64,000 nucleotides of DNA from Pleurostoma richardsiae. Taxonomy: Eukaryota > Ascomycota > Sordariomycetes > Calosphaeriales > Pleurostomataceae. The stretch covers positions 1,240,001-1,304,000 of the forward strand of contig JANBVO010000001.1 in NCBI GenBank assembly GCA_030052745.1, given 5' to 3'. Of this stretch, positions 1-64,000 are shown one piece after another (the stretch's first letter is position 1; each line of letters opens with the position of its first letter). The position numbers and the translations under genes were made by a program. The notes under the pieces are model-generated. The model was not told the DNA's origin and searched no databases. It worked only from the letters and a program-made list of their open reading frames with translations.

Positions 1-1451
1 GTCGTGGAAACATCGAGGCCAGGCCCCATGAAATCTGCCACGAAGACGTGCCCGTACCAGCCGCCCAGGACTTGGGGCGTGGTGCCGTTGGTAGAGTTGA
101 CCGGCCGCCACGCGGAGAAGGCGAAGTCCTTGCCCATCTGCATGTTAACACGCGTGACATTCTGGTTGTCGCGCCGTCGTTAGCATTGTCTTTCAGCCAA
201 TACGTGAGTCGCGAGAAGAGGCTCACAATGCTCATCACGTATAGCAACCAATCCACCGTCCAGACTGCAGAACCCAGGCTGGCTGCCAGGTGGTAGTCCG
301 GCTGGCTTTCGGCGTTGTTACCCAGAGAGGAGCCCACTTCATCGATGATGAAGGTGAAGTTGTTCGCCTTCGCAGCTTTGATGAATGGAAGGAAATACTC
401 GTTCGTCTTTGACACCGTGTACGAATGATTGAGCAGTGTTGCTGGGTTTGCCCGTCAGTGTCTACATGATCAAGCGGTCAAGGGCACGAGGGTATGTCAT
501 CTACTCACATTGCAGGTCGTCTCCGTCATAGGTTTGGTAGCTGTGCCCCGTCAGCTATGTTGCTACCATTTCAACAAGGAAGGACACTCACTAATGCGCT
601 GCAATAGTCTGGACGTCGCTCAAGTCGATCATATCCTCCGTCTCGTTGATAAAGTTGTCGCTAGACGAAAGTTAGACACTGCCGGTTGTGATACGGGTGG
701 CTCTTTCTCTTACATTGTCCAGGCCTCCTCATCAACTTCAGAGCTCTTGTCGAAGATCTGGAAAATCTTTCCGTCCGGCAGCTCTGTGATGTTTCTGCTC
801 AGGAGATCCATGTAAGTCTTGACCTCGTCGGCGTAATTTTCTGGGCCGTATGAGCTATTCCTGAATCCCTGGGTGACGAAGAGATCGACCTCGTTGCCGA
901 TCTCAATGCTCTGCAGTTTCTCAACACCCATGGCATCGATGCAGCTCTGGACAAACTCGACCGCATTGGTATAATTTGTTCCATTGTCCCTCGCCAGCGG
1001 GAACTGCAGCATGTACTTCGTGTTGTTCAGAACACCGAGGCTGTCGAACCACGTCGACCCGAACGTAATGTTCGATTCGAGTCCATCGTCATCCCCTTCA
1101 GGCCATATCACGTTCTCCTGCTGGCTCAGGTCGAAGATTGCGTGGTCCCTGGGTCACTGGTCAGCTTCTCTATTAGCGCCGGAAAGGTCGACTGCCGCCT
1201 CCTTACAATGATGTCCCGCCTATGCGGACGATTGTCGGAACCCCGGTTCGGCTCGAGATTGCGTTGAACAGGTTCTGCGAGAACTGGTTCACGAAATCGG
1301 GAAAACTCGTGGATTCTATCCCGAATCCCAGGAACGCCGGGTCGACAGCATCACTCGCTCCCTGAGGGACCTGATTCGGCGCGTTGACTTTGACTGTCGC
1401 GGCTGCGGCTGCGGCGCCGAACGCCAGGAGGCTGAAGGGGGGAGGCCACAT
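1..1451 (-). CDS. Secreted glycoside hydrolase family 79 (beta-glucuronidase-like), partial
   Basis: Likely cleaves glucuronosyl groups from cell-wall or arabinogalactan-type glycans outside the cell. The protein starts with a hydrophobic, Ala-rich signal peptide (about residues 1-20). My exon model is complement(join(<1..161,227..441,509..540,592..660,714..1148,1207..1451)); every junction has GT/AG ends and keeps phase, giving about 385 residues before the window edge cuts off the C-terminal part (family members are usually around 450-500). E168 in 'IEIGNEVD' fits the GH79 acid/base Glu, and E295 in 'FIIDEVGSS' is in the right place for the nucleophile. 'RIGGTSLDHAIFD' matches the conserved strand that usually reads RxGGNSxD. 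Several NxT/NxS sites are present. Exon 4 is only 32 nt. Family assignment is from motifs; the precise substrate (glucuronoside, 4-O-methyl-glucuronoside, heparan-like) is not readable. Confidence 0.85.
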
Positions 1452-2045
1452 CTTGAGGACGGCTGAGGGATATCGACCACGGACGAAGCCATTTCCATTC
1501 TGTTGAATCCCATAATCGTCTTTTATGTCTGTTCACAACTGAACACATCATGTTCATTTCTTCACATGACATCACAAACTGGTATGTCATATATTCAGAT
1601 GCACGAAGATCTGGGGTCCACACGCCCCACGCCGAGCCTCATAGCGCCGGGCATCTAGGTGAAAACACCGCCGGACAAGCAGGATATTGCAACAGCTAGT
1701 TGCGTACACACGTATTGGTTGACGTTGCTTAGCACATAAATAGGAGCCTTCGTCCTGCCAACACATTACGTTGGCTACTGATCGCAGTCGACGGAGATGC
1801 GGGTCGATCCGATCTGGAGACCCATGCCCAGAGGGGAATGACGACTGCAACCATGTTATGCGCAGATCCAATGATGAAGTACGTTGTCTGGCCTCTCCAA
1901 GTCCCAGGTGCCGCATCCTTGCTCGGGATCCCCAGATTTGCACAAGGGCGTCCATGAAGGCGGCCTGCATCCATGTGGCTACGGTACCCGGAAACTACTT
2001 GATCAATCCTATCAATATTTCCGCTGACATCAAGTCGCTTCTCAT
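1452..2045. other. Intergenic region between GH79 and the hydrolase fusion gene
   Basis: About 590 bp upstream of the GH79 gene and downstream of the fusion gene, which are both on the minus strand. Open frames here are short, overlap on both strands and have no recognisable family. I see no gene. It should hold the GH79 promoter and the 3' end of the fusion gene. Confidence 0.6.
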
Positions 2046-4232
2046 TCATGCCTTTGCTGTCGAGGATGCCACCGTCCGCTCAAACTCAGTAGCAATGTCA
2101 AACATGTATCCATCCATGCCTTTTGTGCACACAAAACTGATGCCGAACGGCATCCCCCCATTCACATACCCTGCATTGACGCTCACAGCACACAGATCCA
2201 GCACGTTGCCGAAGTGCGTAAACTCCCCGAGCCTCGCGTTGAGCGCGATCGGCTCAGCCTCCATCTCCGCGATGGTGGGATGAGAAGGGACGGTCGGGAC
2301 AAGCAAGACGTCGACACCCCCACCGCTCCTCGACATGAGCCGGGCCACCTGCCGCGTCGCTTCAGCCTGCGTGAGCTGGTCCGCGAAAACGTCCCAGGGC
2401 TTCGCGTCTCTGGACAGCACCTTGGAGAATAGCTCCTTCGTCGTTGGGTGCAGGTCCTCTAGATTCGACATGACGAAGTCCTTCCCGATGCAAGCTATCC
2501 GTTCGTTCACCAAGCTACCACTGTACAGAAGCTCCGTGGCGGTCAGGAAGGGTTGGTAGGATGCGTTGTCCAGAGTTTTCATCCGGCCGCCCATAGACCG
2601 CACCATGTCCACGGCTGAACTGAAGGCATTCCGGAAAGCCTCGGAGCACGCTCCCAAGGCCGCGGGCGGGGGCACGGCAAAGGTGAATCCTGCCTTGCGC
2701 ACGCCCCTGTAATCTGCCAGCGGAAGCGGAAGCGAGCTGGGTTCTTTTGCGTACGCGTCTTCGGGGTCGTACTGGTCTGCCACATACCACACCTTCCGCG
2801 CGTCCTCTGCAGAGAGCGCGAAGATAGACGCGGTGTCCAGGCTCCGGCAGGCCGGCACGATGCCCCGGCCCGACAGCGTGCCCTTAGTAGGCTTGTACCC
2901 GACGATGCCGTTCAGGGCGGCGGGCACCCTACCACTGCCGGCCGTGTCGGTGCCTAGCGAGAAGCTAACCAGCTGCGCGGCGACGGCGACACCGGAGCCG
3001 GACGAAGAACCGCCTGAGACATACTTGCCCTCTCCGAAGACGCTGGCCGACGTTCCGTAGGGTGACCGGCACCCGCTGAGACCCGTTGCGAGCTGGTCCA
3101 TGTTTGTCTTTCCGACCAGGATCGCGCCGGCATCGAGGAGCGCCGCGACAACTGGGCAAGTAGCTGTAGGGACGTAAGTGTAGGCCGGACATGACGCAGT
3201 GGTCGGCATCCCGGCGACGTCGAAGTTGTCCTTGACTGCGAAGGGTACGCCATACAAGGGCGGGAACTCCTCGCTGCCCACCTGGGCGTACTTCTCTGCA
3301 AGCACCCTTGCGCACTGCAATAGCTCGTCCCGCGACCGGAGATGTATCCAGATGTGCGGGTTCTCGCGCTCATACCCCTCGATCCGGGAGTAGGTGCTGC
3401 CAATGACGTCCTCGGGCGAGAGCGCGTGCTGCCTGTAGAGCTTCCCCAGCGTCGCGAGGTCAAGAGACCGCTCGTCCCAGGCGGGCGGCGTCGCCGGCGG
3501 CGTCAGCGGACCCGCGTGTTGCTCCGACGCAGCGATGAGCTCCGTGCTGTCGGCCGTGAAGCCAAACAGGCCGTCGTAGGCCGAGATCATGCCCAGTGAC
3601 GCCTTTACAAAACCCTCGTCGAACCCGCCCGTGCAGTCGCCCAGAACACAGCACTGGAACCCGCGGTCATTCGCCTCCCGCGCCGTCGTCGTCACGCAGC
3701 ACTCGGTCGTCACCCCGCACAGTATCAGATGCGTGACCCCCCTGGCCGCCAGCTTCCTGTGCAGGTCCGTCGCCCAGAACGAGCCCTTGCCCGGCTTGTC
3801 GACGACCACCTCCCCGGGCCGCGGGCGCACCTCGTCCACGATGCCGTGGCCCGCCTCCCCGCGCACCAGCAGCCGGCCCATGGGCCCCTCCTCGCCGATG
3901 CCCACCGCATGGTGCCCGCCCGGCGCCTGGACCTGCCGGTCGCGCTTGGCGGCGCTGAGGTCCGACAGGTCGGGCGCGTGGCCCTCGCGCGTATGCGCGA
4001 CGTGCAGGCCCAGGGCGCGGGCGGCGGCGAGGGCGCGCCGCGCGGCGGGCACGACGGACCGGACGGCCGCGAAGGCCGCGGCGTCGCCGCACTGGACGGC
4101 GCCGAAGCCGCCCGGGTCGACGAAGTCGCGCTGGATGTCGACCAGGACGAGGGCGGTGCGCGAGGGCGGGAAGGCATAGGCGTAGGGCTGCGCCGAGGGG
4201 AGGGTAATGGTGGGCGCCGTTTGGTCGGCCAT
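2046..4232 (-). CDS. Fusion of biuret-hydrolase-like cysteine hydrolase and allophanate-hydrolase-type amidase
   Basis: One intronless frame of 728 residues with two enzymes. Residues about 25-235 are an isochorismatase-fold cysteine hydrolase with D32 ('VDIQRDF'), K146 ('VVDKPGKG') and C179 ('GVTTECCVTT'). The K-to-C spacing of 33 equals that of biuret hydrolase BiuH and N-carbamoylsarcosine amidase, and 'REGHAPDLSD' and 'REANDRGF' also resemble BiuH/RutB enzymes. Residues about 255-715 are an amidase-signature domain with K334, cis-Ser S409 and nucleophile S433. 'GTDTAGSGRVPAALN', 'GYKPTKG' and 'VPACRSLD' are the marks of allophanate hydrolase (AtzF, Dur1,2). The extra C-terminal domain of AtzF/Dur1,2 is absent. 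Inferred reaction: biuret to allophanate and NH3, then allophanate to 2 NH3 and 2 CO2, in the cytosol. Ureidoacrylate or triuret remain possible substrates for the first domain. Codon 1 is the first ATG of the frame. Confidence 0.88.
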   Translation of the reverse strand: MADQTAPTITLPSAQPYAYAFPPSRTALVLVDIQRDFVDPGGFGAVQCGDAAAFAAVRSVVPAARRALAAARALGLHVAHTREGHAPDLSDLSAAKRDRQVQAPGGHHAVGIGEEGPMGRLLVRGEAGHGIVDEVRPRPGEVVVDKPGKGSFWATDLHRKLAARGVTHLILCGVTTECCVTTTAREANDRGFQCCVLGDCTGGFDEGFVKASLGMISAYDGLFGFTADSTELIAASEQHAGPLTPPATPPAWDERSLDLATLGKLYRQHALSPEDVIGSTYSRIEGYERENPHIWIHLRSRDELLQCARVLAEKYAQVGSEEFPPLYGVPFAVKDNFDVAGMPTTASCPAYTYVPTATCPVVAALLDAGAILVGKTNMDQLATGLSGCRSPYGTSASVFGEGKYVSGGSSSGSGVAVAAQLVSFSLGTDTAGSGRVPAALNGIVGYKPTKGTLSGRGIVPACRSLDTASIFALSAEDARKVWYVADQYDPEDAYAKEPSSLPLPLADYRGVRKAGFTFAVPPPAALGACSEAFRNAFSSAVDMVRSMGGRMKTLDNASYQPFLTATELLYSGSLVNERIACIGKDFVMSNLEDLHPTTKELFSKVLSRDAKPWDVFADQLTQAEATRQVARLMSRSGGGVDVLLVPTVPSHPTIAEMEAEPIALNARLGEFTHFGNVLDLCAVSVNAGYVNGGMPFGISFVCTKGMDGYMFDIATEFERTVASSTAKA

Positions 4233-5003
4233 GTTCGAAGATATGGGTAGGGGGTTGCAGCAACTGCGAGATTTTGGTCGCGTTTACTGCAGCTCCTGGC
4301 CGTAGTAATGCAGTCTTGAGCTGGAGTTTGTTCTCTTACCAGAATAGACTGCCTACACTACGTGACAATCGACCTTATCTACCGTCATGAGAAGTCGGCC
4401 GGCATCCAGAGGGAGTTCCCTGCCTCGGCATCCGGCCGGGTCGGTCGATAACGTGGGAGGCGGATCAGGGGGTCAAACGTCGGCCGTCGGCCGCCTTTAA
4501 ACGTGTTGCGCCGGCGGCGGCGGTCGCCTGAATCGTCCCTCAATGGGCCGTTGGCCAGCGGCCACCAGCGATTGACTAGTCGCCACTATCTTGAGTCCCA
4601 TCCTTAGTGTGCTTAGCCTCTGTTTGCTTCATCCTCTAGTCATGTCGGCCCGTCTACCTAGACTTAAGGCTGGCCAATGCCATGTGCTCAAGTCTTCATG
4701 TTTCTTCCGGCCCCTTAAGAGACGAGTTGTTCTCGTAGACCTGTCATGGCCCAGCTAAGAACTGTCTGCCATGCTTGAATTCTGCTGGCATCACAATCAG
4801 TAAGGTGCTTAGCATGTGAAGGGGCAACTTTGCCGTACAGAAGATAACGACGAGAGACTAGCTATGAGATGAGTTGCAGCGACGAGAGTATGTTCCCATA
4901 TACCAGCAAGAATCTCACGGGTGGATACAATCAAGAGCTGTTCAAAAGCAAGACAGGCTTCCTAAGCTATTCGAATTTCATCAACAGTGATACATACAAA
5001 CAC
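4233..5003. other. Promoter side of the hydrolase fusion gene
   Basis: About 770 bp upstream of the fusion gene and downstream of the oxygenase gene. No credible frame. It contains a canonical GATA-factor site listed separately. Confidence 0.6.
4374..4380 (-). promoter_or_regulatory. GATA-factor (AreA/NIT2) site upstream of the hydrolase fusion gene
   Basis: CTTATCT on the plus strand, AGATAAG in the sense of the gene, about 145 bp before its ATG. It matches HGATAR, the site of the nitrogen regulator AreA/NIT2. A single short site is weak evidence alone; it gains weight from similar sites before the next two genes. Confidence 0.45.
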
Positions 5004-6123
5004 TCAAGCCGGGCCAGCAGTGACCGCCGCGGCCTTGCCCTCCCGCAGCTCCTTCTGGTCCACCCTGCTCACGCTCAGGCGCTTCCACACGTACTCCCCG
5101 GCGAGCACGGGCTCGTACTTGCTGCTCTCCCCCTGCGCGAGGCAGCTGTCCAGCGTCGTGATCGTAGCGTCGTAGTTGACCCCGAAGAAGAAGGGGATCG
5201 AGTACCGCTCCTGGCCCGTGGTGTTGAACACGCGGTGCACCGTCGACACGAACCGGTCGTTGGTCCAGCGCGCCAGCATGTCGCCGATGTTGACGACGAA
5301 GGTGCCCGGCACGGGCGGCGCCTCGATCCACTCGCCCTCGACGTTGAGGATCTGCAGCGCCGGGACGGCGCCCTGGCAGAGGATGGTGAAGCATTCGATG
5401 TCGGTGTGCGCGCCGATGCCGAGGGCGTCGGGCTGCGAGGCCGGCTGCGGCGGGTAGTGGATCAGGCGGCCCATGGCGCCGGGCGTCGACACCAGCTCGT
5501 CGAAGAAGTCCTCCGGCAGCAGCAGGACCTGCGCGAACAGCCGGATCATCCGCCGCGCCAGGCCGAGGACGTCGGCGTAGTAGTCCGCCACGGCCTCGCG
5601 GAAGCCGGGCAGCTCCGGCCAGACGTTGGGCCCGCTCATGGGGTTCTCCTTCCACTCTGCGTCATGTTAGTCCAGGGGATTTCCAGGTCTATCTGGTTGG
5701 CTTCTGATCTCTCTCACCTGGTGCATCCCGGCCGCCCGACCATAGCGGATCGAGCTCCTTCTCGTAGCCCCAGTTGAACGCCTCGTTCAGGTCCGGCTTG
5801 CGCGTCTCGTCCGTCCGCACCTCGGCCGGGGGCTCGTAGCCCCGGAGGATCCGGGACTTCTTGTAGTTGATCTCATTCTTCCTCTCGGCCGCCTGCGCGA
5901 AGAAGCCCTCGGCGGTCTTGAACAGCCTGTCGATCTTCTCCTGGGGCACGTCGTGGTCCTTGATGTAGAAGAAGCCCACGCGCGTGCAGGCGTCAGTCAG
6001 CTGCGCGAGGAGCTCATCCTTGGGGCTCTTGAGCGATATCAGAGGGATCTCGCTGAAGTCCGCCCTCCGAGCCGTGTCGGAGGAGATGGCGCGCTGGTTG
6101 CCGCTGAAGGAGGTGAAGCTCAT
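5004..6123 (-). CDS. Fe(II)/2-oxoglutarate-dependent dioxygenase (isopenicillin N synthase-like)
   Basis: Soluble oxygenase that couples decarboxylation of 2-oxoglutarate to oxidation of an unknown small molecule. Exon model complement(join(5004..5656,5718..6123)), 352 residues, within the usual 300-370. The N-terminal DIOX_N region (about residues 20-140) is followed by the double-stranded beta-helix. Iron ligands H219 and D221 ('GAHTDIECF') and H276 ('STVHRVFN') and the 2-oxoglutarate-binding pair R286/S288 ('RYSIPFF') are intact. The open frame extends upstream only through a GTG, so I place the start at the ATG at 6123. Two paired GATA sites lie about 90-110 bp upstream. Thymine-7-hydroxylase, a pyrimidine-salvage enzyme, has the same length and fold, but nothing here identifies the substrate. 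The neighbours suggest nitrogen metabolism; this is inference. Confidence 0.88.
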
Positions 6124-7343
6124 TGCGACAGTGACAAGACTACCGGTTAGGATGGCAATATATTGCACGATACTGCGCTGAAGATGGGTTTGGCATCGTT
6201 CAAGTCCATCTCTTTATCAATCATTATCATCGTCCATTATTGGCCTCTTGGCCAGGTCTGGTTTGCTGGCCGCCGGCCCGCATCTTCTGCCCTTTGAGCC
6301 TGGGGAGTGGGCCGTCGGCCGCGACAGCTCCTGCAACCGCCGAGATAGGAGAGCAAGCGCCGGCCGCCGACTGGTCCGACGTCGCCAGCAAAAGGCCCAC
6401 AGCGACCGAATCCTCCAGGCGCCGCCGGCGTCCTGAGAAAGGCAATAAAGCTGCCATCCGCCGGCTGGATGTGCACATTGGCGGCGGACGTTCCCTCCGT
6501 ACGGAGTTGCTGTTGTGTACTACATATATATGTTCAGCGTCGCCGACGGCTAAGGCGCGTTCATGTAGAACAGTCATTGACGAGTTTTACGGCCCCTCCA
6601 AACGCTTTCATATACACAGATAATCGGCTGGGTCGAAGCGGTATAGCGAGTGTAGATGGAAGAGCAATGGCAAAGTGCCGTTCTGATGCTTCGAGGGACG
6701 GATGTTCTTGCTCAAGCGAATAATTACCTACCTAATTATGGTGCTTTGGCCTGCTGTCGATGCTGTCAATCTACGGTCTAATCGGCAGCGGGTAGAAACA
6801 TATGAACTGTTCGGCAACCAAGCAGTCAAAAAAGAACCCTCTGCCTGCCGATACAAAGTCGTCCTTCACGCTTCTCCTCACAAGGCCTGCTTTTGGAGGC
6901 TGTAGGATGCAGCAGTTTCCCAGAGCATTGATTACTCCAGCCGTTCCAGGACTGCCTCCTCTTGTCCTGTCCATCGTGTCTCTTTCTCGGCGCTGCCGTG
7001 TCTACGTATTACCGTCCAGGTGCTCATCAAACTGCCTGGCCACATATCCGCAGGCAATGTACATCCTTGCCGCTGGTAAAGGGCGTGCCATGCACGCTAC
7101 GAGCCCCCTCATTCGACGCTGCGCACTTCTCACGCCGCCATCTTCCCGGGCGCCCGTAAGCGGTGCTGGGTGCGTGGACCCAGAAAGCTTCTGGTGACGA
7201 CCCGTGGACTGGCTTAGTGCTGTACCTTTCCGACCGAAGCATGCCACGTGTCCGTCTGTATAAATTTGAGAGTATAAAAGTCGCCAATGTCATAGAAATG
7301 GTAGTCGTCTAATCGCGATCGTAGCATAATCATGACAGGTCAA
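6124..7343. other. Intergenic region between oxygenase and Zn2Cys6 regulator
   Basis: About 1.2 kb without a recognisable gene. The open frames at 6227-6723 and 6771-7293 overlap on both strands and have no family features. The part near 6124-6240 is the oxygenase promoter, with two GATA sites. Confidence 0.6.
6214..6229 (-). promoter_or_regulatory. Pair of GATA-factor sites upstream of the oxygenase gene
   Basis: TTATCA occurs at 6214-6219 and again at 6224-6229, that is TGATAA twice in gene sense, 10 bp (about one helical turn) apart and roughly 90-105 bp before the ATG. Both fit HGATAR. AreA/NIT2 usually needs two nearby sites, so the pairing is meaningful, though binding is inferred. Confidence 0.45.
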
Positions 7344-9489
7344 TCATGATTGCGGAGTGGGCGAATAAAAGAGACTGTGACTGCCGAGGTCTGCAAAGAA
7401 GGCCTGAGAGCTGGCGGCATCCAAGTCGAGCAGGCTGAAGTCCGGTGTCGCTGTCGTCTGTAAGAGCGCATATTGCGCGTCATTATGCCCGCCTCCGAAC
7501 GCGCCGTCCCCATCCGTGGTCGTATTGATCCCGAGACCGTGCGGGAACATGCCCTCGTTGTCAACCGTGATCGGGCCCTGCGCGTACCCAGGTCGGCCGA
7601 TCGTCCTACCAACGGGCGACCGGCTCATGTCCAGATCCTCGAGGCTGTCGACCATCTCCCGCAGCGCGGTGCTGACGAACCCCACGCCCTTGGCCCGCAC
7701 CTTCAGGCTCCACCGGAAGTCCTCCAGCTTTTGCCGGTAGAAGTCCGCCTCCTCGTCCGTCGCGCTCGTCGCCCACAGCAGCCCGCCGTACGTGCGTATG
7801 TACGCCAGCGACTTTGGCGAGGCGAACCACCAGAAGGCCTGCAGGTGCTCTGGCCGCAAAGCCTCCACAAAGCGCATCGCGTGCTCCAGCCTGGCCTTCG
7901 CGGCTTCACGGCAGAGGTCACGGACCGACTGCGGCGAGTCGGGCGTCAGGACTCGGACGATGAAGCGGTAGATCATGATCTCTGTGACGAAGTAGGAGAG
8001 ATGGAGGTAGCCGTTGGAGCATAGCTTCCGGGTCTTGACATCCTCCATGCGTAGACCCGAGGGCATCGCACTGGCCCACTCCTTGAGCTTCACCGCGATG
8101 GGCTTTACGAGCTCTAAAAGGCCTTGGACTCCACTTCTGGCGAAGAGCTGTTGGTTATAGGTTTGGTCGCCACTGTAGAGCGTTTCAAGAGCTTCTGCCA
8201 TGATCTCGGTGAGCCGTGCTAGGTGTATGAACAACAGCCTACCCTTCTCGACCTCGGTGCTGCCCTCTTTTTCGTCCTGGTCGAGCGCAGACTCAGGAAA
8301 GTCGTCCAGAGACAGATGCGGCATCCGCCAGTTTGGTGCCACGACATGTGAAGGACGGCCGTGGATCAATGCCCCCCATTTGTCCTGCATGAAGACAGCC
8401 CAGGCTAACCGCCGCCGAAGGCTCTTCTCCCAGTCAGGAATGTTCCATGATGAGCAGTCAACGTGTAGGCCTAGCTCTTCTGCAACGGCGACAATCTGGC
8501 TTGTCAAAACCCATGAGTCTCCTCCGGAGCGTTGAAGCAGTAGCAGCCCGGCCTGGATGGTGGACAGCTTTGGTCGATGGACCACGGCTGTCAGAGCCTT
8601 TGTTGCCGCCTTCACAAGGGCATCACCATCCGGTTTCTCTTTCGCCGATAATTCCTGATCGTAATCCCACCAGTCCATAGCTAGGAGGTAGACCGCCGCA
8701 AGCAGCGGTGGTGAGAACTCCTTGTAGGAACGAGCATACTTCTCCAGGAACACGCCCTTGTGGAGGATGGGATAGCTCGGGTGGACGGTTCGGAAGTATA
8801 GATCCACCAACCCGGGGCCATGAGGCCTGACGAGCCTCTCTATAGCCTCGACATCATCCTCATCATCAGAACTGAAGAGAGTTTGGCTGTCAGGCCGCGA
8901 TATGAACGTGGTCGACTCTGCAACCCGGCGAAACTTCGACTCTGTCTTCTCGCCTCCTCTCGCAGACAAAGATGCCTCTATGAGATCGAGGAGTACACCT
9001 TCATGCAACGACCCTGGGCCAATGTACTTGTAATGTGTTGTCCGGTGGAGGCCCAGTGTCCGATCGAGAAGTGATCTCCCCGAGCCATTCGCCGTACCAG
9101 CAGGTTGCGTCCCAACATCGTCTCGCGCGGAAGCCGGTCTCGTCCTCTTCCGTGACACACTAGTTATAGCTACGGTCAGCGAAATTTCAATATATGAAGA
9201 GATGAGAAAAGGGTTATACGAACGTCTCCTCAGTGCCAATAGCCTCGACGGCGTCGTTGTCACCGCCGTCTGCTCTCCTCTTCTTCCTCCGTTGGGGTTC
9301 GTCCAAGTATGTGCATTCGCGCTGATGAAAGGAGCACAGAACGCATTTGTCCTGTTGCGGCTCCTTGACGCACTTCAGTTTGCGCTTGCGACATATATCG
9401 CACGGGCGGTCGGCTCGTGGGGGTTTGCGCTGCCGCGGATGGGTAGCAGCTTCGGGGCTGGAGTGGCTCGTCGCCGAGGCATTATCCAT
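7344..9489 (-). CDS. Zn2Cys6 transcription factor of the TamA/Dal81 type
   Basis: Nuclear regulator. Exon model complement(join(7344..9146,9220..9489)), about 690 residues; the donor is clear, the acceptor (9147) is the AG that keeps phase without a stop. The first exon encodes the binuclear zinc cluster, Cys-X2-Cys-X6-Cys-X8-Cys-X2-Cys-X6-Cys, in 'RPCDICRKRKLKC' and 'CVLCSFHQREC', then a basic stretch ('RRKKRR'). The motif 'LLDRTLGLH' and the fungal-TF middle domain segment around 'AEELGLHVD', 'RRRLAWAVFMQDKW' and 'HGRPSH' resemble TamA of Aspergillus and Dal81/Uga35 of yeast. In yeast Dal81 drives GABA and allantoin/urea genes, with DUR1,2 induced by allophanate. Next to an allophanate-hydrolase fusion this points to a pathway-specific regulator. 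It may be a paralogue, not the TamA orthologue. A GATA palindrome sits in its promoter. Confidence 0.85.
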
Positions 9490-10204
9490 GATGTGGAGGC
9501 GCCCTTGATTGTATTAGAAACATAATTTCGCTTTTCTGTCCTCGTCCGCCAGTACGCCCTTTCGCTTTCCAATTTCGAACCCTTACCCGGCTGAACACTG
9601 TCGAGGTCACTGATGATCGCGGGGGTTGATGTTGGAATTATCTGATAAGATAAGCAGGTCGTAAGGGCGGCTGGAGATGTGCACGGACCACCAACCTGAA
9701 GAGCCGTTCATATGCCGCCTGATATAGGTACCTATCTAGGTACCCATCAGGAGGTACTGTATCTTCCATGCATCTCATTCTCACAGGCTGAGCGTTCGCG
9801 AGGACGTACAAACACACGACAGCTTCAATTGAAGCGAGCTCACTTCGTTATTTTCAGTTCCTATCATCAAGCATCTATCATTATGTCCATGCTCCCTCAC
9901 TTCATGACTGTCATTCACGTGTTCATAGATGTCGGCGCCACCAATCGAGTCCTTAGAGACCCTTCATCAGAATGACTATTGCTGCGTGGTAAGGCAGCAA
10001 TAGGAGCTTGTAAAACGAGGACAGCCAAGTAAAAAGCAAAAATATCATCGCAAGATCTCTGGAGGATATAGAAATGACAGTACGCTGTTTCGCTGTTCCG
10101 AACCCTCCAAAACTCCGCCGTCTAAGTCGCCCAATTTGGGGGACGCCGAAAGTTGATGTCGAGGTTGCTCGGTATCAAATGCTGCTGATACTTGTGGTTT
10201 CTCT
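9490..10204. other. Promoter of the TamA/Dal81-like gene and 3' side of the next gene
   Basis: About 715 bp without a gene. It holds the GATA palindrome at 9638-9654 and, at 9725-9755, several GGTACC/AGGTAC repeats of the kind common in fungal spacers. Confidence 0.55.
9638..9654 (-). promoter_or_regulatory. Triple GATA-factor site in the TamA/Dal81-like promoter
   Basis: TTATCTGATAAGATAAG packs three overlapping GATA cores (one inverted, two direct) into 17 bp, about 150 bp before the ATG. It is the densest GATA cluster I found in the accessory region and is what a nitrogen-repression target would show. Confidence 0.55.
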
Positions 10205-12388
10205 TTAATCAGTTGAGGATTCTGCAGACGTGGCTACCGAGATAGCGGCTCCTGAAGAGCGGTTGCGTCGCCTAGCTTCCTTCACTCGCTGTCGATGTCG
10301 CTGTGCGACGTGGAAATCAATGAGCAATTCAACAAGGCCTTCTGCATCGTCGTGTAATGCCGCAAGCTCTGCTGGACTGCTTGTTATACTCCCACCATCC
10401 GCTCGTGGCTTCCTGTACGCCGCGAAGACGATACCCCGGTTATTAAGGCTCTTCTCACTCGACAATTTGCGCTCAGTCGTCCTACCGCGAGGGGATGTCG
10501 GAGTCTGAGGTCTGGGCGGAGCAAGTATTTTAGTGTCCGGCGCAGAAAATCGGCGCCCGTCCAGGCTATGTCCCGCATGGAATGCACATGCATAGCCTCG
10601 GGCGAACTCGTCTGATTTGGGATCTGCTTGGAGGTATTCGACCCATCCACCGGTCCGCAGGATCTTCTTATGCACGGCTCCAGAAAGGCGGAATGGTGAC
10701 CTGACCTCAGCCAATCCAAACGCTGCAAGTATCCGTCCCGTCATACCCGTCCGTTTGCTGAAGCATGGTGCGGCCGCAGCGTCGTTTTCCAGGCAGCTTC
10801 CAAGATCAGACAGACTATATACAGAGCTGCGCGGTGTCGAACTGGATTGATCCAATGCTGGCGCGGAGGCTGCAGATGCGGGTGAGGTTGGGTATATGGC
10901 TGCGTCGGAGTTGGCCCGGGTGGATTTGATATGGGGAAGGTCACGTTGACGGGTCATGCCTACAGGCCATAAGTTGACAATGTAAAGCAAGTCGAGATCG
11001 TATTTCTTGGCAATACGTGCTGCCTCAAAAGCGGCAACCGCGGCAGGCCGTTTACTAAGGGGCGAGGAGGGAATGATGTGGTCTCCAGCAGCCGACATGA
11101 GGGTGCTCCGACGCGCACTCGGAGGCGGCACAGGCGGCGGTGGAGGTAGTTTCGCCGGCGGAGGCGAGAAGGGGGCGAGTTGTCGCTCAGCAATATCGTC
11201 ATCCGAGAGGGCCAAGAAGTCACCCCAGCGTACTTCCTCGAGAGTCCGATCGGAGCGCTTCCCGCCGGGTGGGCTTACTAGGCACGGATCGCTCAACACC
11301 TTTCGCAGTATCGCTTCCCTGGGAGGCAACTGTGGCGCAAGGACAGATCGTGCTCGCGTCTTCGTGTTGAAGTTATCATCGGTTCGAGGCTCCTCGAAGG
11401 AAGAGTCCCTAATTGGGCTCATCTCTGGAGATGGACCGGGCGTGGGTTGGAACAGGTTCCATGTGGCTGCTTGCGACTGTGAAAGCTTCATCTTGAAGCA
11501 AGGTGACGTAGGGGAGTGATTATCATCCTGGTCTGAGGGCGGAGGGGTCTCAACTCGCGGTGTAGGGTATATCGGTGCTGCCTCTAGGAGAGCCTTGGAC
11601 GTAGGCTGGGGTTGCGCTCGACGACAAGGATCTGGAGCCGCCGAACTCAGTGAGCTATTTCGACTTCTGCGTGCGGGTTTGGCGAGCTGCAGAGGAACCA
11701 GGGGAACCATTCCAGCAAGCGTGGCATCCTGGCGCCTGGCAAGCAGGGACGACGATCGCCTCGGAACCCTGGGGGATGAGACGCTCGAGAGGCTGCTTGG
11801 CAAGCTCGATGTGCTGGTATCCTGTGTATCGCCATAAGAGAAGCGTTTAAGGGATGTAATGGATCCCGAAGGCTCAAGGCTGATTGGAGATTGGATACTG
11901 CTTTGTAGGCTCATATTGTTGATGTCGTGAGCGTCGCCTGAAGATATGAGCTTGGAAGGCTTGGCCCGTATCTGAATATCTGAAGTGGTTGGATTCTGAG
12001 TGGCGCTTCCTACGTTTCCACTGCTCGTATCCTGTGCGTCGCCGAAAGATAGTCGCTCGGGAGGCGTGACGGATCCTGGGGCTGAAGACCTTGGGAACTT
12101 CGGGGTTCGGCCCTTCTTGGCGGATCGAACTGTATCACACACTTCGTTCCTGGCAACCATTCGAGTGGATTTGTTGGGTCGAACAAATGTTGCCTGCGGG
12201 AAAACAGACTTATCGAGATCGAAATGTGAGGGACTGGTGAGTGACGGCGTAGTGCACCTGCTGTTCTCTGGCGAAGCGCGGGCCTTAGCAGAAGATGACG
12301 ACATCTTCTTCTTCAAGAAGAGCTTCTCCAGCCTATCGAGGCCGTTGGCCATAGCGCTGGCCAAAGGAGTGTGATCTGCCGGCGCCAT
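10205..12388 (-). CDS. Conserved fungal protein of unknown function, Ser/Pro-rich
   Basis: An uninterrupted frame of 727 residues starting at the ATG at 12388. I do not recognise a named family. The N-terminal two thirds are low-complexity, rich in Ser, Pro and basic residues, with a poly-Pro stretch near 'LPPPPPVPPPSARR'. Three copies of a GDxxD motif ('SFGDAQDTSS', 'SSGDAHDINN', 'SYGDTQDTST') start at residues 116, 151 and 186, exactly 35 apart. The C-terminal third looks folded, with 'YDLDLLYIVNLWPVG', 'TGRILAAFGL', 'DEFARGYACAFHAGH' and 'RGIVFAAYRKPRADGG', and ends in a basic helix. No signal peptide or membrane segment. The composition suggests a regulatory or scaffold protein with many phosphorylation sites; this is a guess. 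Its upstream region is unusually long (5.8 kb). Confidence 0.75.
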   Translation of the reverse strand: MAPADHTPLASAMANGLDRLEKLFLKKKMSSSSAKARASPENSRCTTPSLTSPSHFDLDKSVFPQATFVRPNKSTRMVARNEVCDTVRSAKKGRTPKFPRSSAPGSVTPPERLSFGDAQDTSSGNVGSATQNPTTSDIQIRAKPSKLISSGDAHDINNMSLQSSIQSPISLEPSGSITSLKRFSYGDTQDTSTSSLPSSLSSVSSPRVPRRSSSLLARRQDATLAGMVPLVPLQLAKPARRSRNSSLSSAAPDPCRRAQPQPTSKALLEAAPIYPTPRVETPPPSDQDDNHSPTSPCFKMKLSQSQAATWNLFQPTPGPSPEMSPIRDSSFEEPRTDDNFNTKTRARSVLAPQLPPREAILRKVLSDPCLVSPPGGKRSDRTLEEVRWGDFLALSDDDIAERQLAPFSPPPAKLPPPPPVPPPSARRSTLMSAAGDHIIPSSPLSKRPAAVAAFEAARIAKKYDLDLLYIVNLWPVGMTRQRDLPHIKSTRANSDAAIYPTSPASAASAPALDQSSSTPRSSVYSLSDLGSCLENDAAAAPCFSKRTGMTGRILAAFGLAEVRSPFRLSGAVHKKILRTGGWVEYLQADPKSDEFARGYACAFHAGHSLDGRRFSAPDTKILAPPRPQTPTSPRGRTTERKLSSEKSLNNRGIVFAAYRKPRADGGSITSSPAELAALHDDAEGLVELLIDFHVAQRHRQRVKEARRRNRSSGAAISVATSAESSTD

Positions 12389-15300
12389 GCTGACACTATT
12401 CTCTGTAATGGCTGCGGTGATCCTTCCGCCCAGGGTTGCTCATATATGCCGGCGTCGATGTGGCTGCGCAGGGCGTTATCGACGGCCAAGTCAGTAAAAG
12501 CCTGTCTGACGAGGGAGAAAGTTGGTTAAGGCGGTCACAAGTTTCGCGTGACAGGGCTGCTCCAAGACCACCTCGCGGCGAACAACGGAGAATATGAGGC
12601 GGGCGCAGCAGAGGTTCGAGGTCGGTGTCTCAGAGAAGTAAGAGAGGGCGGCAGTCTGCTAGAGGCACAGACCACGGGTAGTTAATTCTGGGTAACGAGC
12701 TTCATTTGCGAGCGTCGGACGAGCATCTCACAGAGCCCCTTAGGTGGTGCTCCTTGACACTGCAGGCGAGTCCGGCCACGTCGACGGTGGAAGGAAACTG
12801 AGACGGCAGTGACGGGTGGATGAGAGTGAGCGGGATCGAGTGGGTGCCCGCGGTTGAACGACTGCCGAGATCCCAGCTGTTGTGTGCCCCGAGGTACCTT
12901 CAAACTCGATCGAGTCAACCAGCTAGATTATAATGTACCTACGGACGCGAATCAGAACCAAGTGACTCTTAGACAAGGGCAATGTGGAAAATCACCGACG
13001 CAGCTTGACATATGACTTACACGGATGTTCGATGCAGAAAAGAGAGGCCGTATATGACAGCATATGACAGCATGTACTCGGCAGGGTTCACTCCAGTCGC
13101 GCAAAGGTGTATCTTTACCCGCTCAAGGATGTCGATTCTAGAAGCCTCGACTCTGGCTTGACATACGATAGCGCATAGACGACAGGGAGCGGGAGCGAGA
13201 GCGGCAATGGACCAGATAAGGGGAGCGCGCAACACGACCGCACGGGTATCTCGAGGCAGGCAGACTGAGATCAGGACGAAATGGACCCCCCAATAGAGAC
13301 ACCCGGGAGCAGAGCGCGCGCCGGGGTATTATACTGGGAGCAGGATTGAGGACGCGATCAAGCAGCGATTGGCCGGCGGCTGCAGGGGAGAGACAATGGA
13401 GGAGACATGGACGAAGGAGGCAAGGCGACGGTCAAGCAAGGTAGAGCTAAGCTTGACCGTTCTCGCGAGGCACTCATGCATGTGCTTGCAGGGCCTTCTC
13501 CTCCCTGTTCTCGTCGTGGCTTCCCACTAGGGAGAGGCAGGACAGGAAAGAGAGGGGCAGGAGGGACTGCATCCTGCCCGATACGTCGAGCTCCCCTCGG
13601 CTCTTACCCACAGACGTCAACATTGCTTTTCTGGAGTCGTCGGGGTGCAGTACGGCAAGGTACCTCCCTTCTCGGCCCGCGTTGCTTGGAGGTCCGCGTA
13701 TCCAACATGTACCGCAGGTAGCTCACTCGGAGCGTAGGTCCTGGAAGGCGGGGACGACCAAGGCGGCGCGGGCGGAGACCGGGAAGGTGCGAGGGACGGG
13801 TAGCCAAGTACTCCGTAGCTCAAAGGGAAGGGGAGTGACGATGGGAAAACCTGGGAAAGGGTGGAAGGCGCGGCTGGGGATGTGGATATCATGTGGATAC
13901 GGATGTACTTGGCGTGCCGTACCTTCCCAACCGTAGCGGCACGGCAAGGTACCACCCGTTGATCGATCTCGCCCTTGTCCTCTCTTAGCAGCCACGAGAT
14001 GCATTAGCTCACACAGTCGCACAGTAGAGTACCTACTAGGGTATCTTGCTTGATGTTTTTCACAGCGAGCGAGCGCAGGAGGACACCGTGATCCCACGAC
14101 TCGGCTTCCTCACAACCGAGGATGAATAGACACAAGGGAATATCATCTGTCATCTACCAGCTAAGATTGCATGCAATACAGACTGATAAGGCGCCGCATA
14201 GGCGAGAGAGGTTACCGTTGCAATATCTCTCCCGCACACCGAAACAAGAAGGCTGGCCCCCTCATGCTACCCTGGCAAAGCCGGGGTTCTCACAAGCCAT
14301 TTCTCAACCGCCCCTCAGGCTAGCCGCCCATCTTGAGCACCCATGTCATGCCCTAACAATAAGCGAACGTTTGAGCACAAGACCGAGAGCAGAGCTCGTC
14401 CGTTGCCGACGGCGACAACGAGCGGTCACGGCTATCGCGGAAAGCCTGGTACGCTTGTGGCTGCTCTACTCGTAATCGCGGCAATGGCCGCAATCTCGAA
14501 GACGTAACAGGCGTTTTGCTAGTCGATAATGGATCTATCATGTTGTCCCGTCCTCCACAACGCTCAACGGCGGTCAAGCAAAGCAAATAAGCGGTGGCTC
14601 TAATGCTGGAGCTCGAAACCCCTCCACCTAACGGCCAGGTCATAACCGGGTCCGAGCCGTGTCACCGCCAGCCTCGAGTTGCCGATGCACGGCCGTCACA
14701 CTGAGATCAGACATCAAACATAGAAGATAGCCAGCCAGCCCAGCAGGGGTCGGCTCGATACGCTCGGTCCACTAAACCGTCCGCCAAACCAGCTTACCAG
14801 CCTCTCCCACAAGCAAACTTCTCCTTCAACTGACAAGATGCGTTGTTGGTGGTGGCTATCACAACAACGGGCAGTAGTGGTGACGGCTCAACGGTCCTCC
14901 CTAGCGATAGCGATGTGGTTCGAGGCCTCAACTTCGTCTTACATTGCCTTGCGTCGTTATTTGGCGATATGTCTGGGCACATTCAATCGTCAGTCCATCT
15001 GTGTCACCCGCCAGCTGCACTTCGAATCCGCTGCACGGGAAGTAGCAGATTTCTGACGCGCAAATCTCTGCCATCTTTCGCAGGAAAAGGCACTTGCTGT
15101 GATTGCTCCCTCCCTTCGACGTTCCCACTTCGCTGGCCCAACACTGTGCGAACATCGACGGAGCTCGACCCCAAAGGATCGATCCATTATGTTGATAGAT
15201 CTGATTCCAGCTCGTTGATTGGTCAATGGCAACATGAGTTCGTCCGGAAACGTACAGGGAGGATGCGTCGTGCTCCCCATCCCCCTCATCAGAAGCAAAC

Positions 15301-18221
15301 CGTCCTCTGAACCAACAATTAGGCCTCCATCCAAAAGCCACGCCTTGGCGAGTAACGAACGAAATTCAAAGACGAGAAACGCTTACCCATCTATTAGGAA
15401 CCGTCTGTTTAGAGCGCTCGACGGCCCCAAGCCACTGCGAGGCTAACCCAGCGGATGCGCCAGACGAAGCACCAGCACAATCCTAGCTTGCCTAAGCTTG
15501 ATACGCACACATCTCAGTGGTACTGCAGCCGTTGTCGTGTAGTTGAGGCAGAGCTATCTAGTTCATGCACCATGACATATCACTCGAGCTTGCTCAAACT
15601 CTAAGTCCAAGGTCAGACCCTCGTCGGTATGCGATCGAGCACCGACATGACTCTGGGCGCATCAGGGAGTAGAGGCCACCAGTTGCAAGGTTCCCGGCAA
15701 GCTGCCGACAGCTTCATCGTGCGTCGTCTGGAGCTAGGATCTGTGCACCACGACCCTTTCGGAGACTAGGATCTCACAATGGTCCCGGCTATGTGGTTCT
15801 CTCGTCATTGATCGCCATCTGGCCGATCTTCGCATTGCCTCTCATGTTTGCTCTTGGGTACTCCTCCGCTTAGAATTGCCTGCGGCAGTACGCAGCATTT
15901 CAGGGGCACCCCCTTGGGGCCGTGGGAAAAGCAAAGTTAGGTCCTCTCTCCCCCACATCGTGGGACTGAGACGCCCTCTTTCAGGTGAGACATTCTCAGG
16001 GAACAAGATAACGTACAACAAAACTTCGGTTACACAGTGTTCTTCCTCGTCTTCATCGGACAGGCTCACAAAAGCACGGATGGATTAATCTATCTCGATA
16101 TCTTCCTCTATCACCAATATGAGAGAAGTTCTAGCCGCCACAACTGAGCTACACACTGTCACCCGAAGCATGCGTACACTTATCCTCTCGCGGTTTTAGA
16201 ACCTAGACTTCTGTCCCGATCGACCTCCTCCGCAATTGGGCCGGCCCATTCCCGTCCGGGATCTAAATGGCGGCTCCCCGAAAGTCTTACGCCACCAACG
16301 GACCCTGTCTTCCCCGTATCGGATACGGATGATTAGCAGATAATTAGCCAGGAAGCGAGGGGATCTACGGGCAGTACTACTCTTCCCCGAGATTTAGTGC
16401 ATTGAGACACTGACTGAAATAGCAGGTCTCCTACGGCTTCGTCTTGATTCGCTCGCATCTTTTGTTGTCTGTAAATTAGAAGCCAGACGCCCGTTATTTG
16501 CCACTTGCTGTCTCAGTCGTGGATGGACCGAGGTTTCCAACGTCAAACCAGGCTGAGAAGCAGGTGCCGGTGTTGTTTTACCTCCCACCACACCGGCAGA
16601 GTTTGTGCGATGGGCGCACTTCCCGCCAATCGATGGCTTGATGAAGCGAAAGCACCGGAGCCCCGGGACCAGAAGACAGACGTGAGGTGCCGGCAAGTGT
16701 CTGCACATTTCCAGGCCCTTACGCCGTCGGGGACCAGAAAAGGTGCGGAGAGTTTAAGACGAGCAAAGCGGCAGAATGTCGTCCAAGTATTTCCGGCCGA
16801 AGGTGGGAAGATCTTCCTCCGATCCGTCTCCTCTAGTTGGGACACTTACCCTCCGCTTCCCACCCGAGACAAGTGTCTCAACTATTGTTGCCTAGGCTTA
16901 TTAGCCCGGATGTGCTCCGCCAGTGGAAACCAGAGGAACCGAAGTCTTGATTATCCTGCCGACTCCTTATGCTGTTCGGAGGTTCTTTTTGTCTCGCGGC
17001 TTTCCCCTGTGATTCACATGCTGTTTCTGACGCACCGGATATGCATCAACTGGATTCCCACGCGTCGTGGCTTCACAGGAGGTAACATATTGCCCTTGAT
17101 TTGTCCGTCCAGCGCCCCGGGGAGGGAGGTAAGACCGGCATTGGCACTATGTAGGCTGTCAGGCTCCCACTCGGATCAGATAGATGATCGCTAGGAACCG
17201 CTAGCTTATGACATGTCATGGCTACGGTGTCGTGCATTGGGGAGAAACGTACGTCTACCAGGAAGTTTCCTTGGCTAGCTCGTGGACGAGGTTGTCTGGG
17301 TAGAGACCTTTCAGAAGGCATCAACCTCGCCGTCTGCGTTTCCCTCGTCTAGCAACATCAGGTTACGGCCGTTCCCTTCTTTCGGGGGAGCCTTCCTACT
17401 CCAGTATGGGCAATCCTTCGGCGAAGCAGCATCGCTCAGCTGAGATTGAATGTGTAGCACGCATCCGCGGGCATCTTAATGACAGATCACTTTATCAACA
17501 TGATGTTGTCCACGCTGCAGCTGAGACTATGGCTCTACTACAGCCGCTAGTAAGTAGTAAGACCCGGTTGCTCCGCTTCTATGCTTCCCTTTTGCTGTGC
17601 ATGGTCGATGGATGACAGGTAACCTACCTAAGGTAGGGCAGTGAAGTCTCCCAGCAATGGTGTGACGAAACGTCTCCCTTGCCCAAGAGAGACTGTGTTG
17701 TCGCTATCGGTATCACTCTCACTCGAATGATTTCCTGTTTGTGTCGTGTCTGTTCCCAATCCGGCCCAGAAGGAGCCACACGCCCAGTCTTTCTGAGACA
17801 GTAAGCCAATAGTAGCCACGCGCGAACCACCACTAAAAAAGGCTCCGACCCCCTGCGGCGACCCTGCATACGGCACTAGGTGTGATCTGAGTGATGCTCT
17901 CCCGTACCTTGCTTCACATCACTCAACTACCGGGCGATCAGCATCATGGGCACCAGTCGGAGAAATCAATGGGGAGGAAATAGAGTATGTCGTTGATTCA
18001 GCCTCCTCGTCGATCTGTAAAGCGGCCATGACTGCCACGGCTCGTGGTCTTATATGCCAGACTGCCTGACGGACGGACTCTGCCGCGGACACAGCACAGG
18101 CGAGATCTTGTAGTGCGCTGGGAAGATTAGGAGCTTATTGCTGTGTTGGAGGCCTTCCGCGGCTGTGCTGCTTGCCGTGCTCCTGTCCCTCCTTGTCTAT
18201 CTACCCTGACCGTCCTCAGCT
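12389..18221. other. Long gene-free region (5.8 kb)
   Basis: No reading frame in this stretch has a recognisable domain; the longest (16505-17194 plus, 229 codons) begins at TTG and has a composition unlike a protein. It lies upstream of the orphan gene ending at 10205, so part may be a long 5' leader or promoter. Small structures seen: a 10-bp tandem repeat (ATATGACAGC) at 13052-13071, and an imperfect ACGGCAAGGTACC repeat at about 13653 and 13941. A non-coding RNA cannot be excluded by eye. Confidence 0.5.
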
Positions 18222-19703
18222 TCACAGCTTCGCGCCCTCCGTATCGGGCTCATACTCGCCGAATAGGTGCAGAAACGACGTGTGCACCTCGTCGGTAAGG
18301 TCACTAGCCTGCAGGCTGCGGCCCTTCTTTTTGAAGGCCAGCCTTGAGCACTCCTAGACAAGAGGTAGGAACCAGACAGTCAGCGTAAGCCATCTTCAGC
18401 CGCAAGCAGCGCATCCCACGCCCGGGCAGTAGGAGGTGAGACAGAGACAAAAAGAGGAGGAAAGCAAGGTAAGACAGCGCAGAGGGAAGATAGAGGGAAA
18501 CCGGTCGAACAGCATACAGCTCAAATAAAAAAGAGACTCACCCTCGTAATCGCCGCGCCACCAAACGCCGCCAGCCCAATCATCTCCCCCTCGTCGAGCT
18601 TCCCGCCGTGGTCCCAGATGCCGTCAAGGTACGCCCTCCGCCACGCCAGGAACGTCGCGATCGACCCGGTGAGCGTGTCGCCCTGCCCGCCGCTCCTCTT
18701 CAGCCCGCCCTCTAGGTCGACCACCAGCGTCTCCGTCCGGCCCCCGTTGCTGATGTAGTCCCTGGCGCCCTTCTGCACCACCGTCACGCCCCCCAGCTCC
18801 CGCGCCAGCGCCTCCACCTTGGCCGTCTCCCCGCCCGCCCGCTCCGCCTCCTCGGCCTTGTCCTCGATCCCCAGCGCCTGGCACAGCCGCCCGAACTCGA
18901 CGATGTTGGGCGTCAGCACCGCGAGCGGGTACCCGCGCACCAGGCCCGGGTCCTTCTGCACGAGCTGCAGTGCGTCCGCGTCCAGCACGAAGGGCATCTC
19001 GGCCTCGCGAGCCGCGGTGATGACGCGCGATACCGTCGCGTGCATGAGCGGGTCGCGGCCGAGCCCCGGGCCGACGACCAGCACGTGCAGCCGCGGCAGC
19101 ATGTCGATGATGCGCGAGGATATGGCGGCCGGGTCGGTCTCGGTGCGGGAAGCGCCGGCGGGGTCCTCTTCGGAGCCGGGCAGGGAGGCAGTCGGGGATG
19201 GAGACTGGCGCATCAGGGGGTGCACCATGAGGTTTGGGGAGTAGGACTTGATAACGGTTGCGGCGGCTGGAGTGCAGATGACATGGGACTGTAAGGTACG
19301 AAGAGAGTTTGTTAGCACTTCGTCAGATTAGGCGAGGTGGACGAGATAGCAGAAAGGAAGATTGTAGACAGAGACGTAGATGCGCAGCAAGGCAACGTAT
19401 CCAGAGCACTACCGGACTCACCATGTCACATCCCAGTCTCGCACTCGACATGGCGGAGAAGTACGGCGCCCCAGTGTAGTCCTCACTACCACCGATGACG
19501 GCGATGCGGCCCAATTGACCTATACTCAACCCGTCCGCATTAGCCGCATGCGTTTACACGGTTCCGTAGTTGCTGAGGAAGAGATCGTGGGCACCTTTGT
19601 GGAATTTCTCGAGCATGGGTGGTACCATCTGCCGCGCGCGGGCGAGAATCTCTTTCGTGGCAGCGGACATCTCGGGCGCTTGGGTGACGGACTCTGATGG
19701 CAT
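18222..19703 (-). CDS. ATP-dependent (S)-NAD(P)H-hydrate dehydratase
   Basis: Repairs damaged NADH and NADPH hydrates using ATP (CARKD / YjeF C-terminal family, ribokinase-like fold). Exon model complement(join(18222..18353,18542..19288,19422..19519,19595..19703)), about 361 residues; starting at the inner ATG (19670, MSAATKE) gives 350, the usual fungal form. The extra N-terminus could add a targeting sequence. Family marks: 'KFHKG' joined across intron 1 to '[18 protein letters not shown]', then '[10 protein letters not shown]' after intron 2, '[10 protein letters not shown]', '[11 protein letters not shown]', 'VVQKGARD' and the ATP/catalytic '[12 protein letters not shown]'. The last exon encodes '[13 protein letters not shown]', the conserved end, which proves the final splice. 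All introns have GT-AG ends. Expected in cytosol and/or mitochondria. Confidence 0.93.
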
Positions 19704-20060
19704 GTCTGTCGCGGGCCGGAATTCGGAATGTGGCGGCACAGCTCTGCTTCGTGGATTGTAGCGAAGAGGATAACTATTATTTGGGGTTGATGGAATGAGG
19801 AGGGGTTGCACTGCTAAGAGCTGCTCGCGAGCCCTAAAAAGCGGTCAATTGCCAATAAATAAGGTCAAGAATCTGGGTACGTATTACAACAGCGGCGTCA
19901 AGAAGAAAAGTGAACAATGGTAGGCCTGCTCGTGGTGATGTAGGTGGGCGGATATGAAAGGTTGGTGAAGTCGTCCCTTACCAAGCTCGATATCTGTTCA
20001 TGATGTCACTGCCCGCGGTGGTGTGTAGTGGAGCAACCTCGGGGCTTGTCACTCAAGACG

Positions 20061-20345
20061 TGTACAAAGGACCCTACCAAAAGGACTTTGTCACGGTTTC
20101 CGATAAATCGGGTAATATACAATGTAGATTTTAGCTTATAAACGGACTTTAATATAGAACCTCTCCTCTATAGATTCTAAAGACTTACGGGCTATAGTTT
20201 ATCTGTATAGTAGGTCTTCTAGCTCAACCTCCTTAAAGTGATAGTAGGAAGTACTGTATAGTGGACTGTGTTTACTACTGTATCGTTTGGTCTACCTAAC
20301 TCTCGGAAGCGGTGAGGGAGTTCTTTTGGTAGGGTCCCCCGTACA
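20061..20345. mobile_element. Short non-autonomous element with 43-bp terminal inverted repeats (MITE-like)
   Basis: The left end (20061-20103) and the reverse complement of the right end (20303-20345) share TGTAC, then GGACCCTACCAAAAG without mismatch, then ACT, TCAC and TTCCGA in register; the differences are mostly transitions. The 285-bp body is AT-rich with no coding frame. A TA inside the GTAC at both outer edges could be a Tc1/mariner-type target duplication, giving termini that begin C...GGACCC. AT enrichment and transition bias fit repeat-induced point mutation. I do not know a named family. Confidence 0.65.
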
Positions 20346-20446
20346 GTAGGTCTTCTAGTTCAACCTCCCTGAAGTAATAGTGGGAGGTACTCTATAGTGA
20401 ACTGGGTTTTCTACTACGCCGTTTGGTTTAACTCTCGGAAGCGATG
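20205..20446. repeat. Imperfect direct repeat, 136-bp period, overlapping the element
   Basis: GTATAGTAGGTCTTCTAG at 20205 returns as GTACAGTAGGTCTTCTAG at 20341. Similarity continues through 'CTCAACCTCC' / 'TTCAACCTCC' to 'ACTCTCGGAAGCG' about 100 bp later. The second copy stops near 20446, before the outer part of the inverted repeat. Most differences are transitions. It looks like a second, truncated copy of the right half of the element, joined directly to the first. Confidence 0.7.
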
Positions 20447-20718
20447 ACCATGTCTCGTGTGCAAAGGCCAGTGGTAGCGAACAAATGGAATCGAGTGCTT
20501 ATTGAGTCTTCGGCTCTATTTTACAATGGATCGACTGGAGTGTTGCCCTCTGCTCAACCTCCAGCCCTTCCGCAGTCCCCAGCACCCGATGGGAAACGGT
20601 CCACTCCCCTCTACTTAGAAACAGCCAACTGCGAGGTATACACAGACATTTTCCCCTCCGACGCATTGTCTCCGATTTTGCTCCTCTGACGATGGTCTCC
20701 CCTACTTAAATGCACCCT

Positions 20719-23000
20719 TTAACCCAGGAAGCTCTTGGTGAAGGTGGAGATGACGTCCCGCAACCGGGCCTCGAGCTCCTTGCTGATGGCACCCTCCTTG
20801 TCGATGGTGGCGAGCAGCTCGGTCTCGTTGGTCTTCAGGTGGGAGAGGAAGTCAGCCTCCCACTGGAGGATCTTGGCGACGGGCACGTTGTCGAGGAAAC
20901 CGTTGACACCAGCGAAGATAAGGGGAACCATCTCGTTGACGGCCATGGGAGAGTACTGCTTCTGCTTCAGAAGTTCGGTCAACTGTAGAGTAGCCGATTA
21001 GTATCTGTCAAGCCCCGTCTATGCCTAGTTTTAGATATATCAACTTACACGTTCACCTCTGCTGAGGGTCTGCTTGGTAGCAGCATCCAGATCGGAACCG
21101 AACTGGGCGAAGGCAGCGACCTCACGGTACTGAGCCAAGAAGAGCTTCAGGGAACCAGCGACTTGCTTCATGGCCTTGAGCTGGGCAGCGGAACCGACAC
21201 GAGAGACGGACAGGCCGACGTTGATGGCAGGGCGGATACCCTTGTAGAACAGCTCAGCCTCCAGGAAGATCTGGCCGTCGGTGATGGAAATGACGTTGGT
21301 GGGAATGTAGGCAGACACGTCACCACCCTGGGTCTCAATGACGGGCAGAGCAGTCATGGAGCCACCGCCGTGCTTGTCGCTCATCTTGGCGGCACGCTCC
21401 AGCAGACGGGAGTGCAGGTAGAAAACGTCACCGGGGTAAGCCTCACGACCGGGGGGACGACGCAGAAGCAGAGACATCTGACGGTAGGCGACGGCCTGCT
21501 TGGTCAGATCGTCGTAGACGACCAGGGAGTGCTTGCCATTGTCACGGAACCATTCCCCAATGGAAGCCCCTAAGAAACAATGGTTGTAAGTAATAATTCA
21601 ATAAGTCATGGAAGCGAAATAGTGAAGTCCTACCAGTGAAGGGAGCAAGGTACTGCAGAGGAGCGGCCTCAGAGGCAGTGGCAGCGACGACAATGGAGTA
21701 CTTCATGGCATCGTTCTCCTCGAGGGTCTTGACGAGCTGGGCAACAGTGGAACGCTTCTGGCCGACAGCGACGTAGATGCAGTAAAGCTTCTTGGTCTCG
21801 TCGGCGCCGCTGTTCCAGCGCTTCTGGTTAAGCATGGCGTCCAGGGCGACGGCGGTCTTGCCGGTTTGACGATCACCGATAATCAGCTCACGCTGGCCAC
21901 GGCCGATGGGAACCATAGCGTCGACCGACTTGAGACCGGTCTGCACCGGCTGGTTGACGGAGTGGCGGGGCAGAATGCCGGGGGCCTTCAGCTGAGCACG
22001 GCGCTTCTCCTTGGTGTTGATGGGACCCTTGCCATCGATGGGGTTACCCAGGGCATCGACGACACGGCCAAGCAGCTCAGGGCCGACAGGCACATCCACC
22101 TGTTTGATGTCAGCTTCCATGTTAACCCTTGACTTGATTGCCGAGGCAACTCACAATCTCGCCGGTACGCCGGACAGTCTCACCCTCCTTGACGAGACGA
22201 TCGGAACCGAAAAGCACGACACCGACCTGGCCAGCCTCGAGGTTCATGCACATGCCCTTGACGCCAGAGGCGAACCTATGCAAGGTCAGTTGAGGCGATG
22301 AAGTGGTAGAAAGGTCGGTCCTGCAGGTCCACCTACTCGACAAGCTCCTCGGCCTGGACGTTGGCCATACCGTGCACACGGGCGATACCATCACTAAACA
22401 GCTCCAGTCAGCTCAGAGGTTCCCATCAATTGGTTTCTGCGGCAGCATGATGACTTCGAGGCGGTAGTATTCGTGTTGTTGATGCGGTGCTCGTGGGGGC
22501 AGAGTGAATTTTTCCGGAGCGCCAGACGTACCCAACGGACAGAACGCGACCGGTCTCGGCGAGACCAGCCTCCTCCTGAACACCGCGAATTCTCTGCTCG
22601 AGGATAGAGGAGACCTCGGTGGGCGAGGCCTTGGCGTCGGCGGCGTAGGTGCGAGCCTGTATCGAGGTTGCGTTGAAAGCTGCGGGTGCGGCATTTCGTG
22701 CCTAGAGGTGGAAAACGAGTTAGCCGAAAATCCGAAAAGGCCTGCGTGCTCCGACAGCTCCAGCCCAAAGCAGCCGCCAGCAAGCTCGAAAAGCTCCTCC
22801 GCAAGCTCGTAGCATCTTTAAAAGGCCCAATTGAGCTGTGCAGGCCATCGCGGGATTGACTTTTCGAAGGTGCAGGCGGTCCTCGATGGAATTGGGGCCG
22901 TAGCCGGGCGGGAGGAAGCAAGACCTACAGCAGCGACCCTGCCGGTGGCAGAGATGGCGCCGACGGCACGGCTGGACTGGCGGAGGGCGTTCCGGAACAT
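20719..23000 (-). CDS. ATP1: ATP synthase F1 subunit alpha, mitochondrial
   Basis: Non-catalytic nucleotide-binding subunit of mitochondrial F1. Seven exons: complement(join(20719..20982,21049..21569,21634..22099,22155..22275,22337..22393,22532..22701,22929..23000)), 1,671 nt, 556 residues, the normal size. The N-terminus '[15 protein letters not shown]' is a basic amphipathic presequence, continued by 'ARNAAPAAF' across intron 1 and cleaved before about '[10 protein letters not shown]'. Walker A is 'GDRQTGKTA'; the alpha/beta signature region reads '[13 protein letters not shown]'. The 227-bp first intron is the longest; exon 5 of the model (22337-22393) is only 57 nt. All junctions are GT-AG and keep phase. 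Constitutive, highly expressed gene. Confidence 0.97.
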
Positions 23001-23904
23001 CGTGAGGGAGGATCTGGGAGCGTCTAGAATGAGAGAAAAACAATTGCAAGCGGATTGCAATTGCGCAGAGGGGAGATTGAGGGCGAGGAGACGATGCGGT
23101 TCTGGAGAAGGAAGTGCAGAAAAAGAGGACAGAGCCGGAATGGAGATCTTTGGAGCGGATGGGGAGTGGAGCCGCAGATGGGCCGGCCACCCAATCAGAA
23201 CTCAGCCGGGATTTTCCCTCGACGACGTCAAAACAATTCCGAAATCGACACACGGACCACCTCTCGGGGTCTTGTCTCGTTGCCGGAGACACAGGGCGAA
23301 GAGCGCATCGCCAACCTCGTAGCCCTGTCTGCAACTCTGCCTTCGGCCACTACGAGCATTACTAGCAGTACGCGGTCTCAAGTAATTGACACTCGACAGT
23401 CGGAACCAACCGAGTCATCTGCGCTGGAAGCCCGATCGAACCAAGCTCCATCCAAAAGCGCCAGCAAGTGCACGACAACATGCGGCCTTGAGGCATTTCA
23501 GAGGAAACATAGGGAATACCAGCCTCTAAAAAAAATGGCATGAATTCGCCAAATGGTGAAATCGGGGAGCCGACTATGGAGATCAAGTGGTCTACCAGAC
23601 TATTGTCAGCTGGAGGATTCAGTCGTACAACAAGAGGTGGACGAAGCACCGACACGGTAGATCGATATCCTGGTATGGTTCATTCTTTACTGGAAGAATG
23701 GCTTGAACGACCATACTCTTCCTAAGTTGAGAGGCTGTCAACCGGATGTATCAGTAGCCTTATCATCGTTTATGCATGGTCCATCCAAGTGAATCGCTCT
23801 CTCAAACGCTTGATTTTAGCACCGGCGATGCGAATGTCGCGCCATCCTGACGTTCTCCTGTTTCCAGAACTACATCTTTGATATCCGCCTACATTCTGTG
23901 CCTA
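23001..23904. other. Intergenic region upstream of ATP1
   Basis: About 900 bp holding the ATP1 promoter and the 3' side of the acetyltransferase gene. Open frames overlap on both strands without domain features. I see nothing else. Confidence 0.55.
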
Positions 23905-24839
23905 CTAGCTTGGCGTCAACTTCTTCTTGAGAAACAGAAATGGCACAGGGTCAATCTTTCCCGTAGCCGGGTTCGGCCACATATAGGCAGCTTCTTGTCG
24001 ATGGAACTGCTCGTAGCCTTGTCTCTTGTACCATCTTTCGTTCGAAACCTGAATCCGAGTTAGGCTCGTCAATCAGGGTCCCGCTCATTCGTTGCGGCGA
24101 GCAGGGGAGCACGGAAATTCCAACTCACTGAAGGCTTCGGGTTCCCGCTTGGAGCATAAAGCGACTCGAACGCAAAGTCGGACATCTGGAATTCCTCCGG
24201 TATGCAGTCGAGGACCATGAGCTCGCCCTTAAGCGGTGACCCTGCTGCCAGCCGCTCAAGCTCGATCATAGCAGCCCGGCCAAGGCCGCTTCTCTGAATG
24301 GCCCAGGAGATATAGAGGATCTGAACCCAGAAGTTGCCGGTAGGCGGCAACCCTAGGAGCGCATCCTCCTCCGGACGGCGCTCAAGAGCTACATGACCGA
24401 CCGGGATGAACGAGGTGTTCGTCGGCGTGACCGCTGCCCCCATGACAGTTGTCGCTGTGTCTTTCAAAGGCGTCACCTCCTGAACGACAGTGAAGAGAAC
24501 AAGTCAGTCTCAGTCAGGTTTTCCGGCTGCGCTGTGGACCTCTTTTTCGCACCTTTGGATACCTGCTCGTGTGGGCGGTGATGAGCTCTTCTCTACGAGG
24601 AGAATCATTTGTTACTGTCTGTAGTTCTTAATGAGCCTCTGATGCTTTTTCTCGACCTCTCGCGGACTTGCAATCCAATAGAGCGCCTTTAGCCCCTTCG
24701 CAGCCGTCTCCCGCCAGGCTCCGACCTCTTCGGACTTCCATCCGCAGGCAACGCGTTGGTCGAATAGCCGTTGTATGTGCTCTGGGGACGTGCTGTCCCA
24801 GGGGATGAGCTGCAGTCCCGTACGGGTCACTTTATCCAT
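23905..24839 (-). CDS. GNAT-family N-acetyltransferase
   Basis: Acetyl-CoA-dependent acetyltransferase of unknown substrate. Exon model complement(join(23905..24048,24129..24479,24657..24839)), 225 residues. The first exon has 'QRVACGWKSEEVGAWRE' and 'GLKALYWI', typical of a fungal GNAT subfamily. Exon 2 carries the central sheet ('PVGHVALERR', 'NFWVQILYISWAIQRSGLG', where the last residues form the acetyl-CoA loop region). Exon 3 gives 'NERWYKRQGYEQF' and 'YMWPNP', the usual C-terminal strand. The second intron is secure. The end of the first exon is less so: the donor at 24656 keeps phase but removes the stretch 'VEKKHQRLIKNYR', which could be coding with another splice choice. The start is the first suitable ATG. 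Confidence 0.8.
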
Positions 24840-25637
24840 TCTTCCTGTCAACTTCGGCAACCAGGTCGTATACAGGTGTTTTCCAATCGGGCAGTCAGGA
24901 GCACCACAGGACTCGCTTCTATATGCCGCGTACCTTGCGCCACTACCATATGACAATGAAAATCAGAGAAGCACAGGCGGTGTGGATGGTTAGGATGATT
25001 GACGCAACATCACCTGAATGCTTCACTCACATTAGTCGGCGTTCACCAATCAGTTCGGGCTTTGCAGAATCCTTCAGCGGAGCCGAGCCTAGATGATCAC
25101 TACCTGCGCAGCTGTACTAGCTCACATGCTCATAACTATACCGTATCAAATTGTTCATTGTTAAGTGTGTGGCATTCCGTTCTACCCCCCATTCCCTCAT
25201 CCACACAGCATATCTCGAGTTGAGATTGGGTCAAAGCTTAGGCTTCATTTTCTAATCTGGACGTGACAGAAACACAACTATGTGGCACCAAGACAGTGAA
25301 ATAGTGATCATTCGATGGGAAAAGGCAAGGATCAGGGCTCTTGAACTCCAACGCGAAGGGAAGCCAGACAGCCAATAGATAACCTAGGAAATGTAGTGTC
25401 CATCTCTTCGCTCCAAGCATCGACGATCAGGAGCGAGTTCGTCAGGTCACTTAACGCCACTGAGCTCATCCTCCGGGCCGTCATCCTACTTCCCAGACTT
25501 CCACCCCTTCCTATGCTCACCTACTCGCCTTCTCTGGAAGTATCTCGCCACGTTCCCTAACCCGGAGATTCGTGCTTTGGGCATTACCGACAGCACTTCC
25601 CGCTGTCTCAGCGGCTGTGCGTGCTTATGATCGGGGT
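24840..25637. other. Intergenic region
   Basis: About 800 bp between the acetyltransferase start and the end of the Cys-rich orphan gene. No frame with recognisable features. Confidence 0.5.
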
Positions 25638-26831
25638 TTAGGACCTACAATCGACCGCCCTGACCTCCAGGGGCTGCGGGCTCACAGGCTTCGCCTGCCA
25701 GCCGCCTGACCCGCCTCGGGACCCCAGGGAGTCTGGAGAGTACATGGCGCGGCGCTTCTCCTGACTGGGGAGCTGTTTCCTGTCATCGCGAATATGCTGC
25801 GGGCTTCCGCGCTCAGGTACTCCGGCAGGCAGCTCCTGGATCCCGACGACTTCATGGCTCGGGGATCTCTGGGGGGGCTGCGGTCCTGAATCACCTATGC
25901 GACCTGGCTCCCCGTTCGACGGCAGCTCACTTACCCAAGAAGCCACAATACTCGGCCGCCGCTGCAGCCGCGCCCATCCCGCGAACAGATCGGGGACGAC
26001 CATTTCCCGTAGGGTGAAGAACAGCTCGGCATCCTGGGTGGCAATCCTGGTGGGAGCGTGCAACCATGAGATATGGGCATGGTGCTCCCAGTCGCCATCA
26101 CTGATGGGCAGGCAACCGGGTTTGAAGGCCGAGTAACTCACCACTTCTCTTCGGCGGCGCTGGCCCAGGCCGTCATCTAGCGGCAGCCCGGAGGGTCTCA
26201 CCTGGTGGGGGGTTCGCTGGATCTCTAGGCTGTCGAGCTCCTGTGGCCCTGCCACTCTGCGTACCGGCTGTGTGGTAATGGGCGGCTGTGGATTCTCGTG
26301 GTGGTGGCTGGTAATGGCCTCATTGCCCCTGAGAATCACCGGGTGTGGTTGGAGATGGTAGATGTGAGTGTCGCCCGTAGTGTCAACTTTCACACTTGGA
26401 CCGCTGGTCTTCAGCAACTGTGCAAGCTCTGCCCCGGTGACTAAGAATTCTCTCGTACCACCGACAACCATGATACGGTTTGTCGGCATGTGAAGTGCCG
26501 TCATCACACTCCCGTCGACGTCGCTGCCATTATCGTCACTGTCGCTAATGAGATCGTCAACTTCTTCACCATGGAAAGCCTGGTCATTCTCACCGTTTAA
26601 AGCTCGAGATTCCATCTGCTCCCAGGGCCGGCATTGCTCGTCCAAAAGGTGGACATCTCGACCGCAGCGGGAGCAGACTTCAGGACTGTGGAAGACGCGG
26701 TCGATGAAATGTGAGCACCTATCGAGGGACCGCAACATGCCAAAGATGCCTTGGCCATTGTGATGGCAGCGGAAAGACCCCACTACGTCGGAGTGGCCAC
26801 AGTTGTAGATGGCCCTGTCGCGGAAACACAT
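25638..26831 (-). CDS. Hypothetical fungal protein with Cys/His-rich N-terminus
   Basis: Frame of 397 residues from the ATG at 26831; the open frame continues upstream, but the likely protein begins at MCFRDRA. The first 70 residues carry C2, C11, H13, C22, H23, H24, C39, H41, C53, C56 and C68 ('YNCGH', 'FRCHH', 'CSRCG'), a pattern that could bind zinc and occurs in small fungal proteins of unknown role. An acidic stretch follows ('LISDSDDNGSDVDG'), then a compact segment ('NRIMVVGGTREFLVTG', 'AELAQLLKTSG'). The rest is Pro/Arg-rich and looks disordered. Two sequences resembling splice donors (GTGAGT near 26137, GTAAGT near 25934) suggest the true C-terminus may differ. I do not recognise a family and infer no function. 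Confidence 0.55.
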   Translation of the reverse strand: MCFRDRAIYNCGHSDVVGSFRCHHNGQGIFGMLRSLDRCSHFIDRVFHSPEVCSRCGRDVHLLDEQCRPWEQMESRALNGENDQAFHGEEVDDLISDSDDNGSDVDGSVMTALHMPTNRIMVVGGTREFLVTGAELAQLLKTSGPSVKVDTTGDTHIYHLQPHPVILRGNEAITSHHHENPQPPITTQPVRRVAGPQELDSLEIQRTPHQVRPSGLPLDDGLGQRRRREVVSYSAFKPGCLPISDGDWEHHAHISWLHAPTRIATQDAELFFTLREMVVPDLFAGWARLQRRPSIVASWVSELPSNGEPGRIGDSGPQPPQRSPSHEVVGIQELPAGVPERGSPQHIRDDRKQLPSQEKRRAMYSPDSLGSRGGSGGWQAKPVSPQPLEVRAVDCRS

Positions 26832-28271
26832 GCTGGCTGTGAGTTTCAGGGGTCGGCGTGTGCGGACCACCAAGCGGCTCTTGCGTTGTCTGCTATCAAC
26901 GCTTCTGAGTCGGGCTTGAGACTTACTGGAGGGGATCGAGAGCAAGAGAAAGTGCCGTGTGGTGTGTGAGTAATCCGGAGTGTGTAGAGCGCTGAGCTGG
27001 AAGTGCTGGAGAAAGTCAAAGGATGCAGGACGGGGAGGCAGCTTTTAAGGAGCCTCCAAACGACCGCAGCAGGCGCTAGATGTGTGAACAATAACGTTGT
27101 TCACGAACATAAGAGCGGCTTATCTTAAAATTTCAGATATGTTTCGCAGGATACAAGCTGCACAGAAGAGCTGCTTTCTTGCCAGGACAGGAACGGACGG
27201 AGGATGACCAGTCATCTCGAAACTGACCTGAGACGCAGCGTCAAAGGCGTTGCGCGGCCTCAATGGGAATAGAAGTCATGTCCAACATGGATACCTCATG
27301 CCTAGATATCTTCATACCGAAATGTGTCGAAATGGTGAGTGTAGCGCTGGGGGGGATGTGCCAAGGTTGATGCCGCGGAAACCCGTGTCTTGACTACCCA
27401 AATAAGTGACGGTCACAGCATTGTATGCAATGAGGCGTATCCAGAACCGTATTTTCCATCCTTTAGTCAGTTTCCTTTGTCAAAACACCAGATGCTGTTT
27501 GACCCGACTTGTGTGTGGTGCTGTCGCTCGCGGAGGTTGCTCACGACTCTCAAGACCCGGCATAAGGCCACAGTGCTATCGCTGCCAAAACATGCACCAC
27601 GCTTGCTCGCTTGTACGAGTAGTTTGCTACTGTATCTGTTAATGTTTCTGATCTAGTAGTATTGATTAATTCTTCGTCCCATTGGTCGAACAGGGCATGG
27701 GATTCGGGACAAGATACTTGGGAAGATAGCGGATATATTTCTCTGAAATACAAATAGCAGACTTTCTAGCCCCAGTAACAGGAGCACATGAACAGATTGG
27801 TCTTTAACGCTATACGGTCTACGTGTTCTCGCTCGTGTGAATGCTGTGGCTCTTCGTAGCGTGGTCGCTCCGGTAGGCCATACACACAACGTCGCAGATA
27901 AGCACATCTCACACTCATAAGGCGAGCCAGCAACTCCAGGCAAGAGCTCAGCGATACTCGACTCCTTTCAAAAAGCGATGGATACTAGTCTAGACTGTTC
28001 TCCATGGAGCAAATAGCACATGCTGCATTTCAGGCCGAAAGAGGCCCTTCGGTCGGATCGTTCACCCGCCGCGCAGCAGACGCCCGGATATCCCCCGACG
28101 CCGCCTTGATCATGACCCGTTTAACAATGCAAAAGAAAAAGACATAATACTAGCTAGATTGTAAGAGCACAACTCCCTGGCAGTGTAAGGTGCCGTTGGG
28201 GCGGTAGAGAAACACGTCATTCGTTATCCTTCGGCAGCAGGGCTCGGTCTAGGACAGGAAACTACCCCAGA
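26832..28271. other. Intergenic region upstream of the Cys-rich orphan
   Basis: About 1.4 kb downstream of cullin-3 and upstream of the orphan gene. Open frames at 27390-27656 are short, overlapping and featureless. No gene seen. Confidence 0.55.
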
Positions 28272-30967
28272 TTAGGCGAGATAGCGGTAGGCAGGCTGAG
28301 AGAGATCGTCGGCGCGTTCCAGGTACTCTCTCGCCATGAGATCCTCGATGCGCTTCTTGACCAGAGGCAGCTCGGGTTTGAAGCGAGCGGCAAGCTGTGT
28401 CACAACCTCGGTGATGAGGAGATTGTGCGCGAGCTCTTTGCGTTGCCTGGAGAACGTGTATGTTAGTATCCTTGCATTTGGGCGGCACTCCAAACAGAAA
28501 AAACATTGAACGGAGAACGCACTTCATAATCCGAACGATCGCCGCATCCACGATGTGGGCCCTCGTCTGGTCATTCTTCTTCTCCGTAGCCTTGCGCTCA
28601 TCCTCACCCTCAACCTTGGACACGGAGTTCACGATCGGCGCCTTGATCTTGACCGTCTTGCTGACGAAAGCCGCATTAAATTTAAACTTGTCCCCAGGCT
28701 TGACGGCCTTGGTCACTGGCTCCTTCAGGAGCACACGCGCCTTTGGAGCCAGCGACAGTGACGCAAGGACCCTACTGAGGTCGTGCGATGGTATGTTTGT
28801 CTCAGCTTGTATTTCCTCGAAGCTGAGCGATTCGTCCTCGGAGAGGTCATTGAAGAGTAACAGAACGAGCATGCCGTACGTGGGTACGTTCAGCTCGTAT
28901 CGCCGGTCTTTGCTCAAGGGGCCAGTGTCCTTGCCGGGTATCTTTGGGAAGATGCACTTGACGTCTGCGCTACCTGCAGTACCGACCCAAGTGAGGATGC
29001 GGCCACTGCGATCCTTGAGGTAGTATGCAAAGAACTTCTGTTGCAGCTCCTTGATTTCTGGTGGGAAATTGCATTCCATTCTTGATCCATCCTCGAGCTG
29101 TGACGACCGACCCATAACCTCGGGCGGCCAGTTGTTGCTGGTGAGAATGCTGACATTAAGATCAAGAATCCGGCGGCCAGAATCTTCCAGGCCTTGGATA
29201 TACCCGCGGTAATCCTCGGTCAAGTCGCGAGATATGTCCATGTCCTTGAACATGCCCTCGAACTTGGATGTGAAGTGGTTGCCTACTTCCTGCTTCATCC
29301 GTAAAATCATCTGTTTCTCCACGTCATGGCTTTCTGACTTGCCGTGCAGCAGCCGTCGAGCGAGGTGCTTCTGGTAATACCGCTCGAACATGTCCTTGTC
29401 TTGTAAATAGCGAATGAGAGTGATAGCCTTTTCCAATACCAGGTCCACCTCTGATTCTGTCTTGCCTCTGATGCCGCGCTTCAGGTTGTCATCTATAAAC
29501 AGGGAGACGTATTCTGAGCTGCGGTTGAACATGTTGATGAAGTCAGAGAAACTCTTCGTCATCACCGTTTGCAATATGAGATCGTCGGCAAAGCAGTTCG
29601 CAAGCAGGCTATCGAATTTGTCCTTCAACCGCAGTACGTCGTCCACCCACTTGATAGCCGCTGCCGTTTGCTGAGCGGCAGCATTGAGAGGCTGAGCCTT
29701 GGGCTTCTCCGTGGTGTCACCACCCTCTTCACCGTCGGCAGCTCCGCTGGCTGGCATCGAAAAGTTGGTATCCTTGAGAACCCGCTCAATCTCAAGGCCA
29801 AGTTCAACAATCCGCCTTTGTAGGATTTTGGATAATGCAGCCTTCTTCTGATCGACGCGGGAGACGAGCTGGTATAGGATCTTGAGGTCTTCAAAGCGAT
29901 CGTTGTCAATCATCGATCTGAGTCCGCTGCCTTCCAGGGCAAGGAACTCCTCTAGGTGCTTCGAGATGAGCTCTTCTTCGACAACTTTCGCGATCTTTTC
30001 CGTCGTCAGTTTTGAAACCGTCGTGTCGCACCGCTCCTTCTCCTCGAGTAACCGCTGCTGTGTGTGCCGCAACCACGTTGCAGCGTCTGCTTCCCGGACC
30101 AGGCGAAGGCATTCTCTCTGGTAGAATTGTTGGCTAGACTCGAGAAATACGGGTTCAAAGCACGTGAGGTAGAGCTTGTCGTCGTCATTCTCATCATCGG
30201 TCTCGTACAGGTCTTCGAGCATCGCTATGCAATTCCTGAGCAGATTCTTGTCGATGACATCCCCTTCCCTTTCCATATTAATCAAATCCAGGATGACGGA
30301 GTTCAGGACGTCCATCAGTACTCCGTCATAATCAAGTTGTGATAGACTGGATCGCAGTATGTGGTCTCTGAACAAGCCGATCGTAGTGGTAAAGATGGAG
30401 GGCCGCTTCGAATCGGTCGTGTAGCCGCGGTCCAGATACATGAGGACGTCTGCCGTCATATTCATGGAGAAATTATGGTTCTGCCAGGACTCTTTGAGGC
30501 CGGCCAGGAATTTCTCGCCCATCTGTCGCCGCTCATTGGCCGTGGTGCCAGGGAGGTCTTGGAAGGTCACGGTGACTAGGTTCTTAGAGAGAAGGCTCTG
30601 AATGCGAGGAATGACCTGCTCGGCGAACCACCGCTCCTCAAAAGCCTTGACACGAGAGTAGAGATCGTCTCCCTTCTTCTTAAGAACAATCTTATAGGAG
30701 GCTCGATACAGCTGCTCGAAGGAGAGTTTACTGGCATTGCGATTGTGTATGTCGACGAGAGCCTCCCTGAGGAGCTGCCAGCAGTGTTCGAATTCGTTGG
30801 TATCGGTACCAGCCCGTGCGATTGGCTGTCATCGGAGTCTGTCAGTGTCTGTCCTCTGAACTCAGAGCTTGCCGTTGAGGGGATACAGGCAGAAGCAGCA
30901 TTGGAAGGGTGAAAAATCCACTTGCCCTTCGCGGCGGACGAATCTTCCCGCCGGGCCGATGCATCAT
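28272..30967 (-). CDS. CUL3: Cullin-3, scaffold of CRL3 ubiquitin ligases
   Basis: Scaffold that links BTB substrate adaptors to the RING protein Rbx1. Exon model complement(join(28272..28446,28523..30825,30926..30967)), 839 residues, the normal length. Exon 1 (MMHRPGGKIRPPRR) has the short basic leader seen in fungal cullin-3. Exon 2 opens with 'FEHCWQLLREALVDIHNRN' and 'SFEQLYRASYKIVL', the cullin N-terminal repeat and BTB-binding face, and continues through the cullin homology domain ('CNFPPEIKELQQKFFAYYL'). The last exon completes 'IVRIMKQRKEL', containing the Lys that is neddylated, and ends 'PAYRYLA', the invariant cullin tail. Intron 1 appears to use a GC donor (AGG|GCAAGT); no GT donor nearby keeps phase. 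Without splicing the last intron the frame runs on into a false C-terminus. Confidence 0.94.
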
Positions 30968-31084
30968 GTTGAGCTGCCACAGCAGCCCCAAGCTATTTTC
31001 CTATAGTGGAGCCGGAAGCCGATTCAAGGGCGTCAGAAGTAGCGAGGCCAAGTCGCTGATGCTTTCGTAGTGTATCGTATTTGC

Positions 31085-31519
31085 TCAGAAGAATTGCTCA
31101 CGGACTGCTGCCTTCTTATCTCCTGCAAGAGCAGGTACAGGCAAGTGTAGGGCTAGGAGTATGTCCCTTGCCTGGTCACCGGTCAAATCGTCTAGCTCGC
31201 GAGCTGTTCTCGGACAGTGCGGCACAACGTGTCCGTTTGGGCCTAGAATCGGAAGCAAAGCAGTTTGCTGATTGCCAAGAAACCTTTGCCCGTTCCAATG
31301 TCGATTTTCGTTGTTCTGCATACGGGCCTCCAGGCGATCGAGGCGATTGAGTACCTGATGGAGGAGTGCAATGATATGCTGGCCTTGTTGCATTTGTGGT
31401 ATGTTCCCTAGACAGGAAAGTTCGTTGGTAACAGCTTGAGACGCGGCAGCAAGATTGGCAAAGTTGGGTTGAGGACCTTGAACGTTGGGTTGAGGACCTT
31501 GCAAAGGATTCTGCGCCAT
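31085..31519 (-). CDS. Small hypothetical protein (144 residues)
   Basis: Single-exon frame from an ATG at 31519. The N-terminus contains two copies of QGPQPN, then a Gln/Asn-rich amphipathic stretch likely to form a coiled coil ('IIALLHQVLNRLDRLEARMQ'), and a C-terminal segment 'TARELDDLTGDQARDILLALHLPVP' that looks like a small helical domain. Small fungal proteins of this make-up exist but have no known function. It is divergent from ZIM17 across about 730 bp. No signal peptide or membrane segment. Amino-acid composition is plausible for a real protein, but nothing confirms expression. Confidence 0.5.
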   Translation of the reverse strand: MAQNPLQGPQPNVQGPQPNFANLAAASQAVTNELSCLGNIPQMQQGQHIIALLHQVLNRLDRLEARMQNNENRHWNGQRFLGNQQTALLPILGPNGHVVPHCPRTARELDDLTGDQARDILLALHLPVPALAGDKKAAVREQFF

Positions 31520-32253
31520 TACTTCTGTGCCATATTACTGCCTTCGAGTGGTTATATTGACGGGCTGAATAGAAAGATGTAGAGAGATGAGTGAGTTGGG
31601 GAGAAGGAGAGTCTACTGTGCCGGGAAGTAGGGGCATACCTTGGGTAGCTTGGTTATTCTCAATTTGACAGTCGCGATGACTGCGTTGGCACTTGAGTCG
31701 GTAGGTAGGCGCGAGTGGTCAAGGTCGCCAACTGGGGTGAAGGTTGCCGCGGGACGGATCCAGAAAGGCGGAAGGGGCGGCTACCTGCAAAGAAAGGACC
31801 GACAAGATGGCAGGCCCGGACACTCCGACCATGATACCGAAGGAAGCAAGGGAGAGAGAGGAGAGAGAGGAGATGAGGAAGGCCAGGAAGCCCACAGGGT
31901 GCTTAACGAAGGTCCTGCCCGCACCAGAACTCAAAATCGAAGGTTCTGCCTTGCGAAGTTGTGGCCTGAGGGGCAAGTTCAGCGACCGGAGCCTTCATAT
32001 CTACCATAGTACGGTGCGTCCAGTCACTCTCTCGTTTGGTGGAGCCGTAGACTTGTTAGCGCCGGAAGGCAAGGCCGGAACCTCGGCGCTTCCGCGTCCC
32101 GGCACCTTCCCACGATCCAACGTCATTGGCCGCTCTCGGCATGGGTTGACTTTTACGAAGGGCCACCGCACTCTCACTCCCTCACGATATTTCGCCCTCC
32201 GTCTTGAAACTAAGAACAAACACAGCACGTGTGGTGCAGAGCTACGGGTCACG
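31520..32253. other. Divergent promoter region between the small protein gene and ZIM17
   Basis: About 730 bp. An open frame continues upstream from ZIM17 to 31744, but it is low-complexity, with a GAGA-rich tract at 31848-31885, and lies before the natural ATG. I take it as untranslated or promoter DNA. Confidence 0.55.
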
Positions 32254-32904
32254 ATGGCGTCAAAGACAGCGTCTTCCTTCCTGCCTGCGCTCTTGAAGCC
32301 AAGCAGAGCTCTACGGAGCCTCTCAAGCACACCCACACTACGCCTAGCTATCGCCTCCAGGCCGTCGCCGTCCTTCTTACCCCAGCGAGCACTGCCGGCG
32401 ACACACTACCCCCTTTCGTCCCGCCGCTTCGCACACAGCATCCCCCGGCCCCCCCAGCGGCAGCAATCGCCCTCCTCCTCCGACATAAAGGCCCCCCCCA
32501 AGGCTCCCCTCCGCGCCCAGCAGCCCTCCTACGAGCTGACCTTCACTTGTGTCCCCTGCGGGCACCGCTCCGCCCACAACGTCTCCAAGCAGGGCTACCA
32601 CCACGGCAGCGTGCTCATCACCTGCCCCTCCTGCCGCAACCGCCACGTCATCAGCGACCACCTCAACATCTTCGGCAACCGTTCCGTCACCGTCGAGGAC
32701 CTGATGCGCGAGCGCGGCCGCCTGGTCAAGCGCGGCACCCTCGGCGAGGACGGCGACATCGAGTTCTGGGAGGACGGTACCACCACCGTGAGGCAAGAGA
32801 GGCACGAAACGGACCCGGCGCCGGCACCGAGGAGCGAGGCGGCCGCGGATGGCGGCACGGCCCCGGGGGCGTCGTGGAGTTCGTCGGGGAAGAAGTTGGA
32901 GTGA
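32254..32904 (+). CDS. ZIM17: Mitochondrial DNL-type zinc-finger protein, Hsp70 escort (Zim17/Hep1/Tim15)
   Basis: Keeps mitochondrial Hsp70 (Ssc1) soluble and so supports protein import and Fe-S cluster assembly in the matrix. 216 residues from the ATG at 32254. Residues 1-65 are rich in Arg, Ser and Leu with no acids, a typical presequence. The zinc finger uses C99, C102, C124 and C127 ('FTCVPCGHRSAHN', 'VLITCPSCRNRH'), followed by 'ISDHLNIFGN', the DNL-motif equivalent with the form DHL common in fungi. The tail after about residue 180 is low-complexity. No intron. The frame is open upstream to 31744, but that part has no presequence character, so I chose the internal ATG. Confidence 0.92.
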   Translation: MASKTASSFLPALLKPSRALRSLSSTPTLRLAIASRPSPSFLPQRALPATHYPLSSRRFAHSIPRPPQRQQSPSSSDIKAPPKAPLRAQQPSYELTFTCVPCGHRSAHNVSKQGYHHGSVLITCPSCRNRHVISDHLNIFGNRSVTVEDLMRERGRLVKRGTLGEDGDIEFWEDGTTTVRQERHETDPAPAPRSEAAADGGTAPGASWSSSGKKLE

Positions 32905-33224
32905 CCGAGCCTAGGAAGGAGAGGAAGAGACGGGGTGGAACATGGAGGCATTCACTGCTTGCATCACCACCACATATGACGAACCTCCTGCTGAAATACG
33001 AGATTCAAAGGCGTTTGGATGAGGCGGAATAAGTGACAGCATCTTCGGCGTTTGGCTTGGCTCGGGATACCCTCATGTTGTAGACCAAAATGGGAAGGTC
33101 ACAAATGTACTAAAGTTGGGATTGGCGGCTCTCCTACAGAACTAACGATATCATAGACCAGGGCCTAGCGCCGATAAATATTATACTCTATTCATCATAT
33201 AGAATGTATCGATCATGCGCCCAA
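32905..33224. other. Convergent spacer between ZIM17 and UTP20
   Basis: About 320 bp between two convergent 3' ends, AT-rich from about 33110 to 33220, as expected for 3' untranslated and polyadenylation regions. Confidence 0.5.
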
Positions 33225-36200
33225 TCAATATCCCCTCCGCATACTCCTATGCTCCGAGCCTTTTGTCTTCCGCCGCTCCTTTTTCTTCTCTAGCTTCTTA
33301 CGCTTCTCCCGGCCATATTTCTCGGGCTGCGTCACCGCCTCCACCTTCCGCTTGCTCAAGCGCTGCTGTCTCCTGTCCCTGATCTCCTCCCCAACGGCAA
33401 GCAAGTGTTTCGTGTAGTCCGCCGCGCCCAGCTTCTTCTGCAGGAGCTCCATGACCGACTGTGCCTTCGCCTTCAGCTCTTCGTAGCGCGTCTTGAAGAG
33501 CTCGTCCCCGGAGAAGGGCGTGGCGATGGAAGGATCTGTGAGGTTGCGTAGAGGCCGCAGGATGGTCTTGAGTGAAAGCTCGATGCCTTCGCGGGGTGTC
33601 CTGTCGCAGAAGGTCTCGAGAGCATCTATTGCGGCCAGCTTAGGTACGAGGGTCGCAGCTCTAGGAGGTGTCTCCTTGCGGATCACCCTCGCGAGCCGGG
33701 AAAAGATGTAGCCCACCGTCATCATTCGCTCCTTAGCCTCCTCTTTGAAGTATTCATCATCGTCCTCATCTTCCTCGTCGTCAGATTCCCCTGCGGGGAT
33801 GTCGAGATACGAGCCCAGGAACATCAAGATTCGGACGGCTTCTTTTGCGAGATTCTCATCCACGTCGCTTCCGGAGAGTATGTTGAGCATGAGCCGGACG
33901 AGTCGTTCTCTTTCCTCGTGATCAAGTTCCAAGCCATGCGAGCCCAACAGAGTCTGATCAGGAGCGTTGTCACCCTTGGCATTGCGGGCAAAGTCCGCGA
34001 GATAAGTCCCTAGTAGCTTGATTGCGCGGAGCTTCACGTCGCTGTTGGGATGAGCCAGGCAGGAGCCTACGCCGTCCCAGAGTCCATCCGCGTCTCCAGA
34101 CAGCACAGCGGAAGAGAACCTCCCAAACAATACTTGAATAAGTTGGAGAGACGTAGCAAGGATCTCAGGGTCGGACGACTCGGTAACGTTGTCCAGAACG
34201 CCGGTAACTTTGTTGATGCACAAGTCAACGTCCTTCTTGTCCTTCGCAGTCGCGTCTCGCGCCTCGAAGTAGTATCCAAATGTCTGCAACGCCAACCTAG
34301 CAACGGCGGGCTTGCCATCTTCAGCGACCCAAGACCTTAGGAGTGTGAGGAACTTCTGCAGCCTTTCCTTATCCGCCTTTCGGAAGATCTCCTTGATAAG
34401 CTCACCAGCCGCGAGCCGGCATTTCTCGCTGTCATCGTTGGAGGACACGACGAAGAGAGGGATGAAGCACGTCGCTGCCACTTCTTGGGTGAAATCATCG
34501 GCGGCCTTCATCAGTAGCAGGTGAATGACTTCCATGACAGAGAGCCGCCCACCTTCGCGTTCGTACTGCAGGTTGGCAACGATGAAGTTCAGCTGCTTCG
34601 CCCATCTGCTCCTTTTCTGGGGGTATTCGCGAAGGAACTGGAAGAAGGCGCCCCTTGCTAGGTCGCGAGTCCCCTTGTCGTCGTTGGTGATCATGACGGT
34701 ACCGACATAGTCCAGCGTGTCGTACACCACCGCAGTCTCAATCTTACGGTCTAGAACGCAACGCAAGAAGTTGAAGGTGACATGACGATACAGGGGCTCT
34801 GTGAGATCATCCTTGAGCTTTCCCAGCAGCACATCAATAGCTGCATCTTTGACCACAACCTCTCTCCGATCCCGAAGAATGACCGAGATAAGCTTCAGTG
34901 CCGTTTGTGACAAGTCGCTGCTGGTCGAAATAGACGCTGAAATAGATTTGATGGCCTCCCTCACGGAAACCTTGTAGAGCCCGTCTGCCTCACTGTTCTT
35001 GAACGGCACTTTGACGATAACAGTAAGAAGCTTGAAAGCAGCGATCTTGACTTCGTCCTGATCACCAACAACGGCATCGCCGAGGATAGGTATGAATCCC
35101 ATCAGGTTGCCTGCGTTCCTGAGATGGTCATGCTTCTTCATGACTGCCCTCAGGATATCCAAGGCAAACCGGGTCAGTTTGTATGTGCACTTGCTTGACG
35201 TGCCTCGCTCTCCACTCTTCTTGGCACCTTTCTGGATGAGGTATCTCCTCAACCGAGGGTCCATTCTCTGCTCCTCTCGGGGCTTCTCAGCATTGTACAC
35301 TTCTTGGATGACTTCATAGCAGAAGACGAGGACGTCCCTATTTTCTCCTGCTGAAGGGTTCTGAAGCAGACCGGACGTGATCCGACTGAGAAGTTCATCG
35401 ATCTTGCGAATGATTCGGAGATCGAGCTTCTCCATAAGCAGTGCCTTCAATGGTCTGACCAAATCGACGAGATGACCTATAGAGGCGTTCTTGGCGATCA
35501 GCTCCATGGAATCCTGACTCTTGCTGCTCTTGACTTCCTTCATCTTGGTGGCGTAGTCCTCCGCATCCTTCTCTTGGCCGGTGGCGCCGAAGATGTCATC
35601 CACGATGATGGTAACAATGGAGTCCAAGCAGTAATCCAGGTCGCCCTGCTTGAACTCAGGTATGACGGCCAAGAGAAGCGTGTGCATGGTGTACGACAGC
35701 ACGTGCAGCTGAGATCCCTTCGTGAGAGCGCCGCGGAGCTCCTTGAGGACGAAGCCAAAGGCTGTCGGACCAAGTATGCACGAGATCTTTGCCAGCGTAC
35801 CCCGAGCCATTTCACGGGATTCCCAGGCCTTCGAGCGGAGAATCTGGGATATGTCCGTCAAGACAGCCGGAAGCTTCCCGTTGAACACGTCTGTCGGAAG
35901 GAGCTTCAGAAGCTTCACAACTATGACGCCGACAGGCACTCGGGCGCTCACAGTCTCTTCGTCCTTGGCATGAAGATGCTCCATCAACGGCGGCAAGAAG
36001 TTGTTCACGACCTCTTCTCCCAGTTTCTCCTGGTTTGGCAATGTTTTCGATAAGCGGGTCTGCTTGCTTTCGGCAGGAGCAGTCGAGTCCAGTTCCATGA
36101 GATCCCCCTGTTCTACGGTGCACGCCGCCAGCGAATCGACGACTTTATCCAGGAGGCGGATGACCTGCTTCTGCAAGTCGGGCTTCGATTCCACGAATCC

Positions 36201-39200
36201 TATGTACCGACGCAGGACCGCCCGGTACTGCTGCCACTCTAGGGATCCAGTAAGACTTGCAATGGTCGTTGTAGCCTGGGCACCTAGACCGTGATCATCG
36301 CTACCATCACGGCCGAAGATGAAATGCTCTAACAAAGGTATGAACAGGTGAGCAATATTCTTGCTGCTGAACTGCGCTCGTTCGTTTGCCGCCGACAGCA
36401 GTTGAAGAGCCTGGACCTGTTTTGACACGGCAGGCGTCAGGATGTTGAAGAAGAACGCCTTGTCAGACTCGCTGTCGTCTGATGGTACGAGTATAGCAAG
36501 GTCGGCTACCGGAGCCCATGCGGGAAGAGTCGAGACGAGATGGCCAAGCAGTCTCAAGACCTCACGACGTACAGTCTCCGACGGTTCTCGGGCGCCGGAA
36601 TATATCGCTGCCATAACCACGGTTGATAGAACCCCGACAAAGGCTTCGTGTGAAGACCCGTCCTGTGAACTTTTGACGGCATCCACAAACTTGCACAGGC
36701 AATCTGCAGAGTTAGACGAGAGAATGCCAAATTCTTCGTCTTGGTGTAGGTAGAAGACCATGTTGTGCAGCAGTGGCTTCCATTGCTCGACAGTGAAGGG
36801 CGCGTCTCGTGTCAAAGAGATCTTGTTGTATGCCTTGAGGCGCCTGTCATAATCAGGTTCGTCAAGCCTCCGCTCGACGTAAGAGTTCAGATCGGAGCAG
36901 AGGTCCGCAACTTCTTGTACGCTCGGCTCTTGGCTCGCAAAGACGAGCAAGACCCGAGACAATGCTTGCCTGTTTTGCTTGTCCTTGAAGAAGCTGAAAA
37001 GCGAAGCTAGTGTGTTATATACCTTGAGCTTCAATTCGACATCACTTTGCAAATCCTCGAGGACGATGAAGTGTTCAAGGATGAGCAGGATGTAGCCCTT
37101 CACCTTCGGATTCACTCTTCGAGACGGCTGGTTGAGCATATACGTCGAGATGTCCACCAGACTGCTGGCATTGTCGGATTTCTTGACCAGCGGGGACAGC
37201 TCTACAACCGTCTCAACGCATGCCTCCAACAGATTGCGACTAATCTCTCGGTCACCCCTAAGCAACCCTCCAATGGCACTGAGCACCAAATCGATATTTG
37301 AGTCCAGAAGTGCAGCTTTGATAAGCTCGTTAAACTCAGACTCCGAGGCAGGCGCAAGAGCAAGATGGACCAGATTGCGGATAATGCTGAGAGAAAAGAC
37401 CTTGATTTCATCCTTGCTCTTCTCGACTTCAAGTATCTCAATGACTTTCGGGACGATGCGCTTGTCAACGGATAGCAGCAGAGCCGATTTAGGAAGTAGA
37501 GACCAGGTCTCTAAAAGTCTGCAAGTCGCAGATATACCCTGTGTCGTTTCGGCGGGTAGTTTCTCAATCCTGGGACTAATAACTTCAGAAACGATTGCCC
37601 CTTGATATGGGGTCCAGTCGAAAGACTGGGCGTTCTTGAACAAGGTGCAGAGAGACTTCAGGGCTGTTGTCCTGACCACCCTGTTCAAAGAGGTATTGCT
37701 GCTGTGGTCCTGGTCCTGATCCCATTCGTCACCGGTCTCGGTTATCTCTCGTAGGCTACGAGAAGCGGACATGAGACAATATAGGACAGCGTTGACCAAC
37801 GGCTCTGCATATTGCTCGACGCTAACACCGAGCTCGTTGAGGATTGATTCGACCATATTCAGCACTCCAACTTGCTTTCTTGGGCTTATGAGCTCCCCAC
37901 TGAAGATATCTTCGCGCAGGCCAGATGAGTCGACGACACGGACATCTCGGAGCTCACCCAGGCATATGTCGAGGAACTGTCCCATGTCTTCCAGTGAAAG
38001 ATTTCTGATGATAGCAAGGCGAGTTGCATGGAGACCATGCCTACCACTAGCAGCTCCTTTCTTGGAAGTGGCTCGCCCATAGAGTAGTCTCAGAAGAACC
38101 GGCATCAGCTCAGCTCGGTGTTCTGGCTGCACCTTTTGTTCGCTTTGAAAAAAGACAGTAAGCTCATTCTTGAACCTTGCCTCATCGAGGAGATACTCCA
38201 GGTTTTCCTGGTACGTCTTCACCCCCTCTTGCTTCCATGTGAGAATAGCCTTCAAGGCAAGTTTTTGGAGTTCTAAGTCCCGGTTTGCTAGAAGCGACAG
38301 GAGGGCTTCATATGCCTTCTGACTCTGATAAAGAACCTTGGGGTTTCCGAATTGGGCGAAGACCGCCACCAATGCCTTCTTGTCAACCATGAACCACTTC
38401 TCTTCAGGAGGTGATTCGTCATCTTCCTCATCCTCCTCTGTTGTAGTACTGCCGGCTTCAGTTAGAGAGAGTAGATAAGGCACCAACTTCCGCGAGCGCT
38501 TCTCTGCGATTGCCGGCAGTGCCGACAGGACCTTCAAGGCCTTGCTTCGGGCATCGTCTGGGTTAGCAGGTACAGTTTCTTGAGCCCGCTCAAACATTTG
38601 GAGCAAGATATTCTCAGAATTTTCGACGACATCCCGAGTTCCCTCTGCAGCTTCCTGAAGCGCTCTAAAATCCCGGCATTCGAATTCGGTAATGAAATTG
38701 CCGTTGGCCCCAGCTGCGGGCTTCTCTGGCCTACCCCACTGTGGTGAAGGAACATCTAGCCATTGGAAAGCAAGAGTTGCGATAACTTCTTCCCCAGTCT
38801 TATTCTGGGCGATCTGCTTCATGATCTCGATCGACTCATCCCAGACAGGAGCCAGCCGAATCGTCATCATACCGAACAGAAACTTGGGGATAGCCTGGGA
38901 CAGCCAGGACATCTCATCCAAGTGGCCGTATGATAGTCCAAGCTTACGCAGATGAACCGCGATTACTCGCGGGCTCTGGTGGCCGAGAGGAATCTCCTCT
39001 ATCTGAATCATCGTCGCAAGACATGACTGCTGGTCCGGGGTCATGTCAAGCAAATCCAGCACCTTCAGAGACGCGAGCCTCAAGGCATGAGAAGACGTCG
39101 CCAAGTTATCCATGAGAGACTTGACCAAGGGGTCCTCAGTCGCAACGGGGCTCTCACTCCCAGCGCTTCTCTGGCGCTGCAGACCTCCTCGGCTTGCCAT

Positions 39201-41093
39201 CTCCCGCTCGTATTCCAAGAATGATTCAAGAAATGCAGTGTTGCGTGAAAACCGCGGTGCGGCTGCCTTGAGCAGGGGACTGAGTGACATTTCAATAGAC
39301 CCTGATGCCTTGGCCATTTGAAGGTACGACCGGAGACCTTGGCTGACGATGAAGTTTGCCTCTTCAGTTGCAAGAGATGTGGAGGGTCTGAGTGCCAACT
39401 TCAGCTTCCTAAGCAGCAGCTCCGCTATTCTAGCCGTCGTAGATGGATGAACCGCAGTTGCGCCGAGAACTTCCAGGAGTGATGAGTACTTGGGAAGGCA
39501 CTTGTCCCTCCAGGTCTTAGGGTCCTTATCGTAAGCGCCTCGCTCGGGGAAGGGAGTGATCTCGAGCCTTTCGAATTTGCTGACGATCTGGTCTTGCCAT
39601 GATTGCGGAAGCGGGCAGCTATCTTTCTGGCCACCCGGCGGAAGTGCTCCGGAGTCTACCATGCGTGGCAATAGCACGCAGAGCATCTCTTCGTTGTCGC
39701 CATCGGACCAATGCGACACGATGAATTTCTGGAAATGCTTCTGGAAGAGGCTCTGGAAGCGCCTTGGGTTCAGCTCCGCAAAATAGGCGCAGAAGGGTAT
39801 GTACCACCTCATGAACGGCTCTTTCGTCAAGATGCGCATCAAATCTGGTATTGATGGGATGATGGCGTCCATGGGCGCTTCATTCCACACGATCGCAGTG
39901 TTGATCATAACGTCCTCCCAGGTCACAGAGCTGGCCTGCTCGGACGATTCCCTTGGCGACTTGAGCAGAAATTCAAGGCTTGTGGACAGAGCCTTGACAA
40001 GAGCAGGCCAGTCTGTCACCCGAGACCCTTTTCGTACTCCCGCAATTATTCCGAATATCCTGACAAAGAGCGACCACCGCCATGAATTCTCTGTTGAAGG
40101 AGCTGCAGCCTGGGTAATGATAGACTCTCCGAGACTCTGAAACGTCTCTGGGGTCGAGTGATGGATCGCCCCAGTTAGCACACCACAGCATAGATCTGAC
40201 CACGGGCGTTGGTTTCCCGGAATGAACTCGTCATCCGGCGTGGCCTTAAGAAGAGTCGAGAAAACATCTGGAGCTGTCGAGTGCAGCATGTGTCCCGAAC
40301 TTTGCATGGCTTCAAGAAACATAGTCATCATGCCGTGTTGGTATAGCTCAAACTGCTTTGTCCCGACTGAGCTCGCCAAGTCAATCTGTGCATGCTTGAC
40401 AATCAGCGGCAGGGCAGTCTCGCGACTCGACGGAGCAGCAGATTTCTTTATCAAAAAGCTCATAGCCTCGGCCGCAAAGCGTCCAATGTGCTGGGGGTGT
40501 CTCTGCTTCCCCATGAGACCCGCGAGCATATTATATGTCGGCCGCAGGTCGGGAACCAGCAGTCTTGCGAGGTATTTAAACAAGAACGCCAGCGCGGCAA
40601 ATGTCCACTCGACAACCCCCGCATCTTGAGGCTTCGCCGCGATGGCGGTGAGGAGCTCTAGACTCCTCTGGTAGTGTTTCTCGAAGCGAACGCCAAGATC
40701 GTGTGCAAATGCTGTTAAAAGATCCAGCAGTGGTTCCAGCGCTTCCTTGTCTTGCATGCTGATGTATGTGGCCAGCAGGTCCATGATCTTCCTTTCAAAA
40801 TGGAGGATCTGTGCGAGTGTCTCGCAGAGGGGAGAGACCTCTCTCCGGAAAGAGGTGAAAGGCTTTGAGATGTTGAGGTCGGCCCATTTCTCAAGGCCAT
40901 TGCGGAAGTAGGACGTCGTCGCGGAGAGGTCTTCGGCATCGAGATCGTGACGGCGCACCTTGCGCAGAGGATCGAGGGAATGGAGTTTCGATATCTTGGT
41001 GGAAAAGGATTCCCACCGGTGATTTCGCTGATGTGGAGTGAGATTCTTTGGCTTCCGGGGCTTTATCACCCGCCCAGATGATTTGGAAGCCAT
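33225..41093 (-). CDS. UTP20: U3 snoRNP / 90S pre-ribosome component Utp20
   Basis: Giant HEAT-repeat protein of the small-subunit processome in the nucleolus, needed for early cleavages of pre-rRNA on the 18S side. An intronless frame of 7,869 nt, 2,622 residues, close to yeast Utp20 and human DRIM. Start chosen at MASKSSGRVIKPRKPKN, where homologues begin; upstream in-frame codons lead only to a short unrelated stretch. The N-terminus is basic, residues about 800-1400 correspond to the DRIM domain, and helical repeats fill most of the rest. An acidic patch ('GESDDEEDEDDDEYF') lies near residue 2440, and the C-terminal 40 residues are a strong nuclear/nucleolar signal ('REKRKKLEKKKERRKTK'). 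Divergent from the Cwf19-like gene, with about 520 bp of shared promoter. Confidence 0.96.
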   Translation of the reverse strand: MASKSSGRVIKPRKPKNLTPHQRNHRWESFSTKISKLHSLDPLRKVRRHDLDAEDLSATTSYFRNGLEKWADLNISKPFTSFRREVSPLCETLAQILHFERKIMDLLATYISMQDKEALEPLLDLLTAFAHDLGVRFEKHYQRSLELLTAIAAKPQDAGVVEWTFAALAFLFKYLARLLVPDLRPTYNMLAGLMGKQRHPQHIGRFAAEAMSFLIKKSAAPSSRETALPLIVKHAQIDLASSVGTKQFELYQHGMMTMFLEAMQSSGHMLHSTAPDVFSTLLKATPDDEFIPGNQRPWSDLCCGVLTGAIHHSTPETFQSLGESIITQAAAPSTENSWRWSLFVRIFGIIAGVRKGSRVTDWPALVKALSTSLEFLLKSPRESSEQASSVTWEDVMINTAIVWNEAPMDAIIPSIPDLMRILTKEPFMRWYIPFCAYFAELNPRRFQSLFQKHFQKFIVSHWSDGDNEEMLCVLLPRMVDSGALPPGGQKDSCPLPQSWQDQIVSKFERLEITPFPERGAYDKDPKTWRDKCLPKYSSLLEVLGATAVHPSTTARIAELLLRKLKLALRPSTSLATEEANFIVSQGLRSYLQMAKASGSIEMSLSPLLKAAAPRFSRNTAFLESFLEYEREMASRGGLQRQRSAGSESPVATEDPLVKSLMDNLATSSHALRLASLKVLDLLDMTPDQQSCLATMIQIEEIPLGHQSPRVIAVHLRKLGLSYGHLDEMSWLSQAIPKFLFGMMTIRLAPVWDESIEIMKQIAQNKTGEEVIATLAFQWLDVPSPQWGRPEKPAAGANGNFITEFECRDFRALQEAAEGTRDVVENSENILLQMFERAQETVPANPDDARSKALKVLSALPAIAEKRSRKLVPYLLSLTEAGSTTTEEDEEDDESPPEEKWFMVDKKALVAVFAQFGNPKVLYQSQKAYEALLSLLANRDLELQKLALKAILTWKQEGVKTYQENLEYLLDEARFKNELTVFFQSEQKVQPEHRAELMPVLLRLLYGRATSKKGAASGRHGLHATRLAIIRNLSLEDMGQFLDICLGELRDVRVVDSSGLREDIFSGELISPRKQVGVLNMVESILNELGVSVEQYAEPLVNAVLYCLMSASRSLREITETGDEWDQDQDHSSNTSLNRVVRTTALKSLCTLFKNAQSFDWTPYQGAIVSEVISPRIEKLPAETTQGISATCRLLETWSLLPKSALLLSVDKRIVPKVIEILEVEKSKDEIKVFSLSIIRNLVHLALAPASESEFNELIKAALLDSNIDLVLSAIGGLLRGDREISRNLLEACVETVVELSPLVKKSDNASSLVDISTYMLNQPSRRVNPKVKGYILLILEHFIVLEDLQSDVELKLKVYNTLASLFSFFKDKQNRQALSRVLLVFASQEPSVQEVADLCSDLNSYVERRLDEPDYDRRLKAYNKISLTRDAPFTVEQWKPLLHNMVFYLHQDEEFGILSSNSADCLCKFVDAVKSSQDGSSHEAFVGVLSTVVMAAIYSGAREPSETVRREVLRLLGHLVSTLPAWAPVADLAILVPSDDSESDKAFFFNILTPAVSKQVQALQLLSAANERAQFSSKNIAHLFIPLLEHFIFGRDGSDDHGLGAQATTTIASLTGSLEWQQYRAVLRRYIGFVESKPDLQKQVIRLLDKVVDSLAACTVEQGDLMELDSTAPAESKQTRLSKTLPNQEKLGEEVVNNFLPPLMEHLHAKDEETVSARVPVGVIVVKLLKLLPTDVFNGKLPAVLTDISQILRSKAWESREMARGTLAKISCILGPTAFGFVLKELRGALTKGSQLHVLSYTMHTLLLAVIPEFKQGDLDYCLDSIVTIIVDDIFGATGQEKDAEDYATKMKEVKSSKSQDSMELIAKNASIGHLVDLVRPLKALLMEKLDLRIIRKIDELLSRITSGLLQNPSAGENRDVLVFCYEVIQEVYNAEKPREEQRMDPRLRRYLIQKGAKKSGERGTSSKCTYKLTRFALDILRAVMKKHDHLRNAGNLMGFIPILGDAVVGDQDEVKIAAFKLLTVIVKVPFKNSEADGLYKVSVREAIKSISASISTSSDLSQTALKLISVILRDRREVVVKDAAIDVLLGKLKDDLTEPLYRHVTFNFLRCVLDRKIETAVVYDTLDYVGTVMITNDDKGTRDLARGAFFQFLREYPQKRSRWAKQLNFIVANLQYEREGGRLSVMEVIHLLLMKAADDFTQEVAATCFIPLFVVSSNDDSEKCRLAAGELIKEIFRKADKERLQKFLTLLRSWVAEDGKPAVARLALQTFGYYFEARDATAKDKKDVDLCINKVTGVLDNVTESSDPEILATSLQLIQVLFGRFSSAVLSGDADGLWDGVGSCLAHPNSDVKLRAIKLLGTYLADFARNAKGDNAPDQTLLGSHGLELDHEERERLVRLMLNILSGSDVDENLAKEAVRILMFLGSYLDIPAGESDDEEDEDDDEYFKEEAKERMMTVGYIFSRLARVIRKETPPRAATLVPKLAAIDALETFCDRTPREGIELSLKTILRPLRNLTDPSIATPFSGDELFKTRYEELKAKAQSVMELLQKKLGAADYTKHLLAVGEEIRDRRQQRLSKRKVEAVTQPEKYGREKRKKLEKKKERRKTKGSEHRSMRRGY

Positions 41094-41612
41094 GGTGGCT
41101 GTGACTTTCGGGAAACAGGTGTCGTACTGCCTCCTTCCCTCGACACGCAAAGTCGCGGTGGGATGAAGCCGTCGCAGAACCGTCCCGCAAACCTCAAGAA
41201 CGCGGGAAATTTTTTGAGAGAGTGCGCTAAGATAAGCTGATAAGATTTCCTCTGTGGGGCACTCCTCAACTTGTCACTCGCCGCCTTCCCCCCTCACTGA
41301 ACATCTCACCGCAGATAAGACGGTTAAACAACGGTTAAACATCTGATTGACACGATAAGAGCTTAAGTTTGCGACGGAAAGCAGGTACGCCCTCAAGAAG
41401 CTCAGGTCTAGCATCGCCAGACGCAACTCTCTTCCGAGATTGTTACCGGCTGATCTCTCCCAGCAAGGCTCGAACAGTCACGATCTTCAGATCATATCAA
41501 AGCAGCTCTACTATTAACACTCTGTTTTGCTGGCTGGGTCTCCGAATCTGCGAGCCTTCCTCCAGCGTGTCCTGCCCACTCTAGCCGTAGCCAGGGCAGG
41601 CTTTTGCCGAAC
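41094..41612. promoter_or_regulatory. Bidirectional promoter between UTP20 and the Cwf19-like gene
   Basis: 519 bp. It contains AAATTTTTT at 41207-41215, resembling the RRPE element of ribosome-biogenesis genes in UTP20 orientation, GATA cores at 41230-41236, 41238-41244, 41313-41319 and 41353-41359, and a tandem ACGGTTAAACA at about 41320-41340. Assignment of factors is inference. Confidence 0.4.
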
Positions 41613-43381
41613 ATGGCTCCCAAGATGTGAGCCATTCCTGCCTCTCGCTGGCTGTCAAGCTCACGTCTAACAACCGTAGATTTGTCTTCGGCAGCGTCAA
41701 CGGCCAGCTCAATCCCGCATTCGCCAAGCTCGCCTCCCTGCACGCCAAGAACGACTTCTCCTTTGCTCTCGTGACGGGCAATCTCTTCGCCGAAGACCAG
41801 GACGACGACAGCCTCACCTCCCTCCTCGACGGCACCATTGGGGTCCCCGTGACCACCTACTTCACAGTCGGCACCTTGGCGCTTCCCGCGCGTGTGGTCG
41901 AGAAGATCGAGAAGGACGAGGACATCGCGCCGAACCTGCACTACCTCGGCAAGCGCAGCGTGACCAAGACCACGGACGGCGTGCGCATCGTCACCCTAGG
42001 CGGCGTCACCGACGCGTCCGACATCGACGGGCTCTCCAAGGAGCAGCACCTGCCGCTGCACACGCAGGGCGACGCACGGACGCTGCGTGGCGCCAACTCG
42101 GCGGACATCCTGCTCACGGCTACCTGGCCATCATCCGTGTGGAACGGGTCTAAGGTCGCGCTCCCCTTTGATCCGACATCCATACGAGGCAGTGGCGCGA
42201 TCGCGGATCTGTGTACGGCGCTGCGGCCGCGTTACCACTTCTGCCCTTCACCGGATGACTTCTTCTTTGAGCGGGAGCCGTTCTCGCACCCTCCTAAGGG
42301 AAACGAAGCGGAGCCGAGTGCAGACGTCACGCGCTTCGTCTCCGTAGCGCCGTACGGCAATAAAGCAAAAGCGAAGGCAATGTACGCCTTCACACTACAG
42401 AGTAGCGCGGCAGATGCCCCGCCTCCTGGAACAACCCTGTCACCATTCGCAGAACGGACAGGCACGCAAGCTAAGAGGCGCCAAGCTGCTGACGACGAGG
42501 GCGGCTTCTCACGCTTCTCCCACGATACTGGCCGCGGCCGGGGTCACAACCGCCGAGGCAAGCGGCAGAAGCTCCCCCCTCCCGGGCCTGACCAGTGCTT
42601 CCTCTGTCTGGCCAGCGCAGCCGCGCCCAACCACATGATCTGCTCCATCGGCAACGACACCTACCTCGCCACCGCCAAGGGGCCCCTCCCCTCTCCCACC
42701 ACCTTCGCCGACCAGGGGCTCAGCTTCCCCGCGCACATGCTCATCGTGCCGCAGCCGCATGTGCCCACTGTGTCGCACTCCTCCTTCGCGGACAGCCCCG
42801 CCGAGGCCGAAACCACGTTCAAGGAGATGTCGCGCCTGCGCGAGGCGCTGCAGGCGATGGTGTCGGCAGGATCGAGGCGGCAGCTAGGCGTGGTGACGTG
42901 GGAGATCAGCCGCGCGGCGAACATCCACGCGCACTGGCAGACGGTGCCGGTCCCTGCGCGGCTGGTTCTGGGCGCGGGAGGCGACCTCGTCGAGGCCGCG
43001 TTCCGCGTCGAGGCGGAGAACCTGAGTCTGCCGCGGCTGGAGGCGCGGGACTTTGGCCTCGACGACGAGGTCGGCGGTGACTTCCTCCGAGTGTGGATCT
43101 GGTGTGAGGAGGAGAAAGAAGATGACAGCGCCACGGCTGGAGGAGAAGGGGATAAGGAGGGCGCGGGCGGCGGGCGGATTGTCAGCAAGACGCTGCTAAT
43201 GCGGCTCGACGAGAATGTGCGCTTCGACCTACAGTACCCGCGGCGGGTGATGGCAAAGCTCATGGGCCTGGATGACAGGCTGGTCTGGCAGGAGTGCGTG
43301 CAGGAACAGGAAGACGAGAAGCGCGACGTGCTGGCCTTCCGGAAGGCGTTTGAGCCGTGGGACTTTACGTTGAGAGAGTAG
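41613..43381 (+). CDS. Cwf19-like (CwfJ) protein, spliceosome / lariat debranching factor
   Basis: Nuclear RNA-processing protein related to yeast Drn1, human CWF19L1 and S. pombe Mug161; family members bind the intron-lariat spliceosome and Dbr1. Exon model join(41613..41626,41680..43381), 571 residues. Exon 1 is only 14 nt (ATG GCT CCC AAG AT), joined to 'A TTT GTC' to give MAPKIFVFGSVNGQL, the conserved family start; this validates the unusual tiny exon. Residues about 1-230 form a metallophosphatase-like domain ('FSFALVTGNLF'). CwfJ_C_1 begins near 'DQCFLCLASAAAPNHMICS' (about residue 308) and includes a HIT-like 'IHAHWQTVPVP' near residue 420. CwfJ_C_2 follows to the end ('VWQECVQEQEDEKRDVLAFRK' region, ending 'FEPWDFT'). 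The linker contains an RG-rich, basic segment. Confidence 0.94.
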
Positions 43382-45615
43382 GAGAGCTGGCTCCGGAGAA
43401 GTCCGCCGTCTGCTTTGTGCCCATTTCTCTATGCGCCGGGTTGCTTGAGTCCATTTGCTCTTTCAGTATCAGGGCTTGTCACGGGGACTTAAACGGATAG
43501 GCGTGCATGGTGGCGGTCTTTAAAAAAGTTATATGGCATATTCCACGCTGATTTGAGAAGATCTCGGCGAAACGTTTTATATACCCACAGCGCTTCTAGC
43601 TACATCATACGGGCGTGACTACGATGAACAGCACCGGGAACTGTGAGCCTGGGTTTGCTTGGCGGTTTTGAAGGACATGAGGTTAAGAGATACGGGTTCG
43701 AAAGGAGGCATTCGCGCGTCGACTCATGCATTCGTCGTTCAGCTCGAAAAGAACCGTAGATCTATCTACTTGAGATGGCGTTTACTGCACAGCATCTTGA
43801 GGACGCGTCTGTTGCTTTCAATGAATCAAGCTTCCAGTAGGGTAATAAAGTCAGCGATCATTGATGCGGAGGCACGTATCCTCAATACCTCCCACTGGTA
43901 ATCATACTCACCGATCCAGAAGGACAATTTTTCCATGAGATTATGCCATCCTTCCTCGAGCTCCGTATGGTGCTAGAGCGATGTGACCATCTGCTGCCGT
44001 ATCTGCCAAGCATAGGAAAGCAGACGTAAAACGAGCATTCACCTTCCCCACCACGAGAGTAGAGGGTTAGCAACTGGAGGGCGTGATCACAGGCTAGGGA
44101 GGCAGATTTCATGATCCCACTTTCTCGATTCAGGCTATCGAAGACTTCCGAGGCTGGCCAGGCCAACAAAATGGCCCAACCAGCCGCTGAGCTGGACAAG
44201 ATGGCCAGCAGCAGAGATATTAGTGCTATACAGGAGGTGAGAACCCACGAAGACGCGGGGAGAGAGAGAGAGACAGGACGCCTAAGAAGCATCCACCCTA
44301 TGTTAGAAGATAAGAAACTCCAACTCTCTCGATCCTCTGGTCCTCGGATAGGCCGTGTCTCCAACTCTCCATTAGAGCGTGTAACATCTCTTCCGCCTCA
44401 GTCTCCCGCCTCAGAAAAGCCCCTCAACCCCATCAACCACCTTCCAATCTCATATGTAATCAGAAGGGAACTAGGATTGCAGAGCATAAGGCCTCTTATA
44501 TAAGCCTAAGCCTTCGCAGAGCATCTTTCGCCCGCAGGCGAGTGGAGAATCGTCGGTGGGTTACCTCAGATGAGGTGAACGTTCATTGACAAATAAGACG
44601 TAATCGTGATTCCGGTAGAGGACGGACCGGACGTGTATCCGTGTATGTACTGGTTGTATATCGTACAGGTGGTAATATCTGACACATTCCACTTCATTGT
44701 GTGGAAGCATTGGTCGGTAGGTAAGTGACCAATGGTATGACTGCTTGTCCGTCGCAGCAGGAAGGACAGTCAAAGCTCAGGAGGTGGCTAATTGCTCAAA
44801 CTAATGATGTCCAGAGAGCTGACAAGCATATGCCATCGCTTGTGCGCAGCGCAGTATGAAGACCCAGCGCAGGCAGCTTCAAGAGGAGGACGGCAAGTCG
44901 GCTATTTGGCACAAGACGAGTGTTGAGGTTATGCCGGAGACCAACTAATGGCCATGCAGGTTAGTTCCATCCTGATCGTCTGGAGAAACGATCCAGGAAC
45001 AGGTGGGTATAGTCGGACAGGAATATGCAAGCGAGACAATGTCGATGCTATTCTATTCGCACAAATAAACGACGAAAAAAAAGTTGCTTGATGAGTGACC
45101 GATCTTGATGAGTGACCGAGAGTGCGACGGATCATTACATGGTCGATCCAAGAAGCTCGCGGGTGGTCGTGAGAAGGTCAATGCAAATGCTATGCCAATG
45201 CGTGTAATGATGGACCGCAGACAAAGTGATCTCAACTTGTCATCGACAATGAGACGACTGTATGCACTGAGAGCGTCCTTTTGCTCCGCGGAAACGCGGC
45301 GCGGTAATAGCGGTCAATGAAAGCGCATGCTCTCACCGACGAACACAGTAAGATGGTTAGCGAAATTAAACATCGCAATGAAGACTGTCCAGCTGAAAGC
45401 TCACAGCAGTGGAACGTCCACAAGTGACAAGATCCACAACAGGATGTCTAGGTATGTTGATCAATGTCTTAAAAGGCATTCCAAGAGTAGGGCTCTTTCA
45501 GCTCCAGTTGAAAGAGGGGAATAGCCCGTTGAAGTATGCATGTGCCAGCGCACACACTCAAGTATTCCCACTAGTCAGCGGAGGCCACAGGTGTGGGAAT
45601 TGATCATCTATCTGG
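43382..45615. other. Convergent intergenic region between the Cwf19-like gene and cdc25
   Basis: 2.2 kb between two 3' ends, long for a convergent spacer. Frames are short and featureless (longest about 160 codons at 43882-44364). It contains a GA run at 44262-44276 and the 17-bp tandem repeat listed next. No gene seen; a non-coding RNA is possible but unsupported. Confidence 0.5.
45087..45120. repeat. Tandem 17-bp repeat, two copies
   Basis: CTTGATGAGTGACCGAT is followed at once by CTTGATGAGTGACCGAG (16 of 17 identical). No function is apparent. Confidence 0.8.
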
Positions 45616-47490
45616 CTAGAAAGAAACCATGCGCCTAGCATGACCTCTGTCGTTGCCAAGGATAGGAGAGTTGCCTATCATCATCGGAGAGTCGTCACAC
45701 ATGCTGGCGCGACCCGGTGCCGTTGGGGACTCATAGACAGATCGTTCCTTTTGGCCAAAAGCGAAAGTCTGCGCCCGATGAAGACCCCTCCGGTTCTGGC
45801 GCAGACGGTCCATCTCACGCTCGCAGGTTGATGCATGCTCAGCCGCGTCCATCTCCACGTACGCTTGCGGGTAACAGCGCTCACGATTCTCGGAGAAGAA
45901 AGCACTATACCCGCCCTCCAAGATGTAGACTTCAGGGTAGGTAAGCTTGGGGTAACACTCAGCATTGGCGGTTCGGTCCTCAGATCGGACATGGCGGGCC
46001 ATGAGTGGTGCACGATGCGCCGAATACTCGCAGTGGAAAACCAATAGGGTCCGGCCGTCCATAGGAGTCTGGAAGAGATGCTCGGACAACAGGTCCTTGT
46101 CGTTGTAGTTGACCGCACCGTCGATGTGACCACCCTCGTACTCGTACTCGAAGCGGCAGTCGATGATCACCTTCTGGTCGTAGTGTTCATTGTACTTGCC
46201 GTCGAGTACATCGAGGAAAGTCGAGCGTGAAATACGAGGGATGTTGTCGTTTTGACCCTCCGGGATGAAATGAGGCAGGACGGGCTCAGCCGGCTCCTCG
46301 ACGTCGATGACCGCCTGCAGCGTCGGCGGGGGAGATTCCTCCTTCTTCTGCTTGATCATGTCGATGGGATTCTCGAACATGCTCAGCGACCGACGATACT
46401 GTCGTCGAGGCCGGTTGAAGGGGTTTGACGGTCGACGGGCGTGGGCAACAATTGGCGAGCCGTTCCTAACAGCACTAGCACCACCCAAGCTCGAGAAGTG
46501 CGTTCGTGAGCGGAGAGCGCCAGGGGCATTGGCGCAGGGACTATGCGAGGACTGCGGCCGTCGCTCTTGAGGTGGCGAGTCCTCGAAGCATTCACTTAGG
46601 GACAAAGAACTAGGCCCACGATTCTCGGCACCGATTAGACCACCGAATTTGAACTGAGGAAGCTGATTCTCGCCATGCAGTCTTCCAGCAACGCCGCCGG
46701 TAGAGTAACCCTTCGCCCGAGAAAGAGACGGACGACGTAGACCCAGTTTTCGACGCCTGAAGCCAGTCAGATATCAAGATGCCTAGGCCGGACGTGGAGG
46801 GATACTTACTCAGGTACAGCAGGACGAGGTGGCTCTAGGAGAGAGGGTCGTGCAATGGGAGAGTCTTGCATCATGTCGTCATCAGGGGTCGAGACGTCTG
46901 GTGTTGAGACTGGTGTGGGTGACTGGACCTCAATCTGGCTGACAAAGGGTGCCTTCAGCGGCAGAGGTGATATGTCCATCATGTCGCAAGGAGCTGGCGA
47001 CGACGAGGGGGGAAGGGGAGGAGTTGTCACATAATCTACACGTTGTCAACCCCTACTCCAAGCTGGAGCATAGCTTGGAAGGCGGTGCTTACCTCTTCCC
47101 TCCATGGCACCCATTATAGTTGTAGTCGTAAAGAGAGCTCGACGAGGCGTTGGGAAATGCGGGCTAATGAAGACGGCAGCAGTTAGCAGGTATTCATTTC
47201 TAAGACTGGGCACTGTAGCAAGGATTCACCAACCTCATGTCATTGTCGATCCGGAAATTGGCAGATAGGTCGGCAGCAAGACTTGCCGTGGGTGAAGATC
47301 CACGCACAGACTTGACATTGAAGTAGTCTGAATTTGACTTCTGAACGTACTGTTCCCGGAGAGTGAAAGTACCGGAAGACGCTCGAGGATTGGCGGCCAG
47401 GTGAGTGTGTCCTCGAGAGTGGAAGAGGTCTCGACTGCCGAACATAGCAGCAGGGGGGTGCATGGCCGCGAGGGGAGAGGAAGTCTCCAT
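45616..47490 (-). CDS. CDC25: M-phase inducer phosphatase Cdc25/NimT
   Basis: Dual-specificity phosphatase that removes inhibitory phosphate from Tyr15 of Cdk1 and triggers mitosis. Exon model complement(join(45616..46756,46810..47035,47093..47163,47234..47490)), 564 residues, start at METSSPLAAM. The catalytic rhodanese-like domain (about residues 355-490) has 'VIIDCRFEYEYEGGHI' and the signature 'HCEYSAHRAP' with C427 and R433. The regulatory N-terminus is Ser/Pro-rich; 'FPTPRRALF', 'RRPSLSRAKGYS' and 'YRRSLSMFENP' look like CDK and checkpoint-kinase/14-3-3 sites. Splices are supported by continuity of 'NDMSPHFPTPRRAL', 'MEGRDYVTTPPL' and 'PEYRR'-type joins with GT-AG ends. The frame is open further upstream but only through a GTG. 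The 6.7 kb upstream is gene-free. Confidence 0.93.
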
Positions 47491-48351
47491 CGTTGATCCT
47501 GTGATCTCTCCGCCCGAAGGACAATTGGTGTAGAATTCCTGCAGACTCGGATTTGCTTGGAAAGCCGAGCTGATCCAAGCTGGATGTGGCTGAGGATAGG
47601 ACAGGGCAGGGTCGAGAGCACAGAGGCGAAGGAAGGTCGAGGTTGGATGCTGTGTGCTGCGTCCAATTGGCAGTTGGAGATAACTAATTCGGTCAGTCAC
47701 AGCAACTTAATGCTGCAACTTGTCGATAATTAGGAGAGTTCACGCTGAATCGAGCCTGCGATCACACGCAAAGGACGGGCGGTCGTGTTGGGAGTGAGTG
47801 ACAGTTGGTTGCGTGGGTTTGCCGGCGGTGATGGTGGTCCAGCTTGTCGTCCGGTGCAACGCGACTTTTTTGTGTGCCGGTTGCTGTGCAGATCAAAGAA
47901 TCCTGCAGCGGGGTTTGGCTTGCGGACGGCAAGGTAGGACCAGGAGGGGACTAGAGACGCAGTGCGGACATCAGTGAAGAAATCCGACTCAAAGAACGAT
48001 CTGGCCGTCTTCGTCGACGTCTGGCTGGCTAGCTGTCTTTGCGAAGGGGAAATTGGCTGGCAAAGACGTGTCGCAGTTCCAAGGTTGGCAGCTTGGAAGC
48101 GGAGGTGCGTGCGTGTGCGGCAGGCAAGCTGGTGTGCTGGCGGCAGAAACGAGCTGCTGTTGCTTAGGTACGCTAGAGGCACAAGTCCAAAGTCCGGACT
48201 TCGTCTTCACTCGATTAATCGGCAAAGCAACACACACTGCTTTCGGTCGATATTCCTGGTTCGCTAGACCTGGTCAATTCGGCCGAAGTGCTGCTGCCGA
48301 TGATGCTGCTATTGCTACGCCTCCACTACAACGTCTTCCAAGCCCGAGGTC

Positions 48352-48420
48352 TCAACAAGAGAGAGAGGGAGAGACGAGGGAGAGGAAGGGAGAGAGGGGA
48401 GGACGAAGGAAGAGAAGGAT
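48352..48420. repeat. GA-rich (purine) tract
   Basis: About 70 bp made almost wholly of A and G on the plus strand, 0.9 kb upstream of the cdc25 ATG. In gene sense it is a long CT tract, a common feature of fungal promoters near transcription starts. Confidence 0.7.
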
Positions 48421-48558
48421 GGAAGTCGGAGGGATGAGGAAACCGGAGACGATCTCGACGGCTGGGCTGCAGAAGGAAAGAGAGTCCTCGGGGGGCAGTA
48501 GCACAGGCGACGGGGATGCAAAGAGTTTTATCTGCCCTGGCAGCGAGCGATACGTCGG

Positions 48559-48590
48559 CTGCGCTGGCGCTGGCGCTGGCGCTGGCTGGC
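48559..48590. repeat. GGCGCT/GGCT microsatellite
   Basis: Several perfect units of GCTGGC with a shift to GGCT at the right end. Simple slippage repeat. Confidence 0.75.
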
Positions 48591-51500
48591 TGGCCTGGAT
48601 TCGCGGATGGCTTTGCGCTCCCTTCGCTCGCTCACCACGGGAAACCAGTTGTCAGGGGAGATTTGGCGCATCAGCGTGCATGCACGGCCGGGCCATGCAT
48701 GCATGAGCGTAAGGTAACGTAAATCCTGCCGTGATAAGGCAGGCTGGGTAGGTACCACTACAGTAGCTACTATGTACAGCAAGGCAGGTACCGCCGTACC
48801 AGCACCACTCACGTCGCACCGCTGCGTGCTGCTCTTCCCTGTTCGGGTAGGTACAAACATCTCCACCTGGCTAAGCGCTACCACAGCACCTGGAGAGACT
48901 GAGAGTGACCCGGCCGGGATGCGCTAACGCCGCCCAGTTACATCATTACCAGTGCAAGCCGGGCGGTGAGACGCCGTATTGCTGGGCACAGGGACGCGCC
49001 CCAGCCAGGTTGCCGCAAGTACTGTACATGTACATCCGGCTCTCTACCTCTCTCAAAACTCGTGGAGAGAACGACTCTGGCGCATTGTGCATTGTGCGGA
49101 TGTACACGGTAACCAAGGTACGGGTAGATTCCAAGCAAACGGCCGGGCGGGACAGACCGTCGTAGCCCGTGATGGTGATAGCGCAGGTACGGAGTGGAGG
49201 TACGGAGGTACTGCCGACATCAATTCGGCCGTCCATGTCTCTCCCGATACCACAGAAATCTCTCGCTGGGCCGTTGCCGGGTCGAGTCTCGGTACTCAAC
49301 TACTCGTCCCTCCAGCCGCCCGCCATTTCTCCCCAGCAATGGAGCTCTGGACCCAGATCTGGCTTGACAATCGCCATCCCGAGACATATTTCTGGAGACA
49401 TGTTCATGACTGCGAGACACCTCTCAGCGCTAGGCAAGGTGCAGCTCTCTAGGGACCGAGTTGGCAAGCTGCTCGGCGCCTTGGCTATTCAAATTTCAAG
49501 CAGATATCGGCCGAGGACGTCGGGGGAACAGCTCTCATTCTTGCTCTGATCATCCTCGATTCCGTTTCAAGCGCACTACACGGTGTTTCCAACTATGCAA
49601 GGCAGAGTACCTGGACCTGGGAAGTGTGGTATGGACTGTGGTCCCAGTTGTCCCCTCTCCTGATACCCTCCACGCAGGTCACGCATACTCTGAGTAGAAA
49701 CACAGAGAGGGTTACCCCGGACGATTGCACCGCTCTTCCTTCGGAACCATCGATGATCCAGAGATGCTGGAGCACCGAAGCCGGCACGGTTGCCAGGGTC
49801 CACGCTGCCCAGGCTCCCAGGGCGGCTGAGACAAGCCCAGAATGGCCAGGGCGCGAACCGGGGGGGCCGGTCCAAATGTTTCGGGGCCGGGGGACGCGAG
49901 CGAATTAGCAGCGGCGACAGCTTTCTTCCAGCCCACTCTGGTATAGTAGGGCCGCCTGAGGGTCGCTGAAATTTAGCGCTGATCGGGATGTCGTCCAGTT
50001 GATCAGGGACGAAGCTCGGGCGTGAGGCAATTGCAAGTTGGGATCTTCTCAGAGGGATGGTTAGCAACTGGACCGCTCTGCCGCCGGGTCTAGCTGCTAA
50101 TCGCAAACGAAATCTCGGATGATGCAATGAGAAATGGACGCCGTCCCAAGATCTCTCTCATTGCGAATTTCCCCTGCGTGCCTTCGCCCACGTGCCGAGT
50201 GGTCTAGGCGAGAGACAGAGGCGGGATTCGCCGCCGCCATTCGAAGCAAGGGAGAGAATACCGACAGACAGAGATTTTATTCTGGAGTCGGTCGCCGTTG
50301 GTCACAGCGGGACTGAGACTCTGGATCCTGTCAAAAGACGTTTAGGGGACCTGGTCGGGAAGAGATTGAAGTCCTATGTGCACTGCTCTTCTGCTGCTCC
50401 ATTCCCCTCTCCGACTGCAACCCATCGCAACCGCGCCAGGCCTGGTCCAGCCAGTTGCTAGAGAGCTGTTTCCTAACCCCAGGAATTTGTTCATTCCCCT
50501 GTGGGGGACCAGGCTCTTGCTATGATTATCGCGGGATCCCTCGTTCGAGTAACATCAGGCGGCTATAGTAGCAGACATGCTCGTAATCGTCCCATAGTGT
50601 CACAAACGGCTTGTCCTTCATGAGGATTGACACCGCCATGCCGGCCGTTGGCGGCAGCAGCACGCACAGCTATGTCCTGCAGCAACCTCACAGGGCGGTC
50701 TTTGCGTCACGTCATTCCTCTTCGGTCAGCGCTGAGCATCAAAGCGGCTTACTGCGCTTGGCTAGCACGCTCTATGGTGTCAACCCTGGCAGCTATCGAC
50801 AGGGGATAGCTAGTCACCGCGCTTTCCACATATCGTAACGAGACGCGTTGTGTTCCTTCCGTGACCGACTCATGGAGCTCTTCTTCTGAGCTTACATAGT
50901 AGACGCTTAAGATGATAGGTGTCTGATTCTCGTTCCTCCGTTCCGATCCAACGGCCGGTCCATGTTCTTATAGCCGCCCGTCGGTTGAAGCGAAATGAAT
51001 TGCTTTCAGAACCAGTCCTATGTTTGGTAATCCGTACCGCTGGCCGTAGTGTAGCCGCGGCCAAAGTCCGCTTATTACTTACTATTCATGGCCTTTATCA
51101 TGGGGTGGACAGGTCGCAGAGGGCATCGCCAGCTGGGTTAGACTCTGCATTTGTCTCAGACACGCGATCTTGATCTCGTTTTCAATTGAACATTGATCCG
51201 CGACCAGGTGTCGTCAAACCAGCTCGTCAATAGGTAAGCCTGTTAATGTCATATTCGGCAGTGTTAACGATTGGGGAAATTCTCCGAATGATGGCGGCTG
51301 CTGTATCAGAGCTACGGCATCGAGAATCGAGCCACCGAGGAGCCAGCTAGAAACAAGCCTGTTTTGGCACACCTCTTCCAGGTTCGGCTCACCTGAGAGC
51401 CTTGTTTGGCCTCAGCAGCGGCGCCTATGATCCCGGATGCTCTGCTAGACGTCATGTCGCTGAAGATCTGCCGTCCGGCCGCCAGCGCATCAAGATTCGA

Positions 51501-54158
51501 GACACGGCAGGATGCACAAAATTAACATCTCGTCATCCTCGTTCCCAGGAGCTTACCGTGCAATGACCCGTACATGCAGACAAGACTACATATCTCTAAA
51601 CTTCCACACGAACGCGTTCGCCCCTAGGGTCACAGACAGGACGATCATGTCATGCAAGACGGCCGTGTCAGGCTGGCTTGTCCTGATACGAGTAGGCCTT
51701 CGGTAAAGAAAGGCAGCCGTGCCGTCTGTTTACTTCGAACTCTATGCTGTCCATGATTTCTCATCGGAGAGGGCGGCTCAGCTGATTGCTTCGATTCGCA
51801 CACCGCCACGGCACAACATCTTACTGTACATCCATGATCCACGCATGACAGAGAACGGCTGTCAGAGGAGCGCCGGCCGATCGCACGTGTGCCAATGAGA
51901 TGTCAAAGGTAGGGTCCTGGAGGGCTTCGCAAACGTGCCCGGCAAAATAGCTCGGTCTTGTCAGGTCAGGTCCTCCTCCCACGTTCCTTTCCGGGTTCCC
52001 CCCTCCTTCTCTCGGAGCTCTGCCTCGAGTTTCCCCTCTTTTCCCCTGCATCCTTCAAGCTAGAAACGCATCAGCGCTCCATAAGCAGGACGCCGAAACC
52101 CCCGCCTGGTCAGGCGCTCGCTGCCACAGCCAAACTATCATGCTTCAATGCGCAGCAGCAGCGGCAGCACCGGACGGCTCGGAAAACGAGGGGCGGGCGC
52201 AGCACGTAGGCAAGGTCAAGGATGGCGGGGAAGCTCTTCCCCTCGGACTCTCTCAAGGCTGTGAAGCTTCCTGGGAGCTTGGGCTTCCAGTGTGACGAAG
52301 CCCGCATGAGTACTACGTTTCAGGAGGATTGTGGGGTGATGCGAAAGGTCGAAGCTCGGAGCCGCGGGATCCTTCCCTGTGGGTGACTGGGTGTGTCCTC
52401 CTCGCTCAATTAAAGCCGGTTTGGGAGAGTCGCATCGCCTGGATGTAAACAAAAGTGAGGGGTCCGAGACGCGGCTCACGTAAACAGTCATGGCGGAGCC
52501 CCTGCAGCCCCTGTCAGCGAGACGCCAAGGGTGGCACGAACTCACGGGATTGTCCACGTGATGATGCCTTTGCCCGGTGTGGCGTTCTGAGGCGTTCAGT
52601 GGGCGCAAACCTTCACCACGGTGAACCAACGCTGTCCCACTTGCCCCCGGGCTATGGCAAAGGTAAGAAAGCCGACAGACGCCTTCATGAGTACCCTTTG
52701 GTCTTGAAAGGTATTCGTCCTCATAAGACATCGAGAGTCCTTGGTCATCACTCCGCCTAGCCCTTGAATGTCGGGTACGCTACGTTCGCTGTCAGTGCTC
52801 GTCTGGAACTAGGAGGGCTATATGGCACGAGATGGAGGCTGCATGTGTAGCGGCGCAGGTAACCATGCCGTAAGGCCTCTACATCATGGAGAGGGACCGG
52901 CTCGAGGAGTTGATGTGCTGGCAACGCTGAAGATGATGGGCCAGGAATCTAGGGGAGTCAGCCTTGTGATTAAATGTCCGGCTATCGCTTATATCTAACT
53001 CATTCTGTTGCGTACTTTACCAATGCATTTACGGCTCGGAGGAGACGTCAAGGAAGACGATATAGGCATGGCTCATGCTCTCAACGTGTAAGACTTGAGT
53101 TGAATAAAGTGCACAGGATGTCAGTACAGAGGAAAGGGCGTCACAGGTAGTAGCTGTAGTGGCCATATCATCTGGGTTAACAGAGCACTGTCACCTCTTT
53201 CCCTGTCCCGGCGACTTTCCGGTCCCTCTTGATATACTACCTACTAGGTACAGTTTTGCTCCTTTCCGGGACTCTCCGCAATGGGCTCTGTCGTGATGTA
53301 TGTCGATTTCACCGCGTCCCGTTCGTACACGGACGAGCCACCGTTCGGGCCTATAGACTCGGTTTTCCAGCCAACAGCAGCCTCCGTGAGTCTTCATTCT
53401 TTGCATGGTGGGAGCCGAGCGGGATGTTGCTTGTACGAAGTCCTAGCCATTGTCACGTTTTCAAGACGTTTGCAGGCGCGTGCAGCCCATCTTACATCGT
53501 GGCCCGCAGACCCGGGCCCAGCTGCGCAGGTGGCCTCTAATGGAAACCCCGCAACGGGGACATTATCTCGCCTTACGTCCCAAGGTACTGCACTACCGGA
53601 ACAGCATCGATAAACGGTGGCCAAAACAGTCCAGAAGCAGCAACAGGATGGAGGATTGTGCGAGGGGGGCCATGTCGTCCTGGCCCCTGTGCCAGAGGTG
53701 ACTATTGCCTGATTTCTCGGCCTCCCCCTGACCTCAGCCCCTGGACCGACGCAATGGCGATTGCTTCAGATGTGGCGTTAGGACAGGGGCGCGGATGCGG
53801 TGAGGAGCGACGCCTCCCGCTCGATGTACCTCTTGTGATCTGGAAAACTTGGCTCGCTCTGTAATGGCGAGCCCTCAAGGGCCTTGTTCCTACACGAATC
53901 CCAGGCAAGGGAGTTTGAACCCGAGCTCGAGGCGCAAATATTCGTCCTTTCCCCCTATTTTGGATGTAGCAGCTTTCTCGTACTCCTCGGATCGGCGCTT
54001 CTTGTGATCAGGTATGCCCGTATGGGCCAGTCACCCATGATTTGCCGACCATTGACCATTGCTAAAAGCAGAACGATGCGCGGAACCGCTGTTCATTGGG
54101 ATACAGAAGCCAGAGGTCATGCAGAATCGAACAAGACAACGCATATCATTAGCTCTAT

Positions 54159-55661
54159 TCACGTCAGAAGGACATTCCTATAATACTCCTTCAGCCTCTC
54201 GCAGTCCTCCAGCCAGGACGACTCGCAGTCCGCTTTGATAACCTCCTCCCACATCGCCCTCTCGACGTCGTATCCAGATGTCTCGGCAAGCTTCATCTCG
54301 TCGCCCCACAGCCTCAACAGCTTCCCCTTCTGATTCCGCCGGAAAGCCATTTTCAGCGCCGATTCCACCCGACGGATATCGACCTTGACGATGTTGTGGT
54401 GGATAAATAGAGTCCTGGCGTCCTTGCTTCTCGGCTTGCTGGCTCCCGTAACGCCGAGCTCTCCTGCTCTCCTCCGCCGCCCGCGCCCGGCGCTGGCGAA
54501 TAGGTCGTAGTCCTCCGCAGGATCCGCCTGCTTCATCCCGGCCGACTCGAACGAGCCATTGATCCACCTCCCAAGAATGCCCACGTGCGTCCGGACAGAA
54601 TATACTGGTCGGCCCAGTACCACCGCCGCGTGGAAGAAGGTTTCCTTGTCGCCCTGGCCGTGCGCCCCCTGTGAGAAGAGCGGGTAGTAGTAGTCCGGGC
54701 CGTAGAAGTTGTAGTAAGCGGCGAGCAGCAGGCTGTCCGCATGGCGCGTCTTGTCGTACAGCATGATACCAGATTCCGTGCTGCGCTGTTCGCTGCCAGT
54801 GCCGGTCAGCGACTGTACCGTCGCGTATTCCAATCCCACGACATCATAGAATATGGGCGAGACGGTCGGCAGCCAGAAGTCTGGCCAAGTGATGAGGCCG
54901 TTGGACCGGTAAGGCTGTGACTCGAATAGGTAGTCGGGATTATGGACGGGCCAGGCGTCGGCGTCCAGGAAGAGAACCTCCTGGAAGTGGGAGAATATAA
55001 TGGAGAATACTTTGTACTGATATTTCTTCAGTTTAGGTGGTTGTGGAGCGCTCGCCAGGATGTCATCCATTATAACGCATTTCACGTTCAGTGCTGGCAA
55101 GTCGTCTCGGCAGATGCGAGTGTTGTACTCGTCTGGCGAGTCTAAGAAGAGCTCAACCGGGAGCGTTGACCCCGTCCGGCGCAGCATCAGCAGCGATGTA
55201 ATCGCCATGCCCAGGTAGGCACCTCCTGCAGTCATGACAATTCCTCGGGAGTGCTTCTTGAAGGGCATCTTCAGCGCTAGTTTGCTGACTGCCATGCTGA
55301 AGCGCTGATGTGATATCTTCAAACCTTCCCTGTCGCCGTCGGATATGCGGATGATATCAGTGACCCGGAGGTCCTCTCCATTGTAGGCGTTGGGGTCCAT
55401 GTCCTCTTCCCTCGGCGCTCCTTCAACTATGACTGCATCCGCAACTGGCTTGCTCTGCACCAGTTCGTCAACCAGCTCTGGCCAGAACCGCGCCAACCGT
55501 GGCGCATGGCCCTTGTCTTCGGCCGAGACATCGAAAGGCCGATTTATGGAGTGGAGAGTAGAAGGAAACCCGACCACGCGGAAGAAAAGTATCAGGAAAA
55601 GTAAGGGGAACGCGACAAGCATCCAGCTCGAGAGGCGGAGGGGTCGCATTGCTGCTAACAT
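54159..55661 (-). CDS. Mnn2-like alpha-mannosyltransferase (GT71)
   Basis: Golgi type II membrane enzyme that adds alpha-1,2-mannose to N-glycan outer chains (Mnn2/Mnn5) or a related linkage (Mnn1 group). Intronless, 500 residues. A short cytosolic basic end and a membrane anchor at about residues 14-30 ('MLVAFPLLFLILFF') are followed by a stem and catalytic domain. Family marks are 'RGIVMTAGGAYLGMAI', 'LPVELFLDSPDEY', 'LNVKCVIMDD', 'YQYKVFSIIFSHF' and 'VLFLDADAWPVHNPDYLF', where D233-A-D235 is the metal-binding DxD. 'SGIMLYDKTRH' and 'GQGDKETFFHAAV' follow as expected. The start at 55661 or at the ATG four codons later are equally good. The MNN2 type fits better than MNN1, but linkage specificity cannot be read with certainty. 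Confidence 0.9.
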   Translation of the reverse strand: MLAAMRPLRLSSWMLVAFPLLFLILFFRVVGFPSTLHSINRPFDVSAEDKGHAPRLARFWPELVDELVQSKPVADAVIVEGAPREEDMDPNAYNGEDLRVTDIIRISDGDREGLKISHQRFSMAVSKLALKMPFKKHSRGIVMTAGGAYLGMAITSLLMLRRTGSTLPVELFLDSPDEYNTRICRDDLPALNVKCVIMDDILASAPQPPKLKKYQYKVFSIIFSHFQEVLFLDADAWPVHNPDYLFESQPYRSNGLITWPDFWLPTVSPIFYDVVGLEYATVQSLTGTGSEQRSTESGIMLYDKTRHADSLLLAAYYNFYGPDYYYPLFSQGAHGQGDKETFFHAAVVLGRPVYSVRTHVGILGRWINGSFESAGMKQADPAEDYDLFASAGRGRRRRAGELGVTGASKPRSKDARTLFIHHNIVKVDIRRVESALKMAFRRNQKGKLLRLWGDEMKLAETSGYDVERAMWEEVIKADCESSWLEDCERLKEYYRNVLLT

Positions 55662-56587
55662 GATCGGACGTTAAGGCGTGATTGCCCGCAATAATTGACG
55701 CAGATTGTGAAGGTGACCGAGCATTTTCTCAGTGCGAGACTCCTAGTCCGAGGCAGATTCGGGGGCTGCTGAAGAGGAGGAGGAGGAGACGGTGAGAAGG
55801 GTTGACGCGCCTCAGCCGCAGCGCATCCGAGATGAGATGAGCGAGGAGCCAGCGAACGCAAAAGTGAATGAGTGCTCATCACGATCTCAGACAGGGGAAC
55901 ACATCCTTCAAGATAAGATAAGGCCAAGAGCCTCGGCCAGACTAAGGCCGTAATGCCAAGGAGAATTGGACTATTTGCCGCCTAGACCGATCACTCACAG
56001 ACATGGGGAAGCGAGAGTCTCAGTAACATATGACAGGCCGCTTATTAGCGATGGTACAAGGTCTGGCCAGCGAGCGACCAGCATGGGAGAGACCAACTGA
56101 TCGGACTCGTTGTAGCCAAGTCGGTACGACGCTGACAACAAATAGCATACAGTTCAGAAGTACAGAAGCTACCATGCCTCTTACATGTGTACTTCCGTAG
56201 AGATTGGAGCCGCAGATCACATCCATCCGTGTAGACTAGACAGCGCTAATGCGGTTGCGTCAGCGAGTTTACGGCTAAAGCGATATGAGCAATTCATGAT
56301 CAAGAGGTCGTGGGATGATGTTGAGAGCCCCCCTTATTACCCCTCGGCGGTGAAGACTAATTAGCGGAGCCTGTTGAAGATCCGGGGACCGACTTGATGA
56401 GTCAGCGGCTGGAGCGGGGGTCAGGGCTCCTTATCGATAAGCCTAAATGATGAAGGTGAACGGCGGTCGACCGCGGCAGAATGCAGGTCCCCAGAAAAAA
56501 GTTCAGTTGCGAGCGCCGTAGTGTTTCCTTGCACTGGAAGCTAAGCGATCTTGTTCTACATGCGACAATCTCCCAAGGCACGACAAG
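55662..56587. other. Divergent promoter region between the mannosyltransferase and POL5
   Basis: About 925 bp between two divergent starts. No frame with features. It must contain both promoters. Confidence 0.55.
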
Positions 56588-59500
56588 ATGGGTAGCAAGA
56601 GAAAGCGTCTGGCCAAGGAGGTCACCAATGGCACTCAACCGTCCCAGAAACGAGCAAAGACCATTGAATCGAAGAAGACGAAGGGTGCCGCTCCCAAGAA
56701 GATCAACAAGAAGAAATACCTCCAAATTAAAGGGCCGTTCCCGGATGAGCTGTCGTCGGAGGACCGTATAAGAGAAGCCGTTCTCTACGAGTTCCTTGGC
56801 AGCGAGGACCCGGAGGAGCGGCTGGAGGCTGCCGACGCGGTCATATCTGGATTATTTGGCGATGAACCGGCCTCGGAAACAGTGCTTCGGAGACACCTCG
56901 GGTGGAGGCTCTTCAGGGGACTTGCAAGCGGGAGGAATGCCTCTCGCCTAGGATACAGCATCGTTATCACTGAGCTTCTGTCGCAGCTGTTTGGCGATCA
57001 GGACTTGGCCAGCTCCCAATTTCCCGAGCTGACCTTCAAAGCTGTCTTGGACAATCTTGTTGAGAAGACGACTCCGACTGGGAGTGCACTTGGGCAAGAG
57101 GAGAGAGACCACTACTTTGGCCAGCTCTTTGGTATAGAATGCTACGTCCGGGCCAAAGTTCTCTTCAGAGACACCACTAGATGGGACTCCATTCTCGACC
57201 TCTTGCTGAAGCTGGCCAAGAAGAAGTCGTGGCTGAAGGCTCAATGCGCATGGGTCATCGTCCAAGCAATACCACAAATGAAGAAAAAGACCGCAGAGGC
57301 CACATTGCAGTCTGTCGCCGACGCCGGATTCTCCAAAACCCCTGATGGTGTCGCCATTTGGATCGTTGCCTTGGAGCGATTTCCTGATATGCAAGTCCCA
57401 TCCAAGCCATGGCGCGATCCTCTGTCTACCAAGTCCCTTCAAGACTTGGCTGCAGTATTGAAAGACAGCGGCAAGTCGGAGGACAACGGCGTGGATACTT
57501 CGAAGACATCTAAGCTGCAGAGCAATTGGACGGCCCAGCTGCACTTTGTCTGGGACATTATCCTTGCGCACTTCATCAAGTCTGCGGCCAAGAGCAAGAA
57601 CAGCTCGCCCGAACAGTTCAAAGCGTTCTGGACTCGGGTTGTGGACCAGGGGTTCTTCTTCAAGAACGCTACCGACCTCCAGAAGTTCTCTGGGTTCCTC
57701 ATCTTCCAGAAGTTCCTTGACGGTGGCTCTTCCCAGCCATTCATCTCAGACAACCTCTTCAGCAAGAATTTCATGGTCTGTCTTATGAATCAGGCGGCCA
57801 AGGAGGATAGATACCTCCACCGGGCAGCTCACAAAGCCCTTAAGTCGATCGAAATAGCTGTAGAGAAGAACGACGACCTTCTGCTGCCCGTCCTGCAGGA
57901 GCTTCTGGGTGACAACGGCGCCTTCAATTTCGACCAGCGAACGCATGCCAAGACTATCGAAAAGATACTTCAGTTCACCAAGCCAGGAAACGTGAGGCTC
58001 GTCATTGATGCGCTACGAAGGCTGGTGCTTCTCTCGCCGAATGCGTAAGTCTCCGTCCCGAGTAGGATAGTGGTCAATCATTAACTTTTCAATTAGTGAA
58101 GAGGCCGAGAAGCGCGGGCAAATCTACGGCGACTATATCTCGAAGTTAGCCAGTATTACCCGGGCTGAGCTTGCTAAGGACGGTGAAGTGCCTGTCGCTG
58201 CTATTGCGCTCCAGGAGTTGACGAAGATCACGTATTCCACTACCGCGGAGGCTCTTCCGGCAATGACCGACAAGACGAAGGCGATCCTGCGTCATCGCGT
58301 CAGTAGTGCCTTCGCAAAGTTCATCAAACGCCCCGCAGACTTTCCTCACCTTTGTGCGGCTGTCCTGTCGATTGACTCGACTGGCATGGAGATGGACGAG
58401 GAGCTGTCAGCTCAACTAGACGAAGCCCTGACAAGGCTCAAGGCTCTTATCAAGCCAAAGAAGAGTCACAAGGGCCGCAGTTGGTATCAGGGACTTGCTT
58501 TGCTCCACGCGGTTGCAATTTTGGAGCTATACAATGAGGAGGCCGATGCTCTCGAAATCCTAGGTGACCTCAAGGAGTGTTATGAAAAGTTAAAGAAAGA
58601 GGACACGGGAGAGGTCGAGGGGACTTCGCTCTTGCTCGTTGAGATTCTGTTGTCCTTGTTGGCGCGACCCTCGTCCTTGATGAGAGAAGTCTCGCAGAGG
58701 GTCTTCGAAGCCTGCTCAGAGCTCATCGGTCCAAAGGCTCTTGCCCTCCTCACGGACACTCTCTCAGCAGAGGAGAACGCCAAGGGAAGGCAGGCTCTAT
58801 TCAGTACCGAAGACGAGGAGATGCTTGACGCAGATGGCTCAGACTCTGAGGAAGAAGACGGTGATGGTATCGATGTTGATTCCGACGTTGAATTCATCGA
58901 CCTCGAAGACGAGGCAGAGGCCAGCGGCTCAGAAGGAGATGACGAGGACAACGAGGACGATGAGGACGAAGACGAAGAAGGCGAAGAGGATGAAGAAGAC
59001 AAGAAACTGCAAGAGCTCGATGACGCTCTGGCGAAGGTCCTTAATAGCCATCGCCTCGACAAAGATGCTGAGGCTGAGTCCTCCGACAACGACTCCGACA
59101 TGACTGATTCGGAGATGATGGCACTGGACGAGAAGCTCACTGAGGTGTTCAAGCACCGCATCAACAAGATGAACTCGAACAAGAAGAAGGAAAAGAAGGA
59201 CGCCCGTGAGACGGTCGTCAACTTCAAGAGCCGCGTCCTCGATCTTCTCAGCATCTACGTTAAGGCTCAACCCACGAGCCCAGCTGCGTGGGGCCTACTT
59301 CTGCCTCTGCTGGGCCTCGCACGCACCACAAAGACCAAGGCGCTCGCCAACAAGGCGGCTGGCATCATTTCTGACTTCTCGAAGGGGCTCAAGAAGGCCC
59401 GGACTAGCAAGGAGACTGTCAAAGGCACCTCCCTGGACGACCAGCTAGCTCTGCTGCGGGAAATCCATGAAGAGGCGGCCAAAGACGGGTCTCAAGCTTT

Positions 59501-59720
59501 CGCGAAGACGGCCGCTGCCGCCAGCTTGGCTGTTGCCGCACACCTCTTCTCTCTGGAGGAGGACCACGAAAGCAATGTCAAGCAGGTGGTTGATGTCTAC
59601 GACGAGACTCAAGTCCGCTGGACAATGTCGAAGAACAGGGGGCACGTCTCGTTCTTCCAGGAGTGGATTCATTGGTGGGGTGACTGGATGCAGGGACATA
59701 CTCAGAAGCAGGAGTCGTAG
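56588..59720 (+). CDS. POL5: Pol5 / MYBBP1A-like nucleolar protein
   Basis: Nucleolar factor of rDNA transcription and ribosome assembly; called DNA polymerase V/phi but not a functional polymerase in this role. Exon model join(56588..58044,58097..59720), 1,026 residues. The first 45 residues are a nuclear signal ('KRKRLAKE', 'KKINKKKYLQIKGPF'). 'VLYEFLGSEDPEERLEAA', 'RLFRGLASGRNASRLGYS' and 'ERDHYFGQLFGIE' are typical of the N-terminal helical-repeat region. An acidic tract spans about residues 723-787 ('EEEDGDGIDVDSDVEF' and a long D/E run), followed by 'ALDEKLTEVFKHR', and the end 'NRGHVSFFQEWIHW' is the conserved family terminus. The single 52-bp intron splits codon GC|T (A) before 'EEAEKRGQIY'. 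A second ribosome-biogenesis gene in this window besides UTP20. Confidence 0.95.
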
Positions 59721-60062
59721 ACGGCATCGTCTTCGCAGCTATCTGTCGCATAAGTAGCATAGTTAGCTAAAGCCTTGAGCCACGCCTCATACCCGAACGA
59801 CTTCATGCTGACAGCATGCGTGCCTGTCTGTCCCTGATGCAATGATCACAGAGTGTACCGGCAGTCCAACGAAGTGCAATTATGTATTCTATGGATCCTG
59901 CAACCGTAGAACACCCATCGCCCACTATTGATACAAGCATGATATGCGTTTCCTTTTCCTCCCCCCGAAGTCTCTGGGTCCGCAGTCTAGAGACCACGGC
60001 CTCAGCTCAAGACAGTCAGGCGGCGCCTACCCCAAGAGCACATCGCTCACAGCTCAGCCACC
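59721..60062. other. Convergent spacer between POL5 and PRE10
   Basis: About 340 bp between two 3' ends. Nothing beyond expected 3' untranslated sequence is seen. Confidence 0.5.
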
Positions 60063-61081
60063 CTATTTGTCGTCCTCATCCTCTCCCTCCAGCGCCTTCT
60101 TCGCTAACCGCTCCGCCTCCTCTCTCAGCTCTTTCGGCACCTCCTCATGGCGGCCCTTGGTGGGCCCGTCGGCGCCGCTGATCCAGGTCATCTCCAGCTC
60201 GAACTCCTTGTCCTTATTATCGTCGTGCGCCACGTAGATGATGCGCGCCGCCTCCTTGACCGCCTCCTCGAGGCTAATGGACGCGCCGGCGAGGTCTAAC
60301 TTCTCCAGCTCTGCCTTGGCCGCCTGCCGGCCCTTGCCCGTCGCCGCACCGTAGTATCCCCAGTACATGCCGCTCGGCTCGATCATGTAAATGAAAGGGC
60401 CGCCGTGCTTCTTGCCAGGGGTCTTTCCGCCCGCGCCGACGGATGGTCCGCTGCCGACCTCGCCGTCTACGGGGAGCTCGAGCTCGCTGTCGAAGCCGCC
60501 GACGATAGCGGTGATGCCAAAGGGTCGCACGGACTGGTACAGGGTGTAGGCCTGCAGGTAGCCACCCATGCGGCTCGCCAGGTCGGCGGTGGGGATCGGA
60601 GTCTTGAAGGTGTCGCGCCAGGAGCGGGCTTCGTCACGAGCACGGTCGACGAAGTGTCGGCCATCGGGGACCATACCGGAGTAGACCTAAAGTTACCATG
60701 TCAGTTCGAAAAAGCTTCTCTCGAAGTCTCAGTCCCTAACTCAAGCTCAGAGAGCGCAGGAATTGGTGATTGGAAGATGATGCGAGCAACATACAACACC
60801 TAGATGGCGGTCGACAGTTGCGATCCGTTTGTTTGCGCCCGGCTTCAGAAGCTTTGATGTCACGACCTTCTCTACCGCCAGCACGACGCCATCCCTGCAC
60901 CGGATACCAACTGAGGTGCCTCCGTTCTCCACGGCCTTGACCGCATATTCAACCTGGAAGTTGCGGCCGTCGGGCGAGAAGATGGAGTTTGCGAGATCGT
61001 AGCCTGTTCCTATCGAGGTCTGGACACGGGAACTGTCAGCTTCGCCGGTGCCTGAGCCGCGGGTTATATTAAGCTCACCAT
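60063..61081 (-). CDS. PRE10: 20S proteasome subunit alpha-7 (PSMA3/Pre10 type)
   Basis: Outer-ring alpha subunit of the 20S proteasome. Exon model complement(join(60063..60686,60795..61019,61079..61081)), 283 residues. The first coding exon consists of the start codon alone: ATG is followed directly by GTGAGC, and the next exon begins ACC TCG ATA, giving [19 protein letters not shown], the exact family start. '[15 protein letters not shown]' is the proteasome alpha signature. 'DRHLGV' joins '[11 protein letters not shown]' across intron 2. '[11 protein letters not shown]' and '[19 protein letters not shown]' are alpha-7 marks, and the acidic tail 'EGEDEDDK' is characteristic. A loop of about 25 residues rich in Gly/Ser ('[19 protein letters not shown]') is inserted before 'FIYMIEPSG' compared with yeast Pre10. 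Confidence 0.95.
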
Positions 61082-61488
61082 GGTGAATGTTTATGGGTTA
61101 ACTTGTAGGTAAGGAGATTGGGTGATGGTGAGGTGCAAGGTGCGCGACGCTGGAGATTTCCGAGGAAGTTTATGTCGTTGGAGGTTGGATGTTGGAGGGA
61201 CTGGAGCTTCAGGCAACCTGGAGCTGCGCGTTAAGGTACGGAATTACTTGCTAGCTGAGGCATGAACTGTGGCGCGCAGGGCTGGGGTGAATGTGGCTGA
61301 GGCTGAAGCAGCTCCAGCCACCTTAGGTAAGCGTAGGGCCGTCCGTTTCTGAGGGGCAGAGACGCGCTACATCCCACGCGACTGGGATGGTCCAGGAGAC
61401 TGACGCTACCTTGAACGCGTTCTAGAGAACTCTCAGAGTCGGGAAGCAGAAAGGCGAAGCCGCTGCGTGCTAACGACTATTACGACAA
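61082..61488. promoter_or_regulatory. Bidirectional promoter PRE10 / PSF1
   Basis: 407 bp between two divergent start codons, so both promoters must overlap. It holds an ACGCGT box (next entry). I see no clear PACE element (GGTGGCAAA) for the proteasome gene. Confidence 0.6.
61415..61420 (+). promoter_or_regulatory. MluI cell-cycle box (ACGCGT) before PSF1
   Basis: ACGCGT, the MBF (Swi6-Mbp1/Res) site that drives G1/S genes, lies 69 bp before the PSF1 start codon. Replication genes are classic targets. The site is palindromic and could also act on PRE10. Assignment by motif only. Confidence 0.45.
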
Positions 61489-62262
61489 ATGTACGGCGAT
61501 CTGGGCAACAAATTGGTAAGTGTCGTCAGCTTGGAGGTGCCCTACGTCTGCTCACAGTAGTGCGAACAGGTCCAGCATGCGAAACGGACACAGAACCTGG
61601 CGCACCTGCCACCCTACCAGACTGAGCTCGTGCGTACCGTGACCCGCGAAGTCAGAGACCTAGATAAAGATGTCGCGAGCATGCTGGAGCCGTTCCAGGG
61701 CTCCTTCGACCCGAATGCCGACCAGGCGACCGCGTGCACCCTGCTGGTCAACCACCTCTCTATGAGGAGGAACAAGCGGTGTCTGCTCGCCTACCATCGA
61801 ACAAGGACGGACAAGCTGGAAGAGCTCGTCTGGAATGGTGCGGATGTCCTGGACTTGCCCGGGCAGCAGATGGGAGACGGTCGCGGAAGCGGAGCTAATG
61901 GCACGCTCGGCGGCGAGGCGGGGGCGAGTAGTCTCAGCCCGCAGGAGGAGGACTATGTCCGGCAATACAGCGACCTGCTGGCGGCTTACAAGGGTCAGTG
62001 GACCGATATCGACCTCACCGGGAGCTTAGAACCGCCAAGAGACCTCTTCATCGACGTCCGCGTACTCAAGGACGCAGGGGAGATCCAAACGGAATACGGG
62101 TTAGTTCACACGACTCCGCGTGACCCTCTTTTGAAGATCTTGCACGCTGACAGAAGGGAACTATCTAGGGCGATCACCTTGTCTAAGAACAGCCAGTTCT
62201 ACGTCCGCCAGGGCGACGTCGAACGGTTAATCGCTCAGGGGTATCTCCAAAAGCTCAGCTAG
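61489..62262 (+). CDS. PSF1: GINS complex subunit Psf1
   Basis: Part of the GINS tetramer, which with Cdc45 and Mcm2-7 forms the replicative helicase. Exon model join(61489..61515,61570..62262), 239 residues. The 27-nt first exon (MYGDLGNKL) joins 'VQHAKRTQNLAHLPPYQ', the usual fungal Psf1 start. The helical A domain has 'LLVNHLSMRRNKRCLLAYHRTR' in two parts and 'KLEELVWNG'. A flexible Gly/Ser-rich linker ('GRGSGANGTLGGEAGASS') precedes 'LSPQEEDYVRQYSDLLAAYK'. The C-terminal B domain 'SQFYVRQGDVERLIAQGYL', which binds Cdc45 and polymerase epsilon in other species, is intact. The intron is 54 bp, GT-AG. Confidence 0.95.
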
Positions 62263-64000
62263 GCTGAACGTGGACATGTCACGGGGAGATATATATGCAG
62301 CACCTCCTCCCGGGGAAACATTCACCGCGGTGCCGGCAGCCTCGCATACTGGCCGCAGCTAGCGCCGCGGCACTGGCAATGGTTCGCAAGCACAACGCAT
62401 CGCTTCTGGGAATTTGGGCATATATGCCATCCGATATAGATGTGCGAAAGAGAAGACGAGAGCCAAGAATGAACCGAATCACCCCTTTTCCTCTCTGGGA
62501 AATGACGGGATACGCACCCGGGATGGCGCTGGATGCGCGTGCGGAGAGAGCCATTGGGCAGAAGGCGATCCGACCTCAGCCTCCGGATTGCGTGCTCGAG
62601 CAACGCCATCTCGATGCATGTGTTGCTTGAGACGGGGAGGCAGCCCGCCTCCTGCAGCGGAAACCGGCACACCTGCAAGTTGAGTTTCCACAATGCAGAC
62701 GTCTCTTCACGATGCCGTATGTGGATGGCATGCAGGTCAGGATACAAAATGGGGCCACGCGGCGGGAAAATTAACGGCGCCCTTCGGCACCTGCACACTA
62801 TTGGAGGGGAGCCTCCCCCTGGTGTGCGGCATCTGCAGGCTCACATGGGCAATGGAATTTTTCTACCTGCAGCTGTGGAGGCGTTGGAAACGAGAGGATA
62901 TGCACGTCTGAGGAAAACTGTGTTTCTGCCGGACGCTCTGCAACTTGCAGATCTCGTATGTACACAATGATCCATGAGATGCATACCGAGTAGTGTCTCG
63001 AGAATATCTAGTTCCTGTGTCACGGCAATTGGTTTATCAAACGTCAACTCTTGACTGTTATCAAGGCCCGTCTTCCCCTAATGGGTATTCCGTAGACTTA
63101 GATGTATGCGGGATAGGCTGGGTTTAGTCAGAGCTGTTATCAAGGGACGCCGAGGTGAAGAGCTTTCTATTGAAGGCTGAAGAACCGTTTTGGCCGAGAC
63201 TGTGTGTCCTGCCGATCTGTGACCCAATCCACACTGTGACTGCTCGTCCTGTCATTGGCCCCCTCCGACTTTTTCACCCAGCCTGCCATTGCATCATGCA
63301 CACAGATGACGCCGGCTCTGGTCGAGATTCCGCACTGCGTTGCCCCTCCTTCGATTGAAGCCATTGGCTCTGGCAGAGACGATAGAGACGACTCTGACTG
63401 TTGCACTTACATCAGACAACTGGATAAGCTCTCTGGACGGCAAACTTCAGCGGAACGACACTAAATCACGAGCCGACGAGCAAGTCGATGAACGGAGGAT
63501 AGAGTGAGCTAGAACTTCTCGCGCCAGGGCGGAAAGTCTTCGATACAAGCGCAGTACTGCACCGTAGCCGGCCCACCAGCCGTCCAGCGGAAGGCAAGCC
63601 GTTCTTGGCCGTCCCTTGGAGCTACTACTATCTGATCTCTAGCTGCGATGCCACCCCTGCTTTGAGAGGCTTTGCTTGGATTGGTATCGAGATTCGAGAC
63701 CGCCTTAGCGGGGCCACATGCTTTGGACAGAGCTGCAAATTTGACGTTCACACTACGCTACTCACGGCTGGTCCAGGCCATGGTTCGCGTGGTAGAAGTG
63801 ACCTCTTCTCGATGATCGTTTTCTGCCGACTGCCCTTCCTCTAACCGTCTTCTCGGGGCTTTTCTTGTACAGTAACCTCGAGGCCCTCGTTGCTCTTTTC
63901 TCCCCCATCTCCGTTTACGCAGCCCCTCCGTCCTGTACAATATACGTCCCGCTGCAGTCTGCCACACAATCTGACGCCGAGGCGATGCCTGTCTCGCCAT
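62263..64000. other. Right-edge region without a recognised gene
   Basis: 1.7 kb downstream of PSF1. Frames overlap on both strands and show no domains; 63758-64000 minus is an Arg-rich open end that I do not trust. Two GC-rich inverted repeats are present: GGAGGC/GCCTCC at 62636-62652, and GCACAC/GTGTGC at 62793-62827 enclosing a GGGGA/TCCCC stem. They could form hairpins but have no known role. Confidence 0.5.

Follow-up and report, generated by a model that had tools for sequence, protein, structure and literature searches.

Can a single fungal polypeptide convert biuret to ammonia? The question is raised by a gene in the window, the 64,000-nucleotide stretch of Pleurostoma richardsiae DNA analyzed here, for which a sequence-only reading had proposed a BiuH-like cysteine hydrolase fused to an allophanate hydrolase (AH). 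The location given there was correct (2046..4232); the strand had not been named and is the minus strand. The features to which the text refers are the following.

2046..4232, minus: whole CDS, cysteine hydrolase and AH amidase domain, 728 aa, intronless (ORF list, Pfam, NCBI models)
3519..4232, minus: N domain, residues 1-238, isochorismatase-like cysteine hydrolase of the BiuH/TrtA group (PF00857, PDB matches, trees)
4137..4139, minus: codon of catalytic Asp32, equivalent to TrtA D24 (alignment, translation)
3795..3797, minus: codon of catalytic Lys146, equivalent to TrtA K129 (alignment, translation)
3696..3698, minus: codon of nucleophile Cys179, equivalent to TrtA C162 (alignment, translation)
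3576..3578, minus: codon TAC of Tyr219, replacing the substrate-binding Gln (TrtA Q202, BiuH Q215; alignment, translation)
3459..3518, minus: linker, residues 239-258, containing TPPATPP (alignment to the C45 paralog, structure model)
2049..3458, minus: C domain, residues 259-728, AH amidase domain without the AH C-terminal domain (NF006043, Foldseek)
3231..3233, minus: codon of Lys334, amidase triad (alignment, translation)
3006..3008, minus: codon of Ser409, amidase triad (alignment, translation)
2934..2936, minus: codon of Ser433, amidase triad, aligned to the AH nucleophile Ser (alignment, translation)
2499..2525, minus: Tyr570 and Arg578, putative substrate-binding pair (alignment of 18 rows)
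5004..6168, minus: neighbouring 2OG-Fe(II) oxygenase gene (PF03171, 92.3 bits for piece 5004-5639; piece 5689-6168 by eye)
7347..9263, minus: fungal-type transcription factor with Fungal_trans domain (PF04082, 104.6 bits)

Architecture of the fusion and its allophanate hydrolase half

The ORF starts with an ATG at 4232 and ends at 2046 with the stop included, giving 728 codons in a single uninterrupted frame. Two Pfam domains were identified, Isochorismatase in residues 26-217 (E-value 2e-37) and Amidase in residues 287-707 (5.1e-71), both far beyond chance. The linker carries a TPPxTPP pattern common to the window fusion and its paralog C45, and was poorly modelled in the predicted structure (pLDDT below 50 at residues 244-253). 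An assembly or annotation artefact could be ruled out, the ORF being uninterrupted and the second paralog being spliced with the same domain order; an assembly accident is disfavoured because this two-domain order is found in a second gene elsewhere in the genome. The single ORF, the two Pfam domains and the second copy thus bear out the proposed one-polypeptide fusion. By its translation, the window gene encodes one chain in which a linker connects a cysteine hydrolase, isochorismatase-like and belonging to the biuret/triuret-hydrolase group, to an AH amidase domain.

A natural fusion of this sort was not found in the literature searched, and a scan of viral contigs with the fusion as query found no relative. 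The artificial construct BA2H, described for tobacco selection, likewise encodes both activities, biuret hydrolase and AH, in a single reading frame, but it is man-made from bacterial enzymes and, according to the available text, a P2A peptide separates the two after translation (PMC13155557). A natural one-chain biuret-to-ammonia enzyme would be useful, since this artificial version has already been built.

The AH identity of the C half is a solid assignment by homology. The C half reached 316 bits to AtzF compared to 122 bits to the best GatA, and its predicted fold matched the AtzF amidase domain (4cp8) with a Foldseek TMt of 0.91. The NCBI AH subfamily model NF006043 was barely reached by the window copy (487.3 bits, cut-off 487), and the C45 copy scored below this cut-off (464.6 bits). 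An AtzE-type amidase was rejected, as two AtzE models gave 162 and 168 bits vs 487 for AH. Both triads are complete as originally numbered (D32, K146 and C179; K334, S409 and S433), and the AH-specific segments TDTAGSGRVPAALN and VPACRSLD are present in the translation. We take Tyr570 and Arg578 to be the Tyr/Arg pair with which AH binds its substrate (in the Granulibacter enzyme, Y299/R307); both were kept in 17 of 18 rows, the exception, L065, being a wrongly trimmed row.

The amidase domain, its triad and the Tyr/Arg pair are shared with AtzF (4CP8), the Granulibacter AH (4GYR) and the AH part of yeast Dur1,2 (4ISS). Full-length AHs differ from the fusion in that they carry a C-terminal domain of their own (removed from the construct of 4CP8) and lack a cysteine hydrolase, whereas in Dur1,2 the AH is fused to urea carboxylase, a part that the fusion, consisting of cysteine hydrolase and amidase only, does not contain. 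The AtzF/Dur1,2-type C-terminal domain is absent, as had been noted, with the chain ending directly after the amidase domain. The full-length AH equivalog TIGR02713 was not reached (452.3 vs 511.05 bits, match to position 415 of 563), and bacterial AHs in related loci extend 142-168 residues beyond the matched region in eight of nine loci, the ninth (L073) ending at a contig edge. The special solution that had been invoked for the missing domain is not needed for the amidase step, as AtzF cut after residue 467 was reported to be as active as the full-length enzyme, with biuret as the assay substrate (PMC3944691). AH enzymes can therefore hydrolyse biuret, and ammonia released from biuret would be no proof of an active N domain. 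The closest precedent, urea amidolyase, does not support the proposed channeling of allophanate between the domains; for the fused yeast enzyme, the available text concludes that allophanate moves by diffusion (PMC5770610).

Affinity and substrate pocket of the N domain

Separate searches placed both halves in named ureide-degrading groups, the C half with AtzF and the N half with BiuH and TrtA. Against PDB sequences, the N half scored 213 bits to Rhodococcus BiuH (RhdBiuH, 6XJM), 209 bits to TrtA (Herbaspirillum BH-1, 6XIX), 193 bits to BiuH of Rhizobium leguminosarum 3841 (6AZO) and 81 bits to RutB, with identities of 51.6%, 47.1% and 46.0% to the first three. A RutB-type or isochorismatase identity was rejected on these scores (81 bits for RutB vs 213 for BiuH), and a firm grouping with either family did not occur.

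The description as BiuH-like holds for membership of the group but not for BiuH proper. The NCBI BiuH equivalog NF050097 was missed widely (233.5 bits vs a cut-off of 370), and in a 52-row tree a 100/100 branch set the 31 BiuH-type rows apart from the two fungal sequences. The nearest tips to the window N half were of the TrtA type in both trees, and the maximum identity was 55% to TrtA-type bacterial rows compared to 50% to BiuH-type rows. The 19 TrtA-type rows formed their own side (93/83, not starred, in an unrooted tree with a tool warning of long branches meeting). The N half is outside the BiuH clade, probably in a separate fungal clade between the BiuH-type and TrtA-type enzymes. Its substrate is not fixed by homology, because the score is below the BiuH cut-off and several TrtA consensus residues are absent.

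The window N domain shares with BiuH the fold family, the Asp/Lys/Cys triad, the second Lys (Lys149) and the Phe (Phe37). In contrast, the BiuH enzymes are stand-alone and carry Gln215, Asp173 and Tyr47 in place of Tyr219, Glu177 and Phe43, the latter two being TrtA letters. TrtA, likewise stand-alone, has the triad in common with the window copy, but only F35 and E160 of its consensus (F35, N41, A134, E160, Y187, Q202, I205) are retained. The changes are A134 to Ser, Y187 to Phe (still aromatic), Q202 to Tyr and I205 to Leu, and the N41 equivalent reads D or G, varying with the alignment.

The comparison of the biuret-binding residues with BiuH gave a result other than that expected for a biuret hydrolase: Gln215, which binds biuret and is supplied by the neighbouring subunit, corresponds to Tyr219. 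The Gln was conserved in all 24 TrtA-type and all 36 BiuH-type (D160) bacterial rows, the latter including L083, a distant relative at 31% identity. It is not invariant in the wider family, with Glu in four rows (L074-L077) and in the tentative C71 row. The C45 paralog carries Gln (CAG) at this position; as CAG and TAC differ at two bases, Tyr219 is not a single-base error. In BiuH, the reported kcat/KM of 149742 with biuret dropped to 3958 when Gln215 was changed to Asn, to 357 with Ala and to 115 with Glu, a 38- to 1300-fold decrease (PMC5806882). A loss of biuret hydrolysis with Tyr219 is an extrapolation, because the kinetic table in the available part of that article showed no Tyr variant. 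With the natural Gln/Tyr difference between the two copies, the published idea that this position sets biuret/triuret specificity could be tested directly within a single organism.

That the partner of the AH is a true biuret hydrolase, with Tyr219 tolerated and biuret converted to three ammonia and two CO2 on one polypeptide, is rather unlikely. This reading would fit the retained triad, Lys149 and Phe37 as well as the best PDB match, a BiuH that is also the most identical of the three references, but it conflicts with Tyr219, the TrtA-like Glu177 and Phe43, the 100/100 branch and the missed NF050097 cut-off.

Gene order in bacteria bears on this reading and on others. A BiuH-type gene is closest to the AH gene in L054, L062, L064 and L073, and a Rhizobium plasmid carries a BiuH-type gene, a gene for a 121-residue protein and atzF, with a ring-opening amidohydrolase adjoining on the opposite strand; both observations favour a biuret hydrolase. 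An Ideonella plasmid carries a TrtA-type gene that has a 4-base overlap with atzF, and on an Agrobacterium plasmid a TrtA-type gene is followed by a cupin gene and atzF, both in the order of the fusion. The TrtA-type gene was nearer to the AH gene in both plasmid loci read with both types and in 5 of 7 such chromosomal loci, the BiuH-type gene in the other two. The co-occurrence of trtA, trtB, biuH and atzF on one bacterial contig has already been published (PMC12625717).

These neighbours, the nearest tips, the higher identity to TrtA-type rows, the retained F35 and E160, the aromatic residue at Y187 and the stated occurrence of trtA in some fungi (PMC7948467) would suit a triuret hydrolase. 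It would convert triuret to carboxybiuret, which would lose CO2 spontaneously; the resulting biuret would then be degraded by the AH domain or by the paralog. This alternative is nevertheless quite unlikely. Q202, I205 and N41 are not retained, A134 is Ser, and TrtA Q202E was reported to lose more than 95% of its triuret activity (PMC7948467). Moreover, what TrtA produces is not the substrate of AH, and a step would thus be missing from the fusion. As the neighbour order is mixed across the chromosomal loci, it carries less weight for this alternative.

The paralog C45 and other ureide genes of the genome

C45 is spliced, has the same two-domain order and is 55% identical to the window copy. 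The identity is 62.0% over 234 aligned residues in the N half and 53% over 452 columns in the AH domain; given this higher conservation of the N half, the N domain is not apparently decaying. The replaced key binding residue and the position of the window copy away from both C44 and C45 would agree with an N domain that is no longer enzymatic and acts as a scaffold or dimerisation module, leaving the protein an AH alone. With the triad and the other tested first-shell residues intact and the N half so conserved, this is judged unlikely.

At C44, a cyanuric acid hydrolase gene was identified beside a stand-alone AH. Its five top matches (220 to 187 bits) are cyanuric acid hydrolases, followed by barbiturase (143), and a barbiturase identity was rejected since the former outscore the latter. 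The hydrolase piece passes TIGR02714 (246.7 bits, cut-off 153.1) and is below the cut-off of the cyanuric acid hydrolase model from NCBI itself (319.3 vs 360 bits), the query being without the presumed first exon. A fungal cyanuric acid hydrolase was reportedly described by Dodge in 2013. The fungal fate of biuret after this enzyme is little covered in the accessible text of the literature searched, and a two-copy fusion in a genome with cyanuric acid hydrolase is a concrete candidate for the fungal biuret step.

On balance, we regard it as fairly probable that the fusion is a single-chain two-step ureide hydrolase, with C45 as the biuret/triuret enzyme and the window copy as a paralog with shifted N-domain specificity. 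The N domain, probably dimeric, would deaminate a small ureide, and the product, either allophanate or a related carboxylated compound, would reach the AH domain by diffusion. There, the Ser-Ser-Lys triad would free the remaining nitrogen as ammonia, with CO2 lost spontaneously. C45, with the binding Gln retained, may act downstream of cyanuric acid hydrolase on biuret or triuret. In the window copy, the change from Gln to Tyr219 would have shifted the specificity, and biuret is probably a poor substrate. The label of a biuret-to-ammonia enzyme would therefore suit C45 better than the window copy. The fusion-like order of the TrtA-type and atzF genes on the Ideonella and Agrobacterium plasmids and the presence of the C44 locus favour this explanation; the location of the window copy on a different contig from the cyanuric acid hydrolase cluster counts against it.

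The sequence-only reading had assumed that the AH has no urea carboxylase partner. Carboxylase-like genes do exist at C102, C62 and C63, but none of the three is above the urea carboxylase cut-off. With these genes and a urease gene at C82 present, further sources of allophanate are therefore possible. At the position taken to separate urea from guanidine carboxylases, the number of which we assume to apply here, the C102 carboxylase has Asn and that of C62 Ser. An Asn/Asp rule distinguishing the two enzymes has been reported (PMC12186494). A LamB/YcsF gene adjoins the C102 carboxylase, and DUF1989 proteins are present at C46 and C69. The LamB/YcsF neighbour presumably points to lactam or oxoproline use, and DUF1989 is, as we assume, the family holding carboxyguanidine deiminase. 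Allophanate could thus also be formed by way of guanidine in this genome.

Neighbouring oxygenase and transcription factor genes

The 2OG-Fe(II) oxygenase gene next to the fusion is possibly linked to it functionally. Genes of this type were found within 2 kb of 3 of the 7 ureide-type loci of the genome (0.046 expected), although two of these cases were already known when the count was done. The three loci are the window fusion, the C71 BiuH-like gene and the C62 carboxylase. They could reflect an undescribed fungal route, in which an unusual compound of the ureido or guanidino type is produced or released by the oxygenase, converted to allophanate by the Tyr219 hydrolase with its rebuilt pocket and finally degraded by the fused AH; we consider such a route rather improbable. 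The transcription factor at 7347..9263 is a possible local regulator.

Two copies of the fusion gene

The window gene (minus strand, 4232 to 2046) is a single uninterrupted ORF of 728 codons in a 39.4-Mb genome of fungal character, with intron-bearing genes and Fungal_trans regulators. The encoded protein contains two domains:

Residues 26-217: Isochorismatase domain
Residues 287-707: Amidase domain

Every one of the six catalytic residues named in the sequence-only reading was found at its number. In the AlphaFold2 model (34-row alignment; mean pLDDT 84.6, pTM 0.69) two folded parts are predicted, with a low-confidence segment between them at residues 244-253.

A search of the same genome identified a second gene with the identical two domains in identical order on contig C45. 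The two proteins share 55% identity over the full length, 62% over the N part, and the linker pattern TPPxTPP. The C45 gene has one short intron inside the N domain; reading it as 59 nt with GT-AG ends keeps the active-site segment intact. The fusion is real and present in two copies; in the window protein, two enzymes of known kinds are naturally fused. In the literature surveyed, as far as its text was available, no natural fusion of biuret hydrolase (BiuH) or triuret hydrolase (TrtA) with allophanate hydrolase (AH) is described, and sources beyond it may mention one. TrtA is stated to occur in some fungi (PMC7948467).

In the window gene (2049-4232), third-codon-position G+C differed between the N half (0.93) and the AH half (0.77), compared to 0.71 and 0.78 in the C45 paralog. 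Long open frames opposite the G+C-rich N half (3589-4179 and 3729-4250, plus strand) look like shadow ORFs, judged from composition. A gene at a distance of roughly 8 kb to the C45 fusion (L030:7725-9386, plus strand) resembles a purine-cytosine-type permease by eye; its protein returned no match against Pfam. It is a possible ureide transporter.

The allophanate hydrolase half and sources of its substrate

The C half matched the bacterial AH AtzF with 316 bits, compared to 122 bits for the best GatA. Its score for the model NF006043 was 487.3 bits, barely meeting the cut-off of 487, and that of the C45 copy was 464.6. Among the best 50 of 910 chains found with Foldseek, the top 12 were allophanate hydrolases or urea amidolyase, with other amidases behind; the TMt of the predicted structure to the AtzF amidase domain was 0.91. 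The triad and the pair Y570/R578, which we take to be AH substrate contacts, were conserved in 17 of 18 aligned rows, the exception being a wrongly trimmed row. The C half is an AH amidase domain, as had been claimed from the sequence.

The AH C-terminal domain, noted earlier as missing, is absent from the window chain and likewise from the C45 copy. A stand-alone AH on contig C44 (487-codon open frame) is the third without it, and the AH domains of all three form one clade (98/99) in a tree of 18 rows whose bootstrap had not settled. Lack of this domain does not stand in the way of the amidase step: when assayed on biuret, AtzF cut after residue 467 is described as matching full-length activity (PMC3944691).

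The C44 AH (L003:1471-2931, minus strand) is divergently arranged to a cyanuric acid hydrolase gene (L028:1292-2296, plus strand), the matches lying 0.75 kb apart, and a presumed first exon was seen by eye just upstream of the latter. The encoded enzyme matched PF09663 with 350.5 bits; among known proteins, barbiturase (143 bits) ranked behind five cyanuric acid hydrolases (220 to 187 bits). The pair is likely a fungal s-triazine nitrogen cluster. Together with the C45 fusion, the C44 cyanuric acid hydrolase would complete a route from cyanuric acid to ammonia. A fungal cyanuric acid hydrolase was reportedly described by Dodge in 2013.

Urease, uricase, carboxylase-like genes and DUF1989 proteins were found in the same genome. 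Because of these other ureide genes, the earlier premise that the AH needs its own N domain as allophanate source is not secure. Relatives of urea carboxylase are encoded at two places (L031:6055-9841 and L033:3851-7916). At the position presumably separating urea from guanidine carboxylases, the carboxylase on contig C102, which lies beside LamB/YcsF, has Asn and that on contig C62 has Ser.

For yeast urea amidolyase, the closest studied fused AH, mutant mixing led the authors to conclude that allophanate diffuses (PMC5770610), and no feature observed in the present fusion favors the proposed channeling. Equal amounts of both activities are benefit enough for a fusion.

The N half between BiuH and TrtA

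Against the PDB, the N half matched Rhodococcus BiuH (RhdBiuH) with 213 bits, TrtA with 209, BiuH with 193 and the ureidoacrylate hydrolase RutB with 81. RhdBiuH was also the closest of the three solved references in identity (51.6%). The NCBI BiuH model gave 233.5 bits, below its cut-off of 370.

For comparison, a collection with one genome per prokaryote species (84,980) was scanned with two eight-residue patterns, resulting in 58 loci, 49 with an N-domain match at E 1e-10 or better. From these, 72 ORFs were obtained and 68 tabulated (24 TrtA type, 36 BiuH type, 8 other) at the residues named for TrtA in PMC7948467. The fungal N domains have TrtA's F35 and E160 and BiuH's S134, whereas their residues at 187 and 205 are peculiar to them. 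The window N domain is 45-55% identical to TrtA-type and 31-50% to BiuH-type rows. In a 52-row tree, 31 BiuH-type rows were set apart by a 100/100 branch and 19 TrtA-type rows by a 93/83 branch. The fungal pair (100/99) was placed in between, with TrtA-type tips nearest by path; a first, larger tree agreed. Both runs carry a long-branch warning and the trees are unrooted, so the fungal domains may be sister of TrtA or of BiuH. The N half is a member of the BiuH/TrtA group, yet neither BiuH nor TrtA. Fungal biuret hydrolases were reportedly included by Robinson in 2018.

A glutamine (Gln202 in TrtA, Gln215 in BiuH) extends from one subunit into the partner's active site for substrate binding (PMC7948467; PMC5806882). 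None of the 24 TrtA-type and 36 BiuH-type rows lacks it, the latter including the distant L083 (31% identity). The C45 paralog also has Gln (CAG), compared to Tyr219 (TAC) in the window protein, a difference of two base changes. The kcat/KM of BiuH for biuret, 149742 with Gln215, fell to 357 (Ala), 115 (Glu) and 3958 (Asn) when this residue was replaced, and the kinetic data available from that paper contain no Tyr variant (PMC5806882). The TrtA change of Gln202 to Glu is described to abolish more than 95% of the triuret activity and to raise the very low biuret activity tenfold (PMC7948467).

The window residues matching TrtA D24, F29, E72, K129, K132 and C162 in the first shell are all intact, and the N half is better conserved between the paralogs than the AH half. 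This argues for an altered substrate in preference to loss of function. Judged from the alignment, the window copy is changed at a specificity-setting residue. In one alignment, TrtA N41, which hydrogen-bonds to this Gln, corresponds to Asp in the window copy and is conserved as Asn in C45. In the other, a one-residue insertion places Gly there in both fusions; since the two disagree, this difference was given no weight. Of the earlier reading as a whole, the observation was confirmed and the interpretation supported in part. The AH half and the membership of the N half in the BiuH/TrtA group were upheld; identity of the N half with BiuH (cut-off missed, position outside the BiuH branch, Gln changed) and channeling found no support.

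Further relatives with a changed Gln position were observed:

L074, L075, L076 (6001-6615) and L077 (5874-6521): bacterial BiuH relatives (three Hydrogenophaga, one Burkholderiales MAG) in which Glu replaces the substrate Gln and Tyr the second Lys
C71 (L034, about 4979-5837, minus strand): single-domain BiuH-like gene of this genome with introns; in a tentative splicing, the substrate Gln is replaced by Glu and the second active-site Lys by Arg

The four bacterial sequences form a separate group; that they are guanylurea-hydrolase-like is a guess.

Gene neighborhoods in bacteria and in the fungal genome

Among 72,556 plasmid records, 421 gave a match to the fusion protein with an E of 1e-30 or better; in 19 of them, a single place covered at least 80% of it. 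Three of these loci were examined:

Ideonella plasmid: TrtA-type gene sharing its last four bases with the start of atzF, preceded by a BiuH-type gene
Agrobacterium plasmid: BiuH type, ABC transporter gene, TrtA type, cupin gene, atzF
Rhizobium plasmid: ring-opening amidohydrolase (other strand), then BiuH type, 121-residue protein, atzF

Cysteine hydrolase and AH matches occurred together in 10 of the 58 pattern-scan loci, a lower bound as are all these neighborhood counts, many contigs ending nearby; a further locus, L092, had a weak amidase match (28% identity) on its own. Both types were present in the fetched DNA at 7 of the 10 loci, the TrtA type being nearer the AH in 5 and the BiuH type in 2 (L054, L062). 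At L038 and L060 (TrtA type) and at L064 (BiuH type), the cysteine hydrolase directly precedes the AH in the same orientation, with no more than 400 bases between them. In L060 (8123-9108, Nitrospira MAG) the TrtA-type gene ahead of the AH is split across two frames, which reflects either faulty assembly or a gene that is broken. A single ORF holding both parts was found at none of the 10 loci, and no bacterial fusion in these or the three plasmid loci. The part order of the fungal protein thus exists in bacteria as neighboring genes, from which the fusion may have arisen. The occurrence of trtA, trtB, biuH and atzF on one bacterial contig has been published (PMC12625717).

In the fungal genome, 2OG-Fe(II) oxygenases were found within 2 kb at 3 of 7 ureide-type loci:

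Window 5004-6168: beside the window fusion
L034, about 3140-4292: beside the C71 BiuH-like gene
C62:133014-133187: beside the C62 carboxylase

With at least 40 such oxygenase loci in the genome, 0.046 were expected (Poisson P 1.6e-5). The association is a lead only, because the seven loci were picked after two cases were known and the genome counts are lower bounds. Among solved structures, the window oxygenase came closest to one annotated as an ethylene/succinate-forming enzyme (141 bits), and thymine dioxygenase gave 100 bits; these are too distant for a substrate to be named. Farther in the window, ordinary housekeeping genes were observed at 28252-30828 (minus strand), 41591-43378 and 56522-59717 (both plus strand), namely a cullin, a CwfJ-type protein and DNA polymerase phi (two pieces).
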